Assembly (NCBI RefSeq): GCF_004027225.2
Contig: NC_044291.2
Location: 7,362,707 to 7,426,706, forward strand
DNA length: 64,000 bases
Source of the DNA: Strigops habroptila
Taxonomy: Eukaryota > Chordata > Aves > Psittaciformes > Psittacidae
Direction: 5' to 3'
This document shows positions 1 through 64,000 of this stretch, piece by piece. The translations under genes and the position numbers were made by a program. The notes beneath the pieces are model-generated. The model was not told the DNA's origin. It saw only the letters and a program-made list of their open reading frames with translations, and searched no databases. Each line of letters begins with the position of its first letter. Position 1 is the first letter of the stretch.

Positions 1-2370
1 CTCACCCTGGATTCTGCTTCTGGCTCTGTCCCTGGGCTTTTGCAGCACGGTGATTCGTTGCTATCATGGAAAGTGCAGTTGGCATTTTTGAAAGGTGCAG
101 GATTGGCAGCTCTAGAAGACTGAAATCCTCTGTTCATCTACTGAATTGGTGCCAGTAGTACCAGCAGTAGGAGCGAGAGAAGAGCAGTGATTCCAGCAGG
201 GGTGGTGAATGACAGCTTTTTTTAACAAATTGAAAAGTAGAAAAAACCAAACCAGAACAACAAAATTCCTTCCATTTAGGGTCAGAAAGTACTGCATTTC
301 TATCTTTTACAATTAAAACTAGTCTGAGTAAGACAACCACACTAAAGAAAACTTCAAAGAAAATAATCTTCAAACTAGAGCTAAAATCAACATTTTTAAA
401 GACAAATAGGGAAAAAAAGTTCCCTTCTCCTACAAAGAGGTCAGAAATCCTGTGCAGTGTTCTGAGGTGACCAAATACATCATTTAACCTTCTCCCCGAG
501 ACTTAAGCCCAACACGTGTCTCCCATTTCCAGGACTACTTAAAGCTAGACCTGACACTTTAAGGATGCTAACCCCCATGTGGGTACTACATGGCCAGTCA
601 CTGGAAGCTGGACTAAGATGAGCAATTCATTGTACATGAACTATTGAAACACCATCAGCTGGTCACAGAGGCTGCAGCTTCCCTTAGAACCCAGACTGAT
701 GACCTCTAGGTCACCTTTCCTACACCTCTCCATATAATGCGGGGTATTTTTCATGACTGACTGGGCAGGCAATGGTGTAGGGGTCCTGACTTAGTAGGTT
801 TAGATGACATAAGCAAAGGGACTTCACCTCTTCAATTACCTGTTAAGGATAATCCTTATTTTAACCTTGCAGCAGGCAAATGTACCGAGATGAGGTGTTC
901 GATATGTGTACTCATGACTTCTTTGGTTTTAGACCCTGCTTTTCAAAAGGTCTTTGTATCAAAGTCGTCTCTTTGTGGTTTCTGTTAAGATGTTCTGGAC
1001 AAACTAAAATGGACTCAGCCCTGTACTCCAACCTCTGTGGCTGGAGAGGTGGGGTGGTTGTTATTAGCAGATCAAGGATATCTACTGACTGTTGCAATCC
1101 AGATTGAAAGCTAACACAGAGACCAGCTCTATGGTATAAAGCCCTTCCTCCTGCCCTTGTAGAGAGATCCTTTCTCTTCTTTGCAGCATCCCAAAGGGGG
1201 AGAAGTGAATTCCAGCAGTTTACAACTCCCAGGGAGAGAATGTTCTGTGATTATCTCCCTCGGTTTCTAGCTGTTCAGATAAATTCTTCCCATGTTAGTA
1301 AGCCTCCCCTGAGGCCTCAGGAGAACAGGTGCTCACTTGACCCAAGTGTCACCTGCACCTAATATATCACATAAGCCTCAGGGGGAAAAACTGCAGCCAA
1401 GGTTTCCCTCCCCACACCCACACAAGGGAGGCCTGGCTCAGCACAACCACAGATGGAGACCTGCATGTGTGCTTGGAACTGCACAGAGCACCCTCTTGAG
1501 AGATGGGATTTGCTTATTGTGCCTCTTAGCCAGCCTGTCCCTGCCATGCCTCAGTGATGAATGGTTCATTGGAAGGCTTGAAGGTATCATGCAAGTCTGT
1601 TTGTCCACTGCAATTTTTGAGGTGTGTATTAAATGTCCTTCTACCAGGTGGCTGTCCACTGACTTTTTTGAAGGCCTCTGGATTCTTATGGCTTTACATT
1701 GCATAGCTAGTACTGCTGGTCTTAGTCATGGAGATGAGCAATCGTCCTGTGATTCTGGTGAATGAGCATTTCCCTGTGGAAGTTGAACAAACATTTTCTT
1801 CAGGGAGTATGTTCTTTCCTGCTGTAGAAAGTCCCAGGTCATCTAGTACCAAGAACTCTTCCTCTGTCCTCTCCCACATAAACCTGAAGTGTGGGTGAAA
1901 AGTGTCACTCAAAGCAGCTTGAATGATGACACATCCAGAGGAAGATAATTCAGCTGGGGAAATGCAGGTCTGAATATGTGATTCTAGAGGGGTGTGTGGG
2001 AATATTATGATGAAAGCAATGAGGCATGTCCTCTGCCCACCATTGGTCCTGGCTGCCCATCATTGGTTTCTGGAGGTGGATTTCAAGAACAGCAAATCCT
2101 ACCTCTTCCTCAGAAGTCGTTGGGAACAGAGATGCTATAAAAAAGTTAGAGGAGATTGCCCCAAATATTAATCGTTGGGGAATGGTAGAAGAGAGAAATG
2201 TCATTTTATCTGAATAATAATGAGACCCACATTACATCATTGCAATAGTTACCCTAAAGCCAAAGCAGCACAGTCATGCAATGAAGGACTTAAAACTTAG
2301 TTTATATTCTGAGCTTGCTCGCTGCAACCCAAACTCAAGGAGCACACATGCTCAGGCTCTCATTTTTGTC
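1..2370. other. Upstream non-coding flank, nothing recognised
   Basis: No coding exon, RNA gene or clear repeat was recognised here. The open frames are short, lack homology I can see, and are not flanked by convincing splice sites. The stretch lies more than 16 kb upstream of the inferred BRINP1 promoter. Confidence 0.5.
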
Positions 2371-2470
2371 CATACCTAATTATGTGTGTTAATTATTTAG
2401 CAGGCTATTAATTATTTTGCTAATTATTGAGACTCTGCATGTGACTGGCCATTCCAAACTATGTACAACA
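2371..2470. promoter_or_regulatory. Candidate conserved element with four TAATTA homeodomain cores
   Basis: Four TAATTA cores are seen at 2377-2382, 2390-2395, 2409-2414 and 2421-2426, spaced 12 to 19 bases apart, followed by a less AT-rich stretch. TAATTA is the shared core for many homeodomain factors. The density is high, but AT-rich DNA produces such cores by chance, so enhancer function is only inferred. It lies about 16.5 kb upstream of the BRINP1 promoter. Confidence 0.3.
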
Positions 2471-5400
2471 TGGCTTGATTTCACGCTTCATGCCACGTTT
2501 ATGCCAAAGTCAGAAAGGCTTATTTTGTCATGATTAGAGAGCTATGTAGAGAGGCAATTGTGGAACAGTTGTTCAACACAAGGTTCCTGGGAATCTCAGC
2601 TGGAATTTCTAAGTAGCCAGCAATTTGTGTTCGCTTCCAGGCTATGTGAAGCTGAACAGTGATGTTGGGCTGAATGTAATGTTACACGAGGACTTGCATA
2701 AACTTTCTGTGAGCCTCTAGTTGCAAGTGTTTGGGAACCATCATCTAATATGGGAAGAGGTTTGACAGGACCTTATAATTGAAGTGACCAGTTGCTGCAC
2801 AGTAATGATCAGTTTGTGAACATCTCTGAGCATCTGTTAGAGGAGTCTGCGTTGTGATGGTTTTGCACAACAAAGATGCTTCGGAAAATGAAAATCTGTT
2901 CATGGAATACTCTGGCAGCAGCAAAAGAGTTATATATGGCTTGTAAATTCTTCACCCAGCTCCAAGACTAACAAACTTCTTGCAGGGAGGGGGGAAAAAG
3001 TGGGGGATGTACACGTAGAAACATGAGTAAATGGGAATCACTCCATTTACTTAAACTCAAGTGGTGAGCAAATAGAAGCAGATAAGAAATGCATTCATGC
3101 TTTTGGAAGGCTTCAGGTCAGTCTTTCTGAGTGGCTGTTAGTAATTTACTTCTCTGCCTCATTTCCCATGTCTTGGTTCATAATGATACTCATTCAAGGC
3201 TGGACATACTTTCAGGGGGTGGGATGGGAAAAGAGGAAGCACAGAGAATGGAGATAGCCTTTTGTCTGTGTCCTCATCATGCGCATTGGGGAACTGGAGA
3301 ACGGACAGCCAGCACAGAGTATGGGTGGAAAATGCACTGAGAATCCCTTTCCCATGATTCTCCATTCACTCCCGTTACTAAGGCACAGGAAAAATACAGT
3401 CCTCTGTTGTGGAGGTACAAGTCAGTGGGTGTTTTCCCCTGTAGAAGACTGAAACTTTTCCTGAGGGCCACCTGTAGAGCAAAGCTTCCCCATTCCAGCC
3501 ATCTGGAATCACTGAATGCAGGCTCTGCATTGGTTTTATTTATTTCTCTGTTTGCTGTAACCAATTAAACAAAAGCTTACTCAGTCCATAAAGAGCAATA
3601 GCCTGGGGAGTGTGGGAGGGAGAGGCATTGCAATGAGGCATTTTATCTTTGACATACACTCCTGGGCAGAGGATTGAAGGTCAATGCATGCACATCATAC
3701 TGGGCTGATTGCAGTGTTGACAACCATTCAGTTAGTTTTATGAAATTATCAATAGATCTGGGATTGCAAAATCTAATCAAAGCTTAGGAAATACAGTGGG
3801 TGGAAAAGCCAGTTGGGCTGGATTGTTCTTTGCATCTGGCTCTGTGGGAGGGGTGTCTCCAAGCACTGTGCAGCTACCTGGGGTGGGGTTAATGCCACTA
3901 TCCCTCCTACAGCCTTTACTATCAGATGCCTTACTTAGCTGACAGGTCATCCTGTCCATTTGTAGTCAAAGGGCACAAATTTATTCACCTGCTGCTGAAA
4001 TGACATAGGATTGTAAGCATATCAATGTTATGAAGATACTCAGATTTGGCTCTGGGTGAAAGATTTACATATCACAAAAGGAGTTTCTGGCAACCTTTTA
4101 AAATAATTAAAAGTATCTGGATATTGGCAAATCCATATCTCCAAGAAAGCAGTACAAAGTTCATCTCGTGACAGTCATTTTTTAGGGACCTTCAATGAAT
4201 CATAGCGAAAAGGAAGCCACCACCTCCGAAATCGGGGAATGCTGGGAATGCTCAGCAGTGTTTGCTGGAGCCTAAGAATGGAGTCAGAAAGCAGGGAGGA
4301 ACAAATGTGAGGGAAAATCTGAGATCTTGTATTACTTGCAAGACTTACCAAAAGGCATCCTGACAAAATGAGGACAAAAAGGACTTCAGTAATGTGCACT
4401 GATATAATTTTAACCAGGTTGTTATAAATCTCATAGCAATTACTTTCTGAAAGACCCAGATCCAGGTGTCATATTATAATTCAGATAGTTCATCTTTTAC
4501 CTACTTACTATAAGAATCAAGTTTTCAGTTTTCCTAGCAGAAAAACCCTACAAAATGCCTCTTCTGACCATTCTGAAGGATCTGAAAATAGAAGGCAAAT
4601 AAAAGATCCTTTCCTGTCTAAGTTAGTTTTGTATTTCACAGAAAGCACCTTAGACAGATTGGAGAGAAAAATGTTGCAATTCTTTAAATACTTGAACTTA
4701 TCAGTACTGAACAACATAGAACTGGTGTCAATGCATGGATTTCCTCCTGGAGCTTTCCCTTCTGAAGGCTGAAGAGAGCTGCTACATGACTATTCTTTTT
4801 CTTGCAGGAGATACTATTTTCTAGCTCTCTCTACTATTTTCTAATCTTAGCACACACTATTTCCCTTTCAATGCCTTTGCTCTGTCACTGGAAGTGCAGT
4901 GGTCAGAGAAATGATGCAGGAGTTGGAATCCAGCATTAAACAACCGTTAAGTAAAAGAACAATGGCAAAACAATGCTATATCTATACTTTTGTAAGCATT
5001 CCTGCACAACTCAGCCTTCCAAAGCTGGTAAGCAGACAAGATCCAGTGTGCCAGGTGGGGTGATAGCAATGTTTCTGCCTGCTCTAACCTTCAGAAAGAA
5101 CACCCATTAAGAAGCCTTAGGAACATTCTCCTTGTTTCATGTAGCAACTGATGAAATTACTCCAGTGAAAAATCAGGAAGACGTTACCATTAACTGCAAT
5201 AGGAGAGCAATTTGGAATTCTTACAAAGACCAAGGCTCTGTTGTTCTAAGGGATATTCAGATACATAAGTAGAGACGTACCTGCTCTGAGATTCATGTCT
5301 GAATAGTCAGAAGAATTTTTGGAATCCAGAATATTCTAAAATGAAGAGTCTGTTCTCCAAGGTAACAATAATGACTTAAGAATACAAGAATTTAAATCAA

Positions 5401-7744
5401 CACTAATGCAGGGATTTGGAGCAGTGGAATGTGCCTTTTCTTTTCTATGTAAGATTCGTATCCTTCTACTGATGTACCAAGGTATGAAACGACTATTTTT
5501 TTGCCAAATGAAGGAATCAATTCTCATGTAATCAAAATGAAGCAAATAGACAAAGCCTTGGCATTATGAACCTTAAGTAAGCTGAAGTTCCATGTACTAT
5601 GGAGCTTATAATGAAAACTTGGACTGTAATAAAAGCTCTTCTCTGAAATAAAGGAGTGGGGAAATGGGAGACAGGGGTTTTTGCCAGTCCTCTGCTTTGT
5701 GAAAGTGAAGGTAACTGCTCAGAGACTCGCTGCGGGTTGCCCAAGAGGTGGAGCTGTGATGATTAGAACTGATACCTGTGTCCGCCTTCACAGCCTGGTT
5801 TCTAAGCCTCTCTGGTACCCTACCTCCAGTTGGAAGAAAATGCCTGAATCAGTTAGGTCCCACTACTTTATTTCCAAGACCATAGTTCTTTTCAAATGGT
5901 AGTAGAGAACTGAAAGAGATTATCCCATGTCCTCTCCTGATCTGGCTGAGGTGAGTCTAGCAAGCAAATGTATTTCCACTCCTTTTAAAATGCTTTATAG
6001 TTTAATAAAATGGAAAATCAAATTGCAAGAGAATGAAATTATTTTCATAAACATTGTGGGCAAAGGGGTCCTTTGGATGAAGGTGCTTTTATCTGTGTTT
6101 TTGAATCTTCAGGCTGCCCTAAATGCATGTAATAACAGTAAGTCATTCACAACAAGCACATTCTCACAGAATTACTGTATTAAACAACTGTGTTAAACTG
6201 GTGGGGAATGAAGGTATATCTCTCTTTATTACCCCTGCAAACAGAACAGGAGCTGATTGGTAGAACCTGGCCTTGCTGCCATGGATAGATAAGGTCTAAG
6301 CCTATGGAGGTCAGCTCAGCAGTCATCACTACTCAAAGGCACTGTCCTGCAGTCACACCACTGCAGGTGAAGGGATGGGGATAAATGGTGATATTTAGGG
6401 AGCCATGCTAGTGGAAGGAGCTTAGCTTATTTTTTTAATGGTAGAGATTTACTTATACATACAAGTCAAACTGGAGAGCTGTGGGGATGAGGTTTCCCTT
6501 TGAATCAGAAATGTTAAATCCTCAGTCAACAGTCTCTGTGCAATTTGTACTTTTACCAAGGTCAGGCTTTGGCTAAAACTGAAGTGACTTTTTATTGTCA
6601 TGTAATAACCAGAGAGCACTGAATGAGCTGGTGATGATGGGGTGGAACTGCTGTCCTGAGAGCCCCTCTCCTTGTCCTGTCTCAATTTACTTCCATAACG
6701 CTGCCTGCAAGGGAAGGGGCTATGACTGTAGATATAGAATGTGCTCCAGGAGCAAAACATGGTCATTCCTCAATGCCAGCCCCTGCCTGGGATTTGGAGA
6801 GAGGAAATGGATAGAAATCATACTGCAGTCCCAATATCTGCATTGCTTTTTGTGTCAAAGAGCATGGGGACTGAGGGGTGTTTTTCCATTCACTATACCT
6901 ACCTTCAGTATCACTTGATAGGACAGAGTTGAGCACAGGGAATGGGAAGAGTAAGAAAACCATAAGGCTGATCCAATGTCCCTTCCTACAAATTCTGCTT
7001 CAAGGAGTGCTCTGACAGAGACCCCACGGAGATCATGCAAGGGCTAAGTAAGACCAAGTCAGAGTACCAGACTCTGACCTCCTGGACTCATCTGCACATC
7101 CCTTGATGCTAGATAGGAAGATTCTTTCTCTTTGTTTTTACTGTAAGTAAATCCCATAGCTGAGAAGTTTTGTTGAAACAAAAGCCTTTTTCGTGTAAAG
7201 TTTGGTGTTGAAAGACTGACATTTTTGAACTAAAACCCATTGCATTAGGGGATGAACATCCATCTCTATTCTGTAGATATTGGTCAGTTTGTATGTGAGA
7301 AGCGCTGAGAGGAACGTTTTGTCTCCTGTGAATATGGCCTGTTTGGGGAAACCATGTTTTTGATGGATTCCCCTGAACCCCTCTATTATTAGAGATGTTT
7401 CTCCATTTGGACTCCAAGGGGTGGAAAAGTTTATCATAAATAGCCGGAAGCAGATATATCATCATGTGGTGGAAATACTTCTCTCCATGTTGAGAACTTC
7501 AGTGAAATTTTGGTGGAGAATGATTTGGAATTTCTCGTTTTCCTTTAAGTTGTAAAACCTTTGCTAGCAGACCCTCTAAAGAGACACTGGCAGAGTTGAG
7601 GTGGTGAAAATCAGAACAACCAGTCACCTCTAGGGCCTCTAGACTTCCTTTACACACAGAACTATGTCAGCTAATTCTTCACTTATTTCTGATGATATGA
7701 AGTCATGGGTTTTGAGGCACTATGGACTGAAAGCTTCCAACAGA
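2471..7744. other. Upstream non-coding flank, nothing recognised
   Basis: Read on both strands without finding a coding exon, RNA gene, recent transposon or tandem array. The open frames are short and unrelated to each other. Confidence 0.5.
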
Positions 7745-7915
7745 AGGAGGTTGATCTGGGCGTTAGGAAACAGGATTTCTATTTTGGAAGCAACAGTTTA
7801 ATCTGCTCTCTGGACATGTCACTTCTATGTCACTTCACAACATGTCCCATCAGTCTGTCAGGTTCTCATCTATAAAAATAAGAATATTTCCACCTTATCC
7901 TAAATGTGTTATGAA
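7745..7915 (+). repeat. MIR-like ancient SINE remnant
   Basis: A decayed core resembling the MIR family is seen: a segment like 'ctgctctctggacatgtcactt' type MIR core, then a 'ttctcatctataaaaat' stretch matching the usual 'cccatctgtaaaatgg' block, then an AT-rich tail. MIR elements are tRNA-derived SINEs shared by amniotes. The order of blocks supports + orientation. Divergence is high, so the borders are approximate. Confidence 0.45.
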
Positions 7916-8229
7916 ATAAATCTAGAAGATTGAGGCTTTCTGTCTCCATGCATGCACAGAGGCATATACCTACACTCCCTTCTCCCTTTCCACAGAGCTG
8001 TTGTTTCATTTGAACAGCACAATCACAGCTTTTAAGAGGCAAAAGTGCTGGCTTATCCCTGAACCTTCTTTTCTCTTTGCTGTGCAAAATAACATTCTAA
8101 AGATGACACACGTTTCTGCCACCAGACAGCAGTTTCATGGTGCTGTCTGTAGCTGAGGCACATCGTGGTTGAATGTGACTGCGAATAAGCTCATCAAAAG
8201 AGGAGTTTGTCAACAAAGATCTGAATCCA

Positions 8230-8294
8230 GTGAGTACATGGGTATAGTTATATGTAATGTGAGTACAGTTATATGTAATAAGGTTATATGTAAT
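8230..8294. repeat. Short imperfect tandem repeat (about 2.5 copies)
   Basis: Two units begin with gtgagtac and end with agttatatgtaat (8230-8258 and 8259-8279). A third, partial copy carrying ggttatatgtaat follows at 8282-8294. The first unit is 8 bases longer. This looks like a local duplication in AT-rich DNA, with no sign of function. Confidence 0.75.
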
Positions 8295-8464
8295 AAATAA
8301 TGCTCAAATATGTCTTAATTATAATTTCTATTTGAGCCTGAAGAATGATAATATGATATATAAGAATATATGACTATGCATAAGAATGATAATAATATCT
8401 TTTGGCCTAAACATAGATGTGTCTCTTCTAGTCTGTAACAAGATTGTTTCTTTCTGTGTGGAGA

Positions 8465-8625
8465 ACACAAAGTCTGAGATTACAGAACTGGGCTGGAAAA
8501 GCTAAAATCTATTCCAGTGATCCATTGGGCAATTCTGATTAATGCTCTGACATGTCTTGCTTTAGTTTCCCTACCTGCAGAAGGAATATAGAAAGTGTCT
8601 CATTAAAGTGAAGCTAAACTTATGT
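8465..8625 (+). repeat. Possible MIR-like SINE remnant
   Basis: The block 'gctttagtttccctacctg' corresponds to the MIR 'cctcagtttccccatctg' segment and is preceded by a weak match to the SINE body. The copy is very diverged and its ends are uncertain. Confidence 0.35.
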
Positions 8626-8724
8626 TTAAATGCCTTCAGAGGTCTTTGGAGCTATAGAAAGCAGCTAAGTGCACATCTATGCACATTCTGACATACAGTA
8701 CCCTACACCAAAAGAGGTTGTAAC

Positions 8725-8820
8725 AGAATACTTTGCCCAGTCAGAGGATTTGAATCTATCTCACCTTCAGCATCAGAGTCAGAACAACCCAATGTCCTAA
8801 CATACTGCTAGTCTAAAAGT
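8725..8820 (-). repeat. Possible tRNA-derived SINE remnant
   Basis: A stretch with 'aggatttgaatctatctc' followed by 'gcatcagagtcag' and 'caatgtcctaacatactgc' resembles the reverse complement of the tRNA-like head (B-box region) of old amniote SINEs. It is not an intact tRNA gene: no cloverleaf could be drawn. Confidence 0.35.
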
Positions 8821-8829
8821 CCAGGGAGC

Positions 8830-10279
8830 TTCTTACCCTGTCACCGAAGGGAACCTCAGGGTGCTGTGAACATAGAAGTGGGATCACTTGGAGTTATCTT
8901 GTATACAATTCCCCACTTACCACTTCATTGGTGAGTGTGCTGACTGGGAGTTTTGTCTATAGGTCGTATTAGAAACCCACTTGAAATTGATAGGAGTCTT
9001 TCCTTTTGGCATGCAGGATTTGAATGCGATAGTTTGTAAGGCTGCTTGGGCCTCGCTGGGATGAAAGGCACTGTACTGAAATGTAATGCAAAAAAGCTCC
9101 TCCTTCCACACATTCCTATTTACATGAATATAGGTACATTCGCCTACTTTAGTACACTGAAATGAATATCTGCCATAAGAAGAAAGCTTATCAAATCCTA
9201 AACACTGTACAGCCTTCTGTTTAGATGCAAAAACTTACTGAGCAGCAGCAAAGAGAATTAAACCCAACAGAGGAAGACAGACTCATTAAAAAGAGTTATA
9301 ACAAATCAGTTATCAGCCATTTAAAGAATAAACTTGTTAGAATAAACCTGTTAAATAAATCTTCAGCAAAGCTAATTAGGTTGGTGTTACACTAGCACAA
9401 TGGCTCCCTTCTTCCATAGAAGACTTAACGGTGGCATAAGCCTGTTAAAGGAATACATGAAGTATACAATAAGCCAGCTATTTAAAGGATACCTCAGTCA
9501 GTTCATTCTCTAAATCTGACCTACCTACAAATTTTCCCTGGTGAAAAATATCTTCTAGGCTCCAAATGCCTATTGAAAACCCTGGCTGGTGTACCCTCTC
9601 CTTTGTGAGAGACACAGCCGTGGATGTGCCCCTTTTGCCAAACAAAGGGACTGGTGATGGCTGTGGAAGAGCTGCGTGACTGAGGGGTTTTTGTTTTCCT
9701 TTGTCATATACTCAAGGTGCAGATTAACCAACTGAACCTATTCTCAGAGCTGTAATGGCAGGATTGATCAGCTATTGGTGAAGCAGCAAGCAAAGAAAGA
9801 GAATAAAAATAATTACTTTGCCTCTATATAGTGGATTTTCTCAGGGCATGTGTAAGGATGGATGATTTGGAGATGAAGAGATGTTTAACTGAGGCTTGGA
9901 ATACCTGGGTTTGTCCCAGTTCTGCCTCCGGTTTTGTGTAAAACATACTCTTTCTATATCTCTCAAACAGGATGACTGCTGGCTCCTTTTGATTTCACCT
10001 GTTGTGATACTGAAGTCTGGGATGTGAGCCTTACAACTTCCCTCATGATGAGCTACAAAGTCAAATGAGGCTTTGGTAGAGTGTGTTAGCATTCCTGGAG
10101 CAGCTTAATGTGGGCAACTGCAAGAGTGGAGATGTAGGAGCAAACCACAGTGCTCTCGGTACTAACATTTCCCACAAATACCTTAGTATGTTGCTACCAT
10201 CATTCCTTCATGCTGCTGTGTAGACAAGAAGCTGGGTGGGTAACTGTAGTTAGCTCAGTTCTGGCTTCTAGGTGAAAGT
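8830..10279. other. Non-coding flank, nothing recognised
   Basis: AT-rich sequence with short open frames only. No repeat family or exon was identified. Confidence 0.5.
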
Positions 10280-10445
10280 TATACAAACAATAATCCTGAC
10301 AAGATGAGAGCACGAGGCTGGTGTATTATCACTCGTATTGCACAGATGGAAGCAGAAGCAAAGCAAGTGATCCCCTTGAGATTATGTGGCCATCCAGCAG
10401 CAGAGCCAAAAATAGAACCCAGGTGTCTAAGTTGGTCCTGCACAT
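10280..10445 (-). repeat. MIR-like SINE remnant
   Basis: Blocks follow in the order expected for a minus-strand MIR: 'cacagatggaagcagaagc', an 'agtgatccccttgagatt' region equivalent to 'aagtgacttgcccaaggtc', 'cagcagcagagccaaaaa', 'tagaacccaggtgtctaag', and a C-rich tRNA-like end. The match covers most of the element, so this is one of the better-preserved old SINEs here. Confidence 0.6.
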
Positions 10446-13400
10446 TTTATGCAACAGATCACTCCCTCCAGAGGTGAACTGGGAGATTTTCCTCAAGTAA
10501 TATGGGAAGAGTTAAATGCTGACTACCTTGGAGGGAAACCAGCTAAAATTAGCAGGGAAAGAAGTGTTTATTTCTGGAGAAGGTGTCACAAGCCAAAGAG
10601 AAGCTTGAAAATGAGAACTGAACACTACAAAAAGAAATGCTTGACAGCCACAGCTCTTTCAGTTGCCTTGAGTGTCTGTGTGCAGAATTTGTCTCTGGCA
10701 AGCATAAAACAGTGTCAGCTCTAAAGCCCAGGATATGAGTGTACTGTAACAGCACTGGGACATTGGGGATGGCAGTGCTCTAGGGGAGATTTCTGGGCTG
10801 GCTCAGAGCTGCCATGGACAAATGGATACCAAGAGGGGAAAAGATGAGAAATCAGAACCTGCAGGATCCCCCAGACTGAATTTCTGCTTAATGTTCAACC
10901 CACTTCTGCAGAAATGCAGGAAATTAAGTGTTTGGTATGGAAAGCTGGAACATGCTGGTATCAGAGCGTGTCTGGACAGCAGGAGGTGCAGAAGCACGTA
11001 GGCGAAGTTCATTGTTGGCAATATTACCATTAGCAGGGAAACATAGCAGCTGAGTTCAGGACTGCTTAGGGAGAGATGTGCATACACAGAGTAAGTAGCA
11101 GTCTTTGCTTTGGGAAGCATCCAAATAAAATAAACAAGATGGAGTTTTTATACACACTCTTTAACATGCTGCTTGGGAAACTGTGGCGTAAAAGCTACAT
11201 TTACACCGTCTAGCAGCTGTGTTTCACACTACATGCTAAGATCTTGGTGTTAGGCACCTGCACAGAGTATGCTATGGCTTGTTCTTAGTTTATTTGACTG
11301 TGTTTCTAGAAACAGATTGAACTTTCCTGCTCTGACCACTAACCAGAATAGCCTGAGAGGCTGTTTAGGCAGAGAGTTTTTGTAAAGCACTTTGGTGTGT
11401 GCCTTTCAATGTAGCTCCTGAAAATCGATCGCATCAACTTTTTCTTAACAAGATGAAAAGTCACTATTGTATGTGAGAAATAACGTTGCTCAAGGCATGT
11501 GGTTACTGCATGGTAACAATAACCTCACTTCTCAGGGTGCCGGTATGCACCAGCTATCAACCTTGTGACTCACTGCATACCTGAGGCAAAGTGCAGTTAT
11601 CTCAGAGTAGCAGCATGCTCTAAAACATGTCATTCCTTAGTGCTTCAAATTCAAATTTTCTCACAAATAAATAATACATGATACCCAGGAGGAAAGGGGA
11701 AGGGAGGGGGAATTACTTACTCTTCTTTTAGTATTCAATACTTAACAGATATATAATTTTGTCCAAAGATAATGGTGATAGTCCATTCTGAGCTAGACTA
11801 CTGTTGATGGAAGAAGTGCAGTGTGGTTTTATGAATATGTTGTAACGTGCCAGACTCCCTTCCCTGATGATTTGGATCCTTGGGATCCAGTAAATGGAAT
11901 TTACCTGCTTTGTTGTGTGGCAGATATTCAGGTGGCTTGAGCGTTATTTATAATGCAAAGAGAAAAAGACAAAGCCATCCCTTCCAGAAGCTGAAAAAAA
12001 TTGCTCATACAATTACAATATATCAGCATCAGTCTAACAGTCATGCAGTCAGATGTGCATACATGTTATGAATTGATTTGATGCTGTGGGTGGTACAGTT
12101 ATTCTGTATCAACATCCGATCATGCAACCTTAGCACAGCCCTGTTAGATGTGCACTGGCTTCTCTTGGGTAAATTGGAAAAGAAGCACTGACCTTCTAAC
12201 TCTCATTGGCATGCTTCAGAATTAGTTTAGACTATGGATGACAGTGGCTGTCCGCCTCCTCCAGCATCCCCTGTTAAAAGACTGTGAGATCTTTCTCATG
12301 CCTGCTTCACAAACATCAGGAGATATCAGTGGCCCTTGCTTTGCCATCTCCTTTGCAATGAACATTTCTGGGGCTCTGGGAAATATGAAGCAGATGCAAG
12401 AACATAGATATGTTGGAGTGAGAAATAAGGGGGGGGGGAAGCTCAATTGAACATTCTATTCCCCTCATTTGACTGCGTGGGTTTCAACTATGAACACTTT
12501 TTTGAGTGGTCTGAAGTGCTGAGTGATTGCAGATAGAAGCAGAGCGAGGCTTGAAGCCTTCTGTGCAGTGTACAGCTCATGATGGGTTGGGAGTTACAAG
12601 TAGTTCCCCTTTGAAAGCCTTAGTCCAAGTTCAGAAGGAAACTGAGCTGCAGGTGATGAATACTGATGACTTGTACTTGGTACCAGACAATAGTAACAAT
12701 AGTGAATATGAAAGACTGCTAATAAAGAGGATGGTTTGTGCCTAAGATGGGAAAATCAGCAGATATATGTTCATTTGGTTGATTTTTGTGCACCTCAGCA
12801 AGCTCTAGAGGAAAATATTCAACTCCTTTAGCTTCCTCCCTCTCAAATTTAGGAATTCAGTCTAAGCTGCTAATTTTGTTCCCTTGAGAGTCAACATAGA
12901 GTGAATTTCAGAAGGAAATTCATCCCATGTCAGAGATAGTGTTTGATGTAACAGAAAGATGACATTTGTAGAGTTGAAATTACCCCTTTTTGTTAACTGG
13001 AAAGAACACTTAGACAAATACCTGAAACCCAATGCCCGGACTGTTCTAATTCCTCATGAATTTAATGGATCACATAATTTTGCATCAGTTAGCTTTGGTC
13101 AGGACCCTTCACGTCAATGACAGTTGGGAAGCAACCTTCTGAGCTGCGAAGAAATCAGTTCTCACTGCTCTTTCTGCCCACTACCTTTTCCTTATAGTGG
13201 CTGCTGTCTATTTTAAATCTCCAATGAGGCACAAACCACTATTACTACTTTTTCGCAAGACATCTGCTTCCTACCCAAGACCAGTAGGAAAAATACTTAA
13301 AAAGCTAATTGGAAAGCTAGATCTCAGGAGACTGAAAATCTCATTCTGCAATCCCTAGGAGCTTGCACTGCTCAGAACAAGTATCCTGAAAAGTGAGCGC

Positions 13401-13550
13401 CTAGGACAGCTCAAGTTCAATTTTGAAGATGTGGCATTTCTTTTATTGGTTTGATGCTGGAAAGGGATTTACCTCAGAAGATAAACTTGGGATATGTCAA
13501 TTGAGGAGCAGTGCAAAGATGGAGAAGTATTTCTTTGGGAAGTTTAGTGA
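10446..13550. other. Non-coding flank; G10 run, otherwise nothing recognised
   Basis: A run of ten G is present at 12429-12438. The rest shows no coding exon or recognised repeat. The sequence just before 13551 is unrelated to CR1, which marks the 5' truncation point of the following element. Confidence 0.5.
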
Positions 13551-14629
13551 GTTGACGTCATCTACCTGGACTTGTGCAAAGCGTTCGACACTGTCCCGCA
13601 CGACATCCTTGTCTCTAAATTGGAGAGACATCAATTTGATAGATGGACCACTCGGTGGATAAAAAACTGGCTCGATGGCCGCACGCAAAGAGTTGTGGTA
13701 AATGGCTCGATGTCCAGTTGGAAACCTGTAACGAGTGGTGTCCCTCAGGGATCGGTGTTGGGACCGGTCCTGTTCAACATCTTTGTCGGCAACATGGACA
13801 GTGGTATTGAGTGCGCCCTCAGCAAGTTTGCCGACGACACCAAGCTGTGTGGTTCGGTTGATACACTGGAGGGAAGGGATGCCATCCAGAGGGACCTTGA
13901 CACGCTTGTGAGGTGGGCCGATGCCAGCCTTATGAAGTTTAACCAAGCCAAGTGTAAGGTTCTACACCTGGGTGGGGCAATCCCAGGCACTGCTACAGGC
14001 TGGGCAGAGAAGAGATTCAGAGCAGCCTTGCAGAAAAGGACTTGGGGGTGTTGGTTGACGAGAAGCTTAACATGAGTCGGCAGTGTGCGCTTGCAGCCCA
14101 GAAAGCCAACCGTATCCTGGGCTGCATCAAAAGAAGCATGACCAGCAGGTCGAAGGAGGTGATCCTGCCCCTCTACTCTGCTCTCGTGAGACCTCACTTG
14201 GAGTACTGTGTACAGTTCTGGTGTCCTCAACACAGAAAGGACATGGAGCTGTTGGGGTGAGTCCGGAGGACGGCCACGAGGATGATAAGAGGGCTGGAGC
14301 ACCTCCCGTATGAAGACAGGCTAAGAGAGTTGGGGCTGTTCAGCCTGGAGAAGAGAAGGCTGCGTGGTGACCTCATAGCAGCCTTCCAGTATCTGAAGGG
14401 GGTCTACAAGGATGCTGGGGAGGGACTCTTCCTTAGGGACTGTAGTGGTAGGACAAGGGGTAATGGGTTCAAACTTAAACAGGGGAAGTTTAGATTAGAT
14501 ATAAGGAAGAAGTTCTTTACAGTGAGGGTGGTGAAGCACTGGAATGGGTTGCCCAGGGAGGTTGTGGATGCTCCATCCCTGGCGGTGTTCAAGGCCAGGT
14601 TGGACAGAGCCTTGAACCACGTGGTTTAG
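13551..14629 (+). pseudogene. CR1 ORF2 fragment (reverse transcriptase C-terminal part), inactivated
   Basis: The frame opens with residues of the RT palm ([10 protein letters not shown]), followed by [11 protein letters not shown] (the RT PQGS motif) and FADDTKL at 13827-13847, the catalytic YADD-type motif with both aspartates kept. After this the reading frame changes by loss of about one base near 13972-13977, within a G-rich run. The downstream frame carries the thumb and C-terminal region ([35 protein letters not shown]) and ends at TAG 14627-14629. An in-frame TGA at 14258-14260 breaks it; the family normally has an arginine-type codon about here, so CpG decay of CGA is likely. With the N-terminal endonuclease missing as well, the copy cannot mobilise itself. 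Confidence 0.92.
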
Positions 14630-14716
14630 GGCAAGGTGTCCCTGCCCATGTCCGGGGGGTTGGAACTAGATGATCTTAAGGTCCTTTCCAACCCTTACAA
14701 TTCTATGATTCTATGA
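13551..14716 (+). mobile_element. CR1 LINE, 5'-truncated, with C-terminal half of ORF2
   Basis: This is a chicken-repeat-1 (CR1) non-LTR retrotransposon and the most intact transposon of the window. It begins abruptly inside the reverse transcriptase, keeps the rest of ORF2 and ends with the CR1 3' untranslated tail. The tail holds the 'gatgatcttaaggtcctttccaaccc' type block and the terminal 8-base repeats (attctatg attctatg) ending at about 14716. Terminal octamers rather than poly(A) are diagnostic of CR1. No clear target-site duplication is visible, as is usual for the family. It lies about 4 kb upstream of the BRINP1 promoter, in the same orientation. Confidence 0.95.
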
Positions 14717-17700
14717 GTTCAGAGCCTTTCAGGCTTCTAGAGCTTCACTGAGGATGATTCAGTTTAATGCAGAGGAACCAGCTATCAGAAACTCCTTTCA
14801 GATATAAAAATCAAAACCATTCCCAACTGTTTCTTCCCACTCTGCTGGGACCTGCCAACATCTTTGCTCAGCTTGGCAGGGGGTTCCAGCCTTCCCTCCA
14901 ACCCCTACTCAATCCTTGACTCCTGCATTGCGGATGGTGGAAACAGTCTCTGCTAGCTCCTTATGTCTTCGCCCTGACGCTTAAGCCCACTCCCAGACTT
15001 TTTCCCACCATCCATCAAAATAGCCTGGTGTTTGGCGACACTGCCCTTTGTATCACCCATCCTGCCTTGCGAACAGTGAGACACTCACCCATGTTTTAAG
15101 GGATACTAACAGCAAATGAATATGATTAGTACTTAGGAGCTGGATATCTCTGCAACCAACACAAAGCACAACCTAAATAAGATCACTACTTACTGTGATA
15201 TTGTTTTCAGAGGAGAAAGAGGAAATACATTTCACAAGAGACTGGGAGAGACCAGAATATCAATACAATGCTCACAAAGCAAGTTTAATCCATTTTTAGC
15301 CTGTAATAAACAATGAAGTCTGCAAAACCTTGACAAGAATACATTCTGCCTCCTCCAGGAGGGCAGCACAACAGGATATGTGGAAAGAAAAAGTTTGTTG
15401 GTAGCATAAGAACAACTCTGAGTAGGGTCAGATTATCTTCACCAGCTCATGGGACTTTGAAGTGAGTTTTTGCTGCAGTATCACAAGCAGAAATGAAGCA
15501 TTCACCATATGCAGTTGGCACATACAGCTCCTTTTGCACTAGATAATAGCACTTTGTACTGGCCTCTTTGGGATGGAGTTGATGTCCTTTATAGCAGCTC
15601 ACATGGTTCTGTGTTCTAGATCTGTGACCAAAACAATGCTGTTAACATGCTGATGTTTAATTGTTGCTGAGCAGTATTGGCACAGCATGGAGGTTTTGTC
15701 TGCTTGTTACTCTGCTCCTCCAGTACATAGACTGGGGGATGTGCAAGAGATAGTGAGGGGATGAGACCAGGTGGATGACCTGAGCTAACTGAAGAGATAT
15801 TCTATGCCATATAACAACATACTTGGAAATAAAAAGGGAAAAGGGGGGAGCTTATGTTAGCCATCTTTTGCTTGGGAACCAGCTTGATATTGGTCTAACT
15901 ATGGAAGATGGTGAGTGATTGCCTTTGCATCACTCGTTTCATTTTCTTTCTCATCTTCTAGTGCTCCTTCAGTTGTTAACAATTTTTCGCATGACTCCCA
16001 AGTTGTCTTGTTTTTACTTGTCCTCTCCTCTTCCCCCATCCCTCTGGAATGCGAGGTAGAAGGGAGTGAGTGGCTCTCTGCAGTGTTTAGTTGAATACTG
16101 TAGTTAATCCACACCCACAACACACTTGGAGTATGCAGTGAAAACTCATTTGCTCATCTTTGTGGCAGCTGTTATGTGAAAAACCATGAACACTGCTTTC
16201 TGCTTTCTAGGTCTGTTTCATGTGATATGTTCCAAAACTTGTCATAGACAGTCCAAATTACTGTTTTCCTATCCTTGCCACAACCATAATTTTTGGGGGG
16301 CCTAGTGCTTGCAATTGGTAGACTCCTTTTACACCATGTGCGTTGTGATTTTCTGTTCTTCATATCTTCCTGTGATTGACTAGCTTCTATTTTCTTCATG
16401 GGAAGAATATTATAGCTTGGAAAAAACCTAAACATTGCTTTAAAGACAACTGTTGAAAAAGGGAAAAAAAATATAAAAGTGAGGATTTGACATGCTGAAA
16501 CTGTTAATAGCTAAAAAAAAAAAAAAAAAAAGTCCTTACTGGTAGAAGAAGAAGTAGAAATCCTTGTTCAATGGAGCTTTGCTGATTTGGGGTGAAGATC
16601 CAGGTTTTGTTCATTGCAGGGAGAAGGGGAGTTGAAATATCCAAGACTAAAGAGAGATCACTGAGAAGAGAAAACTACTGAAGTGAAATAATTTTGTTTT
16701 TTAAAATGACATCCAGAAACCTTATCTTTGACACATAAGAACAGACACATAGTTAAATATGCTGTAACCTGCTTAGGTTTCCAAAGCAGCAAATTAAACC
16801 ACTGGACTATGCAGTGAGTGTCCATTCAGATGAGCAAAGCTCATTGAACACAACAATATTGTAAGAGAACATGTTGAATACTCAATGCACCAAATAATCC
16901 TCTTTTGATACAGAGACAGTAAAAGCTTTTGGGAAAGAGGAAGCAATAGTGTATGTATGAACTGGGGGGAATAGAGAGAAGCATTCTGGGACAGGAAAAT
17001 GATGCGCAAAACTACTTTGCTTTGGTTTATGTTTTCCCTTCATATTTTTATGATATTGATAGCAACTATTATGTCCAGGCAGGACACTGGTCCTAGAATT
17101 TCTTGTCTTTGACCTCCTGGAAGGAGAATATTTGAGTTGTTCTCTAGGTCTGTGAAACCTTTTGTTGCCTGAAGAGCATCATCTTGCTGTTTTCTCTCAT
17201 TCCCTCTTCATGGGGAACATGAAATATTAGGCTGGGTGGTGCCAGGTCCTGCTGGACCCAATTGCACAACAGCCTTCCCAGGTGTAGTGCGAGAAGACAC
17301 CCACTACTGTTGCATTAGTTGAATCCATATATCCTGTGTGACTACAGAACTTGTTCATGGAGCCTTTTCTTTGATTTTAAACAACTTCACCTAGGACAGA
17401 AAGATTCCTCTTCCATTTCTGGCAAATGCCACAAGTACCAGTGAAAGAACACACTAGTGATAACCCCAAACACCACTTTTATGTTTAAACAAATGAAAAG
17501 TGCTTGTTTGTGTCCTGTATAAGACCTGATCCCTCAATCTTCTCTGCCATGGCGTAAGCCATTCCTCTGTGGCCTTCTACCGGGGGAACCTGTGAGAATC
17601 ATTTCAGTCTTTCATTTGAGCCAATGTGACAGAATCAGGGGTGGCTTTACTAGGAAGAGTGCTTTGTGGCTGACCAGTCACTTGGAAAAAAGTAAAACTC

Positions 17701-18119
17701 CAGAGCTTTGGGTGCACTAACTGAGATAGGCTAAGCTACAGCCCTATTGGTATAGCTTGGAGTTTAACCAAACAGCTTCTAATTCTGCTTAGGAAAGATT
17801 TGCTCAAGATTTAGCGTAAGACAATGTTCTGCAGCCACAGAGGATGGGTGAGAGAAGGACAGAGTGTCCTTGCAGGCCAGGGAAGGAAGATGGAAGGACA
17901 TGTCTCCTTTTGCCCTCCTTGCTACCCCTGAACAAGGTGGTCCATTTTTCCCTTCTGTCAGCACAGCCAGTGCCTGACTTGTCTGAGGGGTTCCTGGCTG
18001 GAAGCCTCATGCAGGAACTGTGAGGTGCTCTTCCTACACTGGGTGGCCACTGCTGAGGTTTGCCTGAGTGGGCCATGTCCTTGAGGCATCCCCATCTCCA
18101 TTCCCCATCCCAAACCTTC
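14717..18119. other. Upstream flank of BRINP1; A19 run, no gene seen
   Basis: No exon or clear transposon was recognised. A run of 19 A lies at 16513-16531. From about 17800 the sequence becomes steadily richer in GC as the promoter island is approached. Confidence 0.5.
16513..16531. repeat. Poly(A) run, 19 bases
   Basis: An uninterrupted A19 homopolymer follows a 'gttaatagct' stretch. I saw no retrotransposon body on its 5' side, so it reads as a simple repeat rather than the tail of a processed insertion. Confidence 0.9.
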
Positions 18120-18276
18120 CCTGGGGGGCTTTCCCCACCCCTGCCGTGCCGACCCAGCCGAGCAGCCGTGACAGGAGGCTCCGGAGCACAGCCGCCTGTC
18201 CGCTGCTTCCCGGGATCGCCCGTCTCCTCTCCGCTCCGCTCCCGGCCTGCAGCGGCCGTCACCGCCCCGCCGGGAC

Positions 18277-18297
18277 GCCGCTGTCCGCGGTGCTGAA
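18277..18297 (-). promoter_or_regulatory. RE1/NRSE, binding site for REST (NRSF)
   Basis: Read on the minus strand, this 21-base site has the left half TTCAGCACC, two spacer bases, then GGACAGCG and a final C. It agrees with every fixed position of the published degenerate RE1 pattern (NNCAGCACCNNGGACAGNNNC). It differs from the commonly quoted 21-mer at two of 21 bases, both at degenerate positions. REST represses neuronal genes in non-neural cells through such sites. The position, several hundred bases upstream of the inferred BRINP1 first exon, fits the neural-specific expression known for the BRINP family. Binding itself is inferred. Confidence 0.85.
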
Positions 18298-18319
18298 CAG
18301 CAACCGCACTGCGCGGCTC

Positions 18320-18326
18320 GGGGCGG
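18320..18326 (+). promoter_or_regulatory. GC box (Sp1/KLF type)
   Basis: GGGGCGG core followed by a G-rich stretch, about 25 bases from the RE1. A second box on the opposite strand lies at 18262-18268, so the two GC boxes flank the RE1. Confidence 0.5.
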
Positions 18327-18897
18327 TGGGGGAGGAGACGGCGACTGCTTCCCCTCACCCTTGGGGGAGGTCGTACCCCAAAGCGAGGAGGAGATGGGGG
18401 ACACCCCGCCTTCCCGCAGCTCTCTGCTCGGCGGATCGCGATCCATGAGAGAAAAATCGAAGGCGGAGGAGGAGAAATAAATATATATTACATGGATGGG
18501 GGCTGCCTGGAATCCAGCCAGCCCCCTCCCCAAATCCGGGGGGCAGACAAGTTTAGGTCCCCGTCCAGCGGCCCTTCCCGGTGTCATCCTCCCTTCCCAT
18601 GGCCCAGGCTCCGTCTGGCCGGAGCTTAAGTCACTCCTTTTTGCTCCCCCATCCCGCCCCTCCCCTAATTATGTACAAAACACTTCTTAGCATAAGATGG
18701 CCAGGCTGGGGCTCCTCCCTGCTTCCCTCTTCCCCATTCATCCTCTCCAGGCCGCTCCAAGCCCCTCCCCCGGCGGCAAGCCCAGCCTCTCGCTTCCCTC
18801 CTGGAGCCCTTTTCATTTTTATTTCTAACCCCCTCTCCATTCTCCCTGCTGCCTCTGCTCCTTCCCCCGATGGCTACGAACTGAGCAGCAGAAGAGA

Positions 18898-18927
18898 GGG
18901 GGGGGCGCGGGAATAAGGGAAGGGGGG
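18898..18927 (+). promoter_or_regulatory. Putative G-quadruplex motif just upstream of exon 1
   Basis: Four G runs of 8, 3, 3 and 6 bases are separated by loops of 3, 5 and 2 bases, which satisfies the usual G3+N1-7 rule. It lies on the non-template strand at or just upstream of the inferred transcription start. Folding in vivo is inferred. Confidence 0.6.
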
Positions 18928-18999
18928 AGAAAAAAATCAAGGGAAAGAGGGGGAAGAAAAGGATTTATTTTTATTTTTATTTTTTTGCCTCTGCCCTTA

Positions 19000-19059
19000 A
19001 TGCCCGCGATCTGGATCAAGGAAGGGGATTTTCTGTCTGAGCATGAAAAGGACTGCTAG
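19000..19059 (+). other. Upstream ORF a in exon 1, 19 codons
   Basis: ATG at 19000 reads MPAIWIKEGD... and stops at TAG 19057-19059. Its start context is poor (T at -3, C at +4), so leaky scanning is expected. It overlaps the longer upstream ORF that begins at 19043. Confidence 0.45.
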
Positions 19060-19195
19060 AGCCCCAGGATTTTCACGCCTGCATTATCAGCCCAGCACCC
19101 AGTATGCGAGCTGGACACAGAAGCTCTCCCACAAGTTCCTACCGAGCCGAATAAAACCCACGGACGAGCAGATCTCCGCCAGAGAGGGACATTAG
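19043..19195 (+). other. Upstream ORF b in exon 1, 50 codons
   Basis: ATG at 19043 has A at -3. The frame stays open for 50 codons, rich in basic residues, serine and proline, and stops at TAG 19193-19195, six bases before the exon 1 donor. It therefore fits wholly inside the exon. A translated upstream ORF of this length would reduce initiation at the BRINP1 start. Whether the peptide is conserved or just a product of GC-rich DNA cannot be told here. No known domain is recognised. Confidence 0.45.
19104..19154 (+). other. Upstream ORF c in exon 1, 16 codons
   Basis: ATG at 19104 opens a 16-codon frame ending in TAA at 19152-19154, nested in a different frame inside upstream ORF b. No peptide family is recognised. 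Confidence 0.35.
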
Positions 19196-19900
19196 CATCA
19201 GGTAAGGCGAGCGCTGCGGCTGCAGCCCGGCGCCGGCTCCGCTCCCGCCGGGCTCCCTGGTCCTGCTCGGCCGCGTTGTGTAACGGCCCCCCGGTCTCTC
19301 CGCGCCCTCGGGCAGCGGGGAGTTAGCGGGCGGAGGGATGCACAAGTCCTGCAACCCGGTTAGCGAGTGTGTGTAGGAGCGCGGGGCCGAGATTCGCCGG
19401 TACCGGGAACACTGGGAGCACTGGTTCCTACCAGGAAAGGCGCAGCCCCCGGGGGCTGGCCGCGAGTGGGGGTGGGAGGTAGCCAGGATCTATCTGTATT
19501 CCAGAGTATCGATACAGCCCGGAGCGGGTAGGGGGGGACACAGGGACCCTCCCCAGGGAGATGGTGTCATCGCCGCTTAATCTGCTGCTCGGGTTTTGCG
19601 AGTGACAGAAGCAAATCGCGGAGGAAAAGGGAAGTCTGGCGCCTTGGATCCAACACTGGGCTGCTCGCCGCTACTTCGGGGGGGGAGGAAAAGATGCCGG
19701 TGGGGAGCGATGCCGAGGGCTGCATCCCACAGCGCAGTCGGTTGGTGCTCCCCGGCTCAGCTGCTTGTGAGGCTGGTGCGGAGCGCAACTTTGCCTTTTC
19801 TAGTCCGTGGGGGAATGGGGGGCCCGGAGGGCACCTCCACGCCATTGCATCATTCCCGGGGTCCAGAGTAGCCCGGGTGTGATGATTCAGAGAGAGGAGG

Positions 19901-21829
19901 AGGAGGAAGGCTGCCGATGTGAGTGTGTGGCTTTGGGGAGTCCCCCGTGCTTTTACTTGGGAGTAGGGAAGGGGAGGGGGTGTCACTTCCCAGATGCAGT
20001 CTTCTTTTCATGGAGAAAAGCAAGTGCTGGTAGTCTTAATGTATGGATTTAGCCTTGTGATCGACATCTGCACTAGGTAGGACAGGAGGGTCCTTCATGC
20101 TTTACCCTGGCTGTTCATCTGGGTGCATATTAATTTGTTAATGGCAGTAAAGCTGCTTTCCTAAGAGTTGTAGAGAAGTGTTTGGGGGATGGTGAGAGCA
20201 GGAGGTAGTGAGTAAAGGGGAGACGAGGCTTCGATGTAAGAAATATGAAAGGGTTATATGTTTTTTTAATTCCTTATAAAGGAAAAAGATTGATCAGATC
20301 TGCTTGTGGGTGACAGACAGACAAACCCGGGCGCTCTCCCACCCACACACCACACAGACAAGCAGTCGCGGTGTCCCTGGCAGGCATGTACACGCTAAGC
20401 ACACATAACACATGCTGCCGAACTCGCGCAGTCCCCACGCTTCAGCGCAGCATCTCAGTCTTGTTCTTGCACAGATTCAAGGACCTGTTCAAGCCCTGCA
20501 GCTCTGCAGTTCCCCACACTCAGACACATGTTCGACCTACACAGGAACACACTGTAATGTGCAGAAATAACCACATTGATATTCTCATGATGTGAATCAA
20601 ACATTCAAATGTTTGTATGAGCATACACGCACTGCCTCTTTTGCAGGTCTCTCAGTAGGTGGTTTGTTCCCCAGCTTCATCCTCTTAATCGTAGTGGGTT
20701 CCAGGCATTGATTTGGGGTTTGTTTGACTCCCAAGCTCTTTGCAACTCAGCGGAAAGAGCTGCTACATTTTGTGTGTCTCTGTCTGTTTTATGGCTCTTT
20801 GCACGTTCCTAGGACTCGGGGATGATTTCACTACTGGAAAGGCAGGCAAGCAGCAGGCAGGGACCAGGCGAATGGCTGGGGGGAGCGGTGGCAATCCCAA
20901 ACCCATCACACCCTCTCTGATCACGAGCTGGAGCCTGTGAGTATGGGAAGGACTCTGCTGGAGCCACACTGCTTTTCTCTGTGTGTGAACAAAACCACAT
21001 ATACGTCTATAGCTAAAGCACACACAGTGCCAGCCTGTGCTTCAGTCTTACCCTGCTTCAGAGCAAAACCCTCCCATCCTCTGAGTACCAACACTCCTGA
21101 GCCTTTGCAAGCCCCTTTGATCAGAAATGGCATCATATGCACGGGGGGTTGTTGTCACTGGTGTTAGATGTATTTAATTGACACACCCCTCTGACCTTCG
21201 TCCCCTTTCCCTCTTTCCATGGGGCCTAGTGAGGAGGTTGTGCAAGCGCAAGGGTAGAACGAGGCTAAAGTCTGTGCTAAAACTTCAGAGAGGAGGAATG
21301 TGTGTGGAATGGGCTTGCTGTAGGGAGAAGGTGTCCCAGAAGAGGTGGTGGAGGGTGCTCTGTGTTCCCTCCTCACTTCCGCTGTTTACTACATTAGAAG
21401 TATGTGTAAGGCTGATGCTGAACGTTACGTGGGAACGGGTCTGCCAGCAGACAATCCTCGCTGCTGTCTGCGTAACAGAAACGGTTCAAAGCCAAATCCT
21501 CCCGTCCTCGCTCCGGCAGAAGCCCCACTGTCTGCCTGGAGCACGCTGTTGGGGAAGGCGCTGCAGAAACTGGCTCCAGCCCAGACCCGCGCAGCCGTGC
21601 CTGCCTCCAGGCATAGATGTGGGTTTCCAGAGTTTATCCAGGGCTCTAAGCCGACACCCTGAATCCAGCTGACGCAGGGAAGGCAGGAAAAATTTACTGG
21701 GGGGGTGGTGGGGGGTGGATATAAACGGCTAAAGATGAGAAGCGGGGATGGAGAGCACCAGGAGAGCCCAAAGCACCATGTTCGAGGATGGGGAGTGAGG
21801 GAGGGATTTCAGCACCACCACCCCCCTTT
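19901..21829. other. Intronic sequence, nothing firm recognised
   Basis: Moderately GC-rich sequence with CA-rich patches around 20330-20420 and scattered CpG. No exon or transposon was identified. A G-rich stretch at 21699-21718 has only two runs of three or more G. Confidence 0.4.
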
Positions 21830-22110
21830 CCTCCGCCACCGCGCAGCGCTGCGCTCCCGCGGAGGGAGGCGGGAGGCGCCGTCCTGGACCAGTAGGGGGC
21901 GCTGTGGCTCCATGCAGCACCAAGCGCGCAGCGGCGCGGAGCGGGACCGACTTCCCCCCCACTCTCCCCGGCCCCGCGGAGCTGGAGCCAAGCGCTGAAG
22001 ATAATAATAGTACGGGGGGGAGCTGTACATAACAACGGCGCTCTCTTCTCCCAGGGGCCCAGGTGCAGCTGAATGGGCCGGATTGGATCCTTCTCGACCC
22101 GCTGGAGCGT
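21830..22110 (+). promoter_or_regulatory. Second CpG island inside intron 1
   Basis: CpG density rises again (for example 21838-21870 and 21924-21980) about 2.6 kb downstream of the exon 1 donor. No good donor or coding start marks it as an alternative first exon. A strong CTCF core lies inside it, so an insulator, enhancer or alternative promoter role is possible. Confidence 0.6.
21889..21902 (+). promoter_or_regulatory. CTCF core motif
   Basis: CCAGTAGGGGGCGC matches every position of the CTCF core pattern CCASYAGRKGGCRS. The flanks (TGGA before, TGT after) also resemble strong CTCF sites. In the + orientation it could anchor a chromatin loop. Occupancy is inferred. Confidence 0.75.
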
Positions 22111-25100
22111 GCGGAGTGCTGAGGATCTGGCCTGGTGCACGCAGGAATCTTTTACCCGGTGATGAAATGCAGCTACTTCTGGGACAGAGCCCAGCAGCTT
22201 TTCCGTGCCAGCCAATACTACAGGGGAAGTGAAAAATCACTTCATGCATTGAAAGTGCAGAGATGAACTTAGTGAGGCAGAATATAAATTACCCAGAGTT
22301 AAGTAGCTTGTGCCCTGTGGCTTGATTTACACCATCCCTCTTGCAAAAGTATCACGAGATTTTTAACAGCCACAAGGACCTTGGTCTGTTTCCTTCCAAA
22401 ACAGCTTCCCAGAAAGGGAAAATATCCACGTGCAGGGATCTGGCTGCTAAAGAGACCCATGGATCATGGTCCTATTCTGTGTCTCTTCCTCTTGCCTGGA
22501 AGATGGCTGCCACCCAGAGCAGGATTCTGAGTTACTGCATGGTGCTGAGCTGGGTCGGGTTAAAGCATCTGTGTGTGGTACCCCAGGGTGTTCTTGGATG
22601 CTGGGGAGGTTTTTCCCTGCTTGCTGTGCCACCGCACTGCCGCATCCAGCTGACCCGCTGGGACTGGACCTGGGCTGGACAGGGTTGCAGCAGGCTCTTA
22701 GCTTGTAATCAGTGTGGAAAAGGGAGATGCTATCAAGCAGAGAGGCCTGGGGAAGGAAACTGGATATATCTGCTGGGTTCTTTTGTTTGGAGAGAGTCAA
22801 ACATGAGCAGAGGTGGACTAGACAAATGAGGTGACATTTACTGGGGCTGGGGAGTAGGTATAGGGTAGCTGTTGCTGACTTGATGGGCTGAGCTGTGTTG
22901 TTTCAGGGAAGAAGTCCTAGGAATAGTAGGAGGGAGGAATGGGAGAAACAGCAGAAATTGGAGGATCGGCTAATTTAGACTGAGCTGAAGACAACTTCAG
23001 GGATGCTGGACCAGATCCTAAGTGAAGGTGTCATAAACTGGGTATAAACATGTCATTTTGAAATGGAGGTAAGAGTCAGGCCCAGGATTCCTCCCGTGAT
23101 TGGGTTGGGGAGTTTGATGCAACATGTCTAAGCCTTTGCAGCCCCCTGCTCAGTGAGCTGTTTTTTTGCAGCCTTGGGGCAGGACCTGCAAACAGCATCA
23201 CAGGAGAGAAAGATGCTTATTTATTTTTGCTATTTGTTCTTCTGAAGTCATGTGCTCTACATCCATTTTATTGTTGCCTACAAGATGCAGCTGACAGAGC
23301 TTAGCTACGCACAACGCTGTTGCTCTGCCTGCTGACAGGCCCCTTTAGAGCACAGTGCTGGGTGAGAGCGGTACCCACAGCAGCACTGATGTCCCTGCAG
23401 CTCTGTTGGTGGCATGTCTCTAGGTGTAGATATAGTGTTCCCCAGTGCTTGGACTCATATGCATGATTCCCTGCTCCTGTTTCAGGAAAACAACTAGTTG
23501 CACTGCTGATAGATCACCTCTTACACTGGCAATAGAAATAACAGTAAGTCAGAGCAGCAGCAACTGATTGGAGTAAGTAATCTACAACAGCTTCTAACGG
23601 TGGCCTGCAGAGGAGGATGGAGTAAATAGCCTTTGCCAGACACACGCTGTTGTTTCATTGTTTATTTTGGTGATAGAAATGCTGGACAGAGGTAGAAATT
23701 CAGGTGCCAGGAACACCAGTATGGCTCTCAAGCCCTAGGACAAATTCACTCTGTGTGTTAGCAGTGGGCACTGTGCAGTGGAATATTGCCACCACAGTGA
23801 CATCTTCCCTCCCAGAGGTTCACAAATGACAATAAAGCCAGCTCTGGGCTGACACGTACGAAGCAATGACACAAAAGCTTGCAAACCGAGCTATGAGAGG
23901 TTCTCACATGTAAGAGAAGCTCCAGAAAAAACAGCTGGCTCCAGGGCTTTTTGCTGGAAATCAGAACAGAGTGTAGGAGCAGAGGGAGCTCTCACACTCC
24001 CATCCATCTTCCTGTACTGCCTGATTTCCAGTAGAGTAGCTCTGGTTCTTTGAGTCTCTTCATGCTTGGGACATGTCTCATGGCTATCCTCATAGAATGT
24101 GTGCTCTTTCACCTGGTGGTTATAGGAGATAAAGCCTGGAGACTTATGAGAGGTCTTCTTATAGCTTGGACTTTAATATCTATGCATATTACAGCTGAAA
24201 TATGTTGTACAGTGAGTATCCACGAAAAGCTTGGAAGCGCTTGCTGTAAATCATCACAGGCTGTCGAAGCCGGGAAGTTAACTGGCTTCATGGTGAGTGA
24301 GGATCTCTTTCTTAGGGTTTGATTTAGAGCATGATTTAGAATCTGGCCTCTGCTCTAGACTCTGCTGTGTCCATCATGAATTTGGATGCAGTTTTGGCCA
24401 GAAGTCCTGAGTCGGCACAACTGATCCCATTTAGCCATCTCTTTACCCTCCTGGAGCTGTGTACAAGGTTGTCGGATACATTGCTAACATTGGAGACCCT
24501 TGTTGCAATTTATCCTCTGCAACTGTGGATGCTGCCTCACTGAGCTGGATGGAAGATGGAGATGGTGAGCTTTAAAACCACTGCCTCATGTGGGCAGCAC
24601 ATTCCAGGTGTAGCTGCAGGACCAGAAGAATAAATACAAGGAACTTATACAATAGGTCAAAGCAATAGTTAGAAAATATCAAAAAAATTAAAACTAACCA
24701 AGGAAGGATGGAAGGGAATGAACTGTGACCCAGGGGAGGAGGCTGATGGTTCCGGGCAGGTAGGAAAACCGAGATGAGCAGGTGGACTTAGGGGATCAGT
24801 GGAGCAGACAGCAGTGAGGCAGGTACCAGTGCTGGAGCAGCCTGCCTGCTTTCAGCATGTGACTGCTCTGCAAGCAGGTACAGATAGTGAGCGGGTAAGC
24901 AAAGCCCTTGGACATATGCTGGGGTACATATGGGGCTATGGGTCCCTCCTGGCTCAGACCACTTCCTTGCCTAGAACATGAGGATACTAGCGTTAATCCA
25001 GACACTTCTCGCACTGCTCTGTGCTGGCAGAAATTTGCAGTCACAATCAAGGGTGTGTTTTGAGGCAGCTGGGAGAGCTGAGGATGTACAAGGTGAGACT

Positions 25101-26654
25101 GAAGAATGCTTGAGAAATGCTGAGAAAGTCCAAGTCAAGAACGAACAAAGGCAGCATAATGTTTGTGCTGAAATGTTGAACGGAGATGAAAAAGCAGCAG
25201 CAAGGATACATGTAATGTAGCCTTAAGACCAGCAGCTATTTCTAGAATTGCTTATGTCATGTTGTCCAAATTCAGAGTAGCTTCTGCAAAACAACTCCAG
25301 GCTTTGCTGTTCTATGCCTGAGAATGCTGATAATGTGTTTATCTGCCATTTCCACACTCCTAAAGGAGAACTATAAAGTATTAGAAAATGATGGTGGGTT
25401 GCTGTACTATATTTTAGGCCAGCGACTAGATAAATCTAATCAGCCAAGGAAAAGGCACCCGTTAAGATTCTCCCACAATTTGTATGATGCTGGCTTAAAA
25501 TAACCTAATAGGGGTAATCTGAGTTCTCACAAGTATTTTGGTAGAATCCTTTCTGTGCATTTAGAAATACGTATATATCAATGCTTTTATTTGCTTCTTG
25601 GGGGAGAAGAGTTAATGTTCAAAGGCAGTGATGGGAACTGGATGTGCTGCTCGGCATATTTGCTGGTGACATGGAGGAAGGAGTGATATGTTTTGGTGAT
25701 GTAGCTGGATCAGGCCTTGCTAAGACTGGGAAAAACTGAGAAGGGGTCTAACTAAGAGAGCAGAGATTAGAAAGGCATGGATGAATGCAATCGCTCCTGG
25801 GATAAACTTTCAGTTGTTTGGGGACATGCAAACTCAGCATGTCATGTGTGGGATTGTCATGTGCAGTGCCACCAGAAATCCGAGATCTTGCGGGTACGAC
25901 TACATCTTTATTGAGCCTTTTTATGCTTTTGGTTTTTGTAATATTCTGCAGCAATGGAATTAGTTATGTGTTCTCTGCAAAAATATTTTGTTTGGAATTT
26001 TCTTGGATCTGGTACCACGTAACTTCCTTGGGTGTCTCCAACTTTCTATGGGCAAGATAAGGTGAGAACATTTCTCACTGTCCATCTCTCCCTCATTTGT
26101 GACTGGGTAGACATCAAATCACACCCCTTGTCTAAATGGCATACAGGCCCCACTCCTGCAGGGTATGTAACTGAGTGCTTGGGTATTGCTCAAAGTGTAT
26201 CACATACAGGCTTGCTTTCAAATGTGTGCTCAAATGTCACTGGCCCAATGCTATCCTGACTGCAAAGGTCCTGATCCTGCGCTCTGAATCACACAGACAA
26301 ATTTTTAATTACAGTCCCATGCATATAATGAAACCTGTTTCCAGGATCAAAGTCTAAGCAACAGCAAATCCATACATATGCTGACTGCAGAGTGAATCAT
26401 GTTTACGATCTGCCGGAGTTCAGCTGCTTTGTTCTAAAAATGCTGGTCAGGAAGGCAGAAGAAATATTCCCCAGCATATTATAAAGACTAACATATCATC
26501 AGAGGGAGAGTCAATGAAGATTGATGGCAAAATAGATGGACACTCGAGACATTAAAAGGAAGGCTGGAAAACCGAAGTGATATTATAATTGAACCATATT
26601 AATATTTTTTGAATTGCTTTATAAATACTAACAAGTTAAATAAGGAAAGCCTGG
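22111..26654. other. Intronic sequence, nothing recognised
   Basis: Read on both strands without finding an exon, RNA gene, clear transposon or tandem array. The longest open frames (for example 22341-22829) have no recognisable homology and no splice-site support. Confidence 0.45.
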
Positions 26655-27075
26655 AAATAATAGTTTATTTAGTCTAGGAAAGCTGGGAGTAAGAAGGGAC
26701 TTTCGAGTTCCACTACAAAAGTATATGAAGGTTAGAATGAAAAAGTTATCAGAAATATCTTAAAGCTTTGATGATACAAGAACAAGGGGACACATCAAAA
26801 TTAAAGGGCACAACTTTTAAAGCAAATTAAAAGGAAATAGTCCTTTCTTCAGTGTATAGTGAAGCTACACAATCCTCTGCTGCAGGATGTCGCCAAGATG
26901 AAAGTCTGGATGGATTTGAAGTGTAAAAGGCTATGTAACTTAGTAGCAATTAATAGCACTCACAGCTCTGCAATCTGGGACAATGGTAATCAGATCTCAC
27001 GCTTCAAAGCAAAAGCTGACCATCTTCTGGGGTCAGGAAGGACATTTTCTCTCTGCATAGAAAGAAGATAATATG
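26655..27075 (+). mobile_element. Ancient CR1-type LINE 3' fragment
   Basis: The segment follows the order of the 3' part of old amniote CR1 elements: 'gtttatttagtctaggaaag', 'caaggggacacatcaaaatt', 'attaaaaggaaat...ttcttcagtgtatagtg', 'gctgcaggatgt' and 'ggggtcaggaaggacatttt'. Every block is recognisable but diverged, with no open frame left. This is a much older insertion than the copy at 13551-14716. Confidence 0.65.
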
Positions 27076-29205
27076 GCTGGCCAGGTAATGTGACTGGATA
27101 TGGTCGATCCCGCTAGAAGCTAAGTCAGCAAGAGATTAACAAATTGCTTCTGTGGGTGCTGGATTAAGGTATTATAAAAAGGTTTTCATCAATGCCAGAC
27201 AGAATATCAATCCAAAAATCTCTTCTTCTGTGTCAACTCCCACAAAAGTAATTTCACTGATTACAGTAGATATTGAAGTAGGACATAAAATGAGTGGTTA
27301 TAAGCAGCGGCAATGACCCTGAGCTGCTCGTTTCAGTTTCCTCTATCAGCATCATGATCTGCAGGATGGTGCAGACCTCATATGAACCTGGAGTCTCTTG
27401 GTGCTTGGTACTGTACAGACCAGACAGAGGAAAAGAAACAAGGAATGCTGTCCCTTCTGCTCAGTACGAGAGGAAGTGCAGCACAAGGCCCAGGGATCAA
27501 TTCAAATACTATTAGAGTCAGCGGAAGCATTTCAGTTTATGGGAACAGGAGCTCGGGCTTGGCCTTGTCAGAACTGGAAAGACATTGGTGGCAAAGTAAT
27601 GGAACATGTTTAGAAAACAGGACCTTAAATATTACAGTAGGGTATGCTGAACACTTGGAAAATGAGCTTTCAAGGTGTTTGTAAAATGTCACCTTAAAGA
27701 ATTTGCCCACGCTTACGCAGGAAGGCTGTGGCAGAGAGAAATCCTGGGTACATTAAACCTGGAGATTTGACCAAGCCAGACTGGTAGGAGTGACAATGGA
27801 AAGAGCTCAGTTATGGAGCCCATTAGGGTCCCATCTCCTGTCCTCACATTTACCCTCCAGGTCCCCATGCACCAGAGGGTCCCACAGTGTCCTCCCCAAA
27901 TGGAGATGCACCTTGTGCTGGGCACAGTCCTACATCCTGCCCATGGTCTTCCACCATCACGGGGGCCTTATTGGTGGGAAGAAGGAGAAACCTGCCTTCC
28001 TCCATGCTCTTTCTCTCGTATCAGCTATTTTTTCCTGTTGCTGAAGAGATGTTTGAGTGAAGAGAGAACAGGCTATTGTATACAGACCAGTGTGTTCAGC
28101 TTCTACACATTACACTTGCTATGAGCCACTTGTCCAGTGGCCATAAGCATCTCTAGGTAAGCAGAGAGGAGACTGCTCTTCCACAGTCATCTGCACTGGG
28201 GCTGAGACAGGTAGTAAAACTGAGTTTCCTTCAGAAAGGTGGGAAGGATGAATAGCTGTTGGCTGTAAGGAAAGCATAAACGCTAGATGGGATAAAGCTC
28301 TGAGAGATGTGTGACTGGCGGGGGGGAAAGAGGGGAGACCTGGCAGGTAGGAACACCAAGTTCACTGGCAAGGCAAGTGTGAATGCTGAGATGAATTGCT
28401 ACATCAGGACGAATGATTCCTTTGCTGCTTGGACTGCAAACAAGAGAGAGATGTGACCAGCAGGTGCAAATCTGCCGACAAGGTGCTGTGTAGGTGTGAT
28501 GATTGCTGTGCTTCCAGGCTTGGCTGGAAAGGGGAAGGATGGACAAGGGAGCTTTCGTTCTGTAAAATGCATGAGAAAGATGCATGAAAAAGAAAATAGC
28601 TATGAGGTAGGATTGCAGTTTACCTGTGTTACTGAAAGATTGATTTCTGATGAAAGGAGCAGTAGAAGGAAGGGGAATAAAATTTTATAGATGGCAAGAA
28701 TGGGATCAGAGCCTTAAAATGGCAGTTGTGAGTTAGTATTCTTGAAGGATTGGTTTAAATGTGACTGCAGAGACCAGTGCTAGTTTCTGATTTCCAACCA
28801 TCTGCATTTAAAAGAGAGAGAGAGACAGCCCAGCAGACTGGCCTCAGTGAAATTCTGCTGGGTTTCCCCCAGAGAATCAGAATGGTCCCTGCATTTCAAA
28901 TACCTGGAAGGCTTAAAACACTGACAAGGCTGAAAGGTGAGGCGAGGGTCGAAAGGGAGAATGGATGGCAGGAATAAGTAGATTGTAGACTAGGCTGGAT
29001 AATTCAGGGTTCTGTAATAAAACTGCATGGTGACAGAGAGTGAATAAAAAACTGTAGGTATATTATGGTTTACGGAGCACAGGACAGATGTGTCTCTAAG
29101 GAGGCTGTGATAAGGAGTGGAAGGTAGCAGTGGACTGAGAGCAGCGGCTGTTTTGAGATGCAACAGCGCTGTGTGAATAAAGCAAAACTGTAGCAAGATA
29201 GTTCA
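27076..29205. other. Intronic sequence, nothing recognised
   Basis: No exon or repeat family was identified. There is a short G-rich run near 28320 and a short (GA) stretch near 28812-28825. Confidence 0.45.
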
Positions 29206-29280
29206 ATCCCAGTGCTCACCGACATGTTATATATGACCTTGGGCAGGTCACTTCGTCTGATACCTTTCAGGAAAGCTTTT
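29206..29280 (+). repeat. MIR-like SINE core fragment
   Basis: Contains 'atgaccttgggcaggtcactt', a close match to the conserved MIR core, then a weak 'cgtctgatacctttcag' continuation. The same core also forms an everted pair of AGGTCA half sites five bases apart; this comes with the repeat and need not be a nuclear receptor site. Confidence 0.5.
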
Positions 29281-29735
29281 AAATGCATGTGTTTCCATGC
29301 ACAGGAACTGGATTTCTTACAGTCAGTGCTGCAGTCTGAGCCCTCCAGCTCACACCATGGATGTGAACCACCCAGGGAACTCAGCTTCAAGTTTGGTATG
29401 ATGAAAATTCTGGATTTTTCTTTTCTTCAGAATTCAGCAACCCATGTCGTCAGGAAATACAGCCCCCCAAAGACTGGTATTCAGAGTGCTGAGCCTTTAC
29501 ATTTCCAGTGCTGGGTAAAAGCAGCACTGGATTACATCCATCTCCCCTTTACCCCAGTAAAATGGCTCAATGTTTAGCATTCTGGCCTGAATTAATTTCT
29601 CTTCTCATTGCCTAAGATCACTAATGAGGTTGGCCTTTTACTGGAATATATAAGGGAGGAATATGCTAATTGTATCTTATTTCGTTCTGTTGCACACAGA
29701 TATAGGGCTTTGACTTGCATACCACACAGAACGAA

Positions 29736-29783
29736 GTGTGCAAGTGTGCATGTGCACACGCAAAGCACATACACGTGTGCATT
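29736..29783. repeat. Alternating TG/CA stretch
   Basis: A degenerate alternating purine-pyrimidine segment (gtgtgcaagtgtgcatgtgc, then cacatacacgtgtgca) with near-palindromic parts. It is a simple-sequence region with some Z-DNA potential. Confidence 0.6.
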
Positions 29784-32204
29784 GTACTTTAATAAGCTTT
29801 AATCAAAACTGCTGTTTCAGGGCAGCACATTAGTCTTTTCACCAATTTCAGCATCTGCAGTAAATAGCAATTAATGATAAAGCTGCTTACATTAAAAAGA
29901 AGAGCAAAAGAGGCTGATAAGTCCTTGCTACCAGTGGATTCTGCTGCAGTGCTTCTCATTACTTTGGTTTCAAGTTAGAAGACAGAAATCTTGTCCATGG
30001 CATATTTTTTTAATCCTCCCTTTCTCTGCTGCTCCTCCAAGGGAGCTCTTCTGTAGAGCCTTGAGACCAGTGAATTACAGTCCCCAAACCTATCGTGTCT
30101 CAGGTAAGAGGGACATTGTGATGCTGGGGGCATGACCCTCCCTCGGGTGCCATAATAGAGGTGGACGGAAGGGCTGGGGACAAACACACACTCTGCTGAC
30201 CTTGCACAGCATTACTGCTCTTCTGCAGACCTCCGTAAATAAGATTTGGAACTGGGGAAATCAACAGGAGAGCTGAGAGACACTCTGGATTTTATTTTTA
30301 TGTGTAATTTTAAATTTCCAGGCGCTTGAAAGGATGTGAGGGCTGATTTCCAGCTTAGTAATACACTATTTTTGCAGTAAGATGCTCAGGAAGCATTTTC
30401 CGTGCCCCATGTGCATGTGGGTTTGGTGGTGCAGTGTCTTCTGGGACAATGCTGAAGGATTGTGGAAGATGACAATAAGTCACTGGAGGGTTTGTGCTTG
30501 CACATATTGCCCACAACTGATGTTAAGAAAGCAAAATATACCCAGAACTGAGTTTCTTTTTAGTGGAAGCTTGTTACCTCCTGAAGAAACCCCAAAAGCA
30601 AACTAATACAAATGCAGTGCTTATGACTAAGGAATGCAGGAGCCAAGTTCTTTGACAATGTAGAAACATCCCAAGATATTTAGATGGCTGACACCTAGAT
30701 AGGTGCCTCATTTTCATTCAATCCAGTGAATACAGGAAGCTAAGCAAGTGATGCTTCCCTAAATACCTCTGGGACTAGATTGCCAGTGCGTGGCTGGGAG
30801 CAGAGTCTTGTGCTTGAGAGATCAGGAGCAGATGCCAGGTGCTGTCTGAGGAGCAGGAGCCCTGGTACATGCTGTTCCCATCCCTCCCTGTCTGTGTCTA
30901 GTCCAGAGAGCACTTCAGTGATTTGAATCAGGGATGGCTGATTACAGGGAGTTTTGCTTTTAATTTTGCTTAATGTCAGATGCTCTTGGACATTGCATGT
31001 TCCGATTTGCTGTAGGGACCTCATGCCTGTTTGGTTATGTGTTAGAAATAGCGGTGCTTGAATAAAAGGAAAGCCAAGAGAAGTGAAAAGAAAGAATTCA
31101 GAGAAATAGAGAGTTAAAAGGGATGGTGTGATTGTAGAATAAACCAGCAAAATATGGCTATTTCTAATGGAAAAAGTAAAACCATTCTTGAGATAGATTG
31201 TTTCTTGGGAACTTTTCTCTCATTTTTGATACAAGGATTTGTTGATGTATTTTTCTGTAAATCTAATTATTTCACTTTAGGTTCTCTGTTGAATGCAGGT
31301 TCAGACTAGAAGAAAGCAAAGGACTATGAAAGTCATCAGCTTAAACTCCCAGACTCTCAGCCTTGCTGAGATCCCTCATGTTGTTATGAAGATCTGACAG
31401 GCAGTTATTGTAATTCCTGGTAGGGATAGGTGAATAATCATTTTTGGTTTTGGGGGTTTTTTGTCACTTTGATTCTGAAGCAAAAAATGAAGGGGAAAAA
31501 TGAATTTTAGCTTTTCAAACATAATTGGCATTGGAGGAAGAATGAAAATACTTTTATATTTGGGACTAAAAGGAAAGGAGAATAGAAAATCACTTCCAAA
31601 CTTTAAATGTTGCAGAAATGCACAACTTCTTTCTCATAACTGTTTTTCATTTTACTTCCTTCTAGATGCACTTCGTAAACATTTCAATCTGAAGCATTTA
31701 AGTTAGGGAATAACTCAATCATTTACTTTGATTCTTTTATATTTTTCCCGATCCATTTTTTGACAGTAACTATCTAACAAATTCAACCTGAATTAATAAA
31801 CACTAGCAGTCGATCCCCAAGCACTTTGCTGTGCCTAATTTTACTATGTGTTTAAAATGTCTTGCATCTTTAGTGCCTATGATTGCAGTTTCCTTTATGC
31901 TACACAGGGTTAAAGACAATTCATATCTCAAACAACATATACTCAAAGGGTAGAGAGTGGTGGGAGATACAGGAGAAAGTAAAATGATTTATCTGAAGTC
32001 TGAGTAAACCAGTAGCAGAAGCATATAGAGAAGACTATAGTCTTGACTTCCATTCCCTTGCTCTCAGTAGACTGTGGATTAATTATAAATCTCTCACACA
32101 TCAGATTTTTCTCATACTTCTGCTCCTGCACTTTCTCATTCACACCTTCGATTCCGTGTTACTCTTCTTTTAATTCAATGTTCTTTACTTTCCATTTTTA
32201 CATG
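29784..32204. other. Intronic sequence; one faint old-repeat trace
   Basis: Mostly unremarkable. Around 30685-30725 a 'cacctagataggtgcctcattttcattcaatcc' type stretch resembles an old amniote interspersed repeat, but it is too short to name. AT-rich patches lie around 29860-29900 and 30285-30315. Confidence 0.35.
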
Positions 32205-32245
32205 CTTTCCTCTTTTCTCCTCTTTTCTCCTCCTCTTCTCCTCCT
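32205..32245. repeat. Pure pyrimidine tract, 41 bases
   Basis: Every base from 32205 to 32245 is C or T, and it includes two exact copies of the decamer tcttttctcc (32211-32230). It is a simple-sequence expansion. The following bases (gtagaag) do not look like a splice acceptor. Confidence 0.85.
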
Positions 32246-35200
32246 GTAGAAGATTACTAATGAAGTGGCAAGTGTTAATAAGGTTTCTTGGCTGTGCCCA
32301 TTGTGATGGATAAAGGAGCAAGGTGGGTGAAGGAGGAATGGAAGGGGGTGATCTGAATTGATTTCAGACTCCAGGTGAAGGTATGTAGGAACACAGAGGA
32401 ACCAGCTGCATGCCTGGAAACCCTCAATGCTATCAGAGCAAAGAGTCCAAACTAACTGTCGAAGGAGAGCGTAAGTATGTCTGAAAGGTGGGACTTGTAT
32501 CCTCAGGGATACAGGCACCAAAAGGAGAGCAAAGATTTATAGGACTGGGAGATGTGTGTGTGAATAGGAACCAGCAGATTCCTCCTCTTTTCTGTGACAG
32601 GACCTCAAACATGGATGTCTCTCACTTGATTTATCTGGATAAGTTTGTGCACAGGGACTTCTAGTGCTTGAGTAAAATCAAATGTGAATATGCATATTCA
32701 ATCAGACAGGGGTTATGGGTGCTCCTTGCGCACTGGGCCTTGCATGCTGGCAGGGATTACACCACCATCTGCTTGGTACAATGTACATCACAGGGTTGGT
32801 ACCTGAATCTGGGATGTTGCTGGAACTCCTGCTGAATTCCTCAAGTCCTGCAGAATAACACCTTTGTCACCGGAGCCTCTGTTGTGTGGTTAATGGACAA
32901 ATCTGGACAGAACCTATGGATTTAGGGCAGATAGGCATTTAAGGGGCAGACAGAAGAGGCTGAAGAATCCATGCTTCAGGTTGATACCTCTAGTTCCCTG
33001 AGGAACAAAGACCAAGCACGCAACAGCTAGTGGGGGAAACCGTGTTGGTGCCGTGGGAACAGAGATGTTGTTGTAGTCTGCAATCCAGGCAGGAGGAGGG
33101 AGAGAACAGAGATATAAATTAGGAGAAGATTTCCTTGAGCTGCTTTGGTCCAAGAATATTATACCAAGAATAAAACGTCCAAGAATAGCTGTCTGTCATT
33201 GTAACAGTCACATTAGAAGTGATGGATAACTTCAGGCTATATGTTCATGAGCACAGTAGACTCTAAATACCCTTCTTTCTTAGAAATGCCTTCCAAACAC
33301 CTGTGATTTCCCAGGGATAAGCCAGCTAGCTGTATTCCTGTTCTGCATTAGATTTCCCACTCACGGAATATTATTCATCTAGCTAGCTATTTATTATCTA
33401 ATTCCGTGGCTGCGGTTGAGGCAAGTCTGTTTATTCCTTTTCCACAGCAGTGTCTCTTTCTCCAGCAGCTCTTACTAGCTCCGAGGTGCCCTGGGGAATG
33501 TCAAAGCAGAATTAATTACTCATGACCAGCGATGGAGGTGTTTTTCAGCTTTGGCTTTGGCCAGCTGATTGCACAAGATCTTTCTGGGAGTCAGGCTGTT
33601 GAAGAAACAAATGTGACGCCTGCTCTGGATTGCTTTCAGACAGAGTCACTCAGGGAGGCTGCAGAGGCATGTAGGATCTATCAAGCAGCAGGGAAAAGCT
33701 AGCAACCTAGCAGAAATCAGCAGTGTGCATGCTGGTGGAAGGGACTGCTCGCTTCCTTTGGCAGGACACCATGTCAGTGAAACTGTAAACTACAGTTTAG
33801 CATGTTCTGCTCTGTTCCCAGCCTGCAAAGGTGTGAATCTTTCAGCAACCACAAGAATGTCTTCTGTGCATTCATTTTGAATGTCCCCTTTGGAGCAGGA
33901 GGGGTTGTGATGGCACTTGGAACATGCCAAACTGGAAGCCACCCCATCAGCATGCCCATGAGTGATGGCAATGCTGGCCATCTGTACAGGTTGTGCTGAA
34001 GCAGCAGTGCTTGTTTTACAAAGAGCTCTGAATTCTTCCAGACCCTCTTCTTTCCCTTTGTAGAGCCCAGTAGAGCATGTGCTGTTCTTCCTGGTCAGTG
34101 ATTTCCTCCTGGCAATGGAGAAAGGTCAAGTGTCCATGCCAATTCTTTTTGATCTGTCAGCAGCCTTCTAATCCTCTAGCAATGAAGGGCTAATGATTTG
34201 CAGTGTCTGGCATGGATGGGCAATCTCTCCCTGCAGGAGCATTCCTTCTTTCCAGAGAGAGTCTTCAGTGTGGCTTGGAGTGATGAAGCATTTCCCTCAA
34301 GGACTCTTCCAAGGGAGCAATTCAGTGTTCAGCTGTCGGAGTGATGGGGCTACAGTATTAGAATGTGCTGATGACAAGGGATAAATTCAACTTTCAAGTA
34401 AATAATCCACAGTTATCAAAATTTATTATCCTCAAACATCTTCTACCTTCAACTTGTTCCATTGTTGCCTATCACAGAAACAAATTGAGGCACTTTGCTC
34501 CTTTCCCACCCCAGAGATGAGGCCACGTGTACAGAAACATTAGCTGGGACAGAGCCATTTGTGGGGCGGGGAGGTGGAAACATCAGCTTTTATTGGAAGC
34601 CTCAGGCTCCAGTACTACTCACTATTAGCAAAAAGCTGTAATCTGTAGTGACAGCCCAGCTGGAGCAAGAGTAGATAATCAGGCACATCTGCATGCAGAG
34701 GTGCATGTTGAATCAGCTGCGTGGGGGAATTCAGATTCCGAATTACAGTGTCTGGTGGTGGAGGCATGTCCCTTTAAGAGTAAAAGCAGACAGAAAAACC
34801 TCCTGCTACTTCAAATAAACTTCCAAAGACTGGGGATGCTGCTTCTTTCTATTCCCATTGCACAAACCACTGTGCTCACCCGTGCAAAGCCTGCATGGTG
34901 GTTGGGACTAACTCCTCTCTCTGAGGGGAGGTGGCAGCTTTGCCATGGGAAGGGGCAGCCTTTTCTCCCTATTTAAACTTGATTTTAGCCTGATGAAAGG
35001 GAGGAGAAAGGAAACGTGGTCATGCATAGCCATGCACTGCCTCATGCTCCATGCACAGCCTTGGATCGGGGCCCTGCTTTTGTGTATGTTGTTCTCTGCA
35101 TGTGCATTTAGAACAGAGTCTGTCCTCTCACGTTCAGCCCTGCAAAGAGGCACCAGCCGCACACAGTGTGCAGACCTCAGCACCGAGACTTGCTGTCCTC

Positions 35201-37119
35201 CATCTCTTATTGAACTGCAGTGAATGCACAGGAGTTGTTGGGGACATTTTCATCCATGAAATGAAGAATCAATAGAGTTGCCTCATTACAGGCTCCATAC
35301 CACTGTTCTCTCCTTCATCCCCTTTGCCACTTGCCTTGCCCTGTTTTCCAACCCACTTTTACCACAGACTCGATGGTGTGAATTCACGGGTAGCAATTCC
35401 CCTCTGCTATGAACAGAGGAGCAAAAATCTGGTTTAAAAGAAGAAAAGAAAATCAGGTAGACTTCCAAAGAGGAGATGGAATATATATTTTAAAAGCAGG
35501 TAAGTGGTTTGGAAGCCAAAGGCCCTGGAGGTCAGTGGTATTCAGAGTTTCAAATCCCTGATGCTTATGAAAACATCATACACAAATTCCACCCTGGGAA
35601 AATCTGCATTTTCTTTCTTTCTTCTTTTAACCAGCAGAGAAGTTGGTCTTCTGATATGTGGAAGGGAGGGGAGCTGTGCTAGGCAGTCATTGAGCTGACA
35701 GAGCTTCTTGGAAAATGGATGTGTTATTTCCTTAGGAAAAATCTCGCCTTCTGATTTGTGGTAATGTTTTTAAGCTCCAGTTTGGATGAGAACCATGCTC
35801 CCACAAAGCTTTTATGGCCTGAAAATTCAAAAGCAATACTAACTCGAGACCCTCAATATCTTCTGTTTCTGTGCTGCCGAAGCACTAGAATGCTCTAGGA
35901 AATATTTACCATTGTTTAATGTTAACACATAAACAAACAAACAGCAAATATTTTATACAATATGCAGTATATTTGGAGTATATCAATACAATACAGAATA
36001 TGTAAGAATGTCAAAACACATTAATTGAAACAACATAAAAACGTGTTTCTCTCCTCAAAAGGAAACATTCCAGTATGACTGAAATGGAGAGAATCAAAAT
36101 GATTTGTTTTGACACCTTAGACATCAAAAAGTTTGTCAGAATTGACATGTTCCCATGCAACATTTCGATTGCAAGGGAAAGGCGTTTTCCTGCTAAGAAC
36201 TGTTCTGTCACAATTGTGTGACCAGCTCTACTTGTAGTCTATCTAAACAGACAAACATCACAGCCAAGACTCAAACACTCCAGGTGGTCAGAAGATGGAT
36301 TTAGCACAGAACAGAACAGACTCAAAGAAGGAAATAAAGAAAACTCACAGCTAGAGATGGCCTTAAACTTGGGAACCAAGCTGTTTTCATGTTTGAGATG
36401 TTCAGACCTGCGTGATTTCAGACTTTAATCCTAGCAAGGACTGAGTTCCTTCAGTGTTTTAATAAATCTGTGCTGCAGGATTGGTGTGCTGATGGAAAAG
36501 GCTATTTGAGACGGTGGAAGAGAATCTGCCAGTGCAGATTCTCAATATCCTCTGGGATTTTTTGGTTCTTGGAATTGGTTGGGGTCTAGCTGGTACCAGC
36601 CCTCTATGTTCGACAGATTAATACTGATAAGTATGAGATGGCTTTGTTTTCCACACATCCCTATGTCTGAGTGGAAATTCCAGGCATAGGACTTAGGCAA
36701 TGGGCTGAAATGCAGTGTCGTGGGCAGATCGGCTCTGGGATTCAGGGCTGATGAGAACTCCTTAGCCTAGGAGTTCTCCCACCTTCATGATACACAGATT
36801 TTAAATCTTCTCATTATATAAATGCAGTTTCAGGTTAATTTGAGCCTCTAATTTAATATGCTGTTCCGAATTAAGAGTTAATATGCTATTTGATTATATT
36901 TTTGCAATGAGATCCAACCCAAGGCTCATTGACTTCAATAGACCTTCCAGCAGAACCTGTGTCTGCAGAGCCTGCCTAAATGTGTGCTTAGAGCAGGAGA
37001 CTCACGCTCAAGATTCCTGGCTTCTGTTTCAGAAGCTGCAGATAAAATGGTGTTATTACACATTCTGGCTGACATATCTAGACTGAATTAAAGTGCCTGT
37101 GAATTAATGTGTGTGTAAC
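32246..37119. other. Intronic sequence, nothing firm recognised
   Basis: No exon or clear transposon. AT-rich, possibly conserved segments lie around 33365-33530 and 36840-36895; the latter has a 10-base direct repeat. Confidence 0.4.
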
Positions 37120-37210
37120 TTCCCCTGTATTGGAACGCAGGGTGGTAGAAGGAGCTGAACCACGAGTGTTTTCACCCTCAGACCAGTGTCCTATGCACTA
37201 AAGGGATGTG
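37120..37210 (-). repeat. MIR-like SINE remnant
   Basis: Blocks 'ggagctgaaccacgagtg' and 'cctcagaccagtgtcctatgcacta' parallel the reverse-complement tRNA-like head of old amniote SINEs (compare 10400-10445). Short and diverged. Confidence 0.4.
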
Positions 37211-38704
37211 TCCTAAATACTTAGAGATTTGTATAACACACCTCTAAGTCACTGGGCAACATCCATTAGGTAGTTGCAGGGATACCAAGCCCATGGCAGT
37301 GACTAGTGACTGGTGATACTCTTCCTGGTTCTGTTCACAGCTCTGCTCTTCAGCAGAAGTCTGAGACCTTGTGAGGTCTCACCTTGTCTCTAGTGTCCTG
37401 GCAGGGCTGTTGCACAAGGGTCTAAAGCTGCAGGAGCCTGAGTGGCTAAATGCACAGGGAGATTCTTATGGCCACAGCAAATTCTTCATCCTGTTAGTGT
37501 GATAAGAAACATGGATGTGTCCAGGGCCATAATTTGCAGTCACCAACAACTTTGGGTCCTTTTTCCTTCCTCTCTTCAGCTGCTTCCGGTTCCCTTGGCT
37601 TCATCCAGCGTGAATGGTGGCAGAATCTGGTGCCCACAGGAAGTGCTCAGTTAAATGATGCTTTTCATCCTGGCAGGCAGGGCTGTCATTATCCAAGCAG
37701 CAGGAACTGTACCAGCAGAAGCCATGGCCTATGGATTTTAACCCCTTCTACTCCTCCGGTAAGAGCTGAGGAGCACAAAAGACCCAGGTCAACAGCTAAA
37801 CTCCTTTCTGAGCGACAAGAAAACCAGGAAGATGAATCATTTGTAAGGATTGTTAGGTAACCTCAGCTTCCTAGCATACCAAAACCAACAGTATTAGTTA
37901 GTGGAATCACTCTATGTGGCTGTGGTGGTGAAGTCCCTGCCCAGGAATGAATTTCAGAACAACAAAAGTATTGCAATGAATGGTCAGGTGTGGGATAACA
38001 GTTGACCTTTTGGAGTGAATGTTACACTATTGCTCTTCAAGGCAGTTTTGGCATCGATTGCTTTTTTCCTTCAAGCTCTCTGCTTACAGGTCCAAATTGT
38101 TGCAATGGAAGATATTAGAAAGGCAAGTCTGGGACAGAGAATGGAACAGGCATGAAAGCAAAAACCAGCATTTCTGGACTCTGACAGAAGCCTCTTTGAA
38201 CTTAGTTTTCAGATTACTCTCTCAAGTCACCAGTAGGGAATAGTCTGATTTTTGTTCAGTTTATTGTGCATAGTTCGCAGGTATTTTCTTGTTTCAAAAT
38301 GCAAGAAAAGCACTAAATGAATTTGGACATTGCAGAAAGCATAAATTATGAAATATATTTTGGCTCAGTCAAAACACACTGTTTAAGAAAACACTTCATT
38401 TTGATTTTGAATGTATAGTACTCAACATGTAATGAAAAACAAAACACAATCTTGAACCGATCCTTTCCAAACAGAACACTCAACACATTCTGTTCCAAAG
38501 AAAAGCTGACTTTATCAAAATGCTTCTTTCCCCTGCCCCACCCCCCCCCCGAAATCAACAAATTTCTACCAAGTGTTCTGCCTCTGATGAATTGGCATTT
38601 TTCTGACATAAAATGAGCAATCCAAAAAAATCCTAAGCGGCTCCATGGCAAGTCCTAGCTAATTCGGGAATAGTAGCGTGAAGGTGCGTAGGAAGGGTAC
38701 TGCA
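37211..38704. other. Intronic sequence; C10 run, nothing else recognised
   Basis: A run of ten C lies at 38541-38550. No exon or repeat family was identified. Confidence 0.45.
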
Positions 38705-38930
38705 AGGAGATGTCGCATTGAGCTGAGACTTAAGAGATTCAGCTTGAATTCCTGAAGCAGTTAGAAAATGATCTGGGACAAGCCATTAATCAAGCCTGTG
38801 TCTCAATTCCCATTCTGCAGAATGGGAAAAAACAGCATTTCCCAATCTCCTAGAGCTACTGCAAGGATAAAAACCTATTAACACTTACGAGATTACAGGA
38901 CTTTGATATGAGGTGTATAAATACTGAGGA
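38705..38930 (+). repeat. MIR-like SINE, nearly full length
   Basis: In order: a head with 'gagattcagcttgaattcctg', a core with 'gatctgggacaagccattaatc', the 'gtctcaattcccattctgcagaatggg' block, and a tail 'ctactgcaaggataaa...attaacacttacgag...ggtgtataaatactg' typical of the 3' half of the amniote family. The copy is old, but all modules are present. Confidence 0.6.
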
Positions 38931-39370
38931 AGACGGAGGACAGAGCTGCATTTTTTTGTGTAATTTAGAATGAAATTATGGAGAAGTGGACTAGCTTGGA
39001 CAATAATTTAATAATAGTAGGAATAATTTCAAGTTCAGGGCAGTGTTTAATAGAAATCACTGCTCACCACCCACCATATTTTTTTTTAATAAGCAGCTCA
39101 GAAAAGTGCAATTTATCATTATTATTACCATCTATATTCATTCTATCTCTGCCACTTCATAAATGAGAGGAGTTCCTCACAAACATCTACAAAGCTAGCT
39201 CATTATCCAGCCTCCCTATTTAGAACTCTCATTTCTGACAATAGCTATCACAATCTTGCCAACAGTAGGGCTGCTGGTGTGCTGACACCACTGCTCTGAG
39301 CCCGCTGAGCAGCATTATCTCACTGTTCCCTTGTGCTCCCCCATCTGTCCCTGGCCATCTGGTGTCGTTG
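38931..39370. other. Intronic sequence, nothing recognised
   Basis: AT-rich, with a run of nine T around 39080-39090. No exon or repeat was named. Confidence 0.4.
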
Positions 39371-39480
39371 GTCTTTCGATTAGACAGTAAGCTTTTTGGG
39401 GCGTCGACCACCTTTCTGGTGTCTGTTTGTTCAGCACCTAGCGTGATACCTGTTCCAGTCTCAGATTCAGCAGGGCTGTC
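39371..39480 (+). repeat. L2/MIR-type 3' tail fragment
   Basis: The order 'gattagacagtaagctttttggggcg', 'ccacctttctggtgtctg', 'tgttcagcacctagcgtgata' matches the well-known 3' end shared by L2 LINEs and some MIR-like SINEs (gact-gtaagctc, agggac, tctgt, tgcctagcac). Confidence 0.55.
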
Positions 39481-41734
39481 TTCAGAATGTGATACTTCAC
39501 CACATAAATCTGTGTGTACATGCAGAAGTCCCTTTTAATTCAGTTCCCAAATGTACTGAACACTGTCAGATGGATCCTCTTTCTAAGTAGAGCCCTGAAC
39601 CTAGGGCCAATGGATCCTGGATTTCAGAGTGGTGGCTTTGATATCTTGGCTACTAGATCTATGATGAGGACTACCTGATGTTGTACTTGATGGACGTTGC
39701 GTGCCTGCAGCAATTCTTTGGTTTCAAAGAGCCTCTTATCCTCATCAAAACAACACCAGCACTTTATAATTAGCTGAAGTGTGGGGACAAATGAGCTGAA
39801 AACAGGTACTTAGTTGCTACCAGCATGATTCTCACCTTGCTAGAGGCAGGGAGTAAGTAGTTTCTGCACAAAACCTGCTCCCTTTAGGCTGCTGATTGAA
39901 CTGCATTAATAACAAAGGATTTGTAGGGTGTTTTTGGTTCACCGAATATTCTGACAAGTTGTAAGCACAGTGTTGACAAACTGAAAGGAAAAAACCTTTT
40001 CTCCTTTAAGTCACTTGGGGTCAAAAGAACTATTTTCATCACTGTTCTCTCTTAAGAAGCTGGAAAGACAAATCTAGAGGAAAAAACTATAGTAATTTCA
40101 AATGGAGACTTGGAAATTTTTCCCCTTCGTGCTCTCACAGCCAAAACACTGACATGTCCGAATCATTATTTTTTTCAGCATGAGCAATTTGGCAAAAAAT
40201 GAAGTGAATCCATGGGTTGTGTTGGTATTTTTGGAGAGGTATTTCGTATCCTTTCTCCTTGCTTTTCCTCACCCAAAAATGTTTCAGCTGATGACTATCC
40301 CTCAGGTCTAACAACTCATGCATGTTTTAAACTGAAATGGTTAAAGGGTAAGTGGAGATTTAGACACTGGTCAGTGCAGACTTACCAAGGTTCGGGGAGG
40401 GATTCACCCATCAGTGTCTCAAATAGAGAAATCCTGCTTCCATAAAGGAATAGCTTTATAATCATTTGGGATTTTACAACATTGCATGCCAGAGTCATCT
40501 AGAGACTCAGAACCACTGCTGAATTGCAGCTCCATCTCTGACAGCAGTCAGTTATCAACACCCGTAGTTTGAGCTATAGAGACATCTAGATCAGAAGCAG
40601 CCAGATTCTTTTTTCCCAGAGCCCAGCTTTATCCACAGAAGTTCATATGACTCAACAAACCTTGACAGATTGGCTTTCTGATCCTTTTCCATCCTTATTC
40701 CCTGTTTTCTCCTGGCCCTGACACAGAAAAGACGTCCTCAGCTTGGTTGGATTGCTGACCAGTGGTTCCAAATGACAGTTAAAGCTGTTTCACAAGCGGT
40801 ATCTGCCTTTCAGCACTTTCATGGGCTATCTCTGAATTAGGTGCAGGACATAAGTAATATTGCTCTAGTTGCACCCAGTGACCTAACACGAGCTAAATCC
40901 TAAAGGTGTAGGGCAGTAGTTATCTGTCTAACAGGAATGGGAGTGTACAGTTAACTTAAAGGAAGGATAGTTGAATAAAATCTAGAAGAGCATCTCCTGG
41001 ACTTAAAATTAAGGATGCACTTAAGCTGTTTGCTGAAATGAGGTCAGATGATCGTCACTTTACAGGGTCGAGCTCTAAACTAACATAAGCTGTTTCATCT
41101 CTCCCTTGACACTTCTGTCTTTTACTAATTTATCAGCATCCTAAAGCAGCGTGTGAAGTTGCTGCAGAACAGAAGTGTTTCAGATACAAATAGCGATTGT
41201 TAGCCTCTTCCCTCTGGTAAATGGCAGCAGGCAGAAACCTCTCTCAACCTGCCAAGAACCAAATGTGGGACACAAGAAAGAATTATTGGTGCATGAAGCT
41301 TAAAGAGATAGGGGACTTATTTCTTTACTGCAAATAATGTGTTCACTAATTTCTCTCTTCTGAGTCTGCGTTTCTGATGGAAATAGTTTAAAACACAAGG
41401 AGAATGAAACAAGAGGGATACGTGCAAGATCAACTTGAATCTAATAGAAAGGATAAATGAAAGGTACAGAGGTTAGAAGAAAGGTAGAAAATCCCAGGAG
41501 GCAGAGGAGTAGTGGAGTATTCACAGCAAGTGATGGAGAGTCAAAGCTCCTGCATTCTGCCTTTCCTGTTTGTAGCAGTGAGCTGGGGCTACACAACCTC
41601 CCTTGTATGAAACAGCCCTTGCACTATCATTCTGTGCAAAATCTATCATTCTGAGCTATCCCACTGTATAAAAATTACCTTTTAAGTGGCTAAGTAGACA
41701 CCCAGCTCCATTCCTTTCTTCATCTTTCAAGAAA
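39481..41734. other. Intronic sequence; one faint old-repeat trace
   Basis: No exon was recognised. Around 40975-41045 a 'cctggacttaaaattaaggatgcacttaag...gctgaaatgaggtc' type stretch resembles an old amniote repeat, but it cannot be named with confidence. Confidence 0.35.
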
Positions 41735-41850
41735 CAATGGGAGTAACAGCACTTGCCTGCCTTACTAGAGTGCTGAGAGCTTTAATTAATGTCTCTAATT
41801 CAATTTGAACTCCTTGGATAAAAGGCGCTGCCTTGTGACAGAAAAGGTAT
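41735..41850 (+). repeat. MIR-like SINE 3' tail
   Basis: 'gggagtaacagcacttgcc', 'tgccttactagagtgctgagagc', 'tttaattaatgtctc' and 'ccttggataaaaggcgctg' follow the order of the 3' part of the amniote MIR-like family seen at 50980-51065. Its TTAATTAAT looks like a homeodomain site but is part of the repeat consensus. Confidence 0.55.
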
Positions 41851-42549
41851 TGCCTAAAATAGAATATAATTAACACAGAGATATCAATCACAGTGAAATT
41901 AAGTGTACATTCAAATACAACTTGCACTTTACAGAAAGTACTTGCCTATTTTTCCTCCAAGAATCCTGAAGACTCACAAGACAAAGAACATTTAATGTTC
42001 AAGGCTGGATTTGTATTAGAATAAGGCCATCTTAAACCACCTAACAAACTGAAAGGGGTTGTAACGGAAACCTCTGTTTGCACTAGTGGATGTGCCTTCC
42101 TGATGGACGATGCTGGAAACTGACTGTAATATGACTCAGAATCAGTACATCTAACATTTTCTTCTCCCAGTTCTTATTTACTGTGAACTGCAGTCCATGC
42201 CTTAGCTCACACACTGATCATGTTTATTAACAGATGTGTTAATTGCATGATCATGTTTGCTGACATGAACCAGAAAGACCCAGATGACTGCTTTGCTCTG
42301 TAACACTCCTGAGTGAAAATGGCCTTTGTAGCTTGGATTTTTGTTAGCTGCTGTATTACAAAGCTTTCTGACACCTCAGGAAGGTTGTCATTCATTGCTT
42401 ACAGGGCAGGAACACCTAGGTTCACCTAATGAACCATGTGGGCAGCAGGACTGTCTTTTGTTAGGTGCTGTAATCAGATGATGGCCTTTCCAACAAGTCA
42501 GTGGTCCAAGTAGTCAAATACTGTTGTGTTTCCAGGCTGATAATTGCAA
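41851..42549. other. Intronic sequence, nothing recognised
   Basis: AT-rich. A segment around 42200-42260 has TTAATTGCATGATCATG, which could bind POU or homeodomain factors, but nothing firm can be said. Confidence 0.35.
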
Positions 42550-42650
42550 AGCAAAGCAAAAAAGCATATGCCCAAGATCGTGGAGGGTGCAGAACTGAGC
42601 AGAATGCTGGATTCCTGGATCAAAACCCAGTGTCTGGCTGCCCCAAGCCT
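42550..42650 (-). repeat. Possible MIR-like SINE remnant
   Basis: 'gcagaactgagcagaatgctggattcctgg', 'atcaaaacccagtgtctggctgcccc' resembles the reverse-complement head of old amniote SINEs, as at 10400-10445. Very diverged. Confidence 0.35.
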
Positions 42651-45154
42651 CCCCTTTAGTGCAGAGGTGGCTTCTGTGCCACATTTAGCTTTTACTTAGT
42701 CTTGTCTCTCCTACCCAAGATCTGTATACTTGGAGACATCACCTCCCTACCCTTTTTTCCCTATCCGCTTTGCAAAATCCCCAGCACATATTGCACATCA
42801 GTTGAGCCCCATAAAGATACCTAACAAATTAATTTCAGATTCGATCTTGTTAGGAGTTAGATTGAATGCATCTCATATAATATTGCCTTAGACACAAAAT
42901 AATCCCACTTTAGTAAGCTTTATAGCTTCCATGGGGACCAGCCCTGTGGTGTGTATTAATCTTTAATGTGAAACAACATCTCTACAGCAGCTACAGGGGG
43001 GAAAAAGACACTACTAAAAAATTAAAGTTGATGGTGTGATAGTTGTCTAGACCCAATTGTGCTCTACCATCCTCCATTGCCTCAGGCACCATTCCCTGCT
43101 CTCAACACTTAGGCAGCTTCCAGACTGGAGATGTGTCCTTTTCTTCTAGTGATCTTAAGGCATGTTCTCCCCGCGTCTTAACCCATGGTTAAGAGCTATC
43201 ACAACTCATATCATCCCGACACCAACTTCAACCTAAAAGGAAAGGAAGGGAGGATGAAGAGGTGCGTGGGGGGAATTAGTGAGTATCTCCTCTCTTTTAT
43301 AAGTTGATATTTCCCCAATGTGTGATGCTCGCATGTGGGAGGACACATTGGGATTTCTCTGAAGCCCATTTTATTCAGCTCTTCTCATAGTTCAGTTCGC
43401 ACTTGCACTGCCTGGGAACTGCAGGGGAGTTATCACTCGACTTAGGTATGTAAAAGCTCCTCTCTTTGCAATGGAAATTCAATAGAAAGGGAAATGTTTA
43501 AAGGAAAACTGGTCCAGGCTGGCTGATGAAGGAAGTAGTTCTGGATTAGTTTCATGAACAGACAACCAACCAAGTTTGGACAATGTGTACATAACAACTG
43601 ATGGTTATCAGAGCAAATGTGCATACCCATCTAATGGCAAATATGCTGAGTTTGCAGCTGCTTACTGTGATGGGTCGGTGCTGTAGATCTGCAAAGAGCA
43701 GCAAGGCAGGGAAGTAGCCTGGATGGATAAGCAGGAGGGATGGCTTTCTGATCTGGAATTCGAAAATGCTGAGGGTGGGATGTAACTGGGAGCATTTCCC
43801 AGTAATCACCTTGGGATCATGACCAGTGTGAGTGGAAGCAGATATGGACTGTAGCCCACTTGGAATATGTTCTATTCCTTTCAGTGTGGGGCTAAAAACT
43901 CCTCAAACCCCAGGTTTGTAAGGTAAAGTACAACAAGTCCTTTCTAAGAGGAGAGGCACTGAAGCGCCGAGAATCGCCACACTTCTGGGTTCAGTAAGAG
44001 TCCGTGGTGAAGGCTACTATTAAATACATGCCTTCAGAACAGGAACAACCTCCCTCAGTCAGGAGCTACAGGTACCATTAGATTTAATAACAGTAATATT
44101 CCATCTGCATTTGGAAAGAAGTTTAAATGTGCTCAACAGAAAAAGAGAACATTCGTTGACTTTCCCATACTTAATGTTTTTCATTCCTTCATGTAATGCA
44201 ACAGCTGACTGTCGTTTTTAACGAGACTTACACAATTCGGCTTTGATAAGTGCTGCAGAGCTCACTGCAGCTCCACAAACACATGCTGTGCACACGTGCA
44301 GACTCCCACACACGCACTCGGCACTTGTGCTCCCTGTCACACTCCTGGCACAGGAGACATGGATGCTCAGAGCCACAGGCTGCAGCTCTGCTGTGCTCCT
44401 GGGGGAAGATCCTGGAGCAGGAGACAGCCACGCCAACCACAGATGGTGATGCTCTCTGGTCTACACTGTGCTGCTTACACCGGCCAAGGTCTCACGTTCA
44501 CATGCAGTGCTGCAAGTGTGTATGGCGCCTCTAGTACACCTTGGTTTGGCCTCTCCTACACTCTTAGCAAAACCTTTCCTCTTTGGGAATCACAAACTTT
44601 TAGTTTGAGTGCTTATGATGGACTCAAAACCTGAATGGTTTCAGGAGATGTACAAATAAGCCTGACACTAAATCTCCCTGTAGCAGAGCTTTGCATAGCC
44701 TAATTTTTCCTTCTTTAAAGAGTAGCTGCAGTCTCCCTGCACTCTGTTCTGCAGAAATAGGTGGGTGTCACCTGTCCTGAGGACAACTTTTAGCCAGGTT
44801 TGTGTTCTCAGACTGGGGGATGAAGCCTCAAGATCTCTCTGCCTGCCTGGGCATGCCCACTGTGTTGGCACATCCTCCATGAAACTCAGCAAGGCAGCCA
44901 GATGGACAGGAGGTGGGCAGGAGGAGGAACACATCCTGTGTATGGAGAGGACCTTTTCAGAGCAGCATCAGCAATGAGGAGCACAACCCAGCACGCTGGG
45001 ATGCTGCTGCAGGCACAGTTAGGAAGCAGAAAGGGAGGGTATCCATATCAGGCGTGGGGTGTCAGCTAAGCAAGCTGCTCACCTTCCACCAACAGAGCAC
45101 ACGGCTTCATTCAGATAGGGGCATCGTGCCAACAGCATGACTGTGGAGGTGGAT
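42651..45154. other. Intronic sequence, nothing recognised
   Basis: No coding exon or named repeat. The open frames at 44218-44640 overlap one another on both strands and have no splice-site support or homology that I recognise. Confidence 0.45.
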
Positions 45155-45345
45155 GATCTAATGGCTGAAACATTGCGAATGGGAGTCAGGAGATGAGGGC
45201 TCTCTTCCAGCTGTATCCATGGCTTGCTGCGTAACCTTTGGCAAGGCATTTCACCCCTCTGTCTCCCTTCCCACTCATCATATGTCTTGTCTGTTCAGCT
45301 GTTAAACACATCAGGGAGAGGAGCTGGCTCATAGCAGGACTAGAC
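45155..45345 (+). repeat. MIR-like SINE
   Basis: Modules in order: 'tggctgaaacattgcgaatgggagtcaggag' (tRNA-like head), 'ggctctcttccagctgta', 'gctgcgtaacctttggcaaggcatttcacccctctgtctcc' (core), then a weaker tail. This is about 900 bases upstream of BRINP1 exon 2. Confidence 0.6.
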
Positions 45346-46167
45346 TCAGCCATGATTTGATATGGGGATGTGGTGGGATAGCCACTCTCCCATCATATGA
45401 ATGACATGTCCTGCACCAGGTGCTGTGAAGCGTGCCCTTAAGCTTCCTAGTAAATCTCCCACACTGAATATGCGTGTTCGCTGTGTCGCACTGCAGAGCC
45501 TTGATCTTGGAAAAAGCCTGGAGGTCCTACCGTAATCGAAATGGCAACAGACCCTCTTCCCCCTCCACCAGACACACACCTCCCAAACACCCAGGCAGGA
45601 AAGCAGGTTGAGGTGATTTTTCTCCTTCAAAGTTTGGCAGGGTTTCATAGTTGTGTGTGCGTCTGTGTGTCCGCATGTGCTCGTCACTGAAGCCTGGGTA
45701 ATTATTTTGTTTTATTTCTCTTTTTGGCAACACTTTAAAGTAAGAGCTGGGCCTTTATAGATTGCTCAGGTTTCACAGAGTATGGATTATAGATCATCAG
45801 AGAGACATGAAAGCAGAAGACACGTTTCTCTGGCATAGCATTAAAGGGACAGGAAAGGGGTAATTGTAGCCTAGGGTGCAGTCACCTTCTGCGCCCAGCT
45901 TCACTCACCTCTGCGACACTGCGGAGAACTTCACGAGGGAAGTGATGGAAAAGCTGGGGTGAGGATGTCTCAGGTCAGGACCTGGTTATTTCAAAGGTGA
46001 TATATGCTCAGGAGGTTAAAGACACCACTTAGGTACATGAATAAAACACTACCAAATACTCTAAGCTGTAACACAGGCAGAGGGAAGTCTTTGAAAACTT
46101 GATTTTTCATGTCTATTTTCACTTTGAGAGACAGTTGTCTAAGGATCAAAGCGATTCCCATTTTAAA

Positions 46168-46259
46168 CTCTCTCTTTCTCTCCCTCCTCCCTCTCCTCCC
46201 CTCCATTTCTCTCTCTCTCTCTTTCCTTCCTTCCTCCTCTTCCCTCTCTTTTTCAACAG
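46168..46259 (+). promoter_or_regulatory. BRINP1: Exon 2 splice acceptor with very long pyrimidine tract
   Basis: From 46168 to 46254, 86 of 87 bases are C or T (the exception is A at 46205). CAACAG then ends the intron at 46259. No AG occurs between 46150-46151 and the acceptor, so the AG exclusion zone is about 106 bases. This suggests a branch point further upstream than the usual 20-40 bases, or several weak ones. The tract is also a CT-rich simple sequence and may vary in length between individuals. Confidence 0.85.
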
Positions 46260-46309
46260 GACTCCACAGAATGGAGCAAGAATGAGAGGAAAAAGGCAGA
46301 CAGAAAAGC
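46260..46309 (+). other. BRINP1: BRINP1 exon 2, 5' untranslated part
   Basis: Fifty bases from the acceptor to the start codon. They hold two further upstream start codons: ATG at 46271 gives a four-codon frame ending at 46285, and ATG at 46282 gives a 15-codon frame ending at TGA 46327-46329. The second overlaps the BRINP1 start in another frame. Confidence 0.85.
46271..46285 (+). other. Upstream ORF d, four codons (MEQE)
   Basis: A minimal frame in the exon 2 leader, ending 24 bases before the main start codon. It is present in any BRINP1 transcript that uses this exon, whatever first exon is spliced to it. Confidence 0.6.
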
Positions 46310-46329
46310 ATGAACTGGAGGCTTGTTGA
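46282..46329 (+). other. Upstream ORF e, 15 codons, overlapping the BRINP1 start
   Basis: ATG 46282 opens a basic peptide ([15 protein letters not shown]) that terminates 17 bases after the A of the BRINP1 initiator, in a different frame. Ribosomes that use it cannot easily reinitiate at 46310, so it should reduce BRINP1 output. Confidence 0.6.
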
Positions 46330-46527
46330 GTTCCTCTACCTCCTGTTTATATGGGACCATATACTAGTACAGCCCTCCCACCAGGACCCAGCTGCTACCA
46401 ACCAACATGTCTCCAAGGAGTTTGATTGGCTTATTTCAGACAGGGGGCCTTTCCACCACTCACGGAGCTACTTATCCTTTGTGGAAAGACATCGTCAAGG
46501 ATTTACAACCAGATATAAAATATACAG
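46310..46527 (+). CDS. BRINP1: BRINP1 exon 2: first coding exon (signal peptide and start of mature protein)
   Basis: BRINP1 is a secreted or endoplasmic-reticulum glycoprotein of neurons with a MACPF domain, induced by BMP and retinoic acid and linked to restraint of the cell cycle. This exon encodes residues 1-72 and two bases of codon 73. Residues 1-20 form a signal peptide (MNWR start, hydrophobic FLYLLFIW at 8-15). From residue 33 the sequence [20 protein letters not shown], then [20 protein letters not shown], agrees with vertebrate BRINP1 as I remember it, right up to the known exon boundary before the MACPF region. The start has A at -3. The donor after AG at 46526-46527 (GTACGT) leaves a phase-2 intron. 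The signal peptide is clearly more diverged than the rest. BRINP2 and BRINP3 are the alternatives but lack this N-terminus. Confidence 0.95.
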
Positions 46528-48044
46528 GTACGTTGGTTTCCTACAGCACCGGGAGCTTGGAGAAGTTGTTAGGTGGTGGGAACTCAGCCATTTCCCATGG
46601 GCTCGAGGCTTGTACTCAATTGGAGACACATCATTGCCCCTGTTCCATCTGGAAGCGCTTCTTTTGTTTTTCATGGTCCTCAGCTGGCAATGAAAATTGC
46701 TTCAAAGGCTCAGCTGTAATGCTCTGATAGTGAGATGAAGGTAGTACCATGTCAAAAAGGGATCAAGGGTGTGGGTCTACTTTGTTTGTGGTGACAGATA
46801 AGTTCATAGCTAGGTTCACAAGCATGTTTGTCAAACCACTGTACCGATGGGCAGACCAAGCCTCTGTACCAAACTCATACATGTGAACTGCCAATAGCTT
46901 AAGGTTCACATGAATGAGAACAGACATAAAGATGTCAAGACACACATCAGTATGCCAGTTCTCACACTGCCGAGCATGATGAGCTTTAGCTGTGTACTGC
47001 CTACCACAGACCTTTGCAGATTATCTCCATGTAGGAGTTGGATCTGTGCTCTTGGTTTAAAAGGCTTCCAACTAAAAACTCCAGAGAATGGGTAGAATCT
47101 GGATTTTCCTTTGCCTTCTAGGTTTTGAAGCCTTTGTTGTTGCCTGTTTCCAGCTCTTCTTGCCCACTGTGATATCCAGAAACATGCTTTCCTTTTCTCA
47201 TTTTAACATGAAAAGCCGGGGTGCTCATATGAGCCTCCTATTAACACAGCAAGCGCTTCAGAGTGAAGGGGAATAAGCCAGCAAATGTCATGAGATTTAT
47301 GCTAAAACCCAAAGAGACTGCAAAACTCTCACAGACATGTGCACATTTACATAATTATGTAATCCTGGTGTGTTTCAGAAAGACACTTGCAAACACACCC
47401 GTGCAAAGTAGTAGGTAGGAAAGCACTAGTGAATAGCCTAGTGCCAACAGGCACGCAGACACACATGCGTGATGACTGCGGGGAGCAGGGAAACCACGTG
47501 TTTAGGCTGTGTTCCCCACGGGCAGAGAGCCAAAAGCACTTGCAGAATAACAGTGATGTGCAAGACATCATCTATGCGTGGGGAAGAAAAATGAGTTGTG
47601 CCTGTCCCATGGCCTCCAGGGAGTGCAGCATCCCCTCCCCTCACACCAGTCTGCAGATAAAGGGCAGGTTAACGTGGGTTGAAGGTATTGTCCTGGCTTG
47701 TTCTCTTCATTCAAAACAGCTCGGGGGGAAGACAGCCCCAGACCTAGATATTATGCTGCCACGCATCCTCTAAGGATGTCTCACTGTCTTTGCTTGCACA
47801 GAGAAGCAGAGAAAACATGCCTTTTTCAGAAAGACTTTCTTCCTGGTTGTGGCTATCCCCAGCTCTCCTCCTGCCCTGCCTGACAACACATGCTGTGATT
47901 GAGGCTGCAAATCTCTGCCCCACACAATGCCCCTGGTAGAGGCTCTGCCCTTTGCTAAAGAACAATTCAGCCCTGAATGCCACCGTACCAGTCCACAGGG
48001 GCTGTAGTGGGAGAGAAATGCATGCAATATATGTGTTCAGACAC

Positions 48045-48105
48045 ATCTATGAACTGCCACTGTAGGTCAGGCCAGAGATCCATCAAGCCTGGGATTCTGT
48101 CTCTA
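48045..48105 (-). mobile_element. Ancient CR1-type 3' end fragment
   Basis: 'gaactgccactgtaggtcaggccagag' and 'atccatcaagcctgggattctgtctct' match the reverse complement of an old amniote CR1 3' terminal block (gaactgccatactgggtcagacc, gtccatctagcccagtatcctgtctc). It directly abuts another CR1 end. Confidence 0.55.
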
Positions 48106-48290
48106 AGAATCACGGAAAAATGAGTCTGGAAGGACCTTGAGAGGTCATTTAATCTGTGCCTCTTCCCCAAGGCAGACTCAGACATACCTGTGTCACATCT
48201 GACAGAGGTTTGTGGGCGACTTGAAAGGTTTCTTGTGATGGAGAATTCACACACAGAGCAGGCAGCCTTCACCACAGCTTTGCTGTCCCC
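48106..48290 (-). mobile_element. Old CR1 3' end fragment
   Basis: On the minus strand it ends with the CR1 3' block: read on +, 'agaatcacggaaaaatgagtctggaaggaccttgagaggtc', then 'catctgacagaggtttgtgggcgacttgaaaggtttc' and 'gatggagaattcacac'. All are known CR1 modules in the right order. The element is diverged and 5'-truncated. Confidence 0.7.
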
Positions 48291-50894
48291 ACTTTTGTAA
48301 AAGAGCTAAAGTGTTGTTTGTATGTGAAGCCTGTGATTTCTAGTTGTATCTGCTGTGTGGTGAGGAGCAAATTCCCCTTTGGTTTGTAGGAGGCTGGTAA
48401 GAATTTGAAGGCTTATCTCAGTTAAGGATGAACTGTATATATGGGAAGCGGAAAGGGGTCTGTCTCCATTACTGCTGGATATGCACTTATGAAAGGCACT
48501 TGTAGCATGGGGAGAAGACAATGTCCTCCTTCTTCTATCATGGGAGAAAATAGGCAGCAGCATTCTGCAAGCATGGAAGGTGTCTGAGAAGGGTCTTGCA
48601 GATGGTGACAGTGCTGGAGAACTTACTCAAAAGAAACTGGAGATAAGGTCCAGTGAAAGTAGTTAGGGAGAGAGTTTGGAGAGACAGGGGAAGACTGCAA
48701 GGGCACCTAGGGCATCTCATGGCCAAGTACCATGCACAGAGCTGAGGGAAGGAGCTGAGAGCTTTGGGTAATCCATCCACGTGTATCATGGTTTGAGCTG
48801 CTGGGAGCGGAGCGCCTTGGAAACACTCACTCTAGGTCTAACTTCTGCTCCCACTACAGTCAGCTGAGGAGGAGGGGAGAGCCTCATGTTCTTCAGCAGA
48901 TGGAGCCATTAAGTAGGTGGCTGGCCAGATGATGGAGGATTGTTTGTTTCTAATACCCAGTCCTGTTGGCAGAACTGGTCGCTTCAAAACTGGTCCTATA
49001 CGTTTTTTTAAAGGAGTGTTAAAATCAGTCTGGTTATGGTGAATTAGTGGAGCCACAGCCAATTCCAGCAGTTGAGAGCTGGACTCGGAGCACACACACC
49101 CCTTCCAGAACATATCATTTTACTGAAACCCACAGGGGTAAAATCTCATTTTGTGGGATCCTTAAATTGACTTCGAGAAGCTGTAAAGCTGTGGGGATTT
49201 TGTCAACTCTTTAATTCCAACACAGAAGCTTCTTTCCTACCAAATGATGTCTCTCAATTGCTCTTTGCACTAGACTAGCCCAAGGGAGGCACATATTCTA
49301 CATTAAGGATATTGCTCCTTTCCTTAGAAAAGCAGCAGATATGAAGCATGGGAATTTTCTGTGCTGTTTTCTCTTTCAATGTTCTTTTTCCCCCATACTT
49401 TTTTGGGTGGCTGGTTTGTTCTTTGTCCCTTCGTCAGATAGTTCCTTGAGGCACTTGTGATGTAGTTAAATGAGGTTTAACCTGACCGCTGCTTTTCTAA
49501 GGCCAATAGCAGCAGATCTCAAACCAGACAGAACGACCAAGGATTTAGAGTGGAAGTGAAACCAGGCAAGAGGACCTCACCCATCCCTAATTGAAACACT
49601 GTCATCTGTTTAGTGTTGATTTCCCCAGTGTCTTGCTGTGCAGAAGCATGGACACAGTGCGTTAGGACCATGTCATTTACGCTGAAAACCCACAGAGATT
49701 AAGCCACTGTCAGTGCTACACAGAGCAGAAGGATAACCACAGCATTTGCTCCTCTTTCCAGGTGATGTTAGAAAGGAAGCAACACTAAACTAAACATGAA
49801 ACCCTCAGAGCTGAAGTCCAGAAGTCTGCCAACAGCTAGCAAACAGCCTGTTTTAGTTAGCCAGGCTATTTTATATGCTGCATAAGCAGAACTGCTGTAG
49901 CACAGCAGAGCTGCCAATATCTTTTCATAGGATGCCTGAATGCAGATCTATCCAAAGGCTTATTCCCTCCTCCTGTGTATTTCATTTTAGTATATTTTAG
50001 GTCCCTTTCTCACAAAACTTGGACCACCGATTTTCCTGGTATCCTCTGTCAAAATTTGCACCTTGCATGTGGTATTAGCAGGCAAGCAAAGGGCAAGACG
50101 TTTTATATATGAAATCATGAACAGTAGGGGTAGATACAATTGCATTAAGGAAGCACATTAATCAGCATCAATTCATACTAATAAGGCTGGTTTAGGGGGG
50201 CCTCTGGCAGGAAAATGCTGCTTTGATCATTATCTGTGCACTCAGATGCTAATGCAGATAGGATGGCAGATGCTGAGAGCGGTTTGTGGGGTGGCTGAAT
50301 ATTCATTATCACTATTCTGGTTGTTCCTAGTCATGGGAGTCTTGGGTACTAGGTACTGCATGAGGGCTGGAAAACAGATGAAGCTCAGCTTGGCTTTGGG
50401 ACTAGGGCACTGCTCAGCCCAGAAAACATTCCTGTTATCACAAGACAGTAGTTAACAGCTTCAGTCCACTTCTTTGAAGTATATTGTCACGTTGTCCTTT
50501 CTTCTTTTCCCAGAAACTGATTATTTAGCTATAAGGCAAAACAAAAGCAACAATAAACTGAGCACTTGAATACACTCTGCAGCCAGCCACACAGAGGCAC
50601 TGACACAGAGGCATTTTGCTAATGATGCTGCTCAGTTTAAGCAAGTTCTAGAAAAACAAATCTTTCCTAGAAAAAATGAGGCTTTGTTGTTCAATGTCAG
50701 AGGTAAGACACAGGAGGCAGAGAGGGAAGTGGTGAAATGGTCTCAGCCAGCTGAGCAGACAGGCTGCCACTGCCAGATTTCCTACAGCAAAGCAGGGATA
50801 GGACACAGTGTCTTGGAAAGAGAGACTTATGGTTAGACTGTCAGAGTCTATATAATATCTATATGGATTACGTACATCTAGAATCTATATTATT
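48291..50894. other. Intronic sequence, nothing recognised
   Basis: No exon or named repeat. An AT-rich segment around 50145-50205 with several ATTAA/TTAAT cores is unremarkable on its own. Confidence 0.45.
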
Positions 50895-51066
50895 GCCCCA
50901 GGCTGATGGTGTGGCTGTGGGTAAGCTCACTTCTCTATGCCTTGGTTCCATCCTCACCCCCTGAAAATGAGAGACGACAGCGCTTGTCTGCTCTGCATTG
51001 CTGGGCAGACTTAATTAAACGCTGCAAGATGTTTGGACATAAGGGACGACAGCAATATAAAATGGA
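50895..51066 (+). repeat. MIR-like SINE, core and 3' tail
   Basis: 'gtggctgtgggtaagctcacttctctatgccttggttcc' (core), 'ccccctgaaaatgagagacgacagcgcttgtctgctctgcattgctgggcag' and 'acttaattaaacgctgcaagatgtttgga' (tail) are in the family order. The tail matches the one at 41735-41850. Confidence 0.55.
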
Positions 51067-51579
51067 TGTTTGAAAGGGGCTGAAAGGGGAATGTGCAAGA
51101 AAAAAGGTGGATTTTCCAAGTGTGGGAGTTTAATTCCATTTTCTGCAATGCCAGTAGGGACCAGGAAATCTGGCTTTGTGTGGGAGAGCAGGGAAACCCT
51201 GGTGTATAAACAGGAGATCTGCTCGCCTTGCACTTCTCCTGCAGCAGGATCATTTAGAGGCTGCCTAGTTCCATGAAACCTGCAAATATACTCTGCCAAG
51301 TCTGGTTAAAATGAACCATCAGATTCCAAACTTAGTGGAGGATGTGACAACAAACCAGTCAGGCCTGCCCCATCCCTGTACCTGCAGAGTGACAGGACAG
51401 AACTGATTGCTTATGTACACTCGTTACAGTAAGGTCCCTGGAAATATAAAATGGAAATACAGCTCCTGAGACAGGAAGGGTTGTGAGCATGTGAGTAACT
51501 GGATGCACAAGCTAGCTATAAATAGGTTGGAATGATGCCTGGGGAAAAAAAGCTGATTTCCTACCCTTCAAAGGTTGTT

Positions 51580-51778
51580 TCATCAGGAGGGTGGTGCAGG
51601 TCTAAGGCAGGTCAGTGGAGAGGTGAGAGGTATCTCCATAACTGGTGGTCTTCACGAATTGGGTGGACAAAGTCACAGCTGATGTACTCCAGAGCTGGTG
51701 ATAGTCCTGCTTCAGGTAGAGGTTGGATTAAGGTCCCCCAGGATCTCATCTAACCAACACTTCTGTGATTTCACTGTA
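51580..51778 (+). mobile_element. Ancient CR1-type 3' fragment
   Basis: 'gaggtatctccataactggtggtcttcacgaattgggtggacaaa', 'gtcctgcttcaggtagaggttggatta', 'aggtcccccaggatctcatctaacc' and 'cttctgtgatttcactg' follow the order of old CR1 3' ends, including a decayed terminal octamer. Confidence 0.65.
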
Positions 51779-52040
51779 TCTTTGATTCAGAGTGGGCACT
51801 AAAGTGGGTGCTCATAAAGGAATTGGCACTGCTGAATGCATTCAGCCACACTGGAGGATTTTATTTAGTCCTAGAAAACCCACAAATCGTATTCTCTAAA
51901 TGTGTCATTCTCCCAATGAAGAGGAAGAGAATGATCATGAAGTGAGGATGTTTGCTGTGCATGTAGCGCGGGCTAAAATTGACTTAGAAATACATGTGCT
52001 GTTCTGCTGCTTCAGTTTGCCCTTAGAGGAAAAATAAAGT

Positions 52041-52061
52041 AAAAAAAAAAAAAAAAAAAAA
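52041..52061. repeat. Poly(A) run, 21 bases
   Basis: Uninterrupted A21 inside an A-rich patch (52029-52075). No LINE or processed copy precedes it, so it reads as a simple repeat. Confidence 0.9.
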
Positions 52062-52414
52062 GAGTAAAAAAAAGATCTGGTCTCACAAAATTTCCCAAAT
52101 TTTATGGCATATTCAACATTGCCCACTGCCCCAGGACCTGCTTCTACAGCTCCAAGGGTTAGAAGGCTGCTTGCCCTGGCTGGCTGGCTGGGGGAATGAT
52201 GAGCTTTTATTATTTCTAAGCAAAAGCCAAATCTGGCTCCTATTCCAGGCACAGGACTGGGACAATGTGGCAAGTGAATGTGAGGTTTCTATGACTGTTT
52301 TTTTATAGCAGCTTCTATTACAGACGTTTTGCCTTTCCTTACCAGAACTTCCAGGCAGTTTTCATGTAAAACGCTGATTTTCACAGCTGAGGAACTGATC
52401 TGGCAGAAAACTAA

Positions 52415-52798
52415 GTTGGCGTTGTTCAGCCTGGAGAAGAGAAGCTGTGGGGAGACCTCAGACCAGCCTTCCAGTATCTGAAGGGGCCCTACAAGGATGC
52501 CAGAGAGGGACTCTTCATCAGGGACTGTAGTGACAGGACAAGAGAGAATGGGTTCAAACTAAAACAGGGCAAGTTCAGGTTAGATATAAAGAAGTTCTTT
52601 ACTGTGGGGGTGGTGAGACCCTGGAACAGGTTGCCAAAAGAACTGGCAAATGCTCCATCCCTGGCAGTGTTCAAGGCCAAGTTGGACTAAGCCTTGGACA
52701 ACATGGCCTAGTGTGAGGCGCCCCTGCCCGTGGGAGGGGGTTAGAACTAGATGAGCTTAAGGTCCTTTCCAACCCAAACCATTCTGTGATTCTATGAC
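52415..52798 (+). mobile_element. CR1 LINE 3' fragment
   Basis: It starts at 'gttggcgttgttcagcctgg', the ORF2 C-terminal region, and runs through 'ttcaaggccaagttggact' to the 3' tail with 'agatgagcttaaggtcctttccaacc' and terminal octamers (attctgtg attctatg). Small indels break the reading frame (for example after 'gagaagagaagctg'). It is moderately young, closer to the copy at 13551 than to the ancient ones, and in the same orientation as BRINP1. Confidence 0.93.
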
Positions 52799-54039
52799 TG
52801 TGTGGATGGAAGCAGGAAAGGGACTAAGGGAGGGGACTGGCAAGACTGCTGTTTTCAGCAGCCATGTGGATTAAAATGGTATTAAAGTAGTTGTGAAAAT
52901 ACATGCTGACTTTTGGCAGGGACAAGATCTAGTAGAGCTGCTTCCACCATTTTTTCAGCCCATCTCTCCACTCCTCATTGACTCTTTCTGCTGTCTCTCT
53001 ATTGCGTTGAATTTAATCTATCGGTCACTAGAGCTGTACAAATAATTGATTTTGTGGTTCACTGGATGTATGGAACAAAAAATAACATTAAAAATGGGTT
53101 GATCTGAAATGGATGTTTGTAAAACGGAAAAATCAAAACATTTCATTTTAGGCTCAGTGAGAAGTTTAAGCTTTGCTCCTTGTTTTCATTTTATTAATCC
53201 AGTGAAAAACCTTTTCTTTTATTGCAATTTTTAAGACATAAAATCTCATCTCAAAACACAAAATCAACCGATGCCACTTAAAACATGTCAGAAGGGAGAC
53301 GTTCTGATTTTGAGTGTATTTTGTTTAGCTCTTTTCTCTTCAACTTGCTCATTCAGTTTATGTTGAAGTCTTTATGTCCTTGAAACAAGGAAGGAGGAAA
53401 TAAAATAGGCTGGATGTCCTTATTGTTCACTCTGAAACTCTTTGACTTCCCTTGGGTTTGGCTTTTAGCATCTTAGGATAAAGGAAAAGTAATACTTTCC
53501 TCGGCACTGCTGGGCAAGGGAGGCAGAGCCACCGTGAGTGGTAGGATTGAGCTTTGATGTGCTGCTTCAAACTGAAGCTGGATGCTGAGACCTTGGTGCC
53601 ACTGACTGAGACAGACAGTACGACACATATGCAGTCATAGCTCCTCTCTCACATACATCTCCTGGAAAGTTTTCAGTCCTGTTCCAGTTATTTGAATGCC
53701 TGAAGCATCCAAAAAAGCACTGTGAAGGTTCTTCTCAAACAGCATTAAGGTGATGCTTTGCACTGGCACAAATTGATGGGCACTGTTAGGCTGTTTAATC
53801 TTTGCTTTGGCTTTTTTAGTCACGCTGGAGTTCTGCTGACAAGGTTTTCCTATTAGGTTTTTATGCTATCTGTTAAAGGGGACATCAGCTTTTATGTTTC
53901 GTAGTCAGAGCAAGGCTTTTTTAGGAGATGCAACGCAGGAATTGAAGGACAGAGGGAGCTGAGATAAAAGGAGGCTCTTGACTCTGTGTGGAATGAGCAA
54001 TGGAAAGCCGTACAACATTGCATGGCAAAAAGTAGGAAA

Positions 54040-54265
54040 TCTCCATAGTTTACATTATGCATGTAAACGGGTGATGTACATTGGTTTGTAATCAGTAAAT
54101 GCCTTGTAAATAAATGTGTGTAAACCAAAAATTTAAATCTATTTCCATAGAGCATGTAAACAATGAAGGCTTCCAGCGTTCTCCTCAATGTAAATGTTAA
54201 TCTCAAAAATGACATTACTACAAGTTTATGCAACTTTACAAGAGAGCCACAATTTACATTCCTGT
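54040..54265. promoter_or_regulatory. Candidate element with repeated forkhead-like motifs
   Basis: GTAAAC or TGTAAA cores, on either strand, recur at 54048-54053, 54063-54068, 54105-54110, 54120-54125, 54155-54161, 54189-54194 and 54253-54257. The first two form a perfect inverted repeat (8-base arms, 5-base spacer, 54048-54068). Forkhead factors bind GTAAACA-type sites. The region is AT-rich, so some matches are chance, and function is inferred. Confidence 0.35.
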
Positions 54266-54809
54266 CTCACCAGCTCTAACACGGCAGTTTGGCAAAGACA
54301 GGCCCTTCAGTGATGGGTGTAAACCAGCCAACTCCATCACATTGCCTCTCCTTTAGCCACCACCTTCATTACTCTTGCACTTCAGGGACCAGTGTTGTTA
54401 CATTCCCTGCATAATGCATCTCCCTGCGTATGGGAAGCTTATAATGTATTTGCATAAGTAGAATAATGGCAGGAGTAGGAGGTGGCAGGGAATGGCTGAG
54501 CTGTACAGTGCTTTGTCCTGGGGCTGTTGGGCTAAGCAAACAAGGAGCTTGGCTTCATTGGGGCTGAAGGAGCAGCTGCTCTGGCTGCATTTGGATTCAG
54601 ATGGTGAGGGCTTGCGGACAGCACTGGCAGCTGCAGGACTTGACACAAGCACACACCTCTCCTCTTCTTTGATATTCTTGAGAACAGAGGGCAAACTAAA
54701 GGATAAATGGCACCAGCCTTTGGTATGCTCAGAGCTGTGATGATATGAGAACAGGACATCTGGCCAAGCTTTGGGGAGGGGCAGGCCCTCATCTCAACAT
54801 GGCACTGCA

Positions 54810-54851
54810 TGTAGGGAATAGTGCAGAAGCTGTAGGGAATGGTGCAGAAGC
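54810..54851. repeat. 21-base tandem duplication
   Basis: Two directly adjacent 21-base units (54810-54830 and 54831-54851), beginning tgtagggaat and ending gtgcagaagc, differ at one base. Only two copies are present. Confidence 0.9.
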
Positions 54852-55069
54852 AATGCAGTTGATAAGTTCATGTTCTGACAGGGTGCTTGTGGTTAGGACT
54901 GGGTGGTTCCTCTGGAGAAAAGCATGCACGTGAGCTGTATGCCTAGAAAGGCATATCACTAGCTGGTTGCCCTGCCTGCTGACCCGGGTAAGCTCTTAGC
55001 TGGGTTGGCTGAGGGTTAGCACAGTTCTGCAGAGTTGCATGCTCCAGCACAAAAATTCCCGCTCTGAAT

Positions 55070-55345
55070 CCAGGATGAAATGGCTTTAACCTGCCAGAAG
55101 GGAGATTGAGATGAGCTCTTAGGCACAAGTTCTTCCCTGTGAGGGTGCTGAGGCACTGGCACAGGGTGTCCAGAGAAGCTGTGGCTGCCCCACCCCTGGC
55201 AGTGTTCAAGGCCAGGTTGGACACAGGGGCTTGGAGCAATCTGCTCTAGTGGAAGGTGTCCCTGCCCATAGCAGGGGGTTGGAACTGGATGAGCTTTAAG
55301 GTCCCTTCAACCCAAAGCATTCTATGATTCCACAATTCTATGAAA
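55070..55345 (+). mobile_element. CR1 LINE 3' fragment
   Basis: Contains 'cttccctgtgagggtgctgaggcactgg', 'cctggcagtgttcaaggccaggttgga', 'tagtggaaggtgtccctgccc', 'ggaactggatgagctttaaggtccc' and terminal 'attctatgattcca...attctatg'. It is 5'-truncated. The sequence from 54955 to 55069 is not clearly CR1. Confidence 0.9.
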
Positions 55346-58300
55346 TATTTTAACCATGCTCCCAGAAGAGGCACAGGCAAATATTTTTAGTCACTGAACC
55401 TTTCCAAATAGATCTGCATCCTGCTGGGCTGGGAAGAAGCTGTCCACACAGCCCCCTCTGGGACTTTACTGGTGGAGAGATCTTTTCCCCTCTGCATAGC
55501 ACAGGGAGGGCTCTGCCCACATACCTCCCCAGGCTGCTCCCCAGCATGCTGCAGCAGCAATGACTCTGCACGTTCAGCTCACTGTGGTCCAGTGGCTTGG
55601 GAGCATATTTTAAAGGCTAACAAGCTGAGGAGAAGCCTTCACTGTTTTTTTTTAGCAGATTATTAATTCTGCTTTCAAATCAGGCAGATGCTTATTTCAG
55701 CAGAGAAGCTGTTACACACACACAAAAAGTCATCCTGTTAGATCCATGGAATAATTTTGTTCTTGCACCAGTAGCACTGGGAGATGGCATGACTCCCCCT
55801 ATTATAGGGGGTTTTCTATTTCTGGATCCATTTAATGTTTCCCTTGGGTTCCAGAAAGTAGTTTTTTCCCCTTTCTTTTTTGCTGATTGCCACCCACCAG
55901 CCTCTGTAAATGGAACAAGATGCGTCCCACCGGGGCAGTCAGAGCCATCCAGGCTGGTTTCCTGTGTTAAACTACTAAGAGCAGGTACAAAACCCAAGGA
56001 CACCTGTGAAAAGAAGCCCAGGAACCAGCTTTGCCTGCAGCAGGGAGGGAAAAGGGTTTGGGTCAGCCCTTTGTGCTAGGATCTCCTCTCCAGGCGGTGT
56101 GAAATCAAACATGCCCGTGTGGAGCCAACGGTTCCTCTGTGTGCTGCAGAGCACGTGTGCTTGGTGAAGTAGCTGACACAGCACGTGGGCAGCTTGGTGC
56201 AGTCTCAGCATTCCCTGCAGAGAGCTCTGGGCAGTTGGTACCTTCTGTGCTCCTGTGGAACAGGATGCAGGCACTATTTGAGCTGCCAGGTCTGTGCATC
56301 AGGGATGCTGTTCACTGGTCACCAAGCTTGGCAGCTCTGCGTCTCGAGTGATCAGACCCCATTTTGCATCCGCAGCCTTCCACACAGTGACCACAAAGTA
56401 TTTACAAGGAATCTGCAGTGAGGTTCCCTTCACCAGGGAGTCATGTTTGCTGGTTAAATACATCCCATCGGGTGAGAAATGCTGAGAGGGAAGGGAGGAG
56501 AGGGAGAGGGATGGGAGCTGCAGGTCGCAGCAGCATTTTCATCTATCTGGGCTGCAGGCAGGTGCTGCCTCCTCCTCCTCCCTCCCTGCCAGACTCCTGG
56601 CAGCTGCCTACCTCTTGAACCACTCTGTTTCAACAGGACAGAGATTCCCTCTATCCCCATACTCTGTGGCATGGGAAAGCCTCCGACCTGCTCCAGCGCC
56701 TGGCCTGAAAGGCAAAGCAAGCCTTGAGGTGTGACACCAGCAGCTGTGAGCAGGGCCAGGCTGGGGCGTAGCAGAGGGATGGGATTCTCTAACGTATCTG
56801 CTATGCTTCTAAATCAAAGTCCCACTGACAGCACAGAGCACTAAATGCCTGCCTGGGGCTCTGCTCCTACAGTCATGTGGTGGCATCAGAATTTAAGCTT
56901 TAATTAAGAAACGAGTGCAGGGAGGGAGGAAAGAGTCTCTGGCCCTGATGGCTGCAAAAGAAAGCTTGGAAACATGACCCAAGTGCAACCAACATCTGCT
57001 TTAATGTGCAGACGGCTCCCAGCAGAGGGGTAAGCAGCCGGGAGAGAGAAGCCATTACATCAAATTCCCAATCAGGTCAGGCCTGCCTGTGCTTCTGCTT
57101 GCAATGAAAGAGCTTGCTTGGAGAAAAGAGTTTCCATTAAAGCTGTGCTGTGGCAGAATTACACCAGTTACACCAATTACAGCATTATACTCTGGCTGTG
57201 CGTGGCTCTCATGCAGCCTTGTAGGGCTAATTTTTACGCTAACACAGCCTCTGTTTGTGGACAGCTATCATTTAGAGGTAGCAAGTGCCAGCTCCTGCCT
57301 CTTTGCTCCTGCAGGCTGAATCATGCTGATGGTGTGCAGCACTTTTTAAGCAGTGACATGAAATTGTCTGCTCTGGGGTTATGGCAGGAGGTGTTTTTCC
57401 TCCTGGAGTTCTTTAGCGCAAACTGAAGGGACTGCTGTTATGCCTATGTGGCATGCTACCATTCAACACTTGCTGGCCTGAAAACCCATGCTGGATTTTC
57501 TCCTGCCACCAGTTCCAGCAGCAGCAGAGAGCAACTAGAACTAGAGACCAGTCAAAGAGAAGCTTCTGGATGCTCTCCATTTCTCAGGGACACATCTTTG
57601 ACGTGGTACATTAAGAAGAACCCTATTTGATAGCTATGCTCTCAGCTAGCACACCAGGGTCTGAAGGCTCAAATATGACTGATATTGCAACAACCTTTCA
57701 TTCCCACGAATGAGTATCATGAATAGCCAGTGGAAGAGCTGTTCGCCTGTAACTTATAGCTGGGATCTGTCTCCGGACTCTGGCTGACTTAGTGATAGCT
57801 CTTGCAAGCATCCTGACACCGACACCATGCACCCCCTCCCTTGCTGATGTGGCTGCTCATGTAGTTTCTTCAGTAAAAGTGCCCCTTTGCAAGCTGTAAA
57901 CAAAGGTTTCATGGACTGGCAGTGACTGGCAGGTCTACTGGAGCACAGACTTGGGTTTAGGGACTGATTTCGATAGGGAACCATCACAGTGCACTCAGGG
58001 CATTCAGTTGGGATGAGGATGCAGACACTGACCAGGGAGGGACACTGCCCCCCCATCAGCTACCTAGGGTTGGAAGAAGCAGCATTGTGTTCAGAGGGCA
58101 AAGGTGTTTTCATTGTCTGTGAATCCCTGCCAACTTCATTTTGCTTTTCCTCCCTTTCATACTGGTTCTTTCCCTCCCAGCAAAGGAAAACCTGCCTAGT
58201 GAGTATTCAGCATTAAATATTTCAGTGGTAGTTTCCAGCTCTTGAGCCAAAACCCAGAAAGAACATTACTTTTTACTCCCCTCCAAATGTCTGGGGCTTT

Positions 58301-61262
58301 CCCTGGGGAGCACAGGCGCACAGCCTGGGTAAGGCTAATAAGAGAGCTTGGTACACAAGAAGAACTGTGTTGCATTGACAGAAGCAAGCAGGAGAAACAG
58401 GAATAAGAAAAGAAGGTTGTTAGCTTCATCTCTGGTTAAAGCTAAATTGTCTCCATCAGAGTAATACGTTCTCCTTGCATTTTGTTTTCCTCCCCTCTGT
58501 TTTCATCCCTTTGCCCCCTATTCATGCACAGACTCAGTGAAAGTCTCAGGTTCCCTCTTCCCTCCCATAAAGACTCCAGACTGTTTCTTGGGAGTACTTA
58601 ATATCTGGGCCATACCAATTCAGCAGGTGAGTGTCGCCGAATCACAGGATGAACTATACCTCTAGCCTATTTAATGTCTCTTCAAAGCCCACACTTTTAG
58701 AGGCCTGTGATTATGTAAAGAGTCTCAACTCAATTTTTAAAGTAAGTTTACGGCCTTCATAATTGCAGAGGAAAACTTGATAATGCTACTCCTACATACT
58801 CAGAAAGCAGAAGGCAAAAAAGGAAGAAGGAACAAAAAAAACCCCAAACCCTGAAGTTTATCAGATTTTAAGAGTCTCATGAATTTTAAAACCAATCTCT
58901 TAATTCTTTTTTGGAGCCTGACTCATGATTTTCAAACAGTTAGCAATATGGCTGTAGGGATTGTAAGGCTGGTTTGTTATCTTATTAGATAACTTACATA
59001 AAATATCCAAACCCATGGAGACTCTGAGATTGAGTACTGCACTCCAGTACACAGCTGGAGAGAACAGTGTCTGTTCCTTCTGTATAGATGCTGAGGATCT
59101 CTTCTTAATCCAGGTCTCTAGTCACTACTGCAGCATAAATATTTCCCCAAATTTTATTAGTGCTAATCATATGAATGAGAATAGCCATAATATTGATCTT
59201 CATAATACTTAGGTTATTAAATTTGAGTTTGAAGGTAGTTTTGTGGGGCAATTCATAATAATAGTAAATCTCGTCAGCATGCATAACCAGGGAAAACAAG
59301 CCACAGAGCAATAGCATTGCAAACCCAGAGAGAAATATGTTCTAGAGTCTTCCATCCTACCACAAGACTGCACACTGAACAGACATGTGAATAAATTAGC
59401 AATGCCAGAACTGAAGTTGTGCTAATCATTTGATAATCTCAGGTGAACTAATTGATCTGAAATGGGAGAAAAGCCTTTGGATGTTGAAACAATTTGTTCC
59501 AGTATTTCTATGAGGTATATGCACCACCCAGGGGCACTTTATTCCCGGAACATTTACATGCATACAAAGACAAGGATGCTGGTGTGATAAAATGAAAGGG
59601 GATTGCCTTCCACATATAAGCTTATTCAGGCTGTCCACATTCAGTTTCAGACTCACACTTACTGAAGAGGTAGGGAGGTAGCAGAGCTCACCATGCTCAT
59701 ATCTGTCACAGAGTCTCATAGGTGCCTCTGTGCAGATAAGAGGTTTGAGATGCACACAGATATTGGGATGGCTGAAGCTTCTTGCATGGCCTGTGGTGGA
59801 TTAAAGGAAATCTGAGCAGACTTCTCTGTGAAATATCTCTATAATAGGGGCCAGAAAAAGTCTTACCAGCTCTTGTAGCACCTAACAAAGGAGGAACTAA
59901 GAGTGTGGAAGAAGCTGAACGCTGCTACATAAGAAGTTTACAGCATAATTGCCAACTGTACTTGGACTTAATTTTCTCTTGCAGAAGAGTCATAAATAAG
60001 TTTATTGTTTTCACTGCTGGGAACTGAGATATTTTAAAGACAGTGCTGTATCTCCCCGCTTGAACACATCAGCTCCATTGGTGACTGTCCCCTCTATGAT
60101 TGTGGGTGAGCATCCAAAGGTGAAGACTTTATATGCATAGCTGCTGTCTGATTGCTGGAATAGAAGTATCTATCTCAGCTCTCTGTCAGAGTCTTGCAAG
60201 TGTTTGTAGCACTGGGGTGGGATTTTCACTCATGGTAGTGGGGATTGTGCACCAAGAGGGGAGCAGATCTGGTTCTACAAGGATGGAGGAAGGCAAATGA
60301 CAGGATGGCAAAGTCTTTGCATAAAATTGGCTCAGTGAGGTAGAAGAATGTTTCAGCCAAAGTAAGGTTTTGTCAAACTCTTTGATTCTGTTAGTAATAG
60401 AATGTTTCAGGTGATGGATTGGATTCAACATAGTTTTGAAGTCTCAGCCTCTCTGGTCACTAGTGACTATGGTGGAAAAGAGAAATCCAAGAAATAAGCT
60501 GTTTTGACCAAAAATTGTCTAATGAAAACATAATGAGCTGTTCCAGATTCTTCCAGCATGGAAAAAAGCCAGATTCTGCAGACCTGAAAATAGCTGCGAA
60601 AAGGAATAAGCGCCCAGACAACTCCAGCCACTACTGAAGTCGGAGCTCACCCAAATGTGAGCGATTTAAGCTTTGTCTGGAGACACAAAACTGAAGCCCT
60701 TACCAATTACAGATGAGTTATCATCAGGTGCCACAGGGACAGTGCAAAGAGGTTGAGTAGTAAAGGATTAGCCGGTGCACGCAGCAGTATTGAGCAACCC
60801 ACTACTACCTCTTATTGTGCTCATGCCAGTGGAAATTCCTTCTTTAGAATGGAATATTTTATTCTATTTTTAAGAGCTCTCCATTTTTCATGTAAGAAAG
60901 GGACTTGGAGCAGCGTCCAATCTGTAATCAATCAGTCCGCCTTTGCAGAAAAGCTCTGAGGAAGAGCTTCTGCTCTTTGGTCCTTTATCTTCTCTGTGGA
61001 CACACAGAAATTATGTTTCTCAATGGGATTAAGAGTGAGGGAGAGGGAGAACTGCAGCCAGGGCAATCCTCAACTAAACCTTATAGGCTATAGTGCTGTA
61101 GTGACTATCTGTACCAAAACTGTACCCAACCACACTGCTTCTGTCTCCGGTCAGAACAAGCAGATAAGCTTGGATCAGACTTAGAAAAGGTATTTAAGCA
61201 CTTTGTGTGGGTACTTAACCGCCTAAATGCCAAATTCCTGTAGATTTTAGTGGGCTTTACAA
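55346..61262. other. Intronic sequence, nothing firm recognised
   Basis: No exon, RNA gene or recent transposon. A short tandem 'ttacacca' lies at 57159-57175 in a stretch that could be conserved. Around 58635-58700 there is a vague CR1-like start ('gaatcacaggatgaact') that I could not extend. Confidence 0.4.
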
Positions 61263-61360
61263 CACAGAATCACAGAATAGTTTGGGTTGGAAAGGACCTT
61301 AAAGATCATCCAGTTCCAAGCTTTTGAAGAGGATCTCTCACAACCCTAAATGAGGCCATC
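61263..61360 (-). mobile_element. CR1 LINE 3' end fragment
   Basis: Read on +, 'acacagaatcacagaatag', 'tttgggttggaaaggacc', 'ttaaagatcatccagttcc' are the reverse complement of the CR1 3' terminus with its octamers. The match fades after 61330-61360. This is the one younger CR1 fragment here that is opposite to BRINP1. Confidence 0.85.
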
Positions 61361-61744
61361 AGTGATATAACCCATGATTGTATTATCCCTGGTAATAAAT
61401 CACTAGAAATACACCATGATAAAAGGAGGAATAATAGGCACAGCTCACCCAGGGATCTCCAAGCTCTTGGCAGCCATTACTTAAGAGTTCCTTATGATCA
61501 CTAAGGAAAAGGCTGGGTTTTGTTTGTTTGTTTCGAATGAATACATTAATCATTAGTAAAATATTATGCAGTTCATCAAATATATTAATCACTTGCTATT
61601 TGTCAAATAACAGCTCAGTCATATATTATCAGGATGAAACACTTATAATGTGTGTGTATCTAGCCATCACATGATTTATTCAGGCTTTTGTGGACTGAGC
61701 TAGTTACTGACCAGTGTAGGTACAGCTCCCTTGGGATGCAGGGA

Positions 61745-61850
61745 TGTGTTAGGTTGTGAACTCTTGTACCATCTTCTTTGTCGTTCAGCATCTGACACCA
61801 CAGAGTCCTGTGTCTGGGTTTCCTTTTGATGTTACCTCAATAAACATAGT
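61745..61850 (+). repeat. Possible L2/MIR-type 3' tail
   Basis: 'gttgtgaactcttgtaccatcttctttgtcgttcagcatctgacacca' followed by 'gttacctcaataaaca' resembles the tail module seen at 39371-39480. Diverged. Confidence 0.4.
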
Positions 61851-64000
61851 TATAACTCTCTTTATCTATAGCCAATACCAGGTCCAGCTGAGGTAGGAAA
61901 ATTCAACTATTTATTCAAGATCAAACTATGATCTGAGTTCTCCATGTTCTTGTAGGACCAGTGCCTGAACCCAACACCAAGGTCCTCAACCTTTCTGAGA
62001 TATCTCAGCTGTTTAGTGTCTCTCCATCTCCCAGTTGCAGGAAAAGAGGCTTTAGGGATCCCAGTTCACTGCTCCATGATAGATCACACAGTTTTGGTAA
62101 CACTGGGGAAGAACAGAGGAGTCCTTTACCATGTCCCTCCCAGCGCCCTCTCCTATGCCAGCAAACTGGCCTCCTTCCAAAAGTGCCTCAGCAGAGCGAA
62201 ACTACGTGACTGACACTCACCGACTGCCCTTGTCATCCGTGACCAGCATCCCAGGAGACTGCAACTTCTTCCATGCCTTTATTGGTGTCAAACAGCACAG
62301 CCTCTCCCCTGGGTTTTATTAGAGAAGCTGATGCCAAATCACCCAGCTTCCTCCTACTCGATAAAAAATGTTTATAACCCAGTAAATTCTAACATATCAG
62401 CAGCTTGTTATGGAGGGAAAAGGTCATTGGGAGAGAAAGGAAAGGAAAAAAAAGAGTGCCTTTCCATTAGAATCTCTGGCTGGGTGTATATGAGGGAGTC
62501 AGTGCAGGAAAACATCTTTCGATATGATAAAGTCTCATAATAGAAAATGTTGCTGCAATACAGGCCTTGTTTCTTCAGATAAATATTTAATATAGATCAC
62601 TAAAGATTAATCGAGTACAAAAAAGAGTTCTTCCTATGGTTGGTGTAAAGAAAACATGTTCTTGTTATTTTATCATGGAGCCTGAAACAAGAAAAATCCT
62701 ATAGAGAGAAATGCAGGGTACAGTTTCCACAGAGAAACAGCGCACCGCACCAGGATTTATTTAGTGTGTGGGCAGAGGACTTCCCAGAACCAGCTGCAGC
62801 TTGGCATCCATGTGATAAAAATCCCAGTGTAGGAAGAAGTCTCACAGAGTCATCCGTGTTCTGCTAATCTGACTCCTGCACATCCCAGAGTATCCAGGAA
62901 TGGTGAGACTGTAGCACCTATGGGCTCTTGAGAGCTTGCTCCATCCTGGATGAAGGTTGTACGATGGCACGTGTACCATCCCAAGCTGCTCCTCCAGGAA
63001 AGGGCAGTCAGTTCTTTTGGAGTAAGGTAATGTCCCAAGCTTCCGTGAGGAGAGGACCCCCCAGCCTGATCCTGAGGGCTGCTTGCTTTGGCCAGAAGTC
63101 CCCATAAGCATCTCCCTGGCAGTTTCTCTAAGGCATTGTGACTGTTTCAGTGTGTTCCTGACTGTATTGGGCAGCAAAGAATCCATGGTGTTGATGTGAG
63201 ATTTCCCTCTCTCACAGTGCTGGGGCATGCTTAGTCAGCACCATTGTGATGGGTAAATGAAAGGACCTCTTTGCTATCTGCAACACCATCCACAGGAACC
63301 ATGTTCCCAACTGTTTTGCAGCGTTAAATAGGACAGTTACAGAGAATAAATCATAAATAGCAGCAGAGGCAGTCAGAGGGAGAAAAGAAGAGTCGCAGGC
63401 AAGGGAGGAGAGAAAAGAGATACGATTTCAGCTGAGACTGAAATGGAACAAAGAGTCAATGAGATGAAGAGCTAGATGGGGGTTGTTCCAGATGGCCAGC
63501 CCCACTGACGTGAAGCCTCTTGCACCACCAGCATCTTGTGATCAGCTTGTGAAGGAGGAGGGCCGCTTAGATGAGCAGTGGATGTGGGCAGGAGAATCTG
63601 GCTGTGCTCAGGGATGTGGGAAATAGAGGAGCCCCCTCCCAAATGCATGTTTTAGAGACCAGAATCAGCTCTGGAGAGAGGGATGCTGTAACATTTTCCC
63701 ACTTCTCCAACAAGCCGTGTCTAGTTGCTTCTCTACAGGTGGTGCTTTGTTTTCCTGCTTGACTTTTTCCTGTGGACACCTTTCCTGTTTTGGGAATGTT
63801 CATGTCAAACAGTCAACAAAACACTAGTCCACTTGTTCGGCTCTCCCCAGGAGAGAGGCCAAGGGAAGGATGGTTGAATCTCACCAGTCATATCCCAGTC
63901 ATACTGCTCTGTGCAGTGCTGGGAGGCATTCAAGAAAGGTAGCTAGGAAGAAGATGGAAAAAGCATGGTTAGATAAGGATGATTGACTTTATTTTTGTGG
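61851..64000. other. Intronic sequence to the end of the window, nothing recognised
   Basis: No exon or named repeat was seen on either strand. The open frames (for example 62842-63228 minus) lack homology that I recognise and lack splice-site support. Confidence 0.45.

Follow-up and report, generated by a model that had tools for sequence, protein, structure and literature searches.

Results

The window analyzed here, i.e., the whole stretch of 64,000 nucleotides, contains the first coding exon of a gene that is identified as BRINP1 by this exon. Exon 2 lies at 46260-46527 on the plus strand, has its ATG at 46310, and has splice limits predicted from good signals at both ends, an acceptor, TTTCAACAG/GACTC, and a donor, TACAG/GTACGT. 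Its product is 73 amino acids long, with the last codon completed by the first intron base. A search with this peptide gave nine related proteins, with 99% identity to P0002 and 88% to the "Deleted in bladder cancer protein 1-like" protein of Ophiophagus hannah. Seven of the nine relatives were used in the alignment (P0008 and P0010 were left out), and the short peptide had no match in Pfam or PDB. Furthermore, a 29-residue peptide that we take to be part of BRINP1 matches exactly at 46418-46504 (+), which together with the related proteins bears out the gene assignment of the earlier, sequence-only reading. Among 12 peptides presumed to belong to BRINP1, three were found, all within exon 2, and nine are absent from the window, including one that spans the end of exon 2. 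BRINP1 therefore presumably extends beyond position 64000. Literature abstracts describe the gene as neural-specific. Exon 2 also contains an upstream ATG, which opens a 15-codon frame at 46282-46329 (+) overlapping the main ATG; this frame may be conserved, since P0009 starts with the similar MRGKRPAEKHELE.

The end of exon 1 and the promoter can be placed tentatively from two features. The putative exon 1 splice donor, CAG/GTAAGG at 19199-19207 (+) with its GT at 19202, is the sole match to [ACG]AGGT[AG]AG in 18000-22500, a pattern that covers strong donors only. The TATA-like TATATATT at 18482-18489 (+) is the sole TATA[AT]A match in 17800-19400 and a candidate core promoter. These two likely mark the end of exon 1 and the promoter, and the start site given here is predicted from them. 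A CpG island at 18059-18628 (66.7% GC, 45 CpG, observed/expected 0.72) covers the candidate promoter, and a second island at 19019-19889 (63.5% GC, observed/expected 0.75) spans the predicted end of exon 1 and the start of intron 1. Within 17500-20500, GC boxes are found as CCGCCC at 18262 and 18654 and as GGGCGG at 18321 and 19328, all of them consensus matches.

The first CpG island also contains a canonical RE1/NRSE at 18277-18297 on the minus strand. The plus strand of these 21 bases reads GCCGCTGTCCGCGGTGCTGAA, and its reverse complement, TTCAGCACCGCGGACAGCGGC, agrees with the degenerate RE1 pattern NNCAGCACCNNGGACAGNGNC at every fixed position. Both half-sites are present, TTCAGCACC on the left and GGACAGCGGC on the right, separated by the 2-base spacer GC. 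Compared to the usual 21-mer TTCAGCACCACGGACAGCGCC, the site has just two substitutions, G for A at position 10 and G for C at position 20, both of them at positions that are N in the degenerate pattern. It includes three CpGs, at site positions 9, 11 and 18. The first GC box of each kind flanks the RE1, the one at 18262-18267 (minus strand, CCGCCC on the plus strand) on its upstream side and the one at 18321-18326 (plus strand) on its downstream side. The RE1 is located near a neuronal gene, BRINP1, 185 bases upstream of the TATA-like box and 905 bases upstream of the predicted exon 1 donor at 19202. The description given by the sequence-only reading, i.e., a minus-strand site within a CpG island, between GC boxes on both strands and several hundred bases ahead of the predicted first exon, is thus accurate, with the start site itself placed by prediction.

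The strict RE1 pattern has this one match in the 64,000 bases, and none of 100 dinucleotide shuffles contained a match. The analytic expectation is 5.3e-5 matches per window, or approximately 0.9 per 1.1 Gb at the composition of the window, where 1.1 Gb is the assumed size of a bird genome. When up to three mismatches were allowed, four RE1 matches were found compared to 1.72 expected, a number reached by 12 of 100 shuffles, and the remaining three matches (three mismatches each) are therefore no more than chance would give. A scan for non-canonical half-site pairs (same strand, spacers from -30 to 25, at most one mismatch in the left half and two in the right) found none in the window and returned the canonical pair at 18277-18297 alone.

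The site was also scored with a REST weight matrix, a check suggested by the sequence-only reading. Fourteen sites went into the matrix: the canonical NRSE given in PMC3529185, together with 13 rows out of the 16 that make up Table 1 of PMC1794552. The row sequence shared by mir-132 and mir-212 was omitted because it nearly equals the RE1 under study, and mir-29b-1 was omitted as a duplicate of mir-29a. The RE1 scores 31.3 bits of a maximal 34.7 and exceeds 12 of the 14 matrix members. One member, mir-153-1, differs from the RE1 at position 20 alone, and the matrix therefore lacks independence from the site. In simulated sequence, the highest score was 17.3 in 300 simulations of 18059-19889 and 20.4 in 60 simulations of the whole window, and none attained 31.3. 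The score thus falls among those of known sites and exceeds what chance would give. Since the matrix is small and home-made, with mostly predicted sites and mir-153-1 among its members, we regard the score as a check and not as a calibrated value. The next best matrix score in the window, 14.9, is inside the distribution of the maxima from the simulated windows, which average 13.6 and reach 20.4, i.e., no further RE1 beyond chance was found in the window. The site had previously been called consensus-perfect, and this holds for the degenerate pattern, which is matched at all fixed positions with both deviations at degenerate ones. It does not hold in the sense of the best possible site: because G replaces the canonical C at position 20, the site scores close to the upper end for RE1s but below the maximum.

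Several other elements were recorded in the window. A third CpG island at 21327-22192 (61.3% GC, observed/expected 0.64) is located 2-3 kb downstream of the predicted end of exon 1 and is possibly an alternative BRINP1 promoter. Inside this island, in the presumed intron 1, CCAGTAGGGGGCGC at 21889-21902 (+) agrees with the CTCF core consensus in full. The gene is named for its induction by BMP and retinoic acid, and a search was therefore made for retinoic acid elements in the form of direct repeats with a spacing of 1, 2 or 5, which gave one DR1 at 24731 (-), also in the presumed intron 1. CR1-type 3' end repeats are found at 14700-14717, at 52781-52798 (+) and at 61261-61278 (-), i.e., three compared to 0.03 expected, each with one mismatch; their ATTCTRTG octamers presumably represent the avian-type CR1 end motif, and the repeats suggest that the DNA comes from a bird or a near relative. 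Rfam at gathering scores gave no matches in the window. In viral contigs, the 21-mer had no exact match and 14 stretches matched exon 2 patterns, none of them a relative, results that have no bearing on vertebrates.

Discussion

We consider it highly probable that the site at 18277-18297 functions as a canonical RE1 in the BRINP1 promoter, and very likely that it is the counterpart of one already published. The analysis establishes the sequence of the site, its rarity, its gene and its position, whereas the start site, binding of REST, the resulting repression and orthology with the published element are inferred. According to a 2023 review, BRINP1 promoter activity is inhibited via an RE1 motif in the promoter, with Nakatani and Matsuoka (2004) as the source (PMC10605157). 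The title of that study, as given in reference lists, pairs DNA methylation with NRSF/REST (PMC5464830, PMC10605157). The main text of PMC3928644 (same group) contains neither NRSF nor REST, and that of PMC1794552 does not name BRINP, DBC or FAM5. Other sources are more distant in the parts available: PMC10248403 places a REST site in TRPC6, not in BRINP1, PMC9305173 concerns KCC2, and passages of PMC4408091 make no link between BRINP1 and REST. The RE1 reporter survey in PMC9903721, as described in part of its text, excluded loci in the 5 kb that precede a start site. Among the openly licensed papers examined, we found no report of an avian BRINP1 RE1. That a promoter RE1 represses BRINP1 is thus already published, and what our analysis adds is one apparent counterpart of the known promoter RE1, in a bird.

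The most likely function of the site is silencing of BRINP1 outside neurons by REST, in agreement with the published work. In non-neural cells and progenitors, REST would bind the 21 bases via its zinc fingers and recruit corepressors, namely Sin3 and CoREST with HDACs, LSD1 and G9a, which would hold the CpG-island promoter inactive. As REST declines in neurons, activators would gain access to the promoter, e.g., factors of the Sp1 type through the GC boxes on either side of the RE1. The roles of these corepressors in REST function are established, as summarized in a figure legend (PMC10605157), and the BRINP1 RE1 leaves the general view of how REST works unchanged.

A chance match in GC-rich promoter sequence, unbound or non-functional, seems very improbable. 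CpG islands do favor GC-rich words, close to one strict match is expected in a bird-sized genome, and even perfect consensus matches can arise by chance in a vertebrate genome (PMC1794552). However, the expectation is 1.3e-5 matches in 18121-19980, none of the 300 simulations of 18059-19889 attained the score of the RE1, and the adjacent gene is one for which control by a promoter RE1 is reported in the review cited above (PMC10605157). It is even harder to credit that the RE1 serves another transcript instead of BRINP1, e.g., a non-coding RNA transcribed divergently from this island. An island of this kind could fire in both directions. RE1 silencers are generally regarded as working in either orientation, and the minus-strand position of the site therefore says little about which transcript is the target. 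A DBCCR1-linked non-coding RNA is known from a reference title in PMC5464830.

A third alternative, which we regard as unlikely but of some weight, is that REST binds the RE1 and contributes little to neural restriction. BRINP1 would then be silenced by promoter methylation or by missing neural activators, and REST would act mainly in progenitors or tune the neuronal level. This is consistent with the naming of DNA methylation beside NRSF/REST in the 2004 title (PMC5464830, PMC10605157), and with an RE1 that lies in a CpG island and has three CpGs within it. Against it, the review ascribes inhibition of the promoter to the RE1 itself (PMC10605157). The probability of this alternative and that of the functional RE1 do not sum to one, as both have REST bound at the site.

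For the functional RE1, the sequence-only reading went as far as a direct cis explanation of neural restriction. The identity of the site, the identity of the gene and the promoter-proximal position are borne out. The explanation itself is partly supported: it is not new, and because the 2004 title adds DNA methylation to NRSF/REST, the RE1 is probably not the entire cause. Given this title and the three CpGs, methylation could also act on the RE1 itself. That the three-CpG variant, as in mir-132, has methylation and REST acting on the same bases, as a joint switch kept since before the split of birds and mammals, appears improbable to us. Collectively, the results suggest that a bird lineage, too, has the RE1 control described for BRINP1; REST control of this gene may therefore be old among vertebrates.

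Among known sites, the BRINP1 RE1 closely resembles the human mir-132/mir-212 NRSE (PMC1794552, Table 1), with which it has 20 of 21 bases in common (positions 2-21), among them the spacer GC and, at position 20, a G that is less usual there. The human site has A at position 1 where the BRINP1 RE1 has T, and it belongs to another target gene; ChIP work by others backs mir-132 as a target of REST (PMC1794552). The pig SYN1 NRSE (PMC3821028), with wild-type bases deduced from a mutagenic primer, is the same at positions 1-19 and has C at position 20 where the BRINP1 RE1 has G. Like the BRINP1 region, the pig SYN1 promoter is described there with Sp1 elements, and a single-base mutant of its NRSE gave broad expression in zebrafish, in one founder (PMC3821028). 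In a zebrafish silencing cassette, one of two NRSEs is the 16-base core TCAGCACCGCGGACAG with the GC spacer (PMC3531662). The canonical NRSE (PMC3529185) has the left half-site and the 2-base spacing in common with the BRINP1 RE1, which deviates from it once in the spacer (position 10) and once in the right half (position 20). As the mir-132/212, pig SYN1 and zebrafish-cassette NRSEs share sequence with the BRINP1 RE1, these two departures give no ground for doubt. Among the closest known systems is also the RE1 of Nakatani and Matsuoka (2004; BRINP1/DBCCR1, PMID 15193422), which, according to the sources that cite it, agrees in gene, promoter position, factor and proposed effect. It presumably comes from another vertebrate class, a rodent, and its likeness to the bird site is judged from these shared properties and not from its bases.
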